Shown: in pieces, positions 1 through 64,000 of the stretch
Position numbering within the stretch: the first letter of the stretch is position 1
Layout of the letters: every line of letters begins with the position of its first letter
Origin: an uncultured Opitutia bacterium
Lineage (GTDB): Bacteria > Verrucomicrobiota > Verrucomicrobiia > Opitutales > UBA953
Reading direction: 5' to 3'
Length of the DNA stretch: 64,000 nucleotides
Assembly (NCBI GenBank): GCA_903840355.1
Contig: CAIMFJ010000004.1
Span: forward strand, 372,001 to 436,000
Translations under genes and position numbers: made by a program
Notes under the pieces: generated by a model
What the model saw: the letters and a program-made list of their open reading frames with translations, nothing else
Told to the model about the DNA's origin: nothing
Databases searched by the model: none

Positions 1-1
1 C

Positions 2-616
2 GTGGGTGATGTCGTGTTCGCCATTGGGAATCCGTTGGATGTAGGCATGACGGTCACATCGGGAATTGTTTCCGCCTTAGGGCGCTCGGGGAAACTCGGG
101 ATGGGCTTGGCTTATGAGGACTTCATTCAAACCGACGCCGCCATCAATCCAGGCAATAGTGGCGGGCCTTTAATTGATTTTGAAGGCCGGTTGTTAGGCA
201 TGAACACGGCGATTAAATCACCGACGGGCGGCAACGTCGGGATTGGTTATTCCATTCCTTCTAATTTAATTATCAGTGTGGCCCAAGACTTAGCGAACAG
301 TGGTAAAGTCGTGCGCGGCATGATTGGAATTTACGGCAAAGACCTTTCGTTGGATGATGCCACGAAGCTGGGGGTTACGAAGACCGGTGCAGTGCGCGTG
401 GATGAAGTCACTGATGGTGGTCCCGCGGCTCGCGCTGGGTTGCGGGTGGGCGATGTGATTGTCGCTTTAGACACCAAGCCCATCGACAATTGGAATGAAT
501 TACGTTTGGCGATCTCGCGTCGCAAACCTGGCGAAACCGTCACCTTGAATTTCATTCGCGAAGGTCGCGGATCTTTTGCTCGGGTCTACGTAGCGGAACG
601 CCCGACTGGCAACTAA
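2..616 (+). CDS. HtrA/DegP-family serine protease, 3' part (5' end outside window)
   Basis: The frame is open at the left edge, so the signal peptide and the catalytic His and Asp lie outside the window; the GTG at position 2 is not taken as a start. What is visible is the end of the trypsin-like domain with the nucleophile motif GNSGGPL (Ser near visible residue 53) and then a single PDZ domain (about residues 105-198, containing [15 protein letters not shown]). The protein stops right after this PDZ, which points to a one-PDZ, DegS/HtrA-like architecture. Members of this family degrade misfolded envelope proteins in the periplasm. The next gene begins 2 nt downstream, so the two are probably co-transcribed. 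Confidence 0.9.
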
Positions 617-618
617 GG

Positions 619-1386
619 GTGAAGGCACTACGCTCCATTCGTAATTTAGCCGGCGGCCGCGTGCCGCCGCTCACCCGCACGGCCTTAATCAGCGGCTGTA
701 TTGTTTTTCTGACCGCTCTTTGCGTTTTTCACCCGGAGGCAGGAGGGCAGGCCCCTGCGAGCCCTTTAACGAATGGAGTGGTACTCATGCCGAGTGGACA
801 CCCGTTGACTGAGGGTGTGGTCCTTTTAGACACCTCGGCGCTTTTTCTCCCGACTCAGGCCTATGTCGACAACGTAGGACTCCCCGAGGTCAATCAGCCA
901 GAGGATAACCCCTTTGGGAATTATAAGCCAAAGCTGCGCTTTGACCCCACTAAGCCCGTTGATTTGCCCTTAGAGGATGCCAAACCCTTAGCTGTTGCCC
1001 CACAAGAGGCCTTACCGCTTTCTCAGTGGGAGCCTTTTGGAACTTTTGGCTCAGTTAGCCTTCGCCAGTATCCAGTGGTGGGGCGAACAGGTTTTTATGA
1101 GGTTTTTTCCCTTAGTGGGGCACGAACGCCCATTATTTATGGGACAATGACCGGATTTAAGGGAACTTTTGACATTAAAAATGCTAAAAACTTAAAAAAA
1201 TCCCCCATTATTGATAAAATCGAAGTCATTGTGGGGGTAGATTCGATGGGATTGCAGGGTGCCGGAAGTCTCATTCGATCGTCTGGCAGTGCGGCTTTAG
1301 ATGCGGTTGTTCTCCAGTGGGTCAAGGGGGTGGACTGGGCCCGGCAACTACCTCCTGGGACCTATCGAATCTCCCTTGGTCCTTAG
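619..1386 (+). CDS. Unknown exported or membrane-anchored protein linked to HtrA
   Basis: I do not recognise this 255-residue protein. It starts with GTG 2 nt after the HtrA stop. A basic N-terminus followed by a hydrophobic stretch (about residues 21-38) looks like a signal peptide or anchor, so the remainder is probably periplasmic. The mature part is rich in Pro and has no motif I can name; the last 130 residues alternate hydrophobic and polar residues as in a beta-rich fold. Its tight linkage to a periplasmic protease suggests a role in envelope quality control, but this rests on position only. No terminator follows it before the tRNA-Thr promoter region. Confidence 0.75.
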   Translation: MKALRSIRNLAGGRVPPLTRTALISGCIVFLTALCVFHPEAGGQAPASPLTNGVVLMPSGHPLTEGVVLLDTSALFLPTQAYVDNVGLPEVNQPEDNPFGNYKPKLRFDPTKPVDLPLEDAKPLAVAPQEALPLSQWEPFGTFGSVSLRQYPVVGRTGFYEVFSLSGARTPIIYGTMTGFKGTFDIKNAKNLKKSPIIDKIEVIVGVDSMGLQGAGSLIRSSGSAALDAVVLQWVKGVDWARQLPPGTYRISLGP

Positions 1387-1424
1387 GGATATTTTGAACC
1401 TGTAAAACGGTTGCAAAAATGCTC

Positions 1425-1453
1425 TTGACGGTAGGCATCAGGAAGTTCATTCA
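1425..1453 (+). promoter_or_regulatory. Possible promoter of the tRNA-Thr/tuf transcript
   Basis: TTGACG (1425-1430) matches the -35 consensus in five of six bases. A 17-nt spacer leads to CATTCA (1448-1453), a poor -10 match. It lies about 40 nt before the tRNA-Thr gene, which is a sensible distance. Only the -35 half is convincing. Confidence 0.35.
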
Positions 1454-1490
1454 AACCTTTCCCTACGCGTCCCAAGTACGCCGTCGGAAT

Positions 1491-1566
1491 GCCCCTGTAG
1501 CTCAGTTGGCAGAGCGCGTCCTTGGTAAGGACGAGGTCGCTGGTTCAAATCCAGTCGGGGGCTCCA
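1491..1566 (+). tRNA. tRNA-Thr (anticodon GGT)
   Basis: The 76-nt sequence folds as a full cloverleaf. The acceptor arms GCCCCTG and CGGGGGC pair throughout, with one G-U pair. The anticodon stem CGTCC/GGACG encloses TTGGTAA, giving anticodon GGT, which reads ACC and ACT. The T-loop is TTCAAAT and CCA is encoded (1564-1566). It sits 48 nt before the tuf start and is probably processed from the same transcript. Confidence 0.97.
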
Positions 1567-1614
1567 CCACTTTCCACACACAAACAACCTAACACCTCCT
1601 CACCACCTATCACC

Positions 1615-2802
1615 ATGGCCAAAGAGAAGTTCAATCGCACCAAGCCTCACGTCAACGTTGGCACCATCGGCCACATTGACCACGGCAAGTCTACCACGAC
1701 TGCCGCTATCGTTGCGGTTCAAGCCCGTAAGGGTTTGGCTGAAACGAAGTCGTACGCAGAAATCACCAAGGGTGGTACTGTGCGCGACGCTACGAAGACC
1801 GTGACCATTGCGGCCTCGCACGTTGAGTACGAGTCCAACGCTCGTCACTACGCTCACGTGGACTGCCCAGGCCACGCTGACTTCGTGAAGAACATGATTA
1901 CTGGTGCCGCTCAAATGGACGGCGCTATCCTCGTGGTTTCGGCTGCTGACGGCGTGATGCCTCAGACCAAGGAGCACATCCTCCTCGCCCGCCAAGTCGG
2001 CGTGCCTAAGATTGTTGTCTGGCTCAACAAAGTTGACCTCTCCGAGCCTGAGCTCATCGACCTCGTCGAGATGGAAGTTCGCGACTTGCTCAACAAGTAC
2101 CAGTATGACGGCGACAACGCTAAGATCGTTCGTGGTTCTGCGACCGCGGCCTTAGAAGCTAAGCCCGAAGGCGAACAAGCCATCCAAAACTTGCTCGACG
2201 CTCTCGACGCGGAAATTCCTGAGCCTAAGCGCGAAACCGATAAGCCTTTCATGATGTCCGTTGAAGACGTCTTCTCGATCACCGGTCGTGGTACCGTTGC
2301 TACGGGTCGTATCGAGCGTGGGGTGGTGAAGGTCGGCGAAGAAATCGAAATCGTCGGTCTCCGCGACACCCTCAAGTCCACCGTTACCGGCGTCGAAATG
2401 TTCCGTAAGGAACTCGACCAAGGTCAAGCGGGCGACAACGTCGGTCTCCTCATCCGTGGTGTTGAAAAGAGCCAAATCGAGCGCGGTCAAGTTTTGGCTA
2501 AGCCTGGTAGCATCAAGCCTCACACCGTTGCTAAGGCACAAATTTACGTGCTGAAGGCCGATGAAGGTGGTCGTCACACTTCCTTCACGAACAACTACCG
2601 CCCTCAGTTCTTCTTCGGTACTTGCGACGTCACGGGTACGGTCGTTCTCCCTGAAGGCGTGGAAATGGTGATGCCTGGTGACAACGTCACGATCAGCATC
2701 GAACTCCAAAAGCCTGTCGCGATGGAAAAAGGCCAACGCTTCGCTCTCCGCGAAGGTGGCAAGACCATCGGTGCCGGCCAGATTCTTGAGATCACCAAGT
2801 AA
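1615..2802 (+). CDS. tuf: Elongation factor Tu
   Basis: This GTPase delivers aminoacyl-tRNA to the ribosomal A site. ATG 1615 gives 395 residues, the normal length, starting MAKEKF; an in-frame extension upstream would read through tRNA-Thr and is not used. The P-loop is GHIDHGKS (19-26), followed by DCPGH (83-87, with the catalytic His) and NKVD (138-141); domains II and III are complete. Switch I (about 44-66) is unlike the E. coli form: the stretch around RGITI reads KTVTI, preceded by KGGTVRDAT. Thr64 still aligns with the Mg-coordinating Thr. This form is known to me from planctomycetes and relatives. No Shine-Dalgarno sequence precedes the start. The gene is flanked by tRNA-Thr and tRNA-Trp. 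Confidence 0.98.
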
Positions 2803-2826
2803 TTCGTTGCCGTAAGGCATGATTAT

Positions 2827-2859
2827 GGTGCTGCGGTTCCCTAAAAAGAGCCCAGCACC
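2827..2859 (+). other. Hairpin between tuf and tRNA-Trp
   Basis: GGTGCTG (2827-2833) and CAGCACC (2853-2859) form a 7-bp stem with a 19-nt loop. No T-run follows, only pyrimidine-rich sequence, so it is more likely an RNA processing or stability element than a terminator. Confidence 0.35.
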
Positions 2860-2885
2860 TTCTCTCTTTCCCCCCACCATCTTTT

Positions 2886-2961
2886 AGGACGGTAGCTCAA
2901 TTGGCAGAGTAGCGGTCTCCAAAACCGTTGGTTGTGGGTTCGACTCCCTCCCGTCCTGCCA
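2886..2961 (+). tRNA. tRNA-Trp (anticodon CCA)
   Basis: The 76-nt cloverleaf has acceptor arms AGGACGG and CCGTCCT, which pair perfectly. The anticodon stem GCGGT/ACCGT encloses CTCCAAA, giving anticodon CCA for UGG. The discriminator is G and CCA is encoded (2959-2961). It lies between tuf and secE, as in Chlamydiae, only 27 nt before the secE start. Confidence 0.97.
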
Positions 2962-2988
2962 CCTCTCCCTCACCTTCACCACCACACT

Positions 2989-3195
2989 ATGTTCAACTTC
3001 CTCAGCCGCCTTCGCGCCTTTTGGAACGAAACCCTCACCGAGGTTTTCGTCAAGGCCTCGTGGCCCACGCCTAAGGAGTTGTTGGACTCGACGTTGGTGG
3101 TGATTGCGGCCGTCGCACTCCTGGGGGCGGTAGTTTTCTTCTGCGATTTTTCCCTCTCCAATTTTGTCCAATTAGCGACGAAGTTCGTTCGCTAA
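2989..3195 (+). CDS. secE: Preprotein translocase subunit SecE
   Basis: SecE clamps SecY in the inner-membrane translocon. The 68-residue protein starts at ATG 2989; a longer in-frame start would begin inside tRNA-Trp. It is the short single-TM form of the family: an amphipathic N-terminal helix with the typical ASWPTPKEL segment (about 23-31), then one membrane segment (about 35-52). Its place directly before nusG, 9 nt away, is the standard arrangement and confirms a call that would be weaker from length alone. The leader is A/C-rich and carries no Shine-Dalgarno sequence. Confidence 0.93.
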   Translation: MFNFLSRLRAFWNETLTEVFVKASWPTPKELLDSTLVVIAAVALLGAVVFFCDFSLSNFVQLATKFVR

Positions 3196-3204
3196 GCCCC
3201 CACC

Positions 3205-3774
3205 ATGTCCTCTTCTTCTGATTTTCGTTGGTACACGCTCCAAACCCTCTCGAACAACGAGAGCAAGGTGAAGCGGCATTTAGACAAAGCGATTCGCGAC
3301 AGCGAAATGGGCGACTTTGTGGCCGAGATTTTGATGCCCGTGAAAACGGTCAAAGATTTCCGTAACGGCAAAAAGCGGGAGAGCGAAATGAAGCTCTACC
3401 CCTCGTATTTGTTCGTACGCGCGCGTCTGTTTGACGACGAAGGCGGCTTGTTAGAAGCTCCCTGGAATTTCCTTCGCAACACTGACGGAGCGATTGGTCT
3501 CATTGGCGGCCAAAATCCCGTGCCTCTCAAAGCGGAAGAAATTAATAACATTCTCCAACAAGTGGCTGATGCCGCTGATAAGGTGGTACCTAAGGTTAAC
3601 TTCCACGTCGGTGAACGCGTGAAGATCACCGATGGTCCCTTTGCTAATTTGGCTGGTAACATCGACAAGATCGATGCCGACCGCGGTAAACTCGAAGTAT
3701 CCGTCGATATCTTTGGTCGCTCCACGCCGGTGGAACTTGAGTTCTGGCAAGTCGAACGCGATGACCGCGAATAA
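3205..3774 (+). CDS. nusG: Transcription termination/antitermination factor NusG
   Basis: NusG binds the RNA polymerase clamp and links it to Rho or to the ribosome. The 189-residue protein has an N-terminal NGN domain starting WYTLQTLSNNE (about 9-115) and a KOW domain near residue 133 (GERVKITDGPFANLAG). It lacks the extra insertion domain of some NusG proteins. It follows secE by 9 nt and precedes rplK by 37 nt, within the usual secE-nusG-rplKA transcription unit. A run of CCCCCACC precedes the ATG instead of a Shine-Dalgarno sequence. Confidence 0.97.
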   Translation: MSSSSDFRWYTLQTLSNNESKVKRHLDKAIRDSEMGDFVAEILMPVKTVKDFRNGKKRESEMKLYPSYLFVRARLFDDEGGLLEAPWNFLRNTDGAIGLIGGQNPVPLKAEEINNILQQVADAADKVVPKVNFHVGERVKITDGPFANLAGNIDKIDADRGKLEVSVDIFGRSTPVELEFWQVERDDRE

Positions 3775-3811
3775 TCCCTTTTAACCCTCAACCTTTAACT
3801 AACACACTACT

Positions 3812-4237
3812 ATGGCTAAGAAAGTCGTCGGCGAAATTAGGCTCCAACTCCCTGCCGGAGCCGCTAATCCTGCACCTCCCGTGGGTCCTGCCCTCGGTGC
3901 TAAGGGCGTCAATATCATGGCGTTCTGTAAAGAGTTCAATGCTCGCACCAAGGACCAAGCTGGCCTCATCTTGCCAGTTATCATTTCCGTCTACCAAGAC
4001 AAGTCCTTCACCTTCGTCCTGAAGTCTCCTCCCGCCTCGGTGTTGCTCAAGAAAGCCGCCAAGATCGAGAGCGGCTCCAAGGTTCCGAACCGCGATAAAG
4101 TCGGTAAGGTCACCAAGAAGCAACTCCTCGAGATTGTGGAAATGAAGAAGAAGGACTTGAACTCCATTTCGCCTGACAACGCCGCTCGCATGATTGCGGG
4201 TACCGCGCGTTCGATGGGTATCGAAGTGGTCGGCTAA
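3812..4237 (+). CDS. rplK: 50S ribosomal protein L11
   Basis: L11 forms the GTPase-associated centre together with the L10/L12 stalk and 23S rRNA. The 141-residue protein has normal length. The N-terminal domain carries the Pro-rich segment [11 protein letters not shown] (about 19-29), and the C-terminal rRNA-binding domain ends in the typical [10 protein letters not shown] (about 130-139). It sits between nusG and rplA. The leader is a long A/C/T-rich stretch with no recognisable ribosome binding site. Confidence 0.98.
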
Positions 4238-4293
4238 TTTTTAACCCAAACCTAAACACCTAATACTGCCTAACGCAGGAGACGAAAGTCGCT

Positions 4294-5001
4294 ATGAAAA
4301 AACAACCCAGCAAGCGCTACCGCGCCGCTCTTCAAGTCGCCGACTTGAAAGCGAAATATGATGTCAACGCCGCTACCGAAATCATCAAGAAGATGCCCGG
4401 TACGAAGTTTGACGAGACCGTGGAGATTTCCGCCTTCTTGGGCGTAGATCCTAAGCAGTCTGACCAAATGGTGCGTGGCACCGTTTCGTTGCCCAATGGT
4501 TCGGGTAAGAAAATCAAAGTTTTAGCTTTCACTGAAAACGCTAAAGAAGCTTTAGAAGCGGGTGCCGATTATGCCGGTCTCGCTGACATGATCGCTAAGG
4601 TCAATGGTGGCTTCCTCGATTTCGACGTCGCTATCTCGACCGTCTCCGCGATGAAAGACGTACGTCAAGTCGCTCGGGTGCTCGGTCCTAAAGGTTTAAT
4701 GCCTAACCCTAAGTCGGGTACGGTGTCGGACAATATTCCTAAGACCATCAAGGAAGTAAAAGCTGGTCGCGTGGAATTCAAAATGGATAAGACCGGCAAC
4801 ATCGTGATCGTCATCGGTAAGAAGTCCTTCACCGCTCAGCAATTAGCGGAGAACGCTCAAGCCGCTTTGGCCGCTTTAGTGAAAGCCCAGCCTGTTGGTT
4901 TCTCCGGTGGCCGCTTTATCAAGACCATCACCATCAGCGCTAGCATGAGCCCAGGCGTTGGCGTGGATCTCAAACCCTACTCGGCTGCCGTCACTGCCTA
5001 A
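4294..5001 (+). CDS. rplA: 50S ribosomal protein L1
   Basis: L1 builds the mobile stalk near the E site and in many bacteria represses its own operon. The 235-residue protein is full length, with the conserved segments LGPKGLMPNPKSGTV (about 130-144) and the C-terminal TITISASMSPGVGVD. Unlike most genes here, it has an AGGAG motif, but about 15 nt upstream of the ATG, rather far for strong pairing. It is separated from rplK by 56 nt and from rplJ by 25 nt. Confidence 0.98.
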   Translation: MKKQPSKRYRAALQVADLKAKYDVNAATEIIKKMPGTKFDETVEISAFLGVDPKQSDQMVRGTVSLPNGSGKKIKVLAFTENAKEALEAGADYAGLADMIAKVNGGFLDFDVAISTVSAMKDVRQVARVLGPKGLMPNPKSGTVSDNIPKTIKEVKAGRVEFKMDKTGNIVIVIGKKSFTAQQLAENAQAALAALVKAQPVGFSGGRFIKTITISASMSPGVGVDLKPYSAAVTA

Positions 5002-5026
5002 CCTTCACCCTTAAATCTTTTCTAAA

Positions 5027-5518
5027 ATGCGCGCAGAAAAAAAATATTTAGTCGATGAAGTCGCCGCTCAGTTGGCCTCGTCCAACTATTTGCTGATTGC
5101 AAATTTCACGGGTGTTACGGTGAAAGACGCGACCTCCGTTCGTGAGCAACTCCGTGCCCATGGTGCCGAGTATCACGTGGTGAAGAACAGCATTCTGAAC
5201 ATCGCCACCAAGCAGGCCAATTTGCCTGACATCACGTCCCACTTGAGCGGTCACACCGCTTTAGTCACCGGCGGTAAGAATCCTACGGGCGTGGCGAAAG
5301 TCCTCGTTTCGTTCTTCAAGGATTTCTCGAAATTAGAAGTTAAGGCTGGTGTCTTGGACTCGAAGGTCCTGACCAAAGCTGAAGTGGAAGCCTTATCGAA
5401 GCTGCCTTCGCTCGAAGCGATTCGGGCGCAGTTGCTCTCGTTGCTCAACACGCCTGCTTCGCAAATGGTGCGCCTCTTGGACGCCAAGCGCAAAAAGGAC
5501 GAGGCTCCTGCCGCCTAA
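5027..5518 (+). CDS. rplJ: 50S ribosomal protein L10
   Basis: L10 is the base of the L12 stalk. The 163-residue protein is of usual length: an N-terminal rRNA/L11-contacting domain (about 1-130), and a C-terminal helix ending in KRKKDEAPAA that binds L12 dimers. The first codons are followed by an A-rich run (AAAAAAATATTT). The leader is pyrimidine-rich, without a Shine-Dalgarno sequence. A 156-nt hairpin-rich spacer separates it from rplL. Confidence 0.96.
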   Translation: MRAEKKYLVDEVAAQLASSNYLLIANFTGVTVKDATSVREQLRAHGAEYHVVKNSILNIATKQANLPDITSHLSGHTALVTGGKNPTGVAKVLVSFFKDFSKLEVKAGVLDSKVLTKAEVEALSKLPSLEAIRAQLLSLLNTPASQMVRLLDAKRKKDEAPAA

Positions 5519-5539
5519 TTATCACTTTCTCTGCAAGGC

Positions 5540-5648
5540 TTGGGTCGTGTGACTTAAGCGGCGCGGAGGGAACCCAAAACCCAATACACACAACATCCAA
5601 AGAACCCCGGTTAGGGGCCTCGCCGCCCTCAAATGTCCTTCACAGGAC
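5540..5648 (+). other. Hairpin-rich spacer between rplJ and rplL
   Basis: Three stems can be drawn: TTGGGT/ACCCAA (5540-5545 with 5572-5577), CCCC/GGGG with a GGTTA loop (5605-5608 with 5614-5617), and GTCCT/AGGAC with a TCAC loop (5635-5639 with 5644-5648). None is followed by a T-run. Control of the L12:L10 ratio by structure in this spacer is known in other bacteria, so a processing or translational-enhancer role is plausible but inferred. Confidence 0.4.
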
Positions 5649-5674
5649 GCTAACCATTCAAGGAACCTAAAACC

Positions 5675-6058
5675 ATGAGTAACATCACTAAAGATCAAGT
5701 CATCGAGTGGCTCAGCGCTCAAAGCGTTATCGACATCGCCGCTCTCGTGAAAGACCTCGAAACCAAGTGGGGCGTTTCCGCCGCTGCTCCGGTCGCCGTC
5801 GTCGCCGCTGGCGCCGCTGGTGGTGCCGCTGCACCTGCCGAAGAGAAGACCACGTTCGACGTCATCCTTAAGGCTAAGGGCGCTTCGCCCATTAACGTCA
5901 TTAAGGAAGTCCGCGCCATCACCGGCCTGGGCCTCAAAGAAGCTAAGGACCTGGTCGACACTGCACCTAAGCCTGTCAAGGAAGGTGTCAGCAAGGACGA
6001 AGCCAAGGACATCGAGACCAAGCTCAAGGCCGCTGGTGCCGAGGTCGAGGTCAAGTAA
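5675..6058 (+). CDS. rplL: 50S ribosomal protein L7/L12
   Basis: L12 is the multicopy stalk protein that recruits translation GTPases. The 127-residue protein has an N-terminal dimerisation domain (about 1-35), an Ala-rich flexible hinge (about 36-55) and the conserved C-terminal factor-binding domain starting EKTTFDVIL, with [21 protein letters not shown]-type helices. It is one of few genes here with a recognisable upstream AAGGA, at about -12. A strong hairpin with a T-run lies between it and rpoB. Confidence 0.98.
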
Positions 6059-6077
6059 TTCCGTTCCTTCACTTTAC

Positions 6078-6126
6078 GCGGGGAAGGGGTGGGTCACCCT
6101 TGACCTTTTTCCCTTCCCCGCTTTTT
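6078..6126 (+). terminator. Attenuator-like terminator between rplL and rpoB
   Basis: GCGGGGAAGGG (6078-6088) and CCCTTCCCCGC (6111-6121) form a perfect 11-bp stem, with a further GGGT/ACCC pairing inside the loop, followed by TTTTT (6122-6126). This is a textbook intrinsic terminator, yet rpoB follows 92 nt later on the same strand. Partial termination here would set ribosomal protein output above that of RNA polymerase, as known in E. coli. Confidence 0.8.
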
Positions 6127-6217
6127 CCCCGGCCGCCTAGTCCGATCCAACTAGGCAAAACCATTTTCTGAAGCCCACCGCCACCACCTGAACCTTCGAG
6201 CCACTTTTCTACCTGCC

Positions 6218-9200
6218 ATGTCACTAGAGCGTCAAAACTTCGGTAAACTTCGCGAAGTCATCCCTCCGCCCAACTTGATCGAGAATCAAATTTTCTCGTT
6301 CAATGAGTTTCTCCAATTGGACGTGCCCACTTCCACCCGTAAGAATATCGGGTTGGACGCTGTCTTCCGGGAAGCTTTTCCCGTGGAGAGCAATAATGGC
6401 AACTTCCGCTTAGAGTACCTCGAGTACGGCTTGGTGATGCCTAAGTCCACGGAGCTGGAATGCATCCGGGAAGGTACGAGCTATTCGATTTCGGTGATGT
6501 TGAAACTTCGTCTGCGCGAAAAGAACGCCTTTAAGGACGAAGAAATCATGATGGGCGAAATCCCCATGATCACGGATCGTGGTTCCTTTATCGTCAATGG
6601 TGCCGAGCGCGTGGTGGTATCGCAATTACACCGCAGCCCTGGTATCTGCTTTGAAGAGTCCGCCCACACGAGCGGTAAAGAGCTTTACGCCTTCCGCATC
6701 ATTCCTGACCGCGGTACGTGGATCGAAGTTCAGTTCGACCAAAACGACTTACTCTGGGTCTACCTCGACCGTCGCCGTCGTCGTCGTAAGTTCCTCGTGA
6801 CCACCTTGCTCCGTGCCTTTGGTTACAAGGACGACAAAGACATCCTCGCTCTTTTCTACAAGCACCGCGAATTGACGGCTAAGGCCGCTTTGGAACTCGA
6901 GCCTGAAGAATTAGCCCACCTCGTGTACGCTGACCCCATCGTCGACGTTGAGTCGAGCAAAGTGGTAGCGAAGCAGTACGATAAGCTTTCGCGCGAAACG
7001 CTGAAGGAAATCCACAAGCAATTGCCGAAGCAAAAGTTTGGCGTGTTCGACACGTCCTTCGATGATGGTGCAATCATCCTCTCGTTGCGTAAGGACATCG
7101 GTACCGTCCGTAACGAAGAAGAAGCGCTCAAAGAAATTTTCCGCAAGTTGCGTCCTGGTGAGCCAGTGAACGTGAAGGGTGCTCGCGCCCACATGCAGCG
7201 TCTCTTCCAAGACCCGCTCCGCTACGACTTAGGTCGCGTGGGTCGCTACAAACTCAACCAAAAGTTGGGTCTCAATGTTTCGCTCGATACGCGCACGATT
7301 ACTCCTGAGGACATCGTCGAGGCCACCAAGATGCTTTGTAAACTCAAGGCGAAGGATGGTTCGATTGATGACATCGACCACTTGGGTTCGCGCCGCGTTC
7401 GTAACGTTGGCGAGTTGTTGGCTAATCAGTGCCGTGCTGGCTTGAAGAACGTTGTTAAGACGATCAAGGCCCGCATCAATGAGTATGACCAAAGCGTCGA
7501 CTCCATCACGCCTCAGAAATTAGTTAACCCGAAGCCTTTTGGTAATTCGGTTCGCGAGTTCTTCGCTCGCAGTCAACTGTCCCAGTTGATGGACCAAATC
7601 AATCCGTTGGCCGAGTTGACGCACAAGCGTCGTCTCTCCGCCCTCGGGCCTGGTGGTTTGAATCGCGATCGTGCCGGCTTTGAAGTCCGCGACGTGCATC
7701 CTTCGCACTACGGTCGTATCTGTCCGATTGAGACCCCTGAAGGTCCTAATATCGGTCTGATTAATTCTCTTTCCACCTACTCGCACATCAACGAGTTCGG
7801 CTTCATCGAAGCGCCTTACCGCAAAGTGGTGCGCGGTAAAGTTTCGAGCCAAGTTGAATTCATGACGGCCGACCAAGAAGAAAAATTCAAGGTCGCTCAG
7901 GCTAACTCGGAAATCGACGAAACCGGTCGCTTGAAAGGTAAAGTCACGGTTCGTTTCCGTGACGACATTTTGGAAATCGATCCCGATGAAGTCGACTACA
8001 TGGACGTCTCGCCTCAACAGGTGGTGTCCGTGGCGGCCGCTTTGATTCCGTTCCTCGAACACGACGACGCGAATCGCGCCTTGATGGGTTCTAACATGCA
8101 ACGCCAAGGCGTGCCCTTAGTGGTGACGGAGTCTCCCTACGTTGGTACGGGCTTAGAGCGTCGTGTTGCGATCGACTCCAAGACCGTCGTGGTGGCGAAA
8201 GCCCCTGGCATCGTGGCGGTTTCTGACTCGCGTCGTATCATTATCACGAAGGACGGCGAGATTGCGCCTCACCAACTCGAAAATCGCAAATTGAAGACCG
8301 ATGCGGCCAAGGGCCTCTACGTTTACGATTTACGTAAATTCTTAAAGACCAACTCCTCGACCTGCTTCAATCAACGTCCGTTGGTCCGCCGCGGCGATAA
8401 GATCAAAGCCGGTGATGTCATTGCGGACGGTGCCGCTACCGATAAGGGCGAACTCGCCTTAGGTCGTAACGTGCTCGTCGGCTTCATGCCTTGGAACGGT
8501 TATAACTTCGAAGATGCTATCTTACTCTCCGAGCGCATGCTCAAGGAAGACGTCTTCACCTCGATTCACATCGAAGAGTTTGAAGTCACCGCTCGCGACA
8601 CGAAGCTCGGGCCTGAACAAATCACGCGCGATATTCCTAACTTAGGTGAAGAAGCTTTGCGCAACTTGAATCGCGATGGCGTGATTCGTATCGGTGCCGA
8701 AGTGAAGCCAGACGATATCCTCGTCGGCAAAATCACGCCGAAGAGCGAAGGCGACCTCGCCCCTGAAGAAAAACTTTTGCGCGCCATCTTCGGTGAGAAG
8801 GCTCGTGACGTTAAGGACACTTCCTTGAAAGTACCTTCGGGTATTTCGGGTATCATCATGGACGTGAAGGTTTCTTCCCGTACCGATAAAGATGACGGCC
8901 GCTTGTCGCCGAACGACCAACGTCGTGCCCTCAAGAAGGTGAACGAAGAATATCGTACTCAGGACGCGCGTCTGCGCGAAGAAATGACGGAGTCCCTCTC
9001 GAACATCCTCCTCGGCGAAAAGATTCCGCTCGACGTGAAGAATTCGGAAACGGGCGAAGCCATCATTCCTGCGAATCGCAAGATTACCAAAACCCTCCTG
9101 CGCCGCTTGGCCTCAGTCTCTCGTTCCATCGAGATGAACGACTCGCCTGTGAAGCAGAAGATTCGCCAAATCGTTGATGGCTATCACCGCCGCTTCGATG

Positions 9201-10018
9201 AACTCGAACAAGAGCGCGCTCGGAAGGTCGAAGCTATTGAGCAAGGCATCGACGAGGGTGGGGCGATTAAGAACGTCAAAGTTTACATCGCGACCAAGCG
9301 TAAGATCCAAGTCGGTGACAAGATGGCCGGTCGCCACGGTAATAAGGGCGTGGTTGCCCGTATTGTCCCGGTGGAAGACATGCCTTACCTCGCTGACGGT
9401 ACGCCCGTGGATATTTGCCTTAACCCCCTCGGCGTGCCTTCGCGCATGAACGTCGGTCAGGTTTTAGAAACGCACTTAGGTTGGGCTTGTTCCAAGCTCG
9501 GTCTCAAGGTTGCGACGCCCATTTTCGATGGTATCCCTGAGAAGCGCATTCGCGAATACCTCAAGGAAGCCAACTTACCTGAAACCGGTAAGGCCATGTT
9601 GATCAACGGTCACACGGGCGAAGCTTTCGACCAAGACGTGGTGGTCGGCTACATCTACATGATGAAGCTGAATCACTTGGTGGCCGACAAGATTCACGCT
9701 CGTGCGACGGGTCCTTACAGCCTCATCACGCAACAACCCTTGGGCGGTAAAGCTCAATACGGTGGTCAGCGTTTCGGGGAAATGGAAGTTTGGGCTCTCG
9801 AAGCTTACGGTGCTGCTTACACCCTGCAGGAATTGCTCACGGTTAAGTCGGACGACGTCGCTGGACGTACCAAGATTTACGAGCAACTCGTCAAGGGCGA
9901 CAACACCCTGGTCAGCGGTACGCCGCAGTCCTTCAACGTGCTGATGAAGGAAATGCAAGCCCTCTGCTTAGACGTTCGTCTCGGCACGGGTTCCACCCCT
10001 CAGCCTGAACGCAACTAA
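6218..10018 (+). CDS. rpoB: DNA-directed RNA polymerase subunit beta
   Basis: The 1266-residue beta subunit of the core enzyme forms one pincer of the cleft. The start ATG 6218 gives the usual N-terminus ([15 protein letters not shown]). The rifampicin cluster I (about residues 448-480) keeps the drug-contacting Gln, Asp, His, Arg and Ser but carries Leu and Ile at the positions of E. coli Phe514 and Asn518. The catalytic-region motifs GRHGNKGV and the C-terminal [18 protein letters not shown] are intact. The leader lacks a Shine-Dalgarno sequence. rpoC follows after 26 nt. Confidence 0.99.
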
Positions 10019-10044
10019 GTCTCACCCTTTATAAAATTATCGAC

Positions 10045-13000
10045 ATGATTCACCCGGATCACACCCCAGAGTTCACCGCCAACGAATCGAAGGAGCAGTC
10101 CTTCGACTTCGTTTCCATCTCGATTGCCTCGCCTGAGGAAATCGTCGCTTGGACGGGCGAACAGTTCCTCGACGAAGTCGATGAACATGGTAACCGCAAA
10201 GTTAAAGGTCTGAAGGAAGTTAAAAGCCCGGAGACCATCAACTACCGCTCCTTCAAGCCCGAGCCTAACGGTCTTTTCTGCCAACGCATTTTTGGTCCAG
10301 TACGCGACTACGAGTGCTATTGCGGCAAGTATAAGAAAGTTAAGTACAAGGATGTCGTGTGCGATAAGTGTGGCGTTGAAGTCACCGTGTCCCGCGTGCG
10401 CCGCGAGCGCATGGGCTACATTCGCTTAGCGATTCCCGTTTCGCACATCTGGTTCCTCAAGAGCATGCCCAGCCGCTTGTCGTTGATGCTCGACATGACG
10501 ACGCGCCAACTGGAGCAAGTTATCTACTACCAAAAATACCTGGTGGTGGATGCTGGCCAAACGGGCTTGAACGAAAAGGAATTGCTCGATGAAGAGAGCT
10601 ACCGTAAGGCCGTGGAACAACACGGTCCCGACGCCTTTAAGGCGCGTATGGGTGCCGAAGCCCTGCAGCAGTTGCTCAAGAAGATGGACTTGAGTGCCAC
10701 GGTGGAGAACTTGCGCGATCAATTGCGTTCGACTCGCTCGAAGCAGATCAAGAAGAAGATCGCCCGTCGCATGAAGATTATCCAAGGCTTCTTGGCCTCG
10801 GGTAAGCGTCCTGAGCACATGATTTTGACGGTGTTGCCGGTGATTCCTCCCGACCTCCGTCCGCTCGTCCCTCTCGAAGGTGGTCGTTTTGCGACCTCCG
10901 ATTTGAACGACCTCTACCGTCGCGTCATCAATCGTAACAACCGTTTGAAGCAACTCATTCAAATGAAGACGCCTGACGTCATCATTCACAATGAGATGCG
11001 CATGCTCCAAGAAGCCGTGGATGCGTTGCTCGACAACGGTCGTCACGGTAAGCCCGTCAAGGATCGCGATCGTCAGTTGAAGTCGATCAGTGACATGTTG
11101 AAGGGTAAGCATGGTCGCTTCCGTCAGAACTTGCTCGGTAAGCGCGTCGACTACTCCGGTCGTTCGGTGATCGTAATCGGTCCAGAGTTGAAACTCAATC
11201 AGTGCGGTTTGCCTAAGAAGATGGCACTGACCCTGTTTGAGCCTTTCCTCATTCGCCGTCTCAAGGAACTAGGTTTCGCCCACACCGTTCGTGGTGCTAA
11301 GAAGCATATCGAACAGAAGAAGCCCGAAGTTTGGGATATTTTAGAAGAAGTCACCAAGGGACACCCCGTGTTCCTTAACCGCGCGCCTACGCTTCACCGT
11401 CTTTCGATTCAGGCTTTCGAGCCAGTCTTGATTGAAGGGGATGCGATCCGTCTGCACCCGCTCGTTTGTACGGCTTACAATGCTGACTTCGACGGTGACC
11501 AAATGGCCGTACACGTGCCGCTTTCGTTGGAAGCTATCATGGAGTGCAAACTCCTCATGATGTCCACGAACAACATCTTCTCGCCTTCGAGCGGTAAGCC
11601 AATCTTGACCCCTTCGCAGGACATCGTCTTGGGTGCTTACTACTTAACCTTAGAGCCTCCTACCAAGCCTGAAGTGAAGTCGATGCCTCTCTTGGCCTCG
11701 GTGGAAGAAGCCGTCTTTGCGGAAGCCGAAGGTTCGCTCCACTTACACGATTGGGTTCGTATTTCGAATCCTGACTACGGTTGCGATACTGTGAATGGTG
11801 ATAAGAAAGAGCGGGCCTTGGTCACGACCGTCGGCCGGATTATTTTCAGCACGATTTGGCCCAAGAAATTAGGCTTTGTTAACTATACTGTGAAGAAGGG
11901 GCAGTTGGGTGATTTAATTCTCAACACCTACAAGCATTGCGGTCGCGAAGCCTCTATCCCCGTGCTGGATGCCCTGAAGGAAACGGGCTTCCGCGTGGCG
12001 ACTAAGGCCGGCATTTCTATCGGGGTTAGTGACATGATCTTCCCGAAGGAAAAAGAAGGTCTCGTGCGCCAAGCTTCTACCGAGGTTACCGCCTTTAAGA
12101 AGCAGAACGAAGAGGGTACTATCACCAACGACGAACGTCGTAATAAAGTGGTGAACGTTTGGACCAAGGCGACGGCTGAAATCGCTGAATCGGTGTACAA
12201 GACCCTTGCCGAATCGGCCAAGGTGGCTGGTGCTGGCAAGAAGGGTGATCCTCGTCACGCGCGCCGGACCCTCATCAACCCAGTGTACGTGTTGATGGAC
12301 TCGGGTGCTCGTGGTAACAAGGCCCAGGTGAAGCAGCTTTGCGGTGCGCGTGGTCTAATGGCTAAGCCCTCCGGCGAAGTTATCGAACGCCCCATTCTTT
12401 CCTCGTTCCGTGAAGGTCTTTCCGTTTTGGAATACTTCATCTCGACGCACGGTGCTCGTAAGGGTCTCTCCGATACGGCACTGAAGACGGCTGACGCTGG
12501 TTATATGACCCGTAAGCTTTGCGACGTTGCTATGGACGTGATTGTTACGGATAACCGTGACATTGCCCTGGGCTCAGAAGTTGCCTCGTTGAGCGAAGCG
12601 ACCTTGGGTCGCCACCTCGCGTTGGACGTTCAAAACCCCTCGGGTGCTGCTAAGGTCTTGGCCAAAGCGAACACTGCTATCACCGAAGAATTACTCGGCA
12701 AGTTGCGTGATGCGGGCGTGGACCGCGTTCAAGTCCGCCTCCCCAACGGTGTTTGGAAAGAAGCGATTTACGATGGTGACGAAATGCTCGTATCGTTGGG
12801 CGATCGCATCATCGGTCGTTGCCCTTCCGAAGATATCGTCAACCCCATCAATCCTTCCGAAATTATCGTTGCCGCGGGCGAATTGATTGATGAAACCACC
12901 GCGAAGCGCATTGAAATCGCAGGTATCACTCGCTTGAAGGTGCTGTCGCCTCTCACGCACATGAACGTGAATGCGATTCCGCCCAAGTCTTACGGCCTCG

Positions 13001-14391
13001 ATCCTTCGACCGGTCGTATGGTCGAACGCGGTACGGCGGTAGGGATTATCGCTGCCCAATCCATCGGTGAGCCTGGTACTCAGTTAACCATGCGTACGTT
13101 CCACATTGGTGGTATCGCCCAGATGAAGACGCCAGAAATCAAGGCACGTATCGGTGGCACGGTTACTTTCGTCGACCTCAACGTCACGGAGTTGAACGGT
13201 AAGTTCATTTCCTTGAATCGTAACGGTATGATTCGCTTGTCGAATGAAACCGGGACCCAGTCGGATGATTATCCAGTGCCTACGGGTGCGGTGATTTTCG
13301 TGAAGCAGGGGCAGAAGGTCGCTAAGGGCGAAAAACTTTCCCAATGGGATCCGCAATTCACGCCTATCTTGGCGAACGAAGCGGGCCGCATTGAATTCGT
13401 CGATATGATCCTCGGGGTGACCTACCGCGAAGAACGCGACGATTCGAATAATAGCTTCCGGAAGAAAGTGATGGAGCACTCCGACGAGCAAGAGCCCAAG
13501 ATTCGTATCATTGATAAGTCGGGCAAGGAAGTCGGTACGTTTGCCGTCCCTCCTCATGCTCAATTAGAAGTGAACGAAGGTGATTCCGTCGTGAAGGGGG
13601 TCGTGCTTGCCAAGATTCCTCGTCAACAACAGAAGAACCAAGATATTACGGCTGGTCTGCCGCGCATCTCGGAGCTCTTCGAAGCTCGTCCTCCCAAGGA
13701 TGCCGCCGAAATTGCGAAGATTGACGGTACCGTTACCTTCCAAACTTCGGTCCGCGGTAAGAAGAAACTTGTTATTACCGACTCTATCGGTCGTGAAGAG
13801 GAGCACCTCATCCCGCACGGCAAGCACATCATCGTGGCTGCCGGTCAGAAGGTGAACCAAGGCGAAGTCTTAACGGAAGGCGCTGTGGATCCGCACGACA
13901 TTCTCGACATCTTGGGTCAATCCAAGGTGCAGGATTACCTCATCAACGAAATTCAAAAGGTTTACCGCTCACAGGGCGTTACCATTAACGACAAGCACAT
14001 CGAAATCATCGTCGCTCGTATGTTGCGCAAGGTGCGCATCACGGAGCCTGGCGATTCGGATTACCTCTGGGGCGAGCAAGTCGATCGCACGACGTTGGCC
14101 CAAGTGAACCGAGTCATCAGTGAGCGTGGTGGTCAGATTGCCGAATCAGAGCCTATCCTGCTCGGTATCACCAAGGCCTCCCTGGAGACCGAGTCCTTCA
14201 TCTCGGCGGCGTCCTTCCAAGAAACCACGCGGGTTCTGACCGATGCGGCCACCATGGCCAAGCGCGATAACCTCACCGGCTTTAAGGAAAACGTTATCAT
14301 GGGTCACTTGGTGCCTGCTGGTACGGGCTTGCCCGCCTACCGCCGGATCAAGGTGTCTCCCTCCGACGCCCCTGCTGCGCCACAAGCCTAA
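10045..14391 (+). CDS. rpoC: DNA-directed RNA polymerase subunit beta'
   Basis: The 1448-residue beta' subunit contains the active site NADFDGDQ (479-486), whose three Asp bind the catalytic Mg. The N-terminal zinc site is intact (Cys91, 93, 106, 109; spacing C-x-C-x12-C-x2-C). The second zinc site, formed in E. coli by one Cys near residue 814 and a C-x6-C-x2-C motif, appears absent: the matching segments read [10 protein letters not shown] (about 835-842) and [17 protein letters not shown] (968-984), without Cys, although both flanks (GYMTRKL and [21 protein letters not shown]) align well. The trigger-loop region and C-terminus are normal. An intrinsic terminator follows. Confidence 0.99.
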
Positions 14392-14414
14392 ACCGCTTAA
14401 CTAGGTGAAATTAG

Positions 14415-14448
14415 GGCCCTATTCCCCCTCTGGGAGTAGGGCCTTTTT
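14415..14448 (+). terminator. Intrinsic terminator after rpoC
   Basis: GGCCCTA (14415-14421) pairs with TAGGGCC (14437-14443), the loop holds a further CCC/GGG pairing, and TTTTT follows (14444-14448). It closes the secE-to-rpoC unit 24 nt after the rpoC stop. Confidence 0.9.
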
Positions 14449-14522
14449 GTAGTCCTATCTTGGGGGTTGATACGCTCAAATTGTTCGATTATTTCATCCA
14501 TATAACCCCTTCATAAATCTCT

Positions 14523-15854
14523 ATGTCGCGTTTTCTTGTCGCCGCTGCTGCCCTGAGTGTTTGTTCCTCCGTTTACGCCGAGGGGTGGATTCCGACTTCG
14601 CCACTCGTGCAAATCGGCGATGACATTGATATTTTCTTTGATTCTTCGGTGGCCTTCGACGTCACGAACAATCTCTTCTCCACGGCGCGGGCTAAGTCCG
14701 CTACCGATTGGACGCTGACCCCTGGCTTGGCCTTTGAGTATGGCAAAGATTCGCCTGTGGCTTTCACGTTAAATGCTAAACGCAGTTACATTTACTTTTT
14801 CCAGTCGCAGTACCGCAGTTTGCAAGATTCGCGCGATTCCTTGAGCGGTGATCTACGTCTCACCCCGGGTGGCCCGTTGACGGTGGTAATCGACTCTTCC
14901 TATCGCGTCACCGCCCGGAATGATGATTTAGCGGCTCAGGGCGTCGATTTTAATGTCCTTGGGGCGACGTTAGTACGTCAGTCGAACTACACGCATTCGA
15001 TTAGCGTGGATTACGTTTGGACGGAAAAAATGAAGAGCAACGTCAGCTTCATTAATACCTATAATCATTATTTGAACCCGGTTACGTTCATCAATACCGA
15101 CACGACCACTTCCCCAGGTAATACGATTGTGACGACGGGGTATAATACCGCTGGTTTGACGGAGTTGAACACCAAATCTTTACCTGTCAGCTTAACTTAC
15201 CAAGCGTTTGAAAAGATTTCGTTCGGTTTTAAGTACGAACACGATCAGACCGACTACTCGAACGCACCCTACTTCAAGGAAGTAGCTACTTACCCCACTG
15301 GCAACCCTCCCACGGCGCCTGTTCCTTCGAATCCTAATCCCCTGCCCACTGCTTTGCTGAAGGATTTTTATGGTTTAACCGTCAATGGTCAGCCCACGAG
15401 CTCGGGTAAATTAAACATCACGGGGCAGCTTGGTTACTCGAGCTTCTCGGGCGGCAGCATGGCCAATTCCAACGCTCCCTCGTACTCGATCACGTTAACG
15501 CATAATTTGACCGACCTGATTACGCATAGCTTGTCTTTAGGTCGCGATGTCTCCGCTTCCTCGACGGGTGGCCGTACGGATTCCAAGACCTATAACTACA
15601 ATATTAGTTACACGGCTGCCTTGGATTTGACGCTTACCGCCGGGATTACCTACCTTGATGCGACGTCTGACTCTTCTACCTCGAGTGCGGTGCAGGTGAA
15701 GTCGACGGTCTACAACTTAGGCGCGGAGTATAAGTATAACCCTCATTTGACCTTTAACGCGGGGCTTAATTTCACGGATCTTAAGATCCCTGCCGCACCT
15801 CAGAATGGGTTTACTTCGCAGGCCTTTACGGTCTCGGCCGCCTTCCGTTACTAA
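14523..15854 (+). CDS. Outer-membrane beta-barrel protein of an exopolysaccharide export locus
   Basis: The 443-residue protein has a clear signal peptide (about 1-19, ending VYA before EGW). The mature part consists of repeated segments of 10-14 residues with alternating hydrophobic and polar residues, many Tyr/Thr/Ser/Asn, and a C-terminal strand ending AFTVSAAFRY with the terminal aromatic residue typical of outer-membrane barrels. It precedes a Wza-like lipoprotein and a Wzc-like kinase, so it is probably the outer-membrane barrel used for polysaccharide export. No exact family can be named from the sequence alone. A possible TATAAC -10 box lies at 14501-14506. Confidence 0.8.
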   Translation: MSRFLVAAAALSVCSSVYAEGWIPTSPLVQIGDDIDIFFDSSVAFDVTNNLFSTARAKSATDWTLTPGLAFEYGKDSPVAFTLNAKRSYIYFFQSQYRSLQDSRDSLSGDLRLTPGGPLTVVIDSSYRVTARNDDLAAQGVDFNVLGATLVRQSNYTHSISVDYVWTEKMKSNVSFINTYNHYLNPVTFINTDTTTSPGNTIVTTGYNTAGLTELNTKSLPVSLTYQAFEKISFGFKYEHDQTDYSNAPYFKEVATYPTGNPPTAPVPSNPNPLPTALLKDFYGLTVNGQPTSSGKLNITGQLGYSSFSGGSMANSNAPSYSITLTHNLTDLITHSLSLGRDVSASSTGGRTDSKTYNYNISYTAALDLTLTAGITYLDATSDSSTSSAVQVKSTVYNLGAEYKYNPHLTFNAGLNFTDLKIPAAPQNGFTSQAFTVSAAFRY

Positions 15855-15884
15855 AAAGCGGACCGGCTAGCTTTTTCAGGCTCG

Positions 15885-15902
15885 GTGGTCGCGTTTGACC
15901 AC
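15885..15902 (+). other. Stem-loop between the barrel gene and the export lipoprotein
   Basis: GTGGTC (15885-15890) and GACCAC (15897-15902) form a 6-bp stem with a 6-nt loop; an outer CGGT/ACCG pairing is possible. A GTTTTAG stretch follows about 8 nt later. It could be a weak terminator or a differential-expression hairpin. Confidence 0.35.
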
Positions 15903-15930
15903 TCGACCGTTTTAGTGCAAAACTACCACT

Positions 15931-16572
15931 ATGTTGCTACGTTTGACGAAATTTTTGGGGCTATTTTTAATGGCTCTGGCATTGGCTGCCTGTGCGACCA
16001 AGGGTGTTGAAGTCATTAGTGCTCCTGCCTCCACTGAGGCCCCGACCCCCGCTCCTAAAACTGGGGTGAGTAAAAGCTACCGTCTGCGCATCCGTGACCA
16101 AGTGCGCGTGGGTGTGATTGATGAACCCGGGACTCTGATTGAACGTCGTATTAGCACTGATGGTACGATTGATATCCCGTTCTTGAAAGAAACGGTGCCC
16201 GTTGCAGGCATGACGATCACGGAGGCTCAAGCCGAAATCTCGAAACGCTATCGACGCTATTTCCGGGAACCTCAGGTGGCGTTTACGATTATCAATTACG
16301 CCGAGCGTCGCGTTTATGTTTCAGGTTACGTTGGTAAACCAGGACCAGTCACGATTCCTCCAGAGGAGACTTTAACGTTAGGGCGAGCTCTGTCGATGGC
16401 AGGTGGCGTTTTGCCCCGCGGTAATCGCGATGGCGTCACGATTAAGCGCATTCTGCCTAGCGGCGATCGGCAGGTTATTACTAAGGACATGAGCCGGATT
16501 GATTCCGGTGAAGAGCCTGACTTTGTTTTAGAAGACGAAGACCAAATTTACATCAAAGATAGTCGCATTTAA
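15931..16572 (+). CDS. Polysaccharide export lipoprotein (Wza/BexD-like)
   Basis: The family forms the outer-membrane/periplasmic channel for capsule or exopolysaccharide. The 213-residue protein has a lipoprotein signal with the lipobox LALAAC (Cys about residue 20). The poly_export domain follows (about 45-130; YRLRIRDQVRVGV and STDGTIDIPFL), then a SLBB-type domain (about 130-210; RRVYVSGYVGKPGPVTIPPEETLTL). It is shorter than E. coli Wza, having one SLBB and no C-terminal amphipathic helix, which fits the presence of a separate barrel gene upstream. It is followed after 4 nt by the kinase gene. Confidence 0.92.
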   Translation: MLLRLTKFLGLFLMALALAACATKGVEVISAPASTEAPTPAPKTGVSKSYRLRIRDQVRVGVIDEPGTLIERRISTDGTIDIPFLKETVPVAGMTITEAQAEISKRYRRYFREPQVAFTIINYAERRVYVSGYVGKPGPVTIPPEETLTLGRALSMAGGVLPRGNRDGVTIKRILPSGDRQVITKDMSRIDSGEEPDFVLEDEDQIYIKDSRI

Positions 16573-16576
16573 TTTT

Positions 16577-18880
16577 ATGGCCAAACCCGACCCTCGTTCC
16601 GATTCGCCCGAAGCCTCAAAAAACCAGGCGGAACCGCGAGGGTATGGCACCTACGGCACTTATGGTAATTATGGCTCCTATGGTGGCAATTACGGGGGCT
16701 ATAATCCCCGCGGTTATGGCCAATACCAAGGGTATGGCGTGCAGGGTGGGGCGGGAAGTGGGATGGTGGCCACTTACATTAATATGGTACGCGAGCGCTT
16801 TTGGTGGCTCGTGCTTTCCATCCTAGTTTTCGTTACCATCGCTTTAATTTTCACTTACAACACCATGCCTGAGTACCGGGCAGTGGGACGTTTGAAGGTC
16901 CTACGTTACACGCCTGACTTAGCCAAAGCCGATTCCGCAGCGGCCCAAAACTTCAACATTGTTTCCAATGACGACTTTTACACCGCCGTCGAATCGATGC
17001 GGAGTAATTCCATCATCGAAAATGTTTCCCGCCGTTTGACCATTGGTGAAAAAAAGCAGGTCTTGGAGCCTTATCAGCAAGGCAATATTTTTAGCGGCCC
17101 GCTCACCGAACAAGAGGTCTTCGGTCGGCAACGTGCCATTAACCCGCAACGAATGACGTTGGTGGTGAACGTAGAGTTCGTACACCCGAATCGGGAACTT
17201 GCTCGCCAAGTGGCCCAACTGTTCTGCCAAGCGATTCAGAAGAATAATGAAGACGAACGCCTCATTATCACCAATCCCTTGGTGGAGAAGGTGCGTATCG
17301 ATATCGAGTCGTATCAGGACAAGGTAAAGAAGCTCTATGAGCAGAAGAACGCGATTATCCGCGATCAAAAGCTTTTAGCCATTGCGAAGGACACGGCAAC
17401 TTTAGGGACGGAACGTGGGGTCCTGGTGAAAGACCGCGAAGAGACTCGTAAGCAAGTCGATGAATTCCAGATTTTGTGGGATAAGATCACCGAATATCAA
17501 AAGCTCAAAAAAGACCCTTACGAAATCCCTCAAGTCCACAATGACCCCGCGGTCTTAGGTCTCGGGGTAAAGGTTTCTGATTTGCGGGTCCAGGTCTCGG
17601 CTCTGCAACAAAAGTATACACCCGAGCACCCGACCTTACAACAAACGCAAAAGGCTTTAGAGCAGACGCAGGATGAGCTCAAAAAGGCGGTGGTCGATGC
17701 CGTGGAGCGTATTCGTGGTTCCTTTGAAAATGCCCGTTCGCGTTACGATAGTATTGTGAAAAATCTCGAAGAAAAAGAAAAAGAAATTTCGAAGCTCCAA
17801 GCTGCCAATGTTGAATTGGAACGCTTGGAGAAAGATATCCGCGCCAGCGAAGAATTCCTGGCTCGCTTAACTCTTAGTTACGAAGAGGCCAAGTTGCGTT
17901 CCTCGATGTCGGGCTCCACGACCTCGATTAAGATCATGGATATGCCTTCGGTCGGGGATAAGCCGATTAACAAAAATTATTACATCAATGCCTTGGTGGG
18001 CTTAGCCCTGGGTTTGGTTTTTGGGATTGGGTTAGTTATCTTGATGGGCTCGTTTGATAACCGCGTGAAGTCGGCTAAAGACGTGGAGTTGACGCTCGGT
18101 TTGCCTCTGTTGGGGACGGTGCCTAAGGTGTCAGAGGCGACGGGTCCTGATCGTGCCTTACTTGCCCGTCAGGAGAAAGACCGCATTGCCACCGAAGCCG
18201 TGCGGGCGATTTATTCCGTGATGAAGGTCAACCCAGCGACTGCCACGAGTCGAGTGTTTCTGGTGACTTCGACGCGCCCCGGCGAAGGGAAGACGTTTGT
18301 CGCCACCAATTTAGCTTTAACCTTCGCTCAGCACGCCGAGAAAGTTATCATCATTGATGCTGACTTGCGCCTGCCGAACGTGGGTCCTTCCTTGGGCTTT
18401 GCGGGCGATGGTGGGGTGAGCCGCTGGTTTAATGGGGAAATGACTTTGGATGAAGCTATCGTGCGTGAAGTGGCTCCCGGTCTCGACGTACTTCCCGTGG
18501 GGATTAACTGCAAGAATCCCACTCAGGTCATTAACAACCCGAAGTTTAGCGAAATGCTCGATGAACTCCGTCGTCGTTACGATCGCGTGTTTATCGACTC
18601 ACCTCCCATTGGGGCGGTCTCTGACGCCTTGCACTTAATTCCCAAGGTTGATGGCGTGATTTACGTGGTGCGTTACAATTTGGTGACCATGCGTAACGCC
18701 ACCTCTTGCTTGCTGCGTCTCCGGGACGCTGGGGCGCCCATTTTAGGGGCGGTGCTGAATCGGATGTCGCAACGCATGGCCTCGGTCTACACCGACAGTT
18801 ACGATTCATCTTATAGAAAATACTATACAGGAGACCACGAAGAGGGTATACCTTCGGAGACTCCTCCGACGGGACGTTAA
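16577..18880 (+). CDS. Wzc-like chain-length determinant and bacterial tyrosine kinase
   Basis: The 767-residue inner-membrane protein controls polysaccharide polymerisation and export. The cytoplasmic N-terminus holds a Gly/Tyr-rich repeat (residues 22-54, ten Tyr). TM1 is at about 76-95. A periplasmic Wzz domain with long coiled coils follows (about 100-460), then TM2 (about 470-492). The cytoplasmic BY-kinase domain has Walker A (TRPGEGKT, near 568), Walker A' (IIIDADLRLP, near 592) and Walker B (VFIDSPP, near 671). The C-terminal Tyr cluster (738, 742, 746, 749, 750) is the expected autophosphorylation tail. The N-terminal Tyr tract is unusual. No glycosyltransferase or phosphatase gene is nearby. 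Confidence 0.93.
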   Translation: MAKPDPRSDSPEASKNQAEPRGYGTYGTYGNYGSYGGNYGGYNPRGYGQYQGYGVQGGAGSGMVATYINMVRERFWWLVLSILVFVTIALIFTYNTMPEYRAVGRLKVLRYTPDLAKADSAAAQNFNIVSNDDFYTAVESMRSNSIIENVSRRLTIGEKKQVLEPYQQGNIFSGPLTEQEVFGRQRAINPQRMTLVVNVEFVHPNRELARQVAQLFCQAIQKNNEDERLIITNPLVEKVRIDIESYQDKVKKLYEQKNAIIRDQKLLAIAKDTATLGTERGVLVKDREETRKQVDEFQILWDKITEYQKLKKDPYEIPQVHNDPAVLGLGVKVSDLRVQVSALQQKYTPEHPTLQQTQKALEQTQDELKKAVVDAVERIRGSFENARSRYDSIVKNLEEKEKEISKLQAANVELERLEKDIRASEEFLARLTLSYEEAKLRSSMSGSTTSIKIMDMPSVGDKPINKNYYINALVGLALGLVFGIGLVILMGSFDNRVKSAKDVELTLGLPLLGTVPKVSEATGPDRALLARQEKDRIATEAVRAIYSVMKVNPATATSRVFLVTSTRPGEGKTFVATNLALTFAQHAEKVIIIDADLRLPNVGPSLGFAGDGGVSRWFNGEMTLDEAIVREVAPGLDVLPVGINCKNPTQVINNPKFSEMLDELRRRYDRVFIDSPPIGAVSDALHLIPKVDGVIYVVRYNLVTMRNATSCLLRLRDAGAPILGAVLNRMSQRMASVYTDSYDSSYRKYYTGDHEEGIPSETPPTGR

Positions 18881-18892
18881 TTTACTTTTCTT

Positions 18893-19720
18893 ATGCAACT
18901 ACGGTCACCGCAACTCTGGTTTGCCGTTTTGGGTTTGGCCCTGCTTAGTGGGTGCCAATCTGCTCCCATCACGGGTCGTTCGCAGTTCATCATGGTGAGT
19001 GAGACCGAAGTAGCTTCTTCGGCGGCGACGGAGTTCGCCAAGATGGCCAAACTGCCCAACGATCCTCACTTGGCGAAGATCAAAGAGATTGGTTTGAAGA
19101 TTGTCGCCGCCGCCCGGAAGGAAGACAAATCGGGCGTTTTGCCGCCGGCTAATAAGTGGGAGTTTGCGATTATTAATGATAAGACGCCCAACGCCTTTGC
19201 GATGCCAGGGGGCAAAATTGGTTATCATATCGGGATGTTCCCGTATTCGCCAACGGATGACGATATTGCCGTCATCTTGGGTCACGAAGTGTCGCACGTA
19301 CTTTGTCGCCATGGTGCGGAGCGCGTTTCGCAGTCCTTAATGGCGGCGAGTTCTTTGGCGGTAGTCGATTTAGCAACTGCGAGTAAGCAGTCTACGGCGA
19401 CACATGAAGAAATGATGCTCGCCTTGGGAGTCGGGAGTCAGTTGGGCGTGCTCTTGCCCTTTAGTCGTGCCCACGAGTCCGAGGCTGATCACTTGGGTTT
19501 ACTTCTCATGGCTCGGGCTGGTTATAATCCTGATGCGGCCCCCGCCTTCTGGCAGCGCTTTGCGCAAAAAGCGGGTAGCGGTGCTACTCCGGAATTTCTT
19601 TCGACACACCCTACGGACGCGACGCGGATTAAGCAGTTACAGTCGTGGTTGCCTGAAGCCCGGGCCCAAGTGCCTGCTAAGCCAGCCAGCACCACGCCCA
19701 CGACTCAGCCTGCTTCTTAA
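18893..19720 (+). CDS. M48-family metalloprotease, lipoprotein
   Basis: The 275-residue protein has a lipoprotein signal with the lipobox LLSGC (Cys about residue 21), so it is probably anchored to an envelope membrane facing the periplasm. The catalytic zinc motif HEVSH (GHEVSHVLCRHG, about 125-136) and the third ligand in HESEADHLG (about 190) define an active M48 peptidase of the single-domain YcaL/LoiP type. It follows the kinase gene by 12 nt and may belong to the export operon, or simply share envelope quality control with HtrA and SppA. The last 20 residues are Pro/Thr-rich. The stop codon lies inside a perfect 22-nt palindrome. Confidence 0.92.
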   Translation: MQLRSPQLWFAVLGLALLSGCQSAPITGRSQFIMVSETEVASSAATEFAKMAKLPNDPHLAKIKEIGLKIVAAARKEDKSGVLPPANKWEFAIINDKTPNAFAMPGGKIGYHIGMFPYSPTDDDIAVILGHEVSHVLCRHGAERVSQSLMAASSLAVVDLATASKQSTATHEEMMLALGVGSQLGVLLPFSRAHESEADHLGLLLMARAGYNPDAAPAFWQRFAQKAGSGATPEFLSTHPTDATRIKQLQSWLPEARAQVPAKPASTTPTTQPAS

Positions 19721-19729
19721 GAAGCAGGC
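19708..19729. other. Perfect 22-nt palindrome covering the M48 stop codon
   Basis: GCCTGCTTC (19708-19716) is followed by TTAA and by its exact complement GAAGCAGGC (19721-19729). In RNA this is a 9-bp hairpin on either strand, with the M48 stop TAA in the loop. No T-run follows on either side. It lies between two convergent genes (M48 and sppA), so it may act as a bidirectional terminator or 3' stabiliser. Confidence 0.5.
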
Positions 19730-19758
19730 GGCTTAGTAAGACTGCCAGCCGAGTACGA

Positions 19759-21579
19759 TTAGCGCAGGGGGATGCGCGTGGGGCAGGTCAAGTAAACGCC
19801 CTTGGGGTCGTTTAAGGTGCGTACGCCGCGAATCATTTCCGCATTGGCACGGAGGAAAATGAGGGCGGGATCTTTTTCGGTGCTAATCCGGGCAAAGAGC
19901 GGGTTCTCATTGTCGTTATCGGACAGAACCTTTTGTAGGAGATTCTCGCGACCCGAGTTCAGGCTGGGCACTTGCACGAGTTCGTATTGATTCAGCCCGG
20001 CTTGCTCTTTGGCCAAGGCGATGGCGTCGCGCAGACCCCCGAAGCGATCGACGAGGCCAATCGTTTGGGCAGTACTGCCAAGCCAGACACGACCTTGGGC
20101 GATTTCGTGCACCGCATCCCGTTCCATTTTACGACCATTGGCGACAATCTTTAAGAAGCTTTCATAGACATTATCTACGGTTGCTTGCACGACGGCCATT
20201 TCTTCCGGGGAAGCGGCACGATGCATTTCGAATAAATCCGCATAGCGGGCGGTTTTAATACCATCGGTGCCGAGGTTAATTTTCTTCGCTAATTCCTCGT
20301 AGTTAAAGTGTAAGCCGAAGACGCCAATCGAGCCCGTAATGGTGGCGGGATCAGCCATGATGGTCGTACCTTTGGCTGAAATATAATAACCACCGCTGGC
20401 GGCGAGGTCGCCCATCGAGACGATGACGGGAATCTTCTTATTAACCAAGAGGGCGACTTCGCGGGCGATGATGTCGCTGGCAAAAGCAGAACCACCAGGG
20501 CTATTCACCCGTAAGACGACGGCCTTCACCCGATCATCGCCACGTAGTTGGCGTAATTCATGAGCCAAACGGTCGCCTCCGACATCGGCGGGGCTACCCC
20601 AACCATCGACGATTTCGCCTTCGGCATAAACTACCGCGATGCGGCTACTGCCCTTCGGAAGGCGGACTTTATTGGCGTAGCGGCTCAGCGAGATTTGGCG
20701 GAAGGACGTACCGGATTCATCAGCCCCAGCTCCTTGGCGGCGCAGTTGCGAGATGAGTTCATCGCGTTGTAAGGCGCCATCAATGAATTTACGTTCTAAG
20801 GCGTTGTTAGCCGTGAAAACACCACCGTCATTGGCGGCACGATTTAAAGCGGCGTTGGTGAGTTTGCGCGACACGGCCACTTCGCTGACCACTTTTTTCC
20901 AGATGCCTTCTAAGAGTAAGCGGGTTTGTTCTTTGGCGGGTTCGCTCATGTGGTCGCCAATGAAGGGCTCAACCGCCGACTTATACTTGCCGACTTTGGT
21001 CACTTGTACCCCGACGCCGAGGAGTTTGAGGCTCTCGCCGTAATAACTATTATAGGAGGACAACCCCTTGAATTCCATTTCACCCGCGGGGTGCATGTAA
21101 ACTTTGTCGGCCGCACTTGCTAAATAGTATTCACCCTGGGTGGCGTTTTCGATCCAGCCGATTACGGGCTTTTTGGATTTTTTGAAGTCGAGGATGGCAC
21201 GGCGTAATTCACTTTTTTGGACTAAGCCGGCTTCGATTTCTCCGGAGATCAAGATGCCCGTGATATTTTTATCAGTCGCCGCTAAATCGATGGCTTGGAG
21301 CGCACGGTAGAGATCAACCGTAGGCCCGCGCTGACCACCCAAGAGTTGTAACCCTAAACTAGGAGTGCCGTTTTCAGGCGTATCGTTAATCGTGAGACCA
21401 TTGCCGATGACTAGCAACGTATTGGCTTTGACGCTCACGGGATTATTTTCGGTCGGACTCCCGATAGAGCTAATTAATCCAACCATGACGACCATGAGAA
21501 TAAAGCACGTCAGCACGCCGGCAACAAAGGCACCGAGGGCAGAAGCGAGTACAGATTTAAAGAATTCTTTCATGGGCAT
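19759..21579 (-). CDS. sppA: Signal peptide peptidase SppA (protease IV), long form
   Basis: SppA digests cleaved signal peptides at the inner membrane. The 606-residue protein is of the duplicated 67K type. An N-terminal membrane anchor (about 13-40) is followed by two tandem S49 domains. The general-base Lys is in YKSAVEPF (about residue 205) of the first half, and the nucleophile Ser is in NSPGGSAFASD (about 362) of the second. The start may be 21579 or 21573, both ATG. It converges on the M48 gene with a 38-nt gap containing a perfect palindrome end. Confidence 0.95.
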   Translation of the reverse strand: MPMKEFFKSVLASALGAFVAGVLTCFILMVVMVGLISSIGSPTENNPVSVKANTLLVIGNGLTINDTPENGTPSLGLQLLGGQRGPTVDLYRALQAIDLAATDKNITGILISGEIEAGLVQKSELRRAILDFKKSKKPVIGWIENATQGEYYLASAADKVYMHPAGEMEFKGLSSYNSYYGESLKLLGVGVQVTKVGKYKSAVEPFIGDHMSEPAKEQTRLLLEGIWKKVVSEVAVSRKLTNAALNRAANDGGVFTANNALERKFIDGALQRDELISQLRRQGAGADESGTSFRQISLSRYANKVRLPKGSSRIAVVYAEGEIVDGWGSPADVGGDRLAHELRQLRGDDRVKAVVLRVNSPGGSAFASDIIAREVALLVNKKIPVIVSMGDLAASGGYYISAKGTTIMADPATITGSIGVFGLHFNYEELAKKINLGTDGIKTARYADLFEMHRAASPEEMAVVQATVDNVYESFLKIVANGRKMERDAVHEIAQGRVWLGSTAQTIGLVDRFGGLRDAIALAKEQAGLNQYELVQVPSLNSGRENLLQKVLSDNDNENPLFARISTEKDPALIFLRANAEMIRGVRTLNDPKGVYLTCPTRIPLR

Positions 21580-21712
21580 TAAAGATGAGCGAGTAGGTTA
21601 GAGGACTTTGTCTATTTTTAGCGGGATGTTGTCATTTCGCCAACTAAAAGAGGCTTTTTTGTCATTTGTTTCCGCTGGTTTTTACACTTTAATGGGGTTA
21701 TTCATTTATTAA

Positions 21713-23164
21713 ATGACCGAGCCTAATCAAGAGTCCGGAGCTGCTACCTCTCGCAAAGCTTTGGCGATTAATTTAGATCGCACGGCCTACGGTGCTTTCG
21801 CGGAAATCGGTGCGGGCCAAGAGGTCGTCCGTCACTTCTTTAAGGCAGGTGGGGCTTCGGGTACGGTTGCCAAGAGCATTTCGGCTTACGACATGCGCGT
21901 GAGCGATGCGATTTATGGTCACCCCAAGCGCTACGTTTCGCAGGAGCGTTTAGAGAAAATGCTCGACCACGAATTTAGCCTGCTTGTTGACCGTTTGGCA
22001 GCGGATCGGGGAGCACAAACGCGCTTCTTTGCTTTTGCGGATACGGTGGCGACGACCCCCCATGATGGCAAAGGCCAAGGACACTCCTGGATTGGGATGC
22101 GCTTCCAAGATCAGCCTTTGGCGGAACCGAGCGAAGTGGTTTTACACCTTCGCTTGTGGGATAAGGATGCTGGCCGGCAGCAAGATGCCCTCGGGATTGT
22201 AGGGGTGAATCTCATTCACGCCGCGTTGAATCATCGTGAGACTGTTGACCAATTTTTGATGGCATTAGTCGACGATGTCGGGGCAGGTCGAGTGGAAGTG
22301 GAATTCGCTAATTTCCGCGGCCCAGCTTTTGGCTCTTTTGATAATCGAGCCACCGCCTTGCGTTTGGTCCGCTTAGGTTTAACCGATGCCGTGCTTTTTG
22401 GTCCTGAAGGTCAGCCCCAAGTTCCGAGCGAATATTTTTATAAGAAATCCGTCCTGGTTGCCCGCGGTAGTTTCCGCCCCGTTTCCTTAGTGAACGAAGA
22501 CATGCTGGCCTGTGCTTTGCGTAGTGTGCCTCAAACTGGACCTGATTTCGTCGCACTTTTTGAGATGTGCATTGGTTCGGACCCGCATCCGGAGTCCGAA
22601 TTAATTGACCGGATTCGCCTCGTCGGGGCGATGCAACACCCGCTCTTGGTGACCCGTCACCGTGGTTGGTATCGTCTGCCCGCTTATTTCCGGATGCATA
22701 CCACCGGCACCATCACGCTCGTGGCTGGGATGAACAACCTCGTCGATTTATTTAACCCCGAGTATTACACGCACTTAGATGGCGGCGTACTTGAAGCCTG
22801 CGGTCGGTTGTTTAAGGATGGGGTTCGCATTATGGTTTACCCCATGCGCGGGGATCAACTGCGCCGTCTGATTCTCGATCCTGTGGCTTGCAAGGTCTGC
22901 TTCCCTGATAGTTACGGTCATGTCGAAGCGGATTCCGTGGTGACGGCCAGCGATATCCAGATGCTCCCTGCGGTGGCGGGACTCTTTCAGCACTTGTTAA
23001 ATAATAAGTTCTTAGTGCCGATTACGGGGGCCGATGAGAAGGCCTTGGCTTGTCAGCCGCGGACGCTGGCTGAGCGTATTAAAAATAACACGCCGGGTTG
23101 GGAAAACGAAGTGCCGCCCTCGGTTGTCATCGCGATTAAAAGTCTTAAGTTATGGTCTAACTAG
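21713..23164 (+). CDS. Conserved cytoplasmic protein of unknown function, about 480 residues
   Basis: The 483-residue protein has no signal peptide or membrane segment. It resembles a widespread bacterial family of about this length whose database names vary and which I would not trust; I assign no function. Visible features are a conserved-looking N-terminus (INLDRTAYGAFAEIGAGQEV), acidic and aromatic motifs such as HLRLWDKDAGRQQDALG (about 143-159), and a C-terminal region with HVEADSVVTASDIQ. It is followed after 2 nt by a membrane-protein gene, with which it is surely co-transcribed. The leader is AT-rich (ATTCATTTATTAA before ATG) without a Shine-Dalgarno sequence. Confidence 0.85.
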   Translation: MTEPNQESGAATSRKALAINLDRTAYGAFAEIGAGQEVVRHFFKAGGASGTVAKSISAYDMRVSDAIYGHPKRYVSQERLEKMLDHEFSLLVDRLAADRGAQTRFFAFADTVATTPHDGKGQGHSWIGMRFQDQPLAEPSEVVLHLRLWDKDAGRQQDALGIVGVNLIHAALNHRETVDQFLMALVDDVGAGRVEVEFANFRGPAFGSFDNRATALRLVRLGLTDAVLFGPEGQPQVPSEYFYKKSVLVARGSFRPVSLVNEDMLACALRSVPQTGPDFVALFEMCIGSDPHPESELIDRIRLVGAMQHPLLVTRHRGWYRLPAYFRMHTTGTITLVAGMNNLVDLFNPEYYTHLDGGVLEACGRLFKDGVRIMVYPMRGDQLRRLILDPVACKVCFPDSYGHVEADSVVTASDIQMLPAVAGLFQHLLNNKFLVPITGADEKALACQPRTLAERIKNNTPGWENEVPPSVVIAIKSLKLWSN

Positions 23165-23166
23165 CC

Positions 23167-23769
23167 ATGCCTGCACCCCTCACGTCGCTTCCTGTTGCTC
23201 AAGAAACCGAATTAGCCTTGTCGGTTGAACGGGCTTATTCGGAGGCGGTGGTGACCGAGCGTTTGGGGGCTATCTGGGCGCTGACTTTGGCAAAGTGTTT
23301 TTCGGCGCAGTGGGCGATTAATTATTACCTGATTCCAGTGAATGGGGTGGTTTACATTTGGACGTTAACTTTGGCTATGTTGTCGGCGGCTTCGTTGTAT
23401 TACCTGCATGCCCATCAAGTGCGTTTAAAAGTCTTCTCCACGCATTTAAGGCTCCACGCCGCGATGATCCTAGGTGGGGTCGTCGCGCTGGGTTTTATTG
23501 TTTACGCTCGGTTCGCTTTAGGAGCCTTGAGCAATGCAACGGCCGCGGGCTTAATGTCCGCACTGATGGGCACTTGGTCTTTAGCTCGAGCTACCTTGCG
23601 TCGAGCCTGGGAGTTGTTCCTGGGTGCTTTGTTGTGGTGGGGCGTGGCGGGCGAGGCTCTGCAAAGTCCCAATGATAAAGCCCTGCTTTGGCTGGGCCTA
23701 GGCTTGTTGTTTGCTCAAGCCCTGCCTGCCTTTAGCGTCGCTGCCCGGACGGCTCGCCTGCGCGTTTAA
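23167..23769 (+). CDS. Unknown multi-spanning inner-membrane protein
   Basis: The 200-residue protein has about five hydrophobic segments (roughly 37-54, 58-77, 98-118, 125-160 and 170-192) after a short polar N-terminus, and no motif I recognise. It starts 2 nt after the preceding unknown gene, so the two form an operon and may act together at the membrane. Its stop codon overlaps that of the convergent LysR gene: both use the same TTAA at 23766-23769. Confidence 0.75.
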   Translation: MPAPLTSLPVAQETELALSVERAYSEAVVTERLGAIWALTLAKCFSAQWAINYYLIPVNGVVYIWTLTLAMLSAASLYYLHAHQVRLKVFSTHLRLHAAMILGGVVALGFIVYARFALGALSNATAAGLMSALMGTWSLARATLRRAWELFLGALLWWGVAGEALQSPNDKALLWLGLGLLFAQALPAFSVAARTARLRV

Positions 23770-24659
23770 GACTTGGGACCCGTGCGGTTAATCAAGTGAG
23801 CCATGAAACGCTTCATGGCCGGCGTGAGGACGCGTCCCTTGCGGTGTAAAATAGCTAACGGACGTGCCACCCGACGGTCGCGCAAACGGAGCATCACTAA
23901 GGTGCCTTGTTCGATTTCTTGGCGAATCGTGCCTTCGGGGACGAGGGCGACGCCTGCATCCACTTCAACGGCACGTTTGAGGGTTTCAATGTTATCGAAT
24001 TCCATCGATGGCTCGAGCTCGATGCGCTGTTCACGGAAGAATTGATCCAACGCCTTGCGCGTGGGGATGTCTTGGTCGAAGCCAATGAACTTGCAGCCTT
24101 GTAAGTCGACTAGGTCGATTTCCTTTTTGCCTGCGAGTTTGTGCTTCGGAGCACAGATGGCCACGAGTTGGTCTTCCATGAGTGGAATGATTTCCACCTG
24201 ACGCATCTTTTGAGGAAAAGCGACCAAACCAAAGTCTACGGCATTCGAAATCACATCTTCATAAACTAAATTAGAACGACGGTATTCCACGCGGACATTC
24301 ACATGTGGAAACTCTTGCATGAAACTTTTGACGTGAGGCGGCAGTTCGTGGAGGCCAATCGAAACAATCGTCGAGACATGCACGTTGCCGCTGACCACTT
24401 TGCGCATCTCTTGCATCTCGCTATCGACCTGTTCGTAGCGATTTAAGATGTCCTTGGCCGCTTCGTATAAACTACGACCTTCCCGGGTGAGCCGGAATTG
24501 CTTTTGGCTGCGGTCGACGATGAGCACATTGAAATGCTTCTCCATCGAGCGCAGTTGCTGGCTAACCGCCGATTGAGTGATGGTGTTAAGCTTGGCTGCC
24601 TTCGAGAAACTCTCGTTGTCGACTAGGTCGCGGAAGATTTTTAGGTTCTCTATATGCAT
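23766..24659 (-). CDS. LysR-family transcriptional regulator
   Basis: The 297-residue protein has the usual layout: an N-terminal winged helix-turn-helix (about 1-60, with ESFSKAAKLNTITQSAVSQQ), a linker helix (about 61-88) and a two-lobed effector domain (about 90-295). The effector is not predictable from the sequence. LysR proteins normally act on a divergent neighbour; here that is yggS-recN, 168 nt away, although autoregulation or control of the preceding unknown operon are equally possible. The 9-mer GGCAAATCG occurs at both ends of the intergenic region, just inside the start and near 24772. Confidence 0.95.
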   Translation of the reverse strand: MHIENLKIFRDLVDNESFSKAAKLNTITQSAVSQQLRSMEKHFNVLIVDRSQKQFRLTREGRSLYEAAKDILNRYEQVDSEMQEMRKVVSGNVHVSTIVSIGLHELPPHVKSFMQEFPHVNVRVEYRRSNLVYEDVISNAVDFGLVAFPQKMRQVEIIPLMEDQLVAICAPKHKLAGKKEIDLVDLQGCKFIGFDQDIPTRKALDQFFREQRIELEPSMEFDNIETLKRAVEVDAGVALVPEGTIRQEIEQGTLVMLRLRDRRVARPLAILHRKGRVLTPAMKRFMAHLINRTGPKS

Positions 24660-24827
24660 GGCAAATCGTTGGATTAATAAAACTTATAGACTTCCTGTTC
24701 AAGTGTAGTTTTACTTATCAGCCTTTCCTCTATCACTTTTAGTAAACCGACATAGGTAGAGTCTTTTACGGCAAATCGCTTCGACTAGGACTTGCCACCA
24801 CCCGTTTTCTCAATCCCTTTCCTTTCA

Positions 24828-25526
24828 ATGGTCACTTTCGACCAATTTAAAGCCAATTACGCTATCTTGCAGAAGCGTTTACACGACGCTTGTGTGAAAG
24901 CTAAGCGTCAGCCCGAATCGGTGCGCATTTTGCCTGTCACCAAGACGCATTCGGTCGAGGCGGTGGAGTTTGCGAGTCGGGTCGGGTTGACTTCGGTGGG
25001 CGAAAATCGCGTCCAGGAGGCCGCCATTAAGCGCCCGCTAGCTCCTGCAGGCATTCGTTGGGAGTTGATTGGTCACTTGCAGTCTAACAAGGCCAAGCAG
25101 GCCTTGCAGTTGTTTGAGGTAATTCAATCCGTGGATTCTCCCGAACTCGCCACGCGTTTAGGGCGCTTGGCTCAAGAGTTGGGTTTGCAACGAGGCGTCT
25201 TGCTACAGGTGAACTCCGGCGACGATCCCGCTAAGTTTGGCTGCGATTTAGCCGAGGCTCCACGTTTGTTAGAAGCGGCCTTAGCCTGTCCGGCTTTAAA
25301 AGTTCATGGCCTCATGGCTGTCGCCCCTTTGTCGGATAATCCCGGTGATGCCGAACGGACTTTTGCTAATTTGCGTCAATGTCGCGACGACTTGGCGACG
25401 CGTTTCCAGGTAGCCCTGCCAGAATTATCGATGGGCATGAGTGGAGACTTAGAATTTGCCGTGGAAGCAGGTTCGACATGCGTCCGGGTGGGCTCCATGC
25501 TCTTCGGTCAGCGCCCGCCTGCATGA
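24828..25526 (+). CDS. yggS: PLP homeostasis protein, YggS/PROSC family
   Basis: This small TIM-barrel protein binds pyridoxal phosphate and keeps its free level low. ATG 24828 gives 232 residues, matching the family; a TTG 36 nt upstream is less likely. The PLP lysine is in the VTKTHS motif (about residue 36), and the phosphate-binding segments GENRVQE and MGMSGDLEFAVEAGSTCVRVGS are present. The stop overlaps the recN start (ATGA at 25523-25526), so translation of the two is coupled. This differs from the frequent yggS location next to proC or cell-division genes. Confidence 0.96.
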   Translation: MVTFDQFKANYAILQKRLHDACVKAKRQPESVRILPVTKTHSVEAVEFASRVGLTSVGENRVQEAAIKRPLAPAGIRWELIGHLQSNKAKQALQLFEVIQSVDSPELATRLGRLAQELGLQRGVLLQVNSGDDPAKFGCDLAEAPRLLEAALACPALKVHGLMAVAPLSDNPGDAERTFANLRQCRDDLATRFQVALPELSMGMSGDLEFAVEAGSTCVRVGSMLFGQRPPA

Positions 25527-27187
25527 TTCGCCGTCTTCTGATCCGTGATTTAGCCTTAATGAATCGAGCCGAACTCGATTTAGGGCCGGGTTTCACGGTG
25601 GTCACGGGAGAGACCGGTGCCGGGAAGTCTGTGCTGTTGGGAGCCTTGTCCCTCTTGGCCGGAAATCGCGCCCCTAAAACCATCGTGCGTAAGGGGGCCG
25701 AGGAGTGTGTGGTCGAGGTGGAGATGGAATTGGCGTCCCCCGAAAGGATGGATGTCCTTTTGGCGGAACTGGATTTACCCGTCTGTGAAGAGGGGCTGCT
25801 TCTCTTGAAACGCAGTGTACATGCCACCAAGGCAGGTCGCATCGCCATCAATGGGAGCGTGGCTACGTTGCAGCAGCTGCAAAGAGTCGGCGAGGCCTGG
25901 ATTGATTTTCATGGCCCTGGAGAGCCCCAAAAATTGATGCGGAGTGACACTCAACTAGAGATGTTGGATTTGCATGCGGGCTTGGGAGCTACGCTCAAAA
26001 TTTACCGTCAACATTGGCAAGAATACCTGCAGCTGAAGCAGCAAATTGAGCAGGCTTCGCAGGGTGAAAAACTTTCAGAAGACGAAGCCGCCTTCTTGCG
26101 TACGCAGTTGGATAAAATGGCGAAGTTAGATTTAACTGAAGAGGCCATGGTGAAGTTGGAGCGCGATCATGCCCGGATTTCACAAGCGCAGGCCCTCGCT
26201 CAATGGATTGCCCAACTTGAAACGGGCTTGGGAGCTGAAGGGTGGGGCGAATTAGCTCCGAAATTACTCCGAGCGGCGGATGAGACGGCGAAGATTGATC
26301 CCGAAGCGGAAGGTTTGCGCGATCGCTTACAAGCGATGGCCGCAGAAGCCGAAGATATTCTAGCCGACTACGCCCGTTTGGCTCGTTCGCTTTCTCAGGA
26401 TGAAGCTGCGGTCGAGGAGTTAGAAGAAAAGATGAACCTCTGGTTAGATTTACGCCGTAAATACGGACCAGGGTTGGTGCAAGTTCGTGCCAAGAAGCAA
26501 GCGTGGGAGCAGCGCTTGGAGTCGCAGGGCGACGTTGAAGTGCGTGTCGAAAAATTAAAACTCGCCGTGGCGAAGTTGGAGAAAGATTTGCACCAGCAAG
26601 CGGCTAAGATTCATCTGCAGCGTGAAAAAGCTGCCGATAAATTAGCTGGGGCTGCTCGTAAGATGCTCGGCTCGCTGGGCTTTAAAAAGGCAGATTTAAA
26701 AATCGAAGTGACCGCCGCAAATTTGGGGCCTTTGGGGGCTGACGCGGTCCGGTTTCTCTTTTGTGCAAATGCAGGGCAAGACCTACTCCCGTTAGATCAA
26801 ATCGCTTCCAGTGGTGAGGCCGCTCGCGTGATGTTGGCTCTCAAGACGGTATTGGCTGCGGTCGATGCCACGCCCGTTTTGGTGTTTGATGAAGTCGATG
26901 CTAATGTCGGTGGTGAAATCGGAGCTCAAGTGGGTCGCGAATTAGCCGCCTTAGGCAAGGATCACCAAGTTTTCTGCGTCACCCACTTGCCTCAAGTCGC
27001 AGCCTTGGGACATGCCCATTTTGTGGTTAGCAAGACACAGGACGACCGTTCAACGACGGTTGAAATCAACGAAGTCCATTCTCAACGTGCCCAGCGCGAG
27101 TTAGAATTAGCCCGGATGTTAGGTGATCGTACGAGCAAGGTGGCTCGAGCTCACGCCAAAGAGCTTTTGGATGGCAGTAGCCAATAA
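25523..27187 (+). CDS. recN: DNA repair protein RecN
   Basis: RecN is an SMC-like ATPase recruited to double-strand breaks. ATG 25523 gives 554 residues beginning MIRRLLIRDLALM, the typical family N-terminus; the frame is open further upstream inside yggS. Walker A is GETGAGKS (about 31-38). Long coiled-coil arms follow (about 160-370). The C-terminal ABC half has SSGEAARVMLALK as signature and VFDEVDANVGG as Walker B, and CVTHLPQVAALG carries the switch His. No LexA-type box is apparent because the start lies within yggS. The convergent SDR gene begins 3 nt after the stop. Confidence 0.97.
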   Translation: MIRRLLIRDLALMNRAELDLGPGFTVVTGETGAGKSVLLGALSLLAGNRAPKTIVRKGAEECVVEVEMELASPERMDVLLAELDLPVCEEGLLLLKRSVHATKAGRIAINGSVATLQQLQRVGEAWIDFHGPGEPQKLMRSDTQLEMLDLHAGLGATLKIYRQHWQEYLQLKQQIEQASQGEKLSEDEAAFLRTQLDKMAKLDLTEEAMVKLERDHARISQAQALAQWIAQLETGLGAEGWGELAPKLLRAADETAKIDPEAEGLRDRLQAMAAEAEDILADYARLARSLSQDEAAVEELEEKMNLWLDLRRKYGPGLVQVRAKKQAWEQRLESQGDVEVRVEKLKLAVAKLEKDLHQQAAKIHLQREKAADKLAGAARKMLGSLGFKKADLKIEVTAANLGPLGADAVRFLFCANAGQDLLPLDQIASSGEAARVMLALKTVLAAVDATPVLVFDEVDANVGGEIGAQVGRELAALGKDHQVFCVTHLPQVAALGHAHFVVSKTQDDRSTTVEINEVHSQRAQRELELARMLGDRTSKVARAHAKELLDGSSQ

Positions 27188-27190
27188 GGC

Positions 27191-28000
27191 TTAGGCCTTG
27201 GGGTGAATCCGAAGCTTCTGGATGACTTTGTAGCCAACCGCTGCCGTCCAGCTTTTGGGCAGACGCGCTGACCAGAAGGCGAGCAAGCGATTTTTCCAGC
27301 CTGTGATGACAATGGGGCGAGAGCGCACCATGCCCCAAAGGGCTTCATCCACGCACTCCGCTGAGGTTTGACCTCCTAGACCGGTGGGGGCTTTGAGTCC
27401 TGCCGCTCGCCAAAAGTTGGTAGAGACCGGGCCCGGGCAAATCGCCACACAGCGTACCCCATGAGCTCGTCCTTCAGCGTCCAAGGCGACGCTCCAATGT
27501 AAGACAAAGGCTTTGGTGGCAGCATAAACCGTCATGAGTGGAGTGGGCTGGAAGCCCGCTAGAGAGGCAACCGTTGCGACCTGTCCGCCTCGGCGCTTTA
27601 GTTCATCCCACAGTAAAGTCGTGAGGTGGACGACTGCACGCACATTGACGTCCATCATCTTCAAATTGTGGCTCAAATCTGGAGCTGGAAATTCACCGTA
27701 AGACCCAAAGCCGCTATTATTAACCAATAGCATACGCCCTTCACGGGGCATTAGTTTTTGTAATTCACCGACAACCTTCTCTAAATCAGTCGCTTGAGAG
27801 AGATCACAGGTAAGATGAGTAAACTTGAGGGTATTCGTCAGGCCGGTTGGGGCGGTACGAGAGAGGTTGAAAACCTGTGCGGCGGTGCCAGAATTCTCTA
27901 TGCGCGAGAGAATTTCGCGACCTATGCCTGAAGAAGCTCCCGTGATGATGATGCAAGAGAAACTCTTGAAGAATTCATTAATGGAAGTGGTACGCGACAT
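27191..28000 (-). CDS. Short-chain dehydrogenase/reductase
   Basis: The 269-residue protein has a Rossmann fold with the nucleotide motif TGASSGIG (about 19-26), NNSG (near 93) and the catalytic YxxxK (YAATKAFVLHW, about 150), so it should be an active NAD(P)H-dependent oxidoreductase. The segment after the catalytic Tyr and the basic C-terminus (SARLPKSWTAAVGYKVIQKL) resemble the YqjQ/DltE-like subgroup; the substrate is unknown. The start may be ATG 28000 or ATG 28021; the former leaves more room for the divergent hpf promoter. Confidence 0.9.
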   Translation of the reverse strand: MSRTTSINEFFKSFSCIIITGASSGIGREILSRIENSGTAAQVFNLSRTAPTGLTNTLKFTHLTCDLSQATDLEKVVGELQKLMPREGRMLLVNNSGFGSYGEFPAPDLSHNLKMMDVNVRAVVHLTTLLWDELKRRGGQVATVASLAGFQPTPLMTVYAATKAFVLHWSVALDAEGRAHGVRCVAICPGPVSTNFWRAAGLKAPTGLGGQTSAECVDEALWGMVRSRPIVITGWKNRLLAFWSARLPKSWTAAVGYKVIQKLRIHPKA

Positions 28001-28043
28001 GGTCGGGAGTGCTTTCGCCATTCATCAGAACACTAAAAACATA

Positions 28044-28403
28044 ATGAGCAACGTTCCGTTAGTCATCACGGGGGTCCATATGGACCTGACCGATGCCATG
28101 AAAGCCATCGTGTGCGAAAAGGTTGAAAAACTTTTTCGCCACAACTCGCGGATTGTCCGCGCGTACGTCGAACTCGTCCATGGTCGCAGTCGTGATCACA
28201 GCCGAGAGTTTGCCGCTCAAATCAGGTTAGAGCTCCCTGGGCCTGATATCGTGGTGCGAGAGGAGTCGAACGACCTTTATAAGTCGCTCGATTTTCTGGT
28301 GGATAAGGTGGACCGCCAATTGCGGCGCCGCCATCGCCTCGATAAAGAAAAACGGAACCATCCCCATTCTACGGATTTGGGGGATTTAGGTAAGGTTGCT
28401 TAA
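28044..28403 (+). CDS. hpf: Ribosome hibernation-promoting factor, short form
   Basis: Hpf binds the 30S decoding centre in stationary phase and silences ribosomes. The 119-residue protein is the short type with one S30AE domain and no C-terminal dimerisation domain. Visible features are ITGVHMDLTDAMKAIV at the N-terminus, a positively charged helix with VDRQLRRRHRLDKEKRN (about 93-109), and a short polar tail. ATG 28044 is the natural start; the longer frame runs through the divergent SDR gene. A strong terminator follows 24 nt downstream. Confidence 0.95.
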   Translation: MSNVPLVITGVHMDLTDAMKAIVCEKVEKLFRHNSRIVRAYVELVHGRSRDHSREFAAQIRLELPGPDIVVREESNDLYKSLDFLVDKVDRQLRRRHRLDKEKRNHPHSTDLGDLGKVA

Positions 28404-28426
28404 GCCAAGACGTATCGTTCGTCTTC

Positions 28427-28451
28427 AGGACGCCCCCGGGCGTCCTTTTTT
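28427..28451 (+). terminator. Intrinsic terminator after hpf
   Basis: AGGACGCC (28427-28434) pairs with GGCGTCCT (28439-28446), with a four-base loop and a run of six T (28446-28451). The next gene, mpl, begins 60 nt later. Confidence 0.9.
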
Positions 28452-28510
28452 GTGCCCGCTTGCCCAACGGTCTTGCTCGCCCTCGGGACCGAGATGTCTT
28501 TTATGCCGGT

Positions 28511-29923
28511 ATGCGGATTTATTTCCTCGGCATCTGCGGTACGGCGATGGGCAATGTGGCATTGCTCCTTCGTTCGATGGGCCATGAAGTTTTAGGTGCT
28601 GATACGGGTATCTACCCGCCGATGTCCGACTACTTGCGTCAAGCAGGCATTGAAATTTTGGAAGGGTGGTCAGCTGAGCGCTTGGCAAAATTAAAACCTG
28701 ATTTAGTCGTGGTTGGTAATATTGCTTCGCGCGGTCATCCGGAGGTGGAATGGCTGCTGTGCAATCCCTCGCAGGCCTACGTTTCTTTGCCAGAATTATT
28801 GCGGACGCAGTTACTCAACCAGCGACGTAATATCGTTGTCGCCGGCACTCACGGCAAAACCACGACCACTTGCTTGGCGGCCTATTTGCTCCGAGCTCAA
28901 GGTCTTAATCCTGGCTGGTTGGTAGGGGGGGTGCCACGTGATTTGCCCGAAGCCTCGTTCGCGGGCCAAAAGGGTGGTCCCTTTGTGATTGAGGGCGATG
29001 AATACGACACGGCTTTCTTCGATAAACGTAGTAAGTTTATTCAGTATTTGCCTCACGTTTTAGCCATTAATAATTGCGAGTTCGATCACGCGGATATTTT
29101 TCGCGACCTGACGGATGTCTTACGCACCTTCTCGCACGTACTGCGCATTGTGCCCTCGAATGGAGCGGTGGTGGCCAATGGCGATGATGCGAATGTGGCC
29201 TCTTTGTTGACCGGCGTGACCTGGGCCCCGATTTGGCGCGTGGGCGTGGGGCCTGGAAACGATGCGGTGATTCAGGATTTTAAGGAAACGCCCGAAGGGG
29301 CTTCCTTTACGTTGTCTTGGCGTGGACGGTTTTGGGGAAAGGTTTCGTGGTCCTTGCCTGGCATCTTCAATGCCCGCAATGCCGCCATGGCCGCCGTCTC
29401 GGCGGGCTTATTAATCGACGCCCAAGATCCCACAAATTTGTCCCTCGCGCCCTTGGCTGAGTTTCGTGGGGTGCAACGTCGCCAACAAGTTTTAGTATCA
29501 CGTCCTCAGTTAGTGGTGATTGAGGATTTTGGTCATCACCCGACAGCTTTGCAGTTAACGCTGGAATCTTTGCGGGCCCGTTATCCCCAACACACGTTGG
29601 TGGCTTGTTTTGAGCCACGCAGCAACACGGCCGCACGTAAGGTGATGCAAGATGCATTTCAAGCGGCGTTGCAATTGGCCGATGAAGTTTTCCTCTCGCC
29701 CCCTCATCGTGGTGATAAATTAGGCGAAGCGCGTTTTGATAGTGACGGCGTGGCCGCAGCTCTCACGCAAGCCGGACGCTTAGGTTTTGCGCCTAGTTCC
29801 AACGAGGCTCTCTTATCGACTCTTTTGGAACGCACGCGCCACGCCACGCAGCCCCGCTGCGTGGTCTTCTTTTCGAACGGATCGTTCGGCGGGATTATCA
29901 AAAAATTTGCCGAAAGCGTTTAA
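28511..29923 (+). CDS. mpl: UDP-N-acetylmuramate:L-Ala-gamma-D-Glu-meso-DAP ligase
   Basis: Mpl reattaches recycled murein tripeptide to UDP-MurNAc in the cytoplasm. ATG 28511 gives 470 residues beginning MRIYFLGICGTAMGN, the Mur-ligase N-terminal Rossmann motif. The ATP P-loop is GTHGKTTTT (about 115-123), followed by EGDEYDTAF (about 161), the Mpl-typical form of the central domain, and by the C-terminal domain with the EDFGHHPTA motif (about 338-346). Its presence implies meso-DAP peptidoglycan and muropeptide recycling. Its stop shares the TTAA tetranucleotide with the convergent ribF stop. Confidence 0.96.
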   Translation: MRIYFLGICGTAMGNVALLLRSMGHEVLGADTGIYPPMSDYLRQAGIEILEGWSAERLAKLKPDLVVVGNIASRGHPEVEWLLCNPSQAYVSLPELLRTQLLNQRRNIVVAGTHGKTTTTCLAAYLLRAQGLNPGWLVGGVPRDLPEASFAGQKGGPFVIEGDEYDTAFFDKRSKFIQYLPHVLAINNCEFDHADIFRDLTDVLRTFSHVLRIVPSNGAVVANGDDANVASLLTGVTWAPIWRVGVGPGNDAVIQDFKETPEGASFTLSWRGRFWGKVSWSLPGIFNARNAAMAAVSAGLLIDAQDPTNLSLAPLAEFRGVQRRQQVLVSRPQLVVIEDFGHHPTALQLTLESLRARYPQHTLVACFEPRSNTAARKVMQDAFQAALQLADEVFLSPPHRGDKLGEARFDSDGVAAALTQAGRLGFAPSSNEALLSTLLERTRHATQPRCVVFFSNGSFGGIIKKFAESV

Positions 29924-30834
29924 CGCGTCACTACATCCCCCGTCAGTCCTAAGCACTCTTTCGCTTGCATGGTATCGAGGGCGATTTGGGCCTGTAACGC
30001 CGCAAGGTTGGGGAATTTCTGTTCGCTTCTTAAATAATTTAACCACCGGACGCGGATGCGATCGCCCGTTGTCGGGGCGGTGCCGCGTAAAATATGGGCC
30101 TCTAAGAGTGGGGCCACGGGGCCATTTTCAACCGTGGGGCGTTGACCGAAGTTGGCGACGGCGGGGAGGGCGGTGCCTTGGTGAATGACCTCTACGGCGT
30201 ACACGCCTAAGGCGGGTTGCAGTTCAGGTTGCCAAGTTAGGTTAATGGTCGGAAAGCCAATCGTGCGGCCGAGTTGTCGTCCAGGGCCGATGACACCTTC
30301 AGCTTCGTAAGGTCGCAGGAGCATCTGGTTCGCTAAGGCTAACTCGCCTTGGCTAAGTGCTTGGCGAATCCGGGAACTGCTGACGGTTTCTTGCCCGAGT
30401 TGCACGGCGTCCACTAAACGAACGGTCAGGCCGAGGGCTTGGCTGTTCTTCATCAAACTTTGGCCATCCCCCGTACGCTGGTGTCCGTAGCGAAAATTAT
30501 CGCCCACGTGAATCGTTTGGAGCGTCGAAAATTTTTGTTTCAGCCAAGCCGGGAAAGCCGCTGCTGGCATGGCGGCGTGATCTAGGGTGAAGGGCTCGTA
30601 ATGAATCCACTGGGCGCCGGCTTCCGTTAAGCGATCGGTTTTTTGGGCTTGGCCAAAAACCATCGGTACCGCGGCCTGAGGTCTTAAAACTTTGCTCGGG
30701 TGTGGTTCGTAAGTGAGTACGCCGACTAGTCCGCCGTGCGTTCGTGCTGCTTGACGTGCGGAGTGGAGTACGGCCCGATGTCCGAGGTGAATACCGTCAA
30801 AGGCACCAATAGCGAGGTGGAGCGGAGCGGTCAT
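29920..30834 (-). CDS. ribF: Bifunctional riboflavin kinase/FAD synthetase
   Basis: RibF converts riboflavin to FMN and FMN to FAD. The 304-residue protein has an N-terminal nucleotidyltransferase domain with the [11 protein letters not shown] motif (about 11-21) and SSSRIRQAL (about 152), and a C-terminal kinase domain with [11 protein letters not shown] (about 186). It is the last gene of nrnA-truB-ribF; its ATG overlaps the truB stop (ATGA, 30831-30834). The truB-ribF linkage is common in bacteria, where rbfA and infB often lie just upstream; here these two are 11 kb away. Confidence 0.97.
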
Positions 30835-31559
30835 CCGAGAGCGATGCTGGGGACGGCTTGGTGCACCGGGATGAGGCGGGCGACTAATTCATCTGGTGAC
30901 AGGCTACCAAGTTTTTCCAGCGACATAGCGTGATCTAGTTTCAGGGTGCCAGAGCTGGTGCGTCGTAGGGCCGAGAGGTGTGCACCGCAACCGAGTTTCT
31001 CGCCTAGGTCGTAGGCTAAGGTGCGCACGTACGTGCCCTTAGTGCAATGCACGTCGAAGGTCACTTTGGGCACATTCCACTCCAGTAATTTAAAGGACTC
31101 CACGCGGATAAAACGTGGCTCGCGTGCGATTTCGATGCCTTGACGAGCGAGTTCGTAGAGCTTTTTGCCCCCTACTTTGCGGGCTGAGTGCATCGGTGGC
31201 GTTTGGTATTGATCGCCCAGCATCGTTTTCATCGCCGCCTGAATCGCTTCGGCCGTCAAGTCGGGGACTGGACGGGTTTCGACCATTGCGCCATCAGCAT
31301 CTTGTGAATCTGTCGTCATCCCTAAGGTGGCTTCTCCTGAGTAGGTTTTCTCCTGTGACATCAGGTATTGCGAAGCTTTAGTGGCTTTGCCTACCAAGAG
31401 AATCAGCAGGCCCGTAGCCATAGGATCGAGCGTACCGGCATGGCCGACGCGACGAGTTTGGTAGAGCCGACGAATGCGGTCTACGACGTCATGTGAAGTT
31501 AAACCTTGGGGCTTATCTACTAATAAGATTCCCTCAGGTTCGGCGTTTAAAGCACTCAT
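30831..31559 (-). CDS. truB: tRNA pseudouridine(55) synthase TruB
   Basis: TruB makes pseudouridine 55 in the T-loop of tRNAs. ATG 31559 gives 242 residues starting [17 protein letters not shown]; the frame is open further upstream within nrnA. The catalytic Asp is in [12 protein letters not shown] (about 42-53), and KTYSG and [13 protein letters not shown] (about 171-183) are the other family motifs. It lacks the extended C-terminal PUA-like domain of long TruB proteins. The start overlaps the nrnA stop (ATGA), and the stop overlaps the ribF start. Confidence 0.97.
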
Positions 31560-32557
31560 TCGGCAAGGTGTTCGCGGTAATGTTCGGCGATGATATTCAG
31601 GATGCGGTCGCGATCGGTGTGGAGTTTGCAACCGAGCATATTGAAGCCCGCGGCGAGGACGTGGCCCCCGCCGTTGAGTTTACCTGCGAGTAAATCGAGG
31701 CGTAGTTTGGGGTTGCGGCCCCGCAGGCTACCGCGAATCCCGTCATGGCCTTCTTCGAACAATACCGCCAAATCAACGCCCGCAATTGAGCGGGGAAACT
31801 CGACCAAGCCTTCTTTGTCTTCTTTGGTGGTATGGGTTGCTTGGTAGTCGGCTTGCGTGATTTCCCCCGAACAAATTTTCCCGTTTTCGTGGAAGCGAAT
31901 GGTGCTCAAGAATCGCTGGGTCAGGGCGAGCTTGCCGCGGCTCTCTTGCTCGAAGACGTGGAAATTGGCTTCGACGGGGCTGGCCCCTTTGCGAATCAGT
32001 TGCGCGACGATTTCAAAAACTTCAGGGGTAGTGCTACTGTAGCAAAAACGTCCCGTGTCCGTGAGAATCCCTAAGTGTAAATTTTTAGCCGTCAGCGTGT
32101 CGATGGGGAGTTGCTCCTGTAGGGCGGCAGCCGCCAAGATATGACACGTCGCCGCCGCTTCGCGGACCACGATATTGACTTGGGCGTAATCAGGGTTGGA
32201 GGCGTGGTGATCGATGTTGGCCAGGACACCAGTGGGGAACTTACTGAGCACCTCTGTCCCAACTCGAGACGCATCGGCACAGTCGACGGTGATAGCGACT
32301 CGGCCGTCCGCCTGGTAGTTTTCCCCCTGAAGGAAGGTCACCCCCTCGGCATAGGGGGTCAGGTTAGGTGGGACGCGGTCGCGGTTAATGCATAGGGCGT
32401 CGATGCCCGAAGCCTGCAAAATACGGGCTAAAGCCACCTGGGAGCCGATACAGTCCCCGTCCGGCCGCATATGCCCTAAGACGGCAACCTTTTGCCCTTT
32501 AAGCCTTTCCACGAGGCTTTTGAGGGCTTTGCCAGCGTCTTGTAGGGTTTGAGCCAT
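31556..32557 (-). CDS. nrnA: Oligoribonuclease / pAp phosphatase, DHH family (NrnA)
   Basis: NrnA degrades nanoRNAs and removes the 3' phosphate of pAp. ATG 32557 gives 333 residues; a GTG 21 nt upstream is possible. The DHH phosphoesterase motifs are present: [12 protein letters not shown] (about 28-39), TVDCAD (about 87), NIDHHASN (about 111-118), and the DHHA1 motif [25 protein letters not shown] near the C-terminus. Orn is absent from this window. The gene heads a translationally coupled trio with truB and ribF, and shares a 144-nt divergent region with clpC. Confidence 0.94.
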
Positions 32558-32635
32558 GATGAAGGGCCTATTGAACACGGCTCGGCATATTCTGGCAAAA
32601 TCAAAAGGCGATTTTCGTTAATCCGTCGCTCGCAC

Positions 32636-32663
32636 TTGAACCCCTACCTGATTAAGGCATAGT
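32636..32663 (+). promoter_or_regulatory. Possible clpC promoter
   Basis: TTGAAC (32636-32641) and CATAGT (32658-32663), separated by 16 nt, resemble a housekeeping sigma promoter (five and four matches). It lies 38 nt before the clpC ATG. Neither a CIRCE inverted repeat nor a CtsR heptad repeat is visible around it. Confidence 0.4.
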
Positions 32664-32701
32664 ACCTGCTACATCGTTCTTACTTCGATTCCGCCCACTT
32701 T

Positions 32702-35257
32702 ATGGACAAAGATAAAAACAATAATTTTACACCTCGTGCTCGTCGCGTGGTTGAACTCGCTCGTGCCGAAGCTCGCCGCTTTAACCACAACTACGTGGGG
32801 ACTGAGCACATCTTGCTGGGGTTGATTAAACTCGGCGAGGGTGTGGCGGTCAACGTTTTGGGTCGCATGGGCTTGGACCTTAAAACTGTCCGCGCCGCCG
32901 TGGAAAAACAAGTGGGCCCTGGTCCTGAGGAAGCGAAGCAACCCGAACAGATTCCGCTGACCCCGCGCGTGCATAAGGTGATGACGCATGCGATGACCGA
33001 GGCTCGGGCATTGGGTCATGCTTACGTCGGCACGGAACACATTCTCTTAGGTTTACTGAAGGAAGGCGAGGGCGTGGCGGCCCGCGTGCTGTTGTCTTTA
33101 GACGTGGATTTAGAGCGCTGCCGCAAAGAGATTTTGGCGGATATCGAGCCGAATGCTTCCAATGAGCCTGAAACTAAGTCTGGCGAGGAACCGCCTGCTT
33201 CAGGCGAGGATGCTCCCAGTGATGAGCCTCCTTCGTCGAGCCGTCGTTCCTCGGAAGAGGGCGGCCGTCCCGGTCGCGGCGAGCGTCTCTCGCTTTTAAA
33301 GACCTTCGGTCGTGATTTAACGGAACTGGCTCGTGCAGGCGAGTTAGACCCCGTGATTGGCCGTAAGGAAGAAATTCGTCGCGTGGTGCAAATTTTGTGC
33401 CGCCGTACGAAGAACAATCCGGTTTTAATCGGCGAAGCGGGCGTGGGTAAGACCGCTATTGTCGAAGGCTTAGCTCAAGAAATCGCTTCGGGCGTAGTGC
33501 CCGAGATCTTGCTGGATCGGAAAGTGATCACGCTGGATTTAGCGTTGATGGTCGCAGGCACGAAGTATCGCGGCCAATTCGAAGAGCGCATCAAAGGGAT
33601 CATGGATGAAATCAAGCGTGCGAAAAACGTCATCCTCTTCATTGATGAAATGCACACCATTGTCGGGGCGGGCGCCGCTGAAGGGGCTATGGACGCTTCC
33701 AATATTTTAAAGCCCGCCTTGTCGCGTGGCGAAATTCAGTGTGTGGGTGCCACGACGTTGGCGGAGTTCCGTAAGCACATCGAAAAAGATGCTGCCTTGG
33801 AGCGCCGCTTTCAGTCGGTGAAGGTGGATGATCCTTCGCCCGAAGATGCGATTTTAATCCTGCGAGGGATTCGTCATAAATACGAAGAGCACCACAAGTG
33901 TGAATACACGGATGGGGCGATTGAAGCGGCCGTGCGTTTCTCGCACCGCTACATCACATCGCGTCACCTGCCTGATAAGGCCATTGACGTTATGGACGAA
34001 GCGGGTGCTCGGGCTCGGATTCGGGCCTTGAACTTGCCTCCTGAAATCGAGCAAGCGCAAGAGGTTATCGATGCGGTGGTGTTGCAAAAAGAAGAAGCCT
34101 CGCGTCACCAAAAGTTTGAAGAAGCGGCTAACCTGCGCGATCAAGAGAAGAAGCTTCGTGCCAAACGTGAAAAGCTTTTAGAAGAATGGCGCAAGAAGCG
34201 CGACGAGAAGCGCATCGTGGTCGATGAAGAGGAAATTCTGCACATTGTGGCGGATTGGACGGGCGTACCGCTGTCTCGTCTCGAGAAGAAAGAGACCCAG
34301 AAGTTGCTCGACCTCGAGAAGGACTTACAAGCCGCCGTCATCGGCCAAGAGCGTGCTTGCGAAGTGATTGCCCGGGCACTGCGTCGTTCGCGGGCGGATT
34401 TGAAGGATCCCCGCCGTCCCATTGGTTCGTTCTTATTCCTCGGCCCCACGGGCGTGGGTAAGACGTTACTGGCCCGCTCTTTGGCGGAACGCATGTTTGG
34501 CGAGAAAGATGCCGTCATCCAAATCGATATGTCTGAGTACATGGAGAAATTTAACGTATCGCGCCTGATTGGCTCGCCTCCTGGTTACGTCGGCCACGAC
34601 GAAGGGGGTCAGCTAACTGAGGCGGTGCGTCGCAAACCTTACTCGGTCGTCTTGTTCGATGAAATCGAAAAGGCTCACCCCGACGTCATCCAACTGCTCT
34701 TACAGGCCTTGGAAGATGGGCGCCTGACGGACTCGCTCGGTCGCGTGGTCGATTTCCGTAATACGATTATTATCATGACTTCGAATGTTGGGGCCGATGT
34801 CTTGCAACGTAACAACTCGCTCGGCTTCGATGTCGGTGTGAGTTCGACGCGCGATTACGAAAAGCTGAAGGAACGCATCATGGATGAAACCAAGCGGGCC
34901 TTTAAGCCAGAGTTCTTGAATCGTTTGACCGACATTGTGATCTTCCAACAACTCGCGAAGGAGCACATGCACCAAATTGTTGACATTGAAGTCGCCAAGG
35001 TGGCCAAGCGTTTGCTCGACCTCGGGGTTAAACTCGTCGTCAACGAAGCCGCTCGTGGCTACCTCGTCGAAAATGGTTGGGACGAAAAGTATGGCGCCCG
35101 CCCGCTACGTCGTGCGGTGGAGCGTTTACTCGAAGATCCTTTAGCTGAGTCGATTTTGCGTGCCGAGTTTAACAAGGAAGAGCCGGTCATCGTTTCGGTT
35201 GGTGAGAAGGGCTTGGTATTTACGCAAAAGAAGACGGGTGCTGACACGGGTGCTTAA
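32702..35257 (+). CDS. clpC: AAA+ unfoldase ClpC
   Basis: ClpC unfolds substrates for ClpP. The 851-residue protein has two Clp N-domain repeats (about 9-75 and 80-148), an acidic/Ser-rich linker (about 150-195), the first AAA domain with Walker A GEAGVGKT (244-251), a middle domain with a UVR-type segment ([17 protein letters not shown], near 470) typical of ClpC rather than ClpB or ClpA, and the second AAA domain with GPTGVGKT (near 582). The N-domain is the part that in Firmicutes recognises phospho-arginine. The mcsA-mcsB genes lie 5.6 kb downstream. No heat-shock operator is visible. Confidence 0.97.
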
Positions 35258-35260
35258 GGT

Positions 35261-35629
35261 ATGAGCCCGCGCCATTTGACCGCAGGCATCTTTGGGGCGA
35301 TCGCCATCGCCCTAGGGGCCTTCGGGGCGCATGGTTTAAAGGCCCAATGGGCTTTGCTGCCCGAAGGGCTTACCTGGTGGCAAACCGCGACCCATTATTT
35401 ACTCATCCACGCCGTGGTCTTGGCGGCGGTGCCACTTCCTTCCGTGGCCCGTTGGCAGTGCCCAGCGAGTTATTGGGTCCCGGGTAGTGTGATTTTTAGT
35501 GGGACGCTTTACGCGTTAGCCTTGGGAGCGCCGCGTTGGCTTGGCATGGTCACCCCGCTGGGCGGTATTTTACTGCTCGTCGGCTGGCTGGTGTTGGCGT
35601 GGCAGGGCGGGAGGGGCTTGCTTAAGTGA
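35261..35629 (+). CDS. DUF423-family small membrane protein
   Basis: The 122-residue protein has about four membrane segments and matches the DUF423 (YgdD/YwdK) pattern: GALGAHGLK-like start (ALGAFGAHGLK, about 17-27), TATHYLLIHA (about 42-51), SGTLYALALG (about 78-87) and a C-terminal TPLGGILLLVGWLVLAW. The function of this widespread family is unknown. It starts 3 nt after the clpC stop, so it is co-transcribed with clpC unless an internal signal intervenes. Confidence 0.88.
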   Translation: MSPRHLTAGIFGAIAIALGAFGAHGLKAQWALLPEGLTWWQTATHYLLIHAVVLAAVPLPSVARWQCPASYWVPGSVIFSGTLYALALGAPRWLGMVTPLGGILLLVGWLVLAWQGGRGLLK

Positions 35630-35638
35630 GCCTGACTT

Positions 35639-35866
35639 ATGGATTCTTTTTTTACCATGGGTGACCGGATTTTCTTCGGGATTATTTTTATCGCCGGCAT
35701 TCTGGGGGTGTACGGGCTCTTTAAGCGGGCCCAGAAAGTTTATCGGAAGGGCACGATTAAAGATGGCATTAATAATACCATTGATTCGGCCTTACTGTTT
35801 ATTTTTGGCGCGATTATTCTTACCATCCTTTGCATGATTTACATGGAATATCGTAAATATTTATGA
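35639..35866 (+). CDS. Unknown small membrane protein, 75 residues
   Basis: I do not recognise this protein. Two membrane segments (about 8-26 and 47-66) flank a short basic loop (FKRAQKVYRKGTIKD), and it ends in a charged Tyr-rich tail. It begins 9 nt after the DUF423 gene and ends in an ATGA overlap with the following peroxidase gene, which supports it as a real translated gene. It could be a small auxiliary subunit or a membrane stress protein; nothing further can be inferred. Confidence 0.7.
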   Translation: MDSFFTMGDRIFFGIIFIAGILGVYGLFKRAQKVYRKGTIKDGINNTIDSALLFIFGAIILTILCMIYMEYRKYL

Positions 35867-36417
35867 ACTCCCTCCTCCGCTCCGGCTTTCTTATTCTAAC
35901 GACTTTCTTTATGAGCTCCCTCGCTGCTGCTGAAGCCCCCAACCTCCTCACCGTACCTGTTAAAACCATTGAGGGCCAGGCTAGTACTTTGGCGGCAACG
36001 AAGGGCAAAGCGATTCTCGTGGTTAACGTGGCGAGTGAATGTGGCTACACGGCACAGTACGCTGGCTTGGAGGCACTTTATAAAAAATATCAAGGCCAAG
36101 GTTTAGTCGTTGCGGGGTTTCCTTGTAATGACTTCGGCGGTCAAGAACCAGGGAGCGAAGCCGAGATCAAGAAGTTCTGCACGGCCCGCTTTGCGGTGAC
36201 CTTTCCGCTCTACAGTAAAATTACGGTTCAGGGCCCGCAAGCCCACCCCTTGTTTATTCATTTAACCGGCAAGGAATGTGGCCATGCCGGGCCGGTGACT
36301 TGGAACTTTAATAAGTTCTTAATTAGTCGCGACGGCAAGTTATTGGCCCGCTTCGATTCTTCGGTCGAGCCCGATGCGCCCGAACTGCAGGCGGCAATTA
36401 AAGAAGCGTTGAAGTAA
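35863..36417 (+). CDS. Exported thiol peroxidase of the glutathione-peroxidase family
   Basis: The 184-residue protein has a signal peptide (about 1-23, LAAAE) and a thioredoxin-like fold. The peroxidatic Cys is in VASECGYT (about 51-58), a Cys form rather than selenocysteine. FPCNDFGGQEPGS (about 85-97) and WNFNKFLI (about 145-152) supply the catalytic Gln and Trp/Asn. Such proteins reduce hydroperoxides, often using thioredoxin. Export suggests it acts in the periplasm. The start overlaps the preceding small gene (ATGA at 35863-35866). It converges on the TSUP gene with a 6-nt gap. Confidence 0.94.
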   Translation: MNSLLRSGFLILTTFFMSSLAAAEAPNLLTVPVKTIEGQASTLAATKGKAILVVNVASECGYTAQYAGLEALYKKYQGQGLVVAGFPCNDFGGQEPGSEAEIKKFCTARFAVTFPLYSKITVQGPQAHPLFIHLTGKECGHAGPVTWNFNKFLISRDGKLLARFDSSVEPDAPELQAAIKEALK

Positions 36418-36423
36418 GCTTCG

Positions 36424-37185
36424 TTAGTTTGGCTGGGTTAATAGAAGCCGAATAATCAGGGCAAAGACAACGCCGAGGAAGACGAGGCGGATGAATTTGG
36501 CTCCATGGCGGATTGCTAAGTTCGCACCGAGGTACGCACCGATGAGTTGCCCCGCGATCATGACCGCCGCGATGGGGAAAAATAGCACCTGATCTTTGAT
36601 TGTGAAAATTAAAAGCGAGGCGACGTTGCTCGTGAGGTTCACGACTTTCGTGTAGGCGGTGGCTTCGGGCAGGGCATAGCCGGCCAAACTGACTAAGGCT
36701 AAGGTCCAGAAGGCTCCTGTCCCCGGTCCGAAGAAGCCGTCGTAGAAACCTAAGAGTAGACTAAAGACCAAGGTGAAAAGCAGAGGATTAAGGCGTGCCG
36801 GCTTGGGGTCGGTGCCGAGTCGAGGACTGACTAGGACGTAGCCAGCGACGGCTAAAAGACACCACGGCAGGAGCAGGCGCAGTTGCTGTGAGCTGATCAG
36901 TGTAAGCGTCCACGACCCCATTAGGGCGGCTCCAAAGGTCATCGGAATGGCCCATTTAAGTGCGGACCATTCAATGAGCCCCGCGCGGTGGTAGCGCCAA
37001 ACCGCCATGCTGGTACCAAAGGAACTTTGGGCTTTGTTTGTTCCAATCGCCAAGGTCGGCGGTAACCCGGCCCAAAGTAGCATGGGGAGCGAAATCAGTC
37101 CGCCGCCTCCTGCAATCGAATCGATAAAGCTCGCCGATATCGCGGCGAGGAAAAGGGCTAGCAGAATAGAGAATGAAAAATCCAT
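36424..37185 (-). CDS. TSUP (TauE/SafE) family membrane transporter
   Basis: The 253-residue protein has about eight hydrophobic segments and the two repeated family motifs: SFIDSIAGGGGLISLP (about 19-34) in the first half and GFYDGFFGPGTGAF (about 146-159) in the second. This family exports or imports sulfur compounds and organic anions; the substrate here cannot be told. No sulfur-metabolism gene is adjacent. The gene stands between convergent and same-strand neighbours and may be transcribed on its own. Confidence 0.92.
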   Translation of the reverse strand: MDFSFSILLALFLAAISASFIDSIAGGGGLISLPMLLWAGLPPTLAIGTNKAQSSFGTSMAVWRYHRAGLIEWSALKWAIPMTFGAALMGSWTLTLISSQQLRLLLPWCLLAVAGYVLVSPRLGTDPKPARLNPLLFTLVFSLLLGFYDGFFGPGTGAFWTLALVSLAGYALPEATAYTKVVNLTSNVASLLIFTIKDQVLFFPIAAVMIAGQLIGAYLGANLAIRHGAKFIRLVFLGVVFALIIRLLLTQPN

Positions 37186-37237
37186 GAACCAAACAGCAGT
37201 GCCTGACTCGGTCTCAGTGACCAGACCTTAGCCGTGC

Positions 37238-37879
37238 TTAGGCGAAGGGCGGGATAATGCCGCGTTTTTCTAACTCGAGAAAAAGTTGGCGGCTGAACCA
37301 CGCGTCGTTGGCGGCGTAGGCAATTTGCTTATCGTCGAGCGGGCGGGCCCAATTGGAGCACTGCACCTTCTTTGATTTTTTCATTTGCAGCCCAAGGTAA
37401 TGGGCGGCGAGGGCGCGGAGGCCGGTATTTTCTACGCCTGCTTTGCGTGTAAAGTCGGAGATGTCGATAAATCCGGCGGCATCAAACGGGGCACGTGCAC
37501 GGAGGTTTTTGACGTCATCACGCACCGCCACGCCCACTTTGGCTTGGCGGGCGTTGCAGAGTACCGGGAAGGCGAGGGGAATCCCGCCACACTGATCCAA
37601 GCGGAAAATAAAAATATGATGCTCGCTGGCGAGTTGCAGGATGGAAGGCAGGTTATACTCGCCGGCGGTGTGCGAAGGCTTCGTTTCGGTATCGAAGCCT
37701 AAGACGCGTTCCTGGGCCAATTGCTCAATGGCACGTTGGGCATCCTTCATCGTTTCGATGACATCTTTAGGGCCAGTCCATTCGCCGACGGGCAAGGTCT
37801 CGATAAAGTCTTTTTCAATACGAATTCCGCCCCTAACGGGTGGGGGCGTTGCTTCGGGCTGTGCAGGAGGCTCTTCCAC
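37238..37879 (-). CDS. DEDDy 3'-5' exonuclease (RNase D-like catalytic domain only)
   Basis: The 213-residue protein starts with GTG. It has the DEDDy signature: GFDTETKPS (Asp and Glu, about 59-67), DDVKNLRARAPF (about 123) and YAANDAWFSRQLF (Tyr and Asp, about 187-199). It has no HRDC domain and is thus shorter than RNase D; stand-alone proteins of this type occur in several phyla and trim RNA or DNA 3' ends. The first 25 residues are Pro-rich. Upstream lies tRNA-Ala on the other strand. Confidence 0.9.
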   Translation of the reverse strand: MEEPPAQPEATPPPVRGGIRIEKDFIETLPVGEWTGPKDVIETMKDAQRAIEQLAQERVLGFDTETKPSHTAGEYNLPSILQLASEHHIFIFRLDQCGGIPLAFPVLCNARQAKVGVAVRDDVKNLRARAPFDAAGFIDISDFTRKAGVENTGLRALAAHYLGLQMKKSKKVQCSNWARPLDDKQIAYAANDAWFSRQLFLELEKRGIIPPFA

Positions 37880-37946
37880 TGCTATTTAAGCAAGGGGTGG
37901 TGGCTCCAATGGCAACGCGAGACTTCGGGGGAATGGCAAAAAAACG

Positions 37947-37975
37947 TTGACCGTGGCCCCGGGGCAACCTTTGTT
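37947..37975 (+). promoter_or_regulatory. Possible tRNA-Ala promoter
   Basis: TTGACC (37947-37952), a 17-nt GC-rich spacer and TTTGTT (37970-37975) precede the tRNA by 16 nt. The -35 is good and the -10 is weak, the same pattern as before tRNA-Thr. Confidence 0.35.
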
Positions 37976-37991
37976 CAAGGTTCTCGTTTTT

Positions 37992-38067
<76 letters not shown>

Positions 38068-38120
38068 CTTTCCCACCAATCCCTCTGTTTAAGCGGAGGT
38101 GATTGGCGAAGGTGGCTGTT

Positions 38121-39143
38121 TTATTTTAACAACGGTTGGATTTTGGCCAAAACCGCACCGCAGTCCTGTTGCAAGCGAGGGTCGATGGTCAGCGTGGCGA
38201 TATCGCGCGTAACTTTCTCCAGCGTGTCGGCGGCGGCCCCAAAAGTCTTCTTCAATACCAAGGCGTCGGTCTTGGTATTGCGATCGGCAGTCTTCTCGGC
38301 CAACTCTCCAGACATCGTTTCATATTTACGCAGCAGGGCGACGGCGTTCTTGCGGTCTTCCGTGGAACGCCGGAACATAATCCAAGCCATTTTGCTCTTC
38401 GGACTGCCATCGGCAAAACTGCGAAGGTAGCCCAAGAGGGTGAAGGGACGCACGTCGGCATCGAAGTCTTTTTTGGCCTCGGTTTCGTGGGCTAAGTTTT
38501 CGGGGTTTCGTTGGGTCGTGCCGTTAGTCTTATTCTCCTTATTGGCCTTCCCTTTGTTGGTGTTGGTGGGCTTGGGTTGCTTCGCCGCGGGAGTATCTGT
38601 TTTTTCAGGTTTTTCGGGGGTTTTATCGACTAACAACGCCGCCTCTTTTTCTTTGCCTAAGGCCAAGGGGCCTTTACTCGCTTTCTTTAAGTCTTCGTAG
38701 CCTTTCCAGAAACTGGTTTCGTCTACGCCATCAAATTCTTTGCAGGTGGCTTCGATGTTAACGATGGGCATGCCGTGCAGGCCATCTTGCACTGCAATCG
38801 AAAGGTTTCGCAGGATGGTTTTTGTGTCCTCAGGGGCGACTTCTTTGGCAAACGGATCCACTTCATCCGCTTTGGGCTTATCCATTTTTTTGTCGTCGGC
38901 TTTGGTTAACAATTCCCGCTCGGCCCAAATTTTAGGATTATTTTTCTTAATCCAATCTTGGTCTAAGTCGTCCCATTTGTAGGTGAACACCGCATCTTTG
39001 CCCGGGATCTGCACCGTGATGGTGTCCTCATCCTGGGTGATGTATTCAAAGGAGACGATGTTGCCGTTTTTACGTAACTGCACCGTTTCTGCGGAGAGTA
39101 CTACGCAACAGCACAAAAAGAGTAGGGGAAGGATACTACGCAC
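38121..39143 (-). CDS. Unknown secreted protein with a charged low-complexity middle
   Basis: I do not recognise this protein. GTG 39143 gives 340 residues starting with a good signal peptide (about 1-18, CCCVVLSAE); the frame is open upstream but that part is not protein-like. A first domain (about 19-80) with a beta-rich pattern ending WDDLDQDWIKKN loosely resembles the SHD1-like domains of planctomycetes and verrucomicrobia. A Lys/Glu/Pro/Asn-rich disordered stretch follows (about 160-225), then a helical C-terminal domain (about 230-340). It lies 79 nt downstream of the ACP gene on the same strand and could share its transcript. Confidence 0.7.
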   Translation of the reverse strand: MRSILPLLFLCCCVVLSAETVQLRKNGNIVSFEYITQDEDTITVQIPGKDAVFTYKWDDLDQDWIKKNNPKIWAERELLTKADDKKMDKPKADEVDPFAKEVAPEDTKTILRNLSIAVQDGLHGMPIVNIEATCKEFDGVDETSFWKGYEDLKKASKGPLALGKEKEAALLVDKTPEKPEKTDTPAAKQPKPTNTNKGKANKENKTNGTTQRNPENLAHETEAKKDFDADVRPFTLLGYLRSFADGSPKSKMAWIMFRRSTEDRKNAVALLRKYETMSGELAEKTADRNTKTDALVLKKTFGAAADTLEKVTRDIATLTIDPRLQQDCGAVLAKIQPLLK

Positions 39144-39222
39144 AGGGAGTGTTGTAGAATGATGGTAGGTAAATCTGGAAGGTCGGCAAATCCAGAAACT
39201 CCCCCTAACTAGCCTAGCGGGC

Positions 39223-39483
39223 TTACTTACCTTGTTTAGCGAGGAACTTGGGCAACAAGTACTCGGCACAAGAATCCAAGGAGGCCAATTGCACGTAGTC
39301 AGCTTCAGGGACCTCGATGCCGTGCTTCTTGCGCAACTCCATTACAATATCGAGGAAATCCATCGAATCTAACGAGAGTTGGTCGCGAAGGCGTACTTCC
39401 GGCTTAACGGCGGAGAGGTCCTCATCGGGGGCGATGTCAGCGATGATATCGAGGACCACCTGCTTGATGTCGTTCTTGGTCAT
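39223..39483 (-). CDS. Acyl carrier protein-like protein
   Basis: ATG 39483 gives 86 residues, the length of an ACP. The phosphopantetheine Ser is in SLDSMDFLD (about residues 37-45; the usual form is DSLD). Helix 3/4 features (ELRKKHGIEVPEAD) are present. The C-terminus is basic (LAKQGK), unusual for the housekeeping AcpP. It is encoded 35 nt downstream of a ketoacyl synthase, so the two probably work as a pair in a specialised or primary acyl pathway. No acyltransferase, reductase or dehydratase is near. Confidence 0.88.
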   Translation of the reverse strand: MTKNDIKQVVLDIIADIAPDEDLSAVKPEVRLRDQLSLDSMDFLDIVMELRKKHGIEVPEADYVQLASLDSCAEYLLPKFLAKQGK

Positions 39484-39518
39484 ATTAGCTGAGGTTTGTT
39501 TCAAACATTCAAACCCCG

Positions 39519-40760
39519 TCACGCAACCTCATATTTCTTTACAATTAAGGCGGAATTGATGCCCAACATGCCGAACGAGTTGTTTAGGATGGTTTTTACT
39601 TCGGGGACTTGTTGGGGCTGATTGACCACTAGGCCCGGCAGGGCGCATTCGGGGTCTAATTCACTGATATTGATGGTCGGGTGGACCCAATTATCCTCAA
39701 AAGAGGGCAAATTACCCGCTAATTCAAGGGCTCCCGCCGCTCCCATGCAGTGCCCAATGAAGCTCTTAGTATTATTGATATAAGTCTGGGGGCAGTGTTG
39801 GAAGACGTTCCGGAGGGCAATGCACTCTTGGATGTCCCCCTGGGCCGTGGCCGTGGCGTGGGTGGAGACGATGTTGATGTCTTGGGGGCGTAACTTAGCC
39901 CGTTCTAAAGCCATTTGGACGCACTGGGTTTGGCGCTCGGGGTTAGGGAGCACTGCGTCGGTAGCATCCGAGTTAATACACCAGCCCGCGATTTCAGCGA
40001 TAATCCTGGCCCCGCGGGCTAAGGCATCGTCTAAACGTTCGAGGACGTAGATGGCACCGCCTTCAGAGATAACGATTCCGTTGCGGTTCTTGTCAAAGGG
40101 ACGGGAGGCTTGGTTAGGATCGGTGTGCGACCCGAGGGCACCTTGATTTTTAAAGCCTGCGAAAATCCCGAAGGTATGGATGGATTCAGAAATACCGCCC
40201 GCAAAAGCCAAGTCGACTTCGCCGAGTTGAAGCATTTGGGCGGCTTGAATTAAGCCGGCATTACCCGCAGCGCACGCGGCCCCGATGGTGTAATGCGGTC
40301 CGGTAATCCCCATATTCATGGTCACTTCGCCTGCAGGGTTATTGGCGACGGTGCGGGGATTATGATGGTGGGTCCAATACTTCGTGTCGTTGCCGAACTG
40401 CGAAATATTAAAAATTTCATTTTCGGTTTCGACGTTACCATGCTCAGTGATGCCGAGGTAGACGCCGACGCGCGCCTTATTAACCTTTTCCCAATCGAGG
40501 CCGGCATCGGCTAAGGCTTCCCGGGCACAGTAAATGGAAATCGACCCGGCACGCGTGCCATTGCGAATCTCTTTTCGCTTTTGCCATTTGGTGGCATCGA
40601 AGTCGCACACCCCGGCGGGCTGACGGCCCATGTGGCGCACCTCAATCTCAGTGATGCGGGCTTTACCCGCAAGGAGGTTGGCCCGGAATTCTTTTAGAGA
40701 ATTACCGTTCGGGGCGGTGAGGCCTAAGCCAGTGATGACGATGCGAGGCGGTTGGGACAT
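39519..40760 (-). CDS. Beta-ketoacyl-ACP synthase, KAS I/II family
   Basis: The enzyme condenses acyl groups with malonyl-ACP. ATG 40760 gives 413 residues beginning MSQPPRIVITGLG; ATG 40775 is an alternative. The catalytic triad is visible: Cys in GAACAAGNAG (about 162-171), His in STHATATAQGD (about 300-310) and His in KSFIGHCMGAAGALEL (about 333-348). The sequence between (THHHNPRTVANNPAG, about 135) differs from FabF of well-studied bacteria. It is followed by an ACP gene only, so whether this is the housekeeping FabF or a specialised synthase is open. Confidence 0.92.
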   Translation of the reverse strand: MSQPPRIVITGLGLTAPNGNSLKEFRANLLAGKARITEIEVRHMGRQPAGVCDFDATKWQKRKEIRNGTRAGSISIYCAREALADAGLDWEKVNKARVGVYLGITEHGNVETENEIFNISQFGNDTKYWTHHHNPRTVANNPAGEVTMNMGITGPHYTIGAACAAGNAGLIQAAQMLQLGEVDLAFAGGISESIHTFGIFAGFKNQGALGSHTDPNQASRPFDKNRNGIVISEGGAIYVLERLDDALARGARIIAEIAGWCINSDATDAVLPNPERQTQCVQMALERAKLRPQDINIVSTHATATAQGDIQECIALRNVFQHCPQTYINNTKSFIGHCMGAAGALELAGNLPSFEDNWVHPTINISELDPECALPGLVVNQPQQVPEVKTILNNSFGMLGINSALIVKKYEVA

Positions 40761-40857
40761 CGGACGTGCTTCCATCAAGCGACCCGACGCCCTTAAGTCA
40801 AACCCGGCTCCGTGCTTCCCCTTGCCAATTGGGTTTTTGTTCTTTTTCTATTAGGTA

Positions 40858-41334
40858 ATGTCACAACCGACACTATGTTCGCTTTGTAAGGAGGTCGCCA
40901 CTGTGCACCTCTCACAGGTGATTCATGGAAAAGTGACCAAAGTTCACCTTTGCGAGAGCTGCGCCCAAAAGGGGGGTGCCAGCGATCCTTCGATTTTTCA
41001 GTTAGCCGAGGCCCTTGCGGCCCCGCATTCCGAGCCCAAGGTGGTTTGCCCTAAGTGCGGTTTTACGGATCAGGATTTCCGCAAAAAGGGGCGTTTAGGC
41101 TGTGCGAGCTGCTGGGAGGTCTTTGGCGATAGCCTGCAATTGTTGCTGGCTAAGGTGCAATTTCAGCCTGTTCACGTGGGGCGTACCCCGCCGGGTTTCT
41201 TGCCTTTGGAGCGCTGGAGACAGCGTTTAGAGGCCGCCCGTTTAGAAATGTCCAAGGCCGTGGCGAAAGAGGACTATGAGGTCGCCGCTCGTCTGCGGGA
41301 TGAAATCACAGAACTCGAAGCCCGCCTCAAATAA
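40858..41334 (+). CDS. mcsA: Protein arginine kinase activator McsA (UVR-domain zinc protein)
   Basis: McsA activates the McsB kinase and links it to ClpC in Firmicutes. The 158-residue protein has four CxxC zinc pairs in two groups (Cys7/10 and 32/35; Cys64/67 and 82/85), and a C-terminal UVR motif (about 125-158, KEDYEVAARLRDEITELE). The next gene, 4 nt downstream, is mcsB, which settles the call. No ctsR gene precedes it. In Firmicutes the order is ctsR-mcsA-mcsB-clpC; here clpC is 5.6 kb away and upstream. Confidence 0.93.
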   Translation: MSQPTLCSLCKEVATVHLSQVIHGKVTKVHLCESCAQKGGASDPSIFQLAEALAAPHSEPKVVCPKCGFTDQDFRKKGRLGCASCWEVFGDSLQLLLAKVQFQPVHVGRTPPGFLPLERWRQRLEAARLEMSKAVAKEDYEVAARLRDEITELEARLK

Positions 41335-41338
41335 TCCC

Positions 41339-42397
41339 ATGTCCATCGACGAAATTCTAACCAGCGAAGTTTCTGAAGAGCATCAGCCTATTGTGTTGAG
41401 CACGCGGATTCGTTTGGCCCGCAATTTGGATGGGCAGCCTTTTCCTGGTTGGGCCAAAGCCCCGCAACGCAAGGAAGTCGCCGACCTTTGTGTCGACGCC
41501 TTGCATCAATTACAGCGTCTCCGTAAAGGGCACGTCCTGCGCATGGGTGACTTGCCCGACTTAGAGCGTGCGGTGCTGGTGGAACGGCATTTGGTCTCCA
41601 AAGAGCTGGCCGCGGGTAAGTCTGGGGCGGCCGTCATTAGTCGTGATCAAACTGTTTCAGTAATGATCAACGAGGAGGATCACTTGCGCGTTCAAGTATT
41701 GCGTCCCGGTTGGCATCTGCGGGGGACGTGGAATTTGGCGGAGCAATTGGATGATGCGATTGGGGCTCACCTTAAAATCGCCTTTCATGAACGCTTGGGC
41801 TATTTAACCGCTTGTCCCACCAATGTGGGCACGGGCCTCCGTGCATCGGCCATGGTGCATTTACCTGGCTTATGCATGGCTGGACACATGGAGAAGGTGA
41901 CGCGGGCGTTGAGCCAAGATGGGCTGGCGGTGCGTGGTTGGCTGGGGGAAGGCACTGAAGCCGCAGGTAATATTTTCCAAATTTCTAATCAGCAAACACT
42001 TGGTTTGTCTGAAGAAGCGATCCTGCATCACCTGAGCACGTGGATTAAAAATCTCGTCGAACAGGAATGGAATGCCCGCCGCAAGTTAGCTTTGGATGAA
42101 GGGGAGAAGTTTATCGACCGTCTCGCCCGTTCGCTTGGGGTCTTGCGTTCCGCCCGGCTCCTTACGAGCGCGGAAGCGATGAATCTTTTATCTCACTTGC
42201 GGTTAGCGTGTGACCTGGGTTGCTTGCCTGAAGTTCTCCGGGCCCAAGTAGATCGCTTGATGATTGAGGGTCAGCCCGCGCACATTCAAGCCAAGGCCGG
42301 CGAGGCGTTGGATAGCAATGGACGCGATGCCCGGCGGGCGAAGGCTTTGCGTGAAGCCCTGCGTGATTTCCCAGAAATCACCGAACCGACGGTTTAA
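41339..42397 (+). CDS. mcsB: Protein arginine kinase McsB
   Basis: McsB phosphorylates arginines on proteins, marking them for ClpC-ClpP. ATG 41339 gives 352 residues. It has the phosphagen-kinase fold: STRIRLARN (21-29, ATP/phosphate-binding Arg), FHERLGYLTACPTNVGTGLRAS (the reactive Cys at 159), EGTEAAGNIFQISNQQTLG (about 203-221). The C-terminal part with RDARRAKALREAL corresponds to the phospho-arginine-binding region, including an RDxxRA motif, seen in family members. Its stop shares TTAA (42394-42397) with the convergent rbfA gene. Confidence 0.95.
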   Translation: MSIDEILTSEVSEEHQPIVLSTRIRLARNLDGQPFPGWAKAPQRKEVADLCVDALHQLQRLRKGHVLRMGDLPDLERAVLVERHLVSKELAAGKSGAAVISRDQTVSVMINEEDHLRVQVLRPGWHLRGTWNLAEQLDDAIGAHLKIAFHERLGYLTACPTNVGTGLRASAMVHLPGLCMAGHMEKVTRALSQDGLAVRGWLGEGTEAAGNIFQISNQQTLGLSEEAILHHLSTWIKNLVEQEWNARRKLALDEGEKFIDRLARSLGVLRSARLLTSAEAMNLLSHLRLACDLGCLPEVLRAQVDRLMIEGQPAHIQAKAGEALDSNGRDARRAKALREALRDFPEITEPTV

Positions 42398-42756
42398 CCC
42401 TCGCTGGACTTGGCTTTGTCCTCGCGAGACATCTCGTCGAGCATCGCTTGTACTCGGGCGACCCCGCCCGTGATATCATCGGGTGTAAAAATTAACTCGG
42501 GCGAACTTTTCATCTGCAACGTACGGCCGACCGTCGTGCGCAACTCGCCCCGGATTTTCTTTAAGAGAGCCCGTGCTGCTTTGCTGGCTTTGGCATCCCC
42601 CGCCACGGCGTAGCCGATCCGCATTTGGCGTAAATCGGGGGAGATGCTAGCCCGCGTAATCGTAATCAAGGCCGCCTCGGTCGTCCAACTTTGACGCAAA
42701 GCGAGCGAGATCTCGCGTTGGACTAGTTCAGCGACCCGAAGTTGACGTTGCGACAT
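42394..42756 (-). CDS. rbfA: Ribosome-binding factor A
   Basis: RbfA helps mature the 5' end of 16S rRNA in the 30S subunit. The 120-residue protein has the KH-like fold pattern of the family: RVAELVQREISLALRQS at the N-terminus, ITRASISPDLRQMRIGYAV (about 30-48) and the C-terminal ELIFTPDD (about 88). It follows infB by 5 nt and is the last gene of nusA-infB-rbfA. The truB gene that often follows is elsewhere in the window. Confidence 0.94.
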   Translation of the reverse strand: MSQRQLRVAELVQREISLALRQSWTTEAALITITRASISPDLRQMRIGYAVAGDAKASKAARALLKKIRGELRTTVGRTLQMKSSPELIFTPDDITGGVARVQAMLDEMSREDKAKSSEG

Positions 42757-42761
42757 GCGGT

Positions 42762-45209
42762 CTAGAGTGAGGGGCGAATCTGTAAGATTTCAAAGGCTTC
42801 GATTACGTCACCAGGTTGGTACTCATCGTAACCCCCGAGCTTAATGCCGCATTCGAAGCCAGCTTTGACTTCCGAGGCATCGTCCTTGAAGCGACGTAGC
42901 GTTTCGACCGGGCCATTGTGGATGACCTTATTGTTGCGTACGACGCGGGCTTTGGTGGCCCGACGGATCAAGCCTTCGGTCACCATGCAACCTGCCACCT
43001 TGTGGTCTTTGCCCAAGGGGAAGACCGCGCGAACTTCGGCAGCCCCGAGTTTGTTCTCGCGCATTTCGGGGTCGAGTAACTCCGCCATGGCTTCTTTCAC
43101 CAAGGTGATCAGTTCGTAAATAATATCGTGCGTGATGACGCGAATGCCCGTGCGCTTGAGTTGCGGTTGCACGCCATTCTCCAACTTAGTGTCGAATGCC
43201 ACAATCGTCGCTTTGGTGGCTTCGGCGAGGGCCACGTCACTTTGCGTGACTGGACCAACCGAGCCGCCAACGATTTCTAAGCGAACTTTATTAGACTTAA
43301 TATCTTCCAAGCAGCCTTGCAGGGCTTCAAGGGTGCCGTTCACGTCGGCTTTGAGTAAGACGCGCAGAATCTTTTCTTTGTCTTTCTCTAAGGCCGCCAT
43401 CAAGCGGTCGAGGTCGGACATACCAGGGCGACTTCCTGCGGCTGGAGCCACGGGTTGATTCTCGGCTTTCTTGCGAGCGAGGGCTGCGGCCTCTTCGGCC
43501 AATTCTCGGGCTTCGCGATCGTTTTTAACGACCTTAAACTTAGAACCAGGAGCAGGTACCGCATCCCAACCTAAAATGAGGGCAGGGGTGCCTGGAGCTG
43601 CCTGAGGCAAGCGTTGCCCGCGGTCATCCATGAGGGCCCGCACTTTGCACCACGTTTCACCGCAGACAAAGGAGTCGCCAGCTTTCAAGGTGCCTTTTTG
43701 AACAATCACTGTCGCGGTGGGGCCACGGCCCGTTTCCATTTGCGACTCAATCACCACCCCTTGTGCAGGGCACTTAGGATTGGCTTTTAAGTCGAGGATT
43801 TCGGCCTGTAGTAAAATCGATTCCAGCAACTCGTTCATACCCGTGCCTTTTAAAGCGGAGACGGGAGCGGTGATTACTTCGCCACCCCAATCTTCGGGGG
43901 TGATGCCGCGTTGTTGCATTTGTTGCTTCACGCGATCGACGTTTGCACCTTTGGAGTCCACTTTGTTTACCGCGGCGACAATCGCACTGGCGTGTTTTTG
44001 AGCGAACTTCAGGGCTTCTTCCGTTTGAGGCATGAAACCGTCATCTGCGGCCACAACGAGCACGGCGATGTCGGTGACGCTGGCTCCGCGCTCGCGCATC
44101 TTGGCGAAAGCCGCGTGACCAGGCGTATCGAGGAAAGTAACTTGGCGGCCCTTGTATTCGGCTTTTTCACCTTGGTAGGCGACCGTGTAAGCGCCGATGT
44201 GTTGCGTGATGCCACCTGCTTCACCGGCGACGACATTCGATTTACGGAAGTAGTCGAGCAAGGTGGTTTTGCCGTGGTCAACGTGACCCAAAACGCACAC
44301 GACGGGTGGGCGGATGGTCATCAAGGCTGGATCGTCTTCGGAAGCGACGACCACTTTCTTGACTGGTTGTACGCCTTCGCCGCGGTGGCGGATTTCTAAA
44401 TTATAACCATGCTTTTCGGCGACCTTGCGTGCGTCCGCTTCTTCAATGACGGAAGTCACGCTGACCACCTTGTTCAATTCCATCAGGTTGCGAATCACTT
44501 GGAACGCCTTTAAATTAAGGGTGATCGCGAAGTCGCGCACCACGATGGGTGGACGAATGGTGACAGTGCCTTTACTGCCAGGGGTTGCTTGATTCGTCGA
44601 AGCAGTCGGGCGATTAATAATCGGTGCGCTGGGCGGACGGATTACTGGAGGCACGTTTGCGGGACGAACTGGAGCAGGCGTCGGCGTGACCACCACCGGC
44701 GGCAACTCATTACGAGGTGCCAGAGGGGCGACGGGCGGACGGGAAGGAAGGGGTGGCGTAGCAGGAGGACGAGCCGCAGGAGTGATCGGAGCGGGCGCAA
44801 CCGTGGTGGGACGCGGAGGCATTGTCACGGGCAGAGGTGTCGAGGGCTTGACCGCTGCGGGCGGTGCTACGGGTGTTGGAACTGCGGGAGCGGGAGCGAC
44901 GGGTTTAGGTGGCTCGACCACGATGGGCTTAACTACCTCGGGTTCTGGTTCCGCTGCTTTCTTAGGCAGTTTGTCGGCCGCAAAAGCCAGAATCTCGTCG
45001 CGGTAGAGTTTGTTGACGTTGCTCGAAGCCGTGGGCTTCTTGCCGTTGCTGTAAACTAAATCTTTGAAGGTCGGTTGGGCCTCCACGAATTGATCCGCCA
45101 ATGCCAGCAAGTCTTTGACCTCGATGCCGAGTTCCTTGGCCAAATCACTATACCGCTGAGTGGCCCCAGCTTTTTTGTTGGCTTCAGGTTTTTTCTTCTT
45201 CTCGGTCAT
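42762..45209 (-). CDS. infB: Translation initiation factor IF-2
   Basis: IF-2 brings initiator tRNA to the ribosome. The 815-residue protein has a short N-terminal domain (about 1-85), a Pro/Ala/Val-rich disordered linker (about 85-215), and the G domain with GHVDHGKT (308-315), DTPGH and NKVD, followed by domains II-IV. Residues and length are normal for a bacterium with one IF-2 form. The Pro-rich linker is translated from codons that leave a long open frame on the opposite strand, which is not a gene. It lies 35 nt downstream of nusA. Confidence 0.97.
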   Translation of the reverse strand: MTEKKKKPEANKKAGATQRYSDLAKELGIEVKDLLALADQFVEAQPTFKDLVYSNGKKPTASSNVNKLYRDEILAFAADKLPKKAAEPEPEVVKPIVVEPPKPVAPAPAVPTPVAPPAAVKPSTPLPVTMPPRPTTVAPAPITPAARPPATPPLPSRPPVAPLAPRNELPPVVVTPTPAPVRPANVPPVIRPPSAPIINRPTASTNQATPGSKGTVTIRPPIVVRDFAITLNLKAFQVIRNLMELNKVVSVTSVIEEADARKVAEKHGYNLEIRHRGEGVQPVKKVVVASEDDPALMTIRPPVVCVLGHVDHGKTTLLDYFRKSNVVAGEAGGITQHIGAYTVAYQGEKAEYKGRQVTFLDTPGHAAFAKMRERGASVTDIAVLVVAADDGFMPQTEEALKFAQKHASAIVAAVNKVDSKGANVDRVKQQMQQRGITPEDWGGEVITAPVSALKGTGMNELLESILLQAEILDLKANPKCPAQGVVIESQMETGRGPTATVIVQKGTLKAGDSFVCGETWCKVRALMDDRGQRLPQAAPGTPALILGWDAVPAPGSKFKVVKNDREARELAEEAAALARKKAENQPVAPAAGSRPGMSDLDRLMAALEKDKEKILRVLLKADVNGTLEALQGCLEDIKSNKVRLEIVGGSVGPVTQSDVALAEATKATIVAFDTKLENGVQPQLKRTGIRVITHDIIYELITLVKEAMAELLDPEMRENKLGAAEVRAVFPLGKDHKVAGCMVTEGLIRRATKARVVRNNKVIHNGPVETLRRFKDDASEVKAGFECGIKLGGYDEYQPGDVIEAFEILQIRPSL

Positions 45210-45244
45210 ACGGTTGTGTCAGGGTGGGCGAAGGGAGGAATTAA

Positions 45245-46492
45245 TTAAGCGTGGCGAGCTTTGGCGACAGCGGCTAAGACGAGTTCGACTTCTTCAACGG
45301 GGATACCGCTCTCTGTAAAGTTTTCAACCGTGGCGCCTTCAAACGCGTCTAACCCAGAGATACCCAGGCCCACGAACTTCGCAATGATTTCAGGAGATAC
45401 GCCGAGTTGCTCGGCCAAACGGACGGCGATTTCACCTGCCTTGGCTTCAAAGCTTTGTTCGCTGTGGACCGCTTTCGCGATGTTCAAGTTCCAACCCATT
45501 AACTTCGAGGTTAAGCGGGCGTTGCGACCTTTGCTGCCGATGGCGATGCGCATATCGTCTTCTTCCACTTCAAAGGCGATGCTACGATCGCGTTCGTTGA
45601 TGCGGACATTGCGAGGCTTGGCCGGGCGGATGGCTTCTTCCAAGAGCTTTAAAGGCTCTGGGTGCCAGCGGATGATATCAATCTTCTCGCCGCCGAGTTC
45701 TTTGACGATGTTACGCACGCGGGCACCACGGGCACCGACGCAAGCGCCTACGGGGTCAACCTTGGGGTCGCGAGAGTCGACCGCCACTTTGGTGCGGTAA
45801 CCTGGGTCGCGGGCCATTGCGGCGATGGTGACGGTCTTATCTGCGATTTCGGCGACTTCTAATTCTAGTAAGCGGCGTACGAAATTGGGGTGAGCGCGCG
45901 AGAGTACGAACTCCCGGCCACGTTGTGGATCATCGCGGATTTCGAGTAAGAGACAGCGAATGCGGTCGCCGGTGCGGAATTCTTCGCCGTGGGATTTTTC
46001 TTTGTGCGTCAACACAGCTTCAGCGGTGCCGAGTTCGATGACGACATTCCCGCGCTCGGTGCGACGCACCGTGCCCGTAACGATATCGCCCACTTTATTC
46101 TTATACTCTTGGAAAACTTGGTCCTTTTCGATCTTCCGGAAGCGTTGATTTAAAAGCTGTTGCGTGGTCTTGGCGGCGATACGACCGAGGTCGGAAACGT
46201 CGATGGGCTTGCGGAGTATGCCGCCGACAACGGCCGCGGGGTCGATCGCTTTGGCGTCTACCAGATGGATTTCGCGGTTGCGGTCGGAGATGGCATCGGT
46301 GATCTGCAGGATAACGTAGGCCTCGAGCTTACCTTTCTCGGGGTCGGCGATGACGTCGATTTCTTGACCCGACAATACGGATTTCTCGACGGAAGACTTA
46401 ATAGCCTCGGCGATGAGCTCGCAGGCGTCCTTCTTCGGGATGTGTTTTTCTTTTTCGAGGTATTGGAGGTAGGGTTTGATGTCGACGCTCAT
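45245..46492 (-). CDS. nusA: Transcription factor NusA
   Basis: NusA modulates pausing, termination and antitermination. The 415-residue protein has the N-terminal RNA polymerase-binding domain (about 1-125), S1 (about 135-200, GDIVTGTVRRTERGNVVIELG), KH1 and KH2 (about 205-345, with GACVGARGARV and AIGSKGRNARL), and one C-terminal helix-hairpin-helix-like repeat (about 365-412), fewer than in E. coli. It heads nusA-infB-rbfA; no rimP precedes it. The 5' leader contains a full intrinsic terminator hairpin. Confidence 0.96.
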   Translation of the reverse strand: MSVDIKPYLQYLEKEKHIPKKDACELIAEAIKSSVEKSVLSGQEIDVIADPEKGKLEAYVILQITDAISDRNREIHLVDAKAIDPAAVVGGILRKPIDVSDLGRIAAKTTQQLLNQRFRKIEKDQVFQEYKNKVGDIVTGTVRRTERGNVVIELGTAEAVLTHKEKSHGEEFRTGDRIRCLLLEIRDDPQRGREFVLSRAHPNFVRRLLELEVAEIADKTVTIAAMARDPGYRTKVAVDSRDPKVDPVGACVGARGARVRNIVKELGGEKIDIIRWHPEPLKLLEEAIRPAKPRNVRINERDRSIAFEVEEDDMRIAIGSKGRNARLTSKLMGWNLNIAKAVHSEQSFEAKAGEIAVRLAEQLGVSPEIIAKFVGLGISGLDAFEGATVENFTESGIPVEEVELVLAAVAKARHA

Positions 46493-46532
46493 GGGTTAGG
46501 TGCGGTTAGGCGGTTAAAGTGATTTAGGGACA

Positions 46533-46560
46533 AAAAAGGCGGGTCCGACGGGACCCACCT
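46533..46560 (-). terminator. Terminator hairpin in the nusA leader (probable attenuator)
   Basis: Read on the minus strand, AGGTGGGTCC (46560-46551) and GGACCCGCCT (46547-46538) form a stem of nine to ten pairs with a short loop, followed by a run of six U (46538-46533). It lies about 40 nt upstream of the nusA ATG. The only gene further upstream faces away, so this hairpin can only act on the nusA transcript itself. Confidence 0.75.
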
Positions 46561-46580
46561 AATGAAAGGTGACTACGCTT

Positions 46581-46611
46581 AATTTAGCCTAATCCCCCGG
46601 GGGGTTGTCAA
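46581..46611 (-). promoter_or_regulatory. Promoter of the nusA-infB-rbfA operon
   Basis: On the minus strand a perfect -35 TTGACA (46611-46606) is followed after 19 nt by TAAATT (46586-46581), four of six matches to TATAAT. The spacer is longer than ideal and holds a C5G6 palindrome. Transcription would begin near 46573, upstream of the terminator hairpin. Confidence 0.55.
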
Positions 46612-46678
46612 GAACCGTAAAAGGAGGATTGGTCGGGTTCCGCTTGCCCCCTTTGGTTACTTTGCAAACCCTGTGCCT

Positions 46679-48355
46679 ATGGCTGACGACAAGGTGATTT
46701 TTACGATGACGGGGGTAACCAAGTTTTTTGAAAAGAAACCGGTTTTCCGCGATATTTCCCTGTCATACTTTTATGGGGCTAAGATTGGGGTCCTCGGTCT
46801 AAATGGCTCGGGTAAGTCCACTTTGCTGAAAATCATGGCGGGGGAGGACAAGGAATTCGATGGTTCCATTAGTCAAGTGCCAGGCTTTACCTTGGGTTAC
46901 TTGGCCCAAGAGCCTCAATTAGATGAGCATCTCACGGTCCAAGAGTGTGTTATGCAAGCGGCCGCCGGGATGAAAGCGTTGCTTGATGAGTATGATGATA
47001 CCTTCGTTCAGGTATCGGCCACGGATGACCCCAAGGAGCAGGAGAAGATTTTGGCCCGTCAGGCGGAAATTCAAACAATTTTGGACACCCGGGGCGGCTG
47101 GGATTTAGACGCGCGGATTGAAATGGCTATGGAGGCCTTGCGCTGCCCGCCTGGCGATGCCTTGGTTGCAAAACTATCCGGTGGGGAAAAGCGCCGCGTG
47201 GCGATGTGCCGACTGCTCTTAATGGAGCCAGACATTCTACTTTTGGACGAACCGACCAATCATTTGGATGCTGACACGGTGGGCTGGCTGGAGCGTCACT
47301 TGCAGAATTATAAAGGAACCGTCATTGCCATCACGCACGATCGATACTTTTTAGATAACGTCGCTGGCTGGATTTTAGAACTCGATCGGGGTCGCGGGAT
47401 TCCGTGGAAGGGCAATTATTCTTCTTGGTTGGAGCAAAAGCAACGTCGCCTCGATGCCGAGGAGAAACAAGCCGTGGCGCGTCAACGTTCGATGGAGCGT
47501 GAACGTGAATGGGCGAATGCCTCGCCCAAAGCCCGGATGGCTAAGAATAAAGCCCGTTTACGAGCCTACGAACAGATGTTGTCGCAAGACCAAGGTCAGC
47601 AAGAGAAGTCCGTGGAAATTTGGATTCCCCCCGGCCCCCGTCTCGGTGGTTCCGTGATTGAAGCTCGTGGTTTGATGAAAAGTTTTGGCGATCGGATTCT
47701 CATGGAGGATGTGAGTTTCTCGCTCCCTGCCGGAGGTATTGTTGGCGTGGTCGGTCCAAATGGCGTTGGTAAAACGACGTTATTTAGAATGATTACGGGT
47801 TTAGAAAAACCCGACCGCGGTACCCTGACGTTGGGGGATACGGTGAAAATTGCGTACGTGGATCAAACGCGTGATGCTTTGCCTGCCGATAAACCTTTAT
47901 GGGAAGCGATTTCCGACAGCCAAGACATGGTACATCTCGGTAAGCTGATGATTCCCGCCCGGGCTTACGCCGCCCGCTTTGGGTTCACGGGTGATGTGCA
48001 ACAACGCAAGGTTGGCGTGATGTCGGGTGGGGAGCGTAATCGTATTCACTTAGCCCGTTTGATTAAATCTGGTGCTAACGTGCTCTTACTCGACGAGCCC
48101 ACGAATGACTTGGATGTAAATACAATTCGGGCCTTGGAGGATGCTTTAGATACGTTCGCAGGTTGTGCGGTGATTGTAACGCACGACCGTTGGTTCCTCG
48201 ACCGCGTGGCGACGCATATCATGGCGTTTGAAGGCGATAGCAAAGTCGTCTGGCATGAAGGTAATTATAGCGATTACCTTGAAGCCCGGCGCCAACGCCT
48301 GGGCATCGACTCGGATACCCCGCGCCGTCCTAAATACCGTCGTTTGACTCGCTAA
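46679..48355 (+). CDS. ettA: Energy-dependent translational throttle protein EttA (ABC-F)
   Basis: EttA binds the ribosomal E site and gates the first elongation steps according to the ATP/ADP ratio. ATG 46679 gives 558 residues (a GTG two codons earlier is possible). It has two ABC domains: Walker A GLNGSGKST and GPNGVGKTT, signatures LSGGEKRRV and MSGGERNRI, and DEPTNHLD/DEPTNDLD. Length and the linker with the basic KARMAKNKARLRAYEQ segment fit EttA rather than Uup or YheS. There are no membrane segments. The last 26 nt overlap the convergent malQ gene. Confidence 0.95.
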   Translation: MADDKVIFTMTGVTKFFEKKPVFRDISLSYFYGAKIGVLGLNGSGKSTLLKIMAGEDKEFDGSISQVPGFTLGYLAQEPQLDEHLTVQECVMQAAAGMKALLDEYDDTFVQVSATDDPKEQEKILARQAEIQTILDTRGGWDLDARIEMAMEALRCPPGDALVAKLSGGEKRRVAMCRLLLMEPDILLLDEPTNHLDADTVGWLERHLQNYKGTVIAITHDRYFLDNVAGWILELDRGRGIPWKGNYSSWLEQKQRRLDAEEKQAVARQRSMEREREWANASPKARMAKNKARLRAYEQMLSQDQGQQEKSVEIWIPPGPRLGGSVIEARGLMKSFGDRILMEDVSFSLPAGGIVGVVGPNGVGKTTLFRMITGLEKPDRGTLTLGDTVKIAYVDQTRDALPADKPLWEAISDSQDMVHLGKLMIPARAYAARFGFTGDVQQRKVGVMSGGERNRIHLARLIKSGANVLLLDEPTNDLDVNTIRALEDALDTFAGCAVIVTHDRWFLDRVATHIMAFEGDSKVVWHEGNYSDYLEARRQRLGIDSDTPRRPKYRRLTR

Positions 48356-49844
48356 GGCGCTGACTCTTTTGCAAGCGTTGCTTCCACGCCGGAGCCGCTT
48401 GCATTAACGTTTCAAATTGTACGTTGGTCAGTCGCCAAGTCCAATTTCCTTGGGGGTTACCAGGGGTGTTGAACCGGGCGTTTTCATCGAGTCCAAGTAA
48501 GTCTTGTGCTGGAATGAAAGCTGCGATGGCAGGGGAGTTCAAAGCCACTTCCGCAAAATGCAGGTGCGGTTGTGCTAAGTCTCCGTAGAGTTGATGCAGC
48601 GTGGATTTTTCGATGTCGGATAATTGTTTATACCAACCGACGACGGTGTCGTTGTCATGGGTTCCGGTGTAGACCACGCGATCGGGGGTAATATTATCTG
48701 GGTGGTGTGGATTGCCTTCGGGTGGTCCACCGAAGCCGAATTGTAAGACCGACATCCCGGGAAGTGCAGAGGCACGGCGTAGGACTTCGACGCCAGGAGA
48801 GAGCAGTCCAAGGTCTTCGGCGACGAGAGGAAGGTCGCCTACTGCTTGCGTGAAGGCGAGGTCAGGCCCCGCACACCATTGCCCTTGGCGAGCGTTAGGA
48901 GAACCTGCTGGCACGCTCCAGAAGTCGTGTAAGCCACGGAAATGGTCGATGCGGATGGCATCGAAGAAAGTTAAATCGTGCTGGATGCGCGAACGCCACC
49001 AACTAAATTGATCTGCTTGGTGACGCTCCCAGCGATAGAGCGGGTTGCCCCAGAGTTGACCGTCGGCGGCAAAGTAATCGGGCGGCACGCCGGCTACTGC
49101 GGTGGGTGCACCGGTAGCATCTAACTGAAAAAGTTCGGGGTGGAATTTGGCATCACAGCCGTCCGCGGAGACGTAAATTGGTTCGTCGCCAAAAAGTGTC
49201 ACGCCGCGTTGCTGAGCATAAGCACGCAACTCCTGCCACTGTTGTTGGAAGAGGAACTGCAGCACGGCCGCTTCGATTTGCAGCGAGTTGGGTGCTACTA
49301 AGTCAGTCCATTGGGCAGGGGCGGCAAACTGATATTTTTCGCGCAGGGCGGAGAACTTTTGCCACGACGTTAGCCAACTAGCCTCTCGTTTACAGTATGC
49401 TAAAAAACCCTGATCATGTTGGAGGAGGGTGGCTCCGCGGTGTGCTGCCGTTTTGAGTAACGGACGTAATTGCTCCCAGAGTCTACCGTAGTCGGTGTTC
49501 TCGTCCCCGTGACGCTGCAGGGGGGCGACCTCTTCCGGCTTTAAGAGGCCTCGTTTTACTAAATCAGCGAGGTCTAGCAGGTAGGGGTTGCTGGCAAAAA
49601 CTGAAAGTGCTTGGTATGGCGAGTCGCCATAGCCAGTAGGACCAATCGGGCAAACCTGCCACCAGCTGAAACCCGCGGCGTGGAGGAAATCGACAAAGCG
49701 TTTGGCTTCGGCTCCCAGCGATCCTACCGGTCCATGGCCCTGTAAGGCCGTGATGTGTAGTAGTACCCCTGCGGTGCGGCGAGGAAAGGCCCGACAAGTA
49801 AACTGAGCGGTGGTCGCTACGTTAGGGCGACGGTTCGCATCCAT
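48330..49844 (-). CDS. malQ: 4-alpha-glucanotransferase (amylomaltase)
   Basis: MalQ transfers maltosyl and longer glucan units and feeds glycogen or maltodextrin metabolism in the cytoplasm. The 504-residue GH77 protein has the family start (GFSWWQVCPIGPTGYGDSPYQ, about 53-73) and the catalytic residues in IRIDHFRG (Asp, about 295), LVAEDLG (Glu, about 342) and GTHDNDT (Asp, about 393). It is 1 nt downstream of the SurA-like gene and last in an mfd operon, an unexpected partner for a sugar enzyme. Its 3' end overlaps ettA by 26 nt. Confidence 0.95.
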   Translation of the reverse strand: MDANRRPNVATTAQFTCRAFPRRTAGVLLHITALQGHGPVGSLGAEAKRFVDFLHAAGFSWWQVCPIGPTGYGDSPYQALSVFASNPYLLDLADLVKRGLLKPEEVAPLQRHGDENTDYGRLWEQLRPLLKTAAHRGATLLQHDQGFLAYCKREASWLTSWQKFSALREKYQFAAPAQWTDLVAPNSLQIEAAVLQFLFQQQWQELRAYAQQRGVTLFGDEPIYVSADGCDAKFHPELFQLDATGAPTAVAGVPPDYFAADGQLWGNPLYRWERHQADQFSWWRSRIQHDLTFFDAIRIDHFRGLHDFWSVPAGSPNARQGQWCAGPDLAFTQAVGDLPLVAEDLGLLSPGVEVLRRASALPGMSVLQFGFGGPPEGNPHHPDNITPDRVVYTGTHDNDTVVGWYKQLSDIEKSTLHQLYGDLAQPHLHFAEVALNSPAIAAFIPAQDLLGLDENARFNTPGNPQGNWTWRLTNVQFETLMQAAPAWKQRLQKSQRLSESNDGI

Positions 49845-49845
49845 T

Positions 49846-50934
49846 TTAGCGCGTTTCGACGAGATGCTTTTGACGTAACTCGTTCAACCACTTTTCGACG
49901 ACCGATGTGGTGCTTTCTGCTCGGACTCGATTTTCGCATTCCGCAAACACATCTTGTTCCGTGATGCTGGCATAACCCTTATCGCGATGCCCATCGCGAC
50001 GGAGGATGAGCCAGATTTTGCGGGCACCCGGAATATCGAATTTAATCGCACTAGAAGTTTCGCCGTCCTTGAGCGTGTTCAACGTCTTCCCGATTTTTTC
50101 GTTAAGTTGCTCGATATCAAACCAGCCAATTTCACCGCCCTTGGCAGCATAGTCATCACTGCTGACTAATTTCGCCACATCGGCGAAACCGAGTTCTTTA
50201 CCTTTTTGATTGGCGTTAGTGAGGTTATACTTGGCAATCGCGTCCGGAATTTTTTCTGGATGACCTACGGCATCAGCCCAAGTTTGGGCTCGCGTCTCCG
50301 CTTCTTCGGCACTTTCTGCGGCGCCTTGAGTGATGGTGATTTGGTGAATCTGAAACTGTTCTTTGCGGAGGAACCGGGCCTTATTCTTGTCGTAGTATTC
50401 TTGAATTCGCCCCGGACTCACTTCCATGGCGGCTTTGCGAATTTGGCCAATCATGTAATCGAAGACGATTTTATCTTCGATGGTTTTGCGGTAGGCCAAG
50501 GGGGTGGTGCCTTGTTCGCGCAGGGCGGCTACGAAACGATTACGATCGCCCCCGAAGTCGCGGCGAATGGTTTCCTCGATTTCTTGGTCGATGTACATCG
50601 AGGGCAACTTGCCCGTACCTAATTTAAATTCCGCAATCACGAGTTGGCGGTCGGCGATATTTTTTAAGGTCTCGTGGGCGGCCGTTTCGAGGGCCTTATT
50701 AAATTCCGAGTCGTTTTTGGCACTGGCGCGAATCTGGCTAATGACCGGCTCGATTTGGCGACGTACGTCGGAAAGGGTGATGCCCTGGCCATCGGCCGTC
50801 CCGGCGATACGATCCGCATTCATTTCGGACCAGCGTCGGGCGGCGACTTCTTCGAGCGTGGGAGCCTTGTTTTGGGCAAAGGAGCTGGCCGCCAGAAAGA
50901 GAGGCAAAGTGGAAAGGGAGAAGAGAAATTTCAT
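49846..50934 (-). CDS. SurA-like periplasmic peptidyl-prolyl isomerase
   Basis: The 362-residue protein has a signal peptide (about 1-20, SSFAQ), a SurA_N-type chaperone segment (about 40-180, with ITLSDVRRQIEP and QLVIAEF) and a parvulin-like domain (about 190-310, with FQIHQITIT and GGEIGWFD). SurA homologues escort outer-membrane proteins. The isomerase domain is somewhat degenerate, so the chaperone function may dominate. The start overlaps the mfd stop (ATGA, 50931-50934), a pairing also met in other bacteria. Confidence 0.87.
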   Translation of the reverse strand: MKFLFSLSTLPLFLAASSFAQNKAPTLEEVAARRWSEMNADRIAGTADGQGITLSDVRRQIEPVISQIRASAKNDSEFNKALETAAHETLKNIADRQLVIAEFKLGTGKLPSMYIDQEIEETIRRDFGGDRNRFVAALREQGTTPLAYRKTIEDKIVFDYMIGQIRKAAMEVSPGRIQEYYDKNKARFLRKEQFQIHQITITQGAAESAEEAETRAQTWADAVGHPEKIPDAIAKYNLTNANQKGKELGFADVAKLVSSDDYAAKGGEIGWFDIEQLNEKIGKTLNTLKDGETSSAIKFDIPGARKIWLILRRDGHRDKGYASITEQDVFAECENRVRAESTTSVVEKWLNELRQKHLVETR

Positions 50935-53900
50935 CGGCTAGGCGGAGCGGGAAGTCGCGACAAGAAGCCACGAATTTCTCGGAGTTTCCTAAGTGGGTCC
51001 TTCACCGTCAAGCGGGGAAAGCGGTTTCCAATCAGGATTGGGGTGGGAGTTTTGGTTTGGGCCACGGATAAGCACTTTAATTGCGTGCCATCGGTTTGGA
51101 TTTGAATGACGCCCTTTTGCTCTGCCAGGCAGCGAATTTCGGCTAACCGTACTAAGGCCGCAGCTTCAGGCGGGAGTGGGCCATAACGGTCTATCAACGA
51201 GGCTTCTAGTTCCTTTAATTCCTTGGTATAATTAATCAGCGCGAGCCGTCGAAAAGCTTCAATACGCAGTCGGGTTTCAGGCAGCCAAGCCGAGGGTAAG
51301 GTTGCTGTCAGAATGGGACCTTGTTCGGTGCGGTGACTTTCTTGTGACGGTCCCAGGGGAGCTTGGGTGTGTAAGACAAAGTCTAAATTGATTTCACAAC
51401 GCTCCACGAATGGACCCTGCTTACCTTGAATTTTAGCAACGGAGCGACGAAGTAATTGACAGTAAAGATCGAAGCCCACGGTCGCCACGTGGCCGCTTTG
51501 AGCCGCTCCGAGGATATTACCAGCCCCGCGTAACTCGAGGTCGCGCATGGCAATGCGGAATCCTGCCCCTAACTGATTGTATTGTCGAATGGCTGAAAGC
51601 CTTCGCTGTGCCGTGCCAATCAGCGTCGCGTGACGGTGGAGGAATAGGTAAGCGTAGGCTTGACGATTAAAGCGTCCGACGCGGCCACGCAGTTGGTAGA
51701 GTTGGGCGAGGCCAAACCGATCGGCCCCTTCAATGATGAGGGTATTACAATTCGGAATGTCTAAACCGGTTTCAATAATCGTCGTGCAGACGAGGATGTC
51801 GTATTCGCCCGCTACAAACGCTGCCATCGTGTCTTCAAGTTCGCCTGAGCCCATTTGCCCGTGACCTACAATGATACGGGCTTGAGGTACTAGAGCCGCA
51901 AGGCGTTCGGCCACGGCTTGAATCGTTTCCACGCGGTTATGAAGGTAGAAAACTTGCCCCCCGCGCGAGAGCTCTGCCTTCACGGCATCACGTACGAGTT
52001 TTTCATCATAACTTCTAACAATGGTCCGAATGGGCAGGCGTTCGCGGGGGGGAGTTTCGATGACGCTCAAGTCGCGGGCGCCGACCAGCGCAAGGTAAAG
52101 GGTACGTGGAATGGGTGTCGCACTCATCGCCAAGACATCGACTTCCTTACGGAGTTGCTTGAGCTTTTCTTTATGCCGTACGCCGAAGCGGTGTTCTTCG
52201 TCGATGATGACTAAGCCGAGTTTTTTGAAATGCGTGCCATCGGATAATAAAGCGTGGGTGCCAATGACGATATCGACGAGCCCTTCCTCGGCACGTTTTC
52301 TTATCAATGTTTTTTGCTTTAGCGTACGGAAACTGCTGAGCATTTCTACGCTCACGGGCCAGCGTTGGAGGCGTTCCCGGAAAGTGAGGTAGTGTTGTTG
52401 TGCCAAGACCGTGGTCGGGGCCAAGAAAGCCACTTGGCGACCACCGAGAACGCATTTGAACGCCGCCCGCAAAGCGACCTCTGTTTTTCCAAAACCGACA
52501 TCTCCACTGATGACTCGATCCATTGGGACAGGACGCTCCATGTCACGTTTAGTGTCGGCAATGGCCTTGGCTTGGTCGGGTGTTTCGCGATGTAAGAACG
52601 ACCTTTCAAATTCCCCCATCCAGGGGTGCTCTTCGTCTTTCGGGTGGGCGATGCCGACGCGCGAGGTGCGCTCGGCTTGCAAGGAAAGCAGTTGGGCGGC
52701 CAGGTCGTCGGTGGATTTTTCAGCGGCTTTGCGAGAGCGTTCCCAGCCCCCGCCACCTAATTTAGAAAGCTTGGGATGCTGTCGCCCTAGTCCAATGTAC
52801 CGCGTTAAGAGGTGCGATTCCCGCAGGGCGAGGTGCAACTTGGCTTGGTCCGCAAATTCTAAACAAATAAACTCTTCCGTGCGGCCGTCGTGTTCGTGCG
52901 TCTGAATGCCGCGAAAAAGGCAAATGCCTTGCGTGGCGTGTACGAGGGCATCGCCATGTGCCACTTCGCCAAAATCTAAGGCTCGACCAACTGCTGCTTT
53001 TAAAGTGACGCGACGTTTGGGAAGTGTCGCGAGGGCTCGTTTACGACGACCAAAAAACTCGCGTTCAGTTAATAAAACTAGGCCATTTTTTAGTAAACCA
53101 GTTAGCTGGCCGGGCGGGATGAGGATGCCGCCGCTAAAACGTGCGAGGAGGACGCGGGGTTGGAAATTCTTTAACTTTAAATCCCGTACCTCTTGCTGTA
53201 ATCGCTCAATCGAAGCTTCGCTGTCGCCGGTGATGAGGCAGGGACGGCCATCCTGACTGAGCGAGGCAGCGGCGCGTAGGATTTGTGAGCGATTATCTTG
53301 GCCGTCTTCACCTGCACCAATGCCCAGAATCTCGGCAGGTTCACACTTGAGTGCCCGACTCGTAAACCCTGCCGGGGCCTCGTCATTTTCTTCTAATCTC
53401 AAAAAGTCGACGGGTTGGGTGAGGACTTCTTGGCAGAGGGGGTCATCTAAACTTTGTTCGACGGTCACAAGGAGGGTTCCCGGAGGTAAGTGACGAAAGA
53501 AAGGCACATCGCGGGTGAGTCCTTCGTCGCGCCGTGGGGCGTAAATTACCAGTCCATCGATTTCGCCTTCACTCAGTTGGGTCGTAGGATCAAAGGGACG
53601 AAGTGATTCAATCGTGTCACCAAACAAGTCAACCCGCACCGGCATTTGGGCGTTGAGAGGGTAGACGTCGATAATCCCCCCGCGGAGGGCAAACTCCCCT
53701 GGTTGTTCGCACAGCACCTCGTGAGCGTAGCCGAATTCCGCAGCGAGTTTTTTGGCTAAAGTTTGCAGGTCGAGCGAAGCCCCCTTGCGCAGCAGAATTT
53801 CTTGCTGGTTGGTTTGTTCAGGAGCGGGGGCTAGGCGGGTGAGTGATCCGGGGGTGCAGGCAATGAGCAACGGATTTTGCGGGGTGTGCTGTCCGTGTCT

Positions 53901-54164
53901 TAGGGCCGCGAGGACGCCTAAGAGGTCGCAATCCGCTTCAAAGGCGGGTACTGCGGCATCGGCTTCCGTCAAGGTGCGGCAGGTAGGCTGGGCCCCATGC
54001 AGGGTGCTTAAGAGGTGGGCAGTTTCTTCTTCAAGAATTTCGGCCGTGCCCAAATTGGAGGCGAGCAAGACCAGCACCGCCCGCTCACTGCCTTGGGAGC
54101 AGGCACAAGCCGGCCAAGCGTGCGGGGGCACGCCTGTCAGTGCTTGTGGCGACTGGGTTGGCAT
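50931..54164 (-). CDS. mfd: Transcription-repair coupling factor Mfd
   Basis: Mfd removes RNA polymerase stalled at DNA lesions and recruits UvrA. ATG 54164 gives 1077 residues; the frame is open 156 nt further but that part is not conserved-looking. Domains in order: a UvrB-like N-terminal module (about 25-300, rather short), the RNA polymerase-interacting CarD-like domain (about 400-470, starting AVGRALDFGEVAHGD), the helicase motor with GDVGFGKTEVAL (near 555), DEEHRFGV (near 656) and the GRVGR motif, and a C-terminal TRCF domain. It is first in mfd-ppi-malQ. Confidence 0.97.
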   Translation of the reverse strand: MPTQSPQALTGVPPHAWPACACSQGSERAVLVLLASNLGTAEILEEETAHLLSTLHGAQPTCRTLTEADAAVPAFEADCDLLGVLAALRHGQHTPQNPLLIACTPGSLTRLAPAPEQTNQQEILLRKGASLDLQTLAKKLAAEFGYAHEVLCEQPGEFALRGGIIDVYPLNAQMPVRVDLFGDTIESLRPFDPTTQLSEGEIDGLVIYAPRRDEGLTRDVPFFRHLPPGTLLVTVEQSLDDPLCQEVLTQPVDFLRLEENDEAPAGFTSRALKCEPAEILGIGAGEDGQDNRSQILRAAASLSQDGRPCLITGDSEASIERLQQEVRDLKLKNFQPRVLLARFSGGILIPPGQLTGLLKNGLVLLTEREFFGRRKRALATLPKRRVTLKAAVGRALDFGEVAHGDALVHATQGICLFRGIQTHEHDGRTEEFICLEFADQAKLHLALRESHLLTRYIGLGRQHPKLSKLGGGGWERSRKAAEKSTDDLAAQLLSLQAERTSRVGIAHPKDEEHPWMGEFERSFLHRETPDQAKAIADTKRDMERPVPMDRVISGDVGFGKTEVALRAAFKCVLGGRQVAFLAPTTVLAQQHYLTFRERLQRWPVSVEMLSSFRTLKQKTLIRKRAEEGLVDIVIGTHALLSDGTHFKKLGLVIIDEEHRFGVRHKEKLKQLRKEVDVLAMSATPIPRTLYLALVGARDLSVIETPPRERLPIRTIVRSYDEKLVRDAVKAELSRGGQVFYLHNRVETIQAVAERLAALVPQARIIVGHGQMGSGELEDTMAAFVAGEYDILVCTTIIETGLDIPNCNTLIIEGADRFGLAQLYQLRGRVGRFNRQAYAYLFLHRHATLIGTAQRRLSAIRQYNQLGAGFRIAMRDLELRGAGNILGAAQSGHVATVGFDLYCQLLRRSVAKIQGKQGPFVERCEINLDFVLHTQAPLGPSQESHRTEQGPILTATLPSAWLPETRLRIEAFRRLALINYTKELKELEASLIDRYGPLPPEAAALVRLAEIRCLAEQKGVIQIQTDGTQLKCLSVAQTKTPTPILIGNRFPRLTVKDPLRKLREIRGFLSRLPAPPSR

Positions 54165-54311
54165 CTCCCTGCATCGAGTCAGACTATCTCCCTTCGTCAA
54201 ACTCAAGCGAAGGAATCCCGCGTGTCTAAGGAGTTTGGAGAATTTTTCCGCGATTTCGTTGCAGGGTTGAATTCTGACACCAAGGCGGTAAAAATTTCTC
54301 ACCCCACTCTT

Positions 54312-55205
54312 ATGCTGCAACTGCGTTTACTCTTGGTTTGGTGTGCAACGTTCGGTGCCCTTGTGGCGGCTGAATTCGAAAACTTGGCTCATCAAAAAGT
54401 CGTTTTCTTGGGCGATAGTATCACGCAGGCCGGCGGGTATGTTTCTTTTGCCGATTATTACCTGCAGAAAACCAAGCCAGCGTTGCATGCGGAGGTTTAT
54501 GGCTTGGGGCTTTCGAGTGAAACGCTTTCAGGTTTGAGTGAACCTAATCATGCCAACGGGGCTTTCCCTCGGCCTTGTTTGTTTGAGCGACTCGGTCGTC
54601 TTTTAGAACGCGTGAAGCCGGATGTCGTCTTTGCGTGTTACGGGATGAATGATGGGATTTACTTACCCTTAGACGATGTGCGTTTCGCGGCCTTTAAAAA
54701 GGGGGTGCAGCAATTAATCGATCAATGTCATGCCGCGGGGGTGAAACAGGTTTATTTAATCACGCCCCCAATTTATGACCGCCAAACCGACGCCGCTCAT
54801 TTTAATTATGATACCGTCTTAACCGCCTACGCCGCATGGGAACTGACCTTAAAAGAATCTGGGTTAACGGTCATTGATTTACATACCGCGATGCGAAAGG
54901 CTCGGGAAACTCGCACGGAGGTTTTCTCGAAAGACGGCGTGCACCCTGGGGATGAAGGGCATTGGTTGATGACTAAGACGGTTTTAAGCAGTTTAGGACT
55001 GCCTTTACCAGAGCTGAAGCTTGCGGAGATTCAGGCCGATCCAGTCTTTAAGCAGGTGGATTTATTACGTCGCCATCGTGCTACCCACTGGATGAATTAC
55101 GTCGGTTACACGCGGCAAAAAACGGTGCCGCCCACACCGCTGGGGGCTGCGGTGCAACAAGCTCAAGAGATTCAGCAAAAAATCGACGAGTTGCTCGCGA
55201 AGTAA
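54312..55205 (+). CDS. Exported SGNH/GDSL-type hydrolase
   Basis: The 297-residue protein starts at ATG 54312 with a signal peptide (about 1-20, ALVAAE). The SGNH blocks are visible: block I VFLGDSITQAG (Ser nucleophile, about 36), block III ACYGMNDG (Asn, about 113-120) and block V DGVHPGDEGH (Asp/His, about 211-220). Such enzymes are esterases or acyl hydrolases acting on carbohydrates or lipids; the substrate is unknown. The C-terminal 70 residues contain a WMNY segment and a terminal helix. It diverges from mfd with 147 nt between starts. Confidence 0.93.
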   Translation: MLQLRLLLVWCATFGALVAAEFENLAHQKVVFLGDSITQAGGYVSFADYYLQKTKPALHAEVYGLGLSSETLSGLSEPNHANGAFPRPCLFERLGRLLERVKPDVVFACYGMNDGIYLPLDDVRFAAFKKGVQQLIDQCHAAGVKQVYLITPPIYDRQTDAAHFNYDTVLTAYAAWELTLKESGLTVIDLHTAMRKARETRTEVFSKDGVHPGDEGHWLMTKTVLSSLGLPLPELKLAEIQADPVFKQVDLLRRHRATHWMNYVGYTRQKTVPPTPLGAAVQQAQEIQQKIDELLAK

Positions 55206-55211
55206 TTTTCG

Positions 55212-55511
55212 ATGAACGTTGCTGAACTCAAAGCTTCTATTGTGCGCGATAAAGTGCCGCCTGACCAACTTACGGAATCAGGTCGGGCTTTATGGCTCAT
55301 GGGTAAGGGGCAATGGCAAGAAGCCCATGAAATTGTGCAAGAGATGGAAAATGCCGAAGGCTCGTGGTTGCATGGCTTGGCGCACCTTTACGAGGGCGAT
55401 GTTAGTAATGCCCATTACTGGTTCCATCTGGCAGGCCGTCCCGCCGTGCCTTTGCGCAAACACTTAGAACTCTGGGAGCAAATCGCGTCAGAAGTCGTGC
55501 TCGCCCGATAG
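55212..55511 (+). CDS. Unknown small protein, 99 residues, TPR-like
   Basis: I assign no function. The sequence is helical and soluble, with repeated Trp/His/Ala patterns (ALWLMGKGQWQEAHEIVQ and AHLYEGDVSNAHYWFHLAG) that resemble two tetratricopeptide-type helical hairpins. It follows the SGNH gene by 6 nt, so it is co-transcribed with it, and ends 5 nt before the convergent parA stop. A cytoplasmic scaffold or unrecognised regulator are both possible. Confidence 0.75.
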   Translation: MNVAELKASIVRDKVPPDQLTESGRALWLMGKGQWQEAHEIVQEMENAEGSWLHGLAHLYEGDVSNAHYWFHLAGRPAVPLRKHLELWEQIASEVVLAR

Positions 55512-55516
55512 AGAAC

Positions 55517-56296
55517 TTATTTCTTGAGCTTAAAACGCTCTGCGAACTCTTTGGCGAGGGCTTCGTAGGCTACGGACCCTGGTGAATGAAGGTCGTATTC
55601 GAAAATTGTTTTACCGTGGCTGGGGCACTCCGAAAGACGAATCGTCCGTGGAATCATCGCTTTCATCACCAGTGCGGGGAAGTGAGTTTTAACTTCTTCG
55701 ACCACTTGGCGTGAGAGGTTCGTCCGCACGTCATACATCGTCATGATGATTGCACCGACCGAGAGTTTGTCGCCGGCACCGGCGCCTTTAAGTTGCTCAA
55801 CGATGCCGAGGATTTGGCCAAGTCCTTCCATTGCGAGGTATTCGGTTTGCAGGGTGACGATTAAAAAGTCTGCGGCCGAGAGCGCATTCATCGACAACAT
55901 GCCGAGGGCCGGTGGGCAATCGATGAGAATTGCGTCGTATTTACGCGAACTAACCAAGGGCTGCAGCCCTTCCTGCATGCGCGATAAGTAATTTTCGGCC
56001 TGCGAAAGTTCAGCTTCGACGGCGGCGAGGTCGACTTCGGAAGGAATCAGGTCTAATTTATCGGTCGACGTTTTGACAATCATGTCGGTCGCTTGGGCTT
56101 CCCCGTGAAACACGCGATAGAGCGAGCGTCCAGGCGTTTTCTCGATCCCGAGAGCACTCGTGGCGTTCGCTTGGGCATCGAGGTCGATTAACAGCGTGTG
56201 GAGGCCTAAGCGGGCTAAACCCGCAGCGAGGTTAACGGCCGTGGTGGTTTTGCCCACGCCGCCCTTTTGATTCGCAATAGCAAAGACGGGGGTCAT
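55517..56296 (-). CDS. parA: ParA/Soj-family chromosome partitioning ATPase
   Basis: The 259-residue protein has the deviant Walker A motif KGGVGKTT (11-18), Walker A' (LLIDLDAQANAT, about 35-46), Walker B (AILIDCPPALG, about 121-131) and a C-terminal basic region for DNA binding. It lacks an N-terminal helix-turn-helix, so it is the chromosomal Soj type. The usual partner parB does not follow: the gene ends against a convergent unknown gene, and fabV lies 3 nt upstream in the same operon. Confidence 0.93.
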   Translation of the reverse strand: MTPVFAIANQKGGVGKTTTAVNLAAGLARLGLHTLLIDLDAQANATSALGIEKTPGRSLYRVFHGEAQATDMIVKTSTDKLDLIPSEVDLAAVEAELSQAENYLSRMQEGLQPLVSSRKYDAILIDCPPALGMLSMNALSAADFLIVTLQTEYLAMEGLGQILGIVEQLKGAGAGDKLSVGAIIMTMYDVRTNLSRQVVEEVKTHFPALVMKAMIPRTIRLSECPSHGKTIFEYDLHSPGSVAYEALAKEFAERFKLKK

Positions 56297-56299
56297 GGC

Positions 56300-57502
56300 C
56301 TAGACGTCTTCGATGGGTAGTTCGAGTTCAGTGGGAACTTCGTAATCCACGCCTGCTACGCCGAAACCAAAGTTCTTCAAGAAGTCACTTTGGTAGCCAG
56401 CAAAATCCCCGTACTGATCGAGTGTCTCGGTGGTGACGAGTGGCCAGACTTTGAAAATCGCTTCCTGTACGTCAGGGGCCATTTCCCAGTCGTCGATGCG
56501 GACGCGGCCCTGTTCGTCGAAGTCCAAGGCATTCCCGTTGTACATTTGTTTCTCGAACAACCGTTGAATTTGTTCGATGCAGCCTTCGTGTGTGCCTTTG
56601 GCTTTCATGACTTTGAAGAGCAAGGAAACGTAGAGGGGGACAACCGGGATGGCCGAACTGGCTTGGGTGACGACGGCTTTATTGACGGAAACGAAAGCAC
56701 GGCCGCGGTGGAGTTTCATTAACGCGTCAATGCGACTGCCGGCACGCTCGAGGTCTTCTTTGGCTTTGCCGATGGTGCCATCTTTGTAGATAGGCCACGT
56801 CACTTGGGGGCCGATGTAGGAGTAGGCTACCGTTTGGCAACCTGGTGCTAGAACCTTTGCTTGGTCGAGGTCGTTCATCCACCATTCCCAGTCTTCGCCG
56901 CCCATGACTTTTACCGTGTTGGCGATGTCTTCGGCCGTCGCGGTCTCCAGCGTCACGTCATTGACGACTTTACGATCAGTATCGAGGTTCTTGGCGTGGA
57001 AGGGGGCACCCGTGGGTTTCAGTACCGACTTGTAAGTTACGCCATCGCGGGCGGTACGGCGGGGGGAAGCGAGTGAATACACCACGAGGTCGACTTTTCC
57101 TCCCGGCATTTTATTTTTAATAATATCAATCGCTTGCTGCTTCATCTCGGCCGAGAACGCATCGCCATTGAGCGAGAAAGCCTTGAGGTTGTGTTGCTTG
57201 GCGGCGCGGTGAAAACCGACGCTATTGTACCAGCCGGGGCTGCCGGGTTTATCGCCTTCGCCGGGGCGCTCGAAGAAAATCCCAAGCGTGGCCGCTCCAG
57301 AGCCAAAGGCGGCGGCGATGCGCGAGGCTAGGCCGTAGCCAGTGGAGGCGCCGATGACGAGGACGGACTTGGGTCCGCCTTCTAAACGTGGACGCGATTT
57401 CACATAGGCGGCTTGTTCCCGCACTTGCGCTGCACAACCTTCAGGGTGGGAGGTGATGCAGATGAACCCGCGGACGCGGGGCTTCACGACTTGCTGAGAC
57501 AT
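56300..57502 (-). CDS. fabV: Trans-2-enoyl-ACP/CoA reductase FabV
   Basis: FabV performs the last step of each fatty-acid elongation cycle and is insensitive to triclosan. ATG 57502 gives 400 residues starting MSQQVVKPRVRGFIC; family length is about 400. The NADH motif is GASTGYGLASRIAAAFG (about 50-66). The catalytic Tyr and Lys are in the Y-x8-K segment YIGPQVTWPIYKDGTIGKAK (about 233-254). The C-terminus has the conserved NFGFGVAGVDY. It is followed after 3 nt by parA, and no other fab gene is adjacent. Confidence 0.96.
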   Translation of the reverse strand: MSQQVVKPRVRGFICITSHPEGCAAQVREQAAYVKSRPRLEGGPKSVLVIGASTGYGLASRIAAAFGSGAATLGIFFERPGEGDKPGSPGWYNSVGFHRAAKQHNLKAFSLNGDAFSAEMKQQAIDIIKNKMPGGKVDLVVYSLASPRRTARDGVTYKSVLKPTGAPFHAKNLDTDRKVVNDVTLETATAEDIANTVKVMGGEDWEWWMNDLDQAKVLAPGCQTVAYSYIGPQVTWPIYKDGTIGKAKEDLERAGSRIDALMKLHRGRAFVSVNKAVVTQASSAIPVVPLYVSLLFKVMKAKGTHEGCIEQIQRLFEKQMYNGNALDFDEQGRVRIDDWEMAPDVQEAIFKVWPLVTTETLDQYGDFAGYQSDFLKNFGFGVAGVDYEVPTELELPIEDV

Positions 57503-57599
57503 GGCGATACCTTTGAAGCCTCGCAGGTTGACTTCAAACCTTTTAAGAAGGCTCACTTATCCGCTCGCTTGTCGGGCGAGCCTATTGTTTTTTAGGGGT

Positions 57600-58769
57600 A
57601 TGTTTAGCTCTAGGCTCGCTTTTGCGGATAATACTAACGCCTTGAGCCGAGCTCGAGAGCGTCGTCGAACCGCAGGTTTACCGGTGATTGATTTGATTGA
57701 TACCAACCCCGCCAATGCAGGTTTTGCCTGGCCCTTGGTTCAATTAAGCACGCTGCTGCGGCAGGATGGCATTCAGCGTCAAGACCCCGACCCGCATGGG
57801 TTGGCGGTGACACGACAGGCCATTAGCGATTATTACAATGCGCGGGGCGTGCGCGTGCCGCCTGATCGGCTGTACCTTTCGGCCAGCACTAGCGAGGCGT
57901 ATAGCTGGATTTTTAAATTACTTTGTAATCCAGGCGAAGAAGTTTTGGTGCCTGAGCCAGCTTACCCGCTCTTGGAAGTATTGGCGTCTCTAGAAGGCGT
58001 TACGTTGCGCCCTTATCAAATGATTTTGATGAATGGCGAGTGGGTGGTGGACGAAAAAAGTCTCACCGTTTCGCGAGCGACGCGGGCGATTGTGTGTATC
58101 AATCCCTCCAATCCTACGGGGGCTTTTGTGGGGGTTCGGGATCGTACGGCCTTACGGACTTTTGCGCGCAAACATGGTTTGGCGATTTTGTGTGATGAAG
58201 TCTTTTTAGATTATCCAGCCGAAGGTTTTGTGTCGCCTGGCACTTGGGCAGGGGAAAGTGGCGTGGCTCTTTTAGTGGTCAGCGGACTCTCCAAAGTCGC
58301 CCTCGCTCCCCAACTAAAAGTGGGTTGGATTGCCGTGGCTGGTCCGAATGACTTTGCTCAAGAAGCCTGTCGTCGCTTGGAGCACATTGCGGATGGGTTT
58401 CTCTCGGTGAACACTCCAGCTCAATTAGCGTTGCCTGATTTACTAAGACGGGCCGAGCCTCTGCGGGCGTCGGTGCGTCAGCGTTGTGCTCAGAATGAGG
58501 CTACTTTAAAGGCTTGGTCGACAGCCGCCGGGCATCGCACGACCGTTTATCCACGTTCAGCAGGTTGGACAGCGATGTTGGGTCTACCAGCCGGGGTGGC
58601 CGAGGAGAAGGTGCTTTTACATGCCTTAGAGGAAGGCGTTTGGGCTCATCCTGGTTATTTTTATGGGGTATCACCCTCCAGTCCTTGCGTCGTTTTAAGC
58701 CTTTTAACGTCTCCAGACCTCTTTAAGCAGGGTCTAGAAGGGCTCGATAAGGCCCTGAAGCGAGCTTAG
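57600..58769 (+). CDS. Class I/II PLP-dependent aminotransferase
   Basis: ATG 57600 gives 389 residues. The fold-type I features are present: YLSASTSEAYSWIFKLL (about 95-111), INPSNPTGAF (about 164-173), CDEVFLDY (about 197-204) and the PLP Lys in VVSGLSKVALAPQLKVGWI (about 222-240). The substrate is not evident; family members include aspartate/aromatic aminotransferases. The start lies just after a run of Ts (GTTTTTTAGGGGT) in the 97-nt divergent region shared with fabV. It is followed by rpmB on the same strand after 67 nt. Confidence 0.93.
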   Translation: MFSSRLAFADNTNALSRARERRRTAGLPVIDLIDTNPANAGFAWPLVQLSTLLRQDGIQRQDPDPHGLAVTRQAISDYYNARGVRVPPDRLYLSASTSEAYSWIFKLLCNPGEEVLVPEPAYPLLEVLASLEGVTLRPYQMILMNGEWVVDEKSLTVSRATRAIVCINPSNPTGAFVGVRDRTALRTFARKHGLAILCDEVFLDYPAEGFVSPGTWAGESGVALLVVSGLSKVALAPQLKVGWIAVAGPNDFAQEACRRLEHIADGFLSVNTPAQLALPDLLRRAEPLRASVRQRCAQNEATLKAWSTAAGHRTTVYPRSAGWTAMLGLPAGVAEEKVLLHALEEGVWAHPGYFYGVSPSSPCVVLSLLTSPDLFKQGLEGLDKALKRA

Positions 58770-58836
58770 GACGAATTCCGCTTGCCAATCGTCTCTACAC
58801 TCCTTTGCTCCGACCTTCCTAAGGAGTTCTAACACC

Positions 58837-59067
58837 ATGTCTCGTATCTGCAGCGTCACCGGCAAACGCCCCGTCAAGGGCCGCCGCATCATTCACCGCG
58901 GTCAATCCAAGAAGAGCGGTGGTATCGGCTTCCAATTGGTCAAACAGACCAAGCGCGTTTTCCGTCCTAACGTGCAACGCATCCGCGTGTTGCAACCTAA
59001 CGGCTCCGTGAAGCGTCAGTGGGTTTCCGTGAAGGCGATCAAGGCTGGTTTAGTGACCAAGGCCTAA
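58837..59067 (+). CDS. rpmB: 50S ribosomal protein L28
   Basis: The 76-residue protein has the family start SRICSVTGKRPVKGRRI and the central FRPNVQRIRV, and is very basic. It is one of the few genes here with a good Shine-Dalgarno sequence (AAGGAG, about 10 nt before ATG). rpmG (L33) does not follow. A bidirectional terminator lies just downstream. Confidence 0.97.
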   Translation: MSRICSVTGKRPVKGRRIIHRGQSKKSGGIGFQLVKQTKRVFRPNVQRIRVLQPNGSVKRQWVSVKAIKAGLVTKA

Positions 59068-59085
59068 GACTCTCCGGAGTTCTTT

Positions 59086-59115
59086 AAAAAGCCGCTACTC
59101 GTTAGCGGCTTTTTT
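59086..59115. terminator. Bidirectional terminator between rpmB and dgkA
   Basis: AGCCGCTA (59090-59097) pairs with TAGCGGCT (59103-59110). An A-run (59086-59090) precedes and a T-run (59110-59115) follows, so the hairpin works on both strands, for rpmB and for the convergent dgkA. Confidence 0.92.
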
Positions 59116-59126
59116 GTGCCCGGTGA

Positions 59127-59495
59127 TTAAGGGTGGAAGTAATGCCAGATCACCGTGCCCCAAGTGGCCAAGGCGATCAGAATAGCCAAGAAAACCGCGG
59201 CACTGCCCATATCTTTGGCCCGTTTAGCCAGAGGGTGACGTTCTAAGGAAATATGGTCCGTGTTGGCTTCGATGGCCGAGTTAATGAGTTCGATGATTAA
59301 GATGATTTGCAGGACCGAAAACAGTAGGGCTCTTTCCACCACGGGTACGGGTAGAATCCAGGCAACGATGGACAACGGGATGACGACGATGAGTTCTTGC
59401 TTAAAGGCCTCCTCGTGCTTGGCCGCCGCCCGCAACCCATCCCAGGTGTAGCGCAGGGCGTTGAAGAGGCGACTCAGGCCACCTTTGGATTTCAT
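59127..59495 (-). CDS. dgkA: Diacylglycerol kinase
   Basis: DgkA phosphorylates diacylglycerol at the inner membrane. ATG 59495 gives 122 residues, the E. coli length, and aligns from GLSRLFNALRYTWDGLR onward; ATG 59525 is possible. Three membrane segments and the active-site motif EAFKQE, ELINSAIEANTDHIS (about 65-79) and RAKDMGSAAVFLA (about 91-103) are present. It is divergent from rpoZ and converges on rpmB. Confidence 0.93.
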   Translation of the reverse strand: MKSKGGLSRLFNALRYTWDGLRAAAKHEEAFKQELIVVIPLSIVAWILPVPVVERALLFSVLQIILIIELINSAIEANTDHISLERHPLAKRAKDMGSAAVFLAILIALATWGTVIWHYFHP

Positions 59496-59652
59496 CCTTT
59501 GGCCGTAAGAACTTGGTTCTTGCATGGATAGGGGCAGGAATAGCCTCAATAACCTCACTAGCAAAGGCTTTTCGGCTAAATTCCGCCAAAAAATCGCTTG
59601 TCAGCAGGGGGTCACGCCGTATGTTCTTCCATTCCCCACTTGGGAAAACTCT

Positions 59653-59907
59653 ATGCGCGATGACTACCTTCAGGAAGCTCGGAAAACCATTCCCGACGCC
59701 AATATTTTGATCAACGTTGTCTCGAAGCGCGTGAAGCAACTGCGTAGCACGGCGGATCACGGCACCAACCCTCCAAAGTATCACCATTTCTTGGGTGATG
59801 TTTTTGAAAAACTTTCGCCCGAAGATATTGCTCTCCGCGAAATCATTGAAGGTAAGATCAGCTGGGAGTTTCGCGAAGAAGATCGCGTCGAAGAAGACCA
59901 CGTCTAA
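59653..59907 (+). CDS. rpoZ: RNA polymerase omega subunit
   Basis: Omega wraps the beta' C-terminus and helps assembly. ATG 59653 gives 84 residues; the longer frame overlaps dgkA and has no family similarity. The conserved segment ILINVVSKRVKQL (about 17-29) corresponds to the omega motif that contacts beta', and ALREIIEGKISWE (about 61-73) to the conserved EGKI segment. The C-terminus is acidic. It precedes smpB and trmL on the same strand; the typical neighbours gmk and coaBC are missing. Confidence 0.85.
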   Translation: MRDDYLQEARKTIPDANILINVVSKRVKQLRSTADHGTNPPKYHHFLGDVFEKLSPEDIALREIIEGKISWEFREEDRVEEDHV

Positions 59908-59965
59908 GGTTTGAACGGCGACTTGCCCCTGCGAGACCTTCATTGGACTCGTTAAGTCTCTGACG

Positions 59966-60433
59966 ATGGCAGCACGCCGCGAACAAAGTTTACCCGAAGT
60001 CAGCAATCCTAAGGCTGGGCGGGATTATTTTATCGGGCCAACCTATGAGGCTGGTCTGGTGTTGTTGGGTACCGAAGTGAAGTCTTTGCGCCTCGGGCGG
60101 GCGAACATCGCCGATGCGTTCATCCGGATTAGTCCCAAGGGGCCGATGCTCTACCACGCCCACATTGCGGAGTATGATTTTGGGAATCATAATAATCACG
60201 ACCCTTATCGTTCTCGGCTGTTGCTCCTTAAGCGTGCCGAGGTTGCGAAGCTCACCGCCGAGATTCAGTCCGGAGGGCAAGCGATTGTCCCCTTAAAAAT
60301 TTATTTCAAACACGGTTTGGCCAAATGCCTCTTGGCGGTAGGTAAGGGCAAGAAGCAGTATGATAAACGCCAAGATATTAAAGAGCGTGATGCTAAACGC
60401 CAAATCTCTCGAGCTCTCAGCCGCCGCCGGTGA
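59966..60433 (+). CDS. smpB: SsrA-binding protein SmpB
   Basis: SmpB brings tmRNA to stalled ribosomes. The 155-residue protein has the family core: AGLVLLGTEVKSLRLGRANI (about 29-48), AEYDFGNHNNHDPYRSRLLL (about 68-87) and the basic C-terminal tail with KKQYDKRQDIKERDAKR. Its stop overlaps the trmL GTG start (GTGA, 60430-60433). A tmRNA gene often lies close by; none is recognisable in the 357 nt after trmL. Confidence 0.97.
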   Translation: MAARREQSLPEVSNPKAGRDYFIGPTYEAGLVLLGTEVKSLRLGRANIADAFIRISPKGPMLYHAHIAEYDFGNHNNHDPYRSRLLLLKRAEVAKLTAEIQSGGQAIVPLKIYFKHGLAKCLLAVGKGKKQYDKRQDIKERDAKRQISRALSRRR

Positions 60434-60903
60434 AACCGCCTCTCCATTTAGTTTTATTACGTCCGGAGATTCCTCCCAACACGGGGAATGTGGGGCGCAT
60501 GTGTGCGGTGACTGGCTGCGTATTGCATTTGGTGCACCCGTTAGGTTTTAAAATCGACGATGCTAAATTGCGCCGGGCAGGCATGGATTATTGGCACGAG
60601 TTAGATGTCCGCCATCACGCTGATTGGCAGGCTTTCTTAGCGTCGCCCGGTCGCCCCATGCGACTCTGGCTTTTTTCGACCAAGACGACGAACGGTTTAT
60701 GGGATGTGGAATTTGCGGAGGGCGATGGTTTGGTGTTTGGGAATGAAGGTTCGGGTACGCCCGAAGAAATTCACGCGTGGTTCGGTCCGGATCGCACGGT
60801 GAAGATTCCGCACTTTAATGATAAAACTCGCTCGTTGAATTTATCTACCGCGTGCGGCATTGCGACTTACGAAGCACTGCGTCAGATTAAAACTCGTTCG
60901 TAA
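60430..60903 (+). CDS. trmL: tRNA (cytidine/uridine-34 2'-O)-methyltransferase TrmL
   Basis: TrmL methylates the wobble nucleotide of tRNA-Leu isoacceptors. The GTG start overlaps the smpB stop and gives 157 residues, the compact SPOUT length. Family motifs are PEIPPNTGNVGRMCAVTG (about 12-29), FGNEGSGTP (about 99-107) and the knot segment SLNLSTACGIATYEALRQ (about 136-153). It ends two bases before an A-run and a hairpin. Confidence 0.95.
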   Translation: MKPPLHLVLLRPEIPPNTGNVGRMCAVTGCVLHLVHPLGFKIDDAKLRRAGMDYWHELDVRHHADWQAFLASPGRPMRLWLFSTKTTNGLWDVEFAEGDGLVFGNEGSGTPEEIHAWFGPDRTVKIPHFNDKTRSLNLSTACGIATYEALRQIKTRS

Positions 60904-61260
60904 AAAAAACTTTTTCGCGGCGAGAAAGAATCGCCGAAAAAAGTTAACCGTCCTGGAGGTTTTCGCGGTGACTCGCCGCGATGAGCACACAACCCAACAA
61001 GCTATGAACAAACCATTCTCCAGAACGGGTTCCTTGGGGGAACTAGTCTGTTATGACAGATGGGGCAGGCCTTGGCAACTGACCCAGTGCTCTTAGGCAT
61101 AGGGTGAAAACCTTATTTTCAGGTGAGACGATCATCTAAATTCTGGCGGTAATAATTTTGCAACTAGTTAACCTAAAATTACTTAAGAATTTAAGACAGC
61201 TAACCTTTGCCGGTTTTTGGGCCCAAGGCTCTGGGTGGGTTTAAAGCCCCTAAGGGGCCT
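60904..61260 (+). ncRNA. Gene-free structured region, candidate non-coding RNA (about 60946-61265)
   Basis: This is the only stretch above 300 nt without a clear gene. It contains several small hairpins on the plus strand: CGCGG/CCGCG (60964-60968 with 60976-60980), GTTCC/GGAAC (61029-61033 with 61039-61043), TCTGT/ACAGA with loop TATG (61047-61051 with 61056-61060), a GGG-CAG/CTG-CCC stem with an internal mismatch (61062-61085) and GAAAA/TTTTC (61106-61110 with 61116-61120). It ends at a strong terminator. It lacks the hallmarks of tmRNA, RNase P RNA and SRP RNA. A 30-codon ATG frame lies at 61004-61096. The type of RNA, if any, is unknown. Confidence 0.4.
60908..60945 (+). other. Long hairpin after trmL
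   Basis: AACTTTTTCGCGGCGA (60908-60923) pairs, with a small bulge, with TCGCCGAAAAAAGTT (60931-60945), giving about 14 pairs and a 7-nt loop. The A/T part is inside the stem, and no T-run follows it, so termination is uncertain. Confidence 0.5.
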
Positions 61261-61274
61261 TTAAATATTTTTAA
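61240..61274. terminator. Bidirectional terminator between the structured region and the EamA gene
   Basis: TTTAAAG-CCCC and GGGG-CCTTTAAA (61240-61265) form an eleven-pair stem with one bulged base and a TAA loop. On the plus strand ATTTTT follows (61267-61272). The EamA gene stop (TAA, minus strand, 61263-61261) lies inside the stem. Confidence 0.75.
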
Positions 61275-62151
61275 GAAAAATAACGCCGGCGATCGCAATG
61301 GCTCCGCCCAGCCAAAGCCGCCCGCTCGGCCGCGTGCCTTCAACCACCCATTGCATGAGGAGCGCGATGAGTGGGGAGAGGGCGACGATGCTGAGGACTA
61401 CCGCGGCAGGATTGCCCGTGAGTGCCCATTGGTAGCAGGCCACGCCGAGCCCAGGACCGGCGAGGGCATTCATGATCATCCACCAAGGAGCCCGCTGGTA
61501 ATCATAAGGGGTGCGGACTTGTGCCCAAAGTTTTTTGCCCGGGTTTCGACTGAGCACGAAAAGGGCAACGATGGGTACGCCTCCGAGTAGGCGCACCCAC
61601 GCTTGGGCAATGCCGTCCGGAATAGTTTCGCCCACGGCAACACACGCCGCTTTGGCCAAGGGTGTGCTCACCGCACCACTCGCTTGACCTAGTGCCGCGA
61701 GGATAGCGAGGCCAACTCCAAGTCGCCAATGTTTGGTCATGCCCTCTGTGGGCGCACCGAGTGCGACGGCGACGCCGATAAGAATGACGAGCGAGCAAAT
61801 TAATTGTGACGTGGTCGGGATGTGACCGAGTGCTAAGTATTCAATGATGAGGGCAAAGGGCGCCGCTAAACACTGCATCAATAACATCGATAGTCCGGCT
61901 CCAATGCGCGGTAGTGCATGAAAGAGTGCAATATCACCCACGCCTAAACCCAACGCCCCGCCGAGGAGTAACCAAGTCCAGCCGGTGCAAAAGGGTTGGC
62001 GATGCGAGAGGAAAATCCACGCCGTAAAAATCAGGAAAGCGAGGCTGATGCGACCTAGGTTCGCAAGATCAGGCCCGTGGTAGGCCGAGCTGCGGCGGGC
62101 GCATGTTACCGACCACGCAAAGAAGACGGCAGCTCCGAGGGCGTAATTCAT
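61261..62151 (-). CDS. EamA/DMT-superfamily transporter
   Basis: The 296-residue protein has about ten membrane segments in two EamA repeats (about 2-135 and 150-294), the drug/metabolite transporter layout. Repeat 2 ends with LSPLIALLMQWVVEGTRPS (about 252-270), the conserved family segment. The substrate is unknown. Its start overlaps the hemW stop (ATGA at 62148-62151), so it is translated with hemW in the sufT-hemW operon although no functional link is obvious. Confidence 0.9.
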   Translation of the reverse strand: MNYALGAAVFFAWSVTCARRSSAYHGPDLANLGRISLAFLIFTAWIFLSHRQPFCTGWTWLLLGGALGLGVGDIALFHALPRIGAGLSMLLMQCLAAPFALIIEYLALGHIPTTSQLICSLVILIGVAVALGAPTEGMTKHWRLGVGLAILAALGQASGAVSTPLAKAACVAVGETIPDGIAQAWVRLLGGVPIVALFVLSRNPGKKLWAQVRTPYDYQRAPWWMIMNALAGPGLGVACYQWALTGNPAAVVLSIVALSPLIALLMQWVVEGTRPSGRLWLGGAIAIAGVIFLKNI

Positions 62152-63284
62152 ACCTCAAAGCACTCTAGAATTTCCACGCCTACCGCATCGGCCCGCAATC
62201 GTCCCTCATCGGTCAGGCAGAAGTTCGCGCCGTTGGTCTTCATAAAACCTTCGGATTGTAATTGGGTAAAAAGATTTTGGACTGAGTGTGGCAAGGGCGT
62301 TGCGAAGCGTTGTGCCAAAGCCTGGGGATTCACGCCCGTGTTGAGGCGAAGCCCGAAAATCAGGGCATCGCTTAACAAGTCAGCGGGTTGCAGGGCTTGG
62401 CGTTGCTCTTTGAGCGGTTGTCCGGCGGCGATACCTTGGCACCAATTTTCTAAGTTAGCTGGATTGGTCCAGCGTTGGCCCTGCCATTGGGACGCAGCGG
62501 ATGGGCCGTAGCCAATCCATTCGCCCATTTGCCAAGTGATGAGATTGTGCTGACAGGCATGATCTGGACGGGCGAAGTTCGAGACTTCATATTGCTCATA
62601 ACCGTGCTGCGCTAAGGTTTCCCAAGTGCGCCGGTAGAGTTGAGCTTCTAACGCTTGGTCGATTTTAACTTTCCCTTGAGAAAGTTTAATAAACATGGCG
62701 GCGTCTTCTTCGAAAGTCAGGCAGTAGGTAGAGAGGTGGTCGGGTTGCAGTGCCACCGCTTTTTCTAAATCTGTTAACCAACGAGCTTCGTCTTGTCCGG
62801 GGATGGCAAAAATCAGATCGAGGTTGGTAGATGCAAACTGCGCCGCTTGGATGAGTTCCCAAGCTTGCTTGATTTGCGTCGGTGAATGGCGTCGTCCTAA
62901 AGCTTCTAAGGTGTGGTCATCAAAACTCTGAATCCCCAACGAAACCCGCGTCACACCGAGGTCTTTAAGGGCCGCTAATTTATCGGCTCGAACGGAAGAG
63001 GGGGCGAGTTCGACCGTCCACTCCCGGGGTTGTCCCGCGTGCTGACGCAAGGCGTTGCCCAGTCGGTATAAGTCTTCAGCGGGTAATAATCCTGGAGTAC
63101 CCCCGCCCCAAAAAACCGTGGAAACTTTGCCTGGGGGATGAAGTTGTAATTCTTTTTCGACCGTATCGAGGTAACGGTCAATGTCCCCACGTTTAGGTTG
63201 TTCTTGGTAGAAGGCGCAAAAATCACACGTCGACGCGCAGAACGGGACGTGAACGTAAAGACTGGTCAGAGGGGCCGTATCCAC
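62148..63284 (-). CDS. hemW: Radical SAM heme chaperone HemW
   Basis: HemW inserts heme into respiratory proteins and was long confused with coproporphyrinogen oxidase HemN. The 378-residue protein starts with GTG and has YVHVPFCASTCDFCAFY (about 9-25), i.e. the CxxxCxxC cluster-binding motif followed by Phe and without the extra Cys of HemN. GGGTPGLL (about 61-68) and GIQSFDDHTLEALGRRH (about 117-133) are the SAM-binding segments. sufT is 4 nt upstream, fitting a need for Fe-S clusters. Confidence 0.93.
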   Translation of the reverse strand: MDTAPLTSLYVHVPFCASTCDFCAFYQEQPKRGDIDRYLDTVEKELQLHPPGKVSTVFWGGGTPGLLPAEDLYRLGNALRQHAGQPREWTVELAPSSVRADKLAALKDLGVTRVSLGIQSFDDHTLEALGRRHSPTQIKQAWELIQAAQFASTNLDLIFAIPGQDEARWLTDLEKAVALQPDHLSTYCLTFEEDAAMFIKLSQGKVKIDQALEAQLYRRTWETLAQHGYEQYEVSNFARPDHACQHNLITWQMGEWIGYGPSAASQWQGQRWTNPANLENWCQGIAAGQPLKEQRQALQPADLLSDALIFGLRLNTGVNPQALAQRFATPLPHSVQNLFTQLQSEGFMKTNGANFCLTDEGRLRADAVGVEILECFEV

Positions 63285-63288
63285 CGCT

Positions 63289-63834
63289 TTATTCGAGGCC
63301 TAATTGTTTCCGGCCTTCGGGTGAAATCATCCGGGGATTCCAAGCTGGGTCCCAGACGATGCTGACTTCGGCGGTGTTCACCCCTGGGACGCCGACTAGT
63401 TTATTCTTCGCGTCTTCGGCAATGACAGGGCCCATGCCGCAACCTGGTGCTGTGAGCGTCATTTTAACGGTTACGTGGTGTCCTTGCGTGGCATCCCCCT
63501 GGAAACTTAAATCGTAAATCAGACCGAGGTCGACGAGGTTCACTGGGATTTCAGGATCATAGCATTCGCGCAGTGCGGCCCAAAGGGTCTCTTCTTGTAG
63601 AGGTCCTGAAGTCATCACGGCGTCTGACGATTTTAATGCATACTTTTGCAAAGCCTCTGAGCCCAAGGCGTCTAAATCATGTGGGGCGAGACGGAATAGT
63701 CCCATATTTGAGCGAATCGTGACCGAACCGCCCAAGGCTTGAGTGACTTCGACGGAGGTGCCTTTTTCGAGAATCACGACATCTCCTGCAGGAATGAGGG
63801 TTGCGGAGCAATCGCGGGTCAGTTGGTAGGCCAT
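63289..63834 (-). CDS. sufT: Fe-S assembly protein SufT (MIP18/DUF59 family)
   Basis: The 181-residue protein has an N-terminal extension (about 1-75) and a C-terminal MIP18 domain (about 85-170) with DPEIPVNLVDLGLIYD (about 93-108), MTLTAPGCGMGP (conserved Cys, about 126-137) and VPGVNTAEVSIVWDPAW. The N-terminal region marks it as SufT rather than a bare MIP18 protein. SufT supports maturation of Fe-S proteins under high demand. No sufBCDS genes are visible; hemW, itself an Fe-S enzyme, follows 4 nt downstream. A 14-nt palindrome lies just upstream of the start. Confidence 0.92.
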   Translation of the reverse strand: MAYQLTRDCSATLIPAGDVVILEKGTSVEVTQALGGSVTIRSNMGLFRLAPHDLDALGSEALQKYALKSSDAVMTSGPLQEETLWAALRECYDPEIPVNLVDLGLIYDLSFQGDATQGHHVTVKMTLTAPGCGMGPVIAEDAKNKLVGVPGVNTAEVSIVWDPAWNPRMISPEGRKQLGLE

Positions 63835-63845
63835 AGCAAGGGTTC

Positions 63846-63859
63846 TAAACTTAAGTTTA
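63846..63859. promoter_or_regulatory. 14-nt perfect palindrome upstream of sufT
   Basis: TAAACTTAAGTTTA is self-complementary and lies 12-25 nt before the sufT ATG (minus strand). Its position fits an operator or a 5' UTR element. No regulator is known to me for this motif. Confidence 0.35.
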
Positions 63860-63973
63860 TGACGAAACTTGCAAGCGTGCGATGGGAAAAGAATTTAAGT
63901 AAAAAGCTGGAACTTCGGGTTATTTTTAAAGGTCTTGTTGCGATACCCCGCTTAATTCATTTCTCTCCTTTTT

Positions 63974-64000
63974 ATGCGTACCCCACGTCCTTGGTGCTTA
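63974..64000 (+). CDS. Possible start of a gene cut by the right edge
   Basis: ATG 63974 opens a frame that continues to the window edge (MRTPRPWCL). The CTCTCCTTTTT leader lacks a Shine-Dalgarno sequence, as is common here. Nothing can be said about the product. Confidence 0.25.

Follow-up and report, generated by a model that had tools for sequence, protein, structure and literature searches.

The convergent genes trmL and EamA are separated at this locus by a gene-free interval of 357 nt, and the question raised is whether this interval holds an RNA that has escaped description. The first of these genes encodes a SpoU-type RNA methylase (plus strand, 60430–60903; PF00588, E=2.6e-27) and the second an EamA-family transporter (minus strand, 61261–62151; PF00892, E=1.9e-22). 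No open reading frame inside the gap had a significant Pfam match, and the gene-free stretch described by the first-pass annotation was thus borne out. Convergent pairs of the same genome had a median spacing of 5 nt, with 3 of 51 pairs spaced at least 300 nt apart (crude gene caller, 464 kb of the genome scanned), so the gap is unusual for a convergent pair, as had been claimed. The accompanying claim that genes otherwise overlap or touch within the window (the whole 64,000-nt stretch of DNA analyzed) was overstated, since a crude caller gave five longer gaps there. The G+C content of the stretch was about 44%, compared to roughly 50–60% in its surroundings. An apparent gap of 645 nt with convergent genes on either side was also observed at G000:C4:465518–466162 using the crude gene caller.

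Terminator-like hairpins were observed at both ends of the gap. At 60904–60945 (inverted repeats I5 and I10), the minus strand has a U8-tailed hairpin that is a likely terminator for EamA-derived transcripts; the hairpin itself, at 60908–60945, had been missed by the first-pass annotation. The strong terminator reported for the other end was present at 61240–61274 on the plus strand, where a G+C-rich hairpin followed by a T tail (I6/I7) likely acts as a terminator overlapping the EamA stop; it was unlisted by a consensus scan. With terminators opposed at the two ends, transcripts from either gene would traverse the whole gap. The entire gap folded more stably than its shuffles (z = -4.3 on the plus and -4.7 on the minus strand), but after removal of both end hairpins these values fell to -1.5 and -2.4, with equally stable folds in 7 of 100 shuffles, and roughly 10% of this genome's remaining gap strands scored equally well (47 gaps tested). 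The part from 60944 to 61030 alone gave z = -3.6 (plus) and -3.4 (minus). The strongest fold among the tested gaps was that of a 335-nt gap at L147:10382–10716 (G000:C4:350382–350716; z = -5.7), which had no Rfam match. Fold stability by itself is weak evidence, insufficient to justify a claim of structured RNA, and conservation in two congeners is the better evidence.

To find homologs, flanks from the genus were gathered via TrmL and EamA (222 kb) and the gap was used as a blastn query. Matches were observed in two congeners, G059 (78% over 100 nt, E=2.5e-13) and G058 (E=1.3e-10), compared to a best E-value of 2.7 for the shuffled-query control. The region carried by both corresponds to 60944–61120 of the window, and its copy number in its own genome is one. 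The element was present in 3 of the 55 genus genomes, and no convincing match was found in the remaining 52, many of which have EamA. A lack of conservation in close relatives, named earlier as grounds for rejecting the structured RNA, was therefore nearly what we found, except that G059 and G058 do match. An initial DNA search of 57 relatives and 387 phylum genomes returned nothing convincing because these two carriers lay outside those genome draws; L041, L047 and similar weak matches were dismissed as A+T-rich chance. A covariance model from the three carriers' sequences (R1) found no further convincing members among 55 genus, 79 family, 372 order and 387 phylum genomes, using strict filters and with the order and phylum sets being samples. 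Matches to R1 in G074, G018, G001 and G010 were mainly to a palindrome at the P4 hairpin (below), and were excluded from the homolog count. Searches of phages and plasmids, and for exact core patterns on viral contigs, also gave nothing convincing.

The shared core is predicted to consist of a helix (P1, 13–14 bp) closing over a hairpin (P2) and a 21-nt segment, followed by P3, a variable linker and P4. The 5' arm of P1 (14 positions, 60948–60961, starting CCGTCC) was kept in all three species, and the 3' arm lies at 61015–61028. Within P1 are the P2 hairpin TCGCGGTG-ACT-CGCCGCGA (60963–60981; inverted repeat I11), whose counterpart in G059 and G058 is displaced by 1 nt, and the near-invariant segment AACCCAACAAGCTATGAACAA (60991–61011), identical at 21 of 21 positions in G059 and 20 of 21 in G058, which is single-stranded on the plus strand and partly paired on the minus strand. 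P3, GTTCC-n-GGAAC, abuts P1 (61029–61043) and has an invariant stem and a loop differing in length by 1 nt. Beyond the linker, whose length varies, GGCA and the P4 hairpin TAGGGT-GAAA-ACCTTA (TAGGGTAAANACCCTA in relatives) occupy 61096–61115, the shared pattern being GGCATAGGGT...ACCCTA. A tentative P5 was read from the sequences at 61069–61098 (GCCT...AGGC here vs GCCGA...TCGGC in the other two carriers), and convincing conservation was absent from the A+T-rich stretch at 61120–61239. Both hairpins highlighted by the first-pass annotation as perfect fall in the part unconserved in relatives. The one at 61047–61060 on the plus strand, TCTGT-TATG-ACAGA, is indeed perfect; the one at 61062–61085, GGGGCAG...CTGACCC, has one G-A mismatch; both lie within the linker. 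By sequence comparison the informative parts are 60944–61043 and 61096–61115.

Identity between the window and the other carriers was 65–68% in P1–P3, 79–83% in the inner segment, 84–89% in P4 and 36–40% in the linker, and the adjoining EamA gene had a nucleotide identity of 63%, with 41% at third codon positions. Compensatory double changes occurred at two positions of P1 (AU/UG/CG and GC/AU) along with one wobble change, and three P1 positions were unpaired, in one species each. The number of pairs with double changes ranged from 2 (counting P1, P3 and P4) to 7 (RNAalifold), and the covariation value was equalled in 55 of 500 letter shuffles; this weakness follows from there being only three sequences, two of them closely related. 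The P1–P3 consensus fold gave a z of about -7 on either strand against 200 column shuffles, in a test where the P2 register was hand-corrected and the shuffling disregards dinucleotides. Taken together, the covariation and consensus fold of the three sequences are suggestive of RNA structure. As for the strand, our own count from the sequences gave five wobble pairs that form only on the plus strand and one that forms only on the minus strand, which favours plus. The minus strand is favoured by the adjoining U8 terminator a few nt past P1 and the constant EamA neighbor, which point to an EamA 3' UTR, and by the partial pairing of the invariant segment.

The neighbor common to all three carriers is EamA, and trmL lies directly upstream of the element in this genome only. 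In G059 and G058 the homologs had a fatty-acid hydroxylase gene (PF04116) on one side and, immediately on the other, the EamA 3' end; the gene order in G058 was trmL, hydroxylase, element, EamA. A U-tailed terminator was not seen by eye at the corresponding place in either sequence. G059 groups with the window species in the TrmL tree and G058 is separate, whereas in the EamA tree G059, G058 and G014 fall together (support 100/100), with the window separate. In G014, the sister of G058, the trmL-EamA spacing is 81 nt and the element was not found. These trees and gene orders fit, and suggest, the movement of a hydroxylase-element-EamA block between lineages, losses included. The slot after trmL in several congeners contained a gene resembling that for the 23S rRNA intervening-sequence protein (PF05635), e.g. 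L003:1552–1971 (E=3.3e-28; other loci assigned by eye), and degenerate, purine-rich repeats such as GGCTGAGTTGATGGC often came before it.

The palindrome TAGGGTAAANACCCTA was also observed away from this locus. Five copies with a spacing of 44–45 nt occurred in one G018 gap (L200:295–490, G018:C311). The other occurrences, at L199:1626, L201:1505, L203:1505, L138:1711 (G000:C4:161711) and L295:9407, comprised single copies in other congeners, one perfect copy in 2.04 Mb of the window's own genome, and one on a viral contig. From this distribution it looks like an operator or hairpin element existing independently of the trmL-EamA element.

Several other explanations of the locus were weighed. 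The position after smpB-trmL had led the first-pass annotation to guess at an RNA of the translation machinery, and tmRNA genes do sometimes lie near smpB. The proposed comparison with tmRNA, 6S, RNase P and SRP was run, with SRP examined through the general Rfam scan only, and no family matched at the locus: neither the window nor the homologs had a match at gathering score among the 4227 families of Rfam 15, a laxer scan of the window gave only chance-level matches (best E=2.9), and the covariance models for tmRNA (RF00023), RNase P (RF00010) and 6S (RF00013) did not match here. These three RNAs are encoded over cut-off elsewhere in the genome, at G000:C7:120862–121229 (152 bits), G000:C7:100641–101009 (205 bits) and G000:C8:240542–240705 (48 bits), respectively, which already refutes the guess for them. 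A tmRNA-like tag reading at about 61137–61170 was dropped once the true tmRNA had been located on contig C7. Most congeners with smpB-trmL are also without the element, and a hydroxylase gene precedes it in the other two carriers. Since the element tracks EamA and not smpB-trmL, a translation role is unsupported. A divergent housekeeping RNA is hardly credible. That the region holds a short conserved frame for translation, such as ATGAACAA... at 61004, is very improbable. Its ATG is invariant and MNxP..RTGS is held in common, but mismatches in this frame are most frequent at second codon positions, the frames that vary in the manner of third positions are interrupted by stops on both strands, an indel of 1 nt falls in the P3 loop, and a significant Pfam match was absent. 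No open frame with synonymous-biased change was encountered across the three carriers.

The gap could also be an ordinary spacer between convergent genes, consisting of A+T-rich filler plus a pair of opposed intrinsic terminators, its apparent structure then being due to the terminators and to chance. The stability excess does lie mostly in the end hairpins, other gaps fold equally well, and some of the 52 genus genomes that lack the element have a trmL-EamA spacing of merely 17–193 nt. We consider this explanation unlikely, as it leaves unexplained both a homology of E=2.5e-13 beside saturated third codon positions and the invariant segment, and the absence of a U-tailed terminator at this place in G059 and G058 also stands against it. 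Somewhat less likely again is an element acting at the DNA level, either protein-bound inverted repeats, with P4 as a possible repressor operator, or a mobile or decayed element of small size whose inverted ends measure 13 bp. Such an element would agree with the apparent movement of the EamA block and with the presence of the P4 palindrome by itself at other places: one G018 gap has it five times, and in G001/G010 it lies once near another gene. It agrees poorly with a single genomic copy at a constant place beside EamA, and with P1 arms that lie 53 nt from each other and differ in sequence between species but mostly retain pairing, which is unlike the usual operator.

We therefore favor, with moderate confidence, the reading of 60944–61120 as a candidate RNA about 175 nt in length that is structured, sits at the 3' end of EamA and may have a post-transcriptional role. 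For this part of the gap the earlier claim of an undescribed structured RNA was supported, by the homologs, some changes at paired sites and the lack of an Rfam match. The element is probably previously unlisted; it is absent from Rfam and narrowly distributed. It would be transcribed as part of an EamA 3' UTR ending at the terminator at 60904, or alternatively as a separate plus-strand RNA with its end near 61274. Acting after transcription, it may control how the EamA mRNA or a neighboring one decays or terminates; alternatively, it may work as a 3'-UTR small RNA with the invariant segment as contact site. The likeliest kind is a regulatory element of the 3' end or a small RNA from the 3' UTR, with the function inferred only. 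A switch of a new RNA class is improbable. In such a switch, CUAUG in the P1 loop would pair with CAUAG, located at the base of P4, and this pairing would alternate with the P4 hairpin, so that a signal could control the EamA mRNA through its 3' end. This complementarity of 5 bp is invariant in all three carriers.

Compared to known systems, the element shares with tmRNA (RF00023) a nearby smpB in this genome, but has no covariance-model match to it, and the genuine tmRNA is on contig C7. Candidate structured RNA motifs from intergenic comparative genomics (PMC11109978, PMC8632094) are similar in being intergenic and having conserved structure and no assigned function. Next to such motifs, the element differs in occurring in 3 species only, with correspondingly weak covariation. 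If transcribed, it would represent a family of RNA that Rfam lacks, linked to a transporter gene and so far seen in a single Opitutae genus. The case also shows how a narrowly kept structured element can escape whole-genome sampling across a phylum and come to light only when the flanks of its neighbor genes are compared. Bacterial small RNAs derived from 3' UTRs are a general kind located at the 3' ends of protein genes. The element differs from these in being known here from sequence alone and in matching no Rfam family, and resembles them in where it lies, at a protein gene's 3' end and with, on the minus strand, an intrinsic terminator directly after it.
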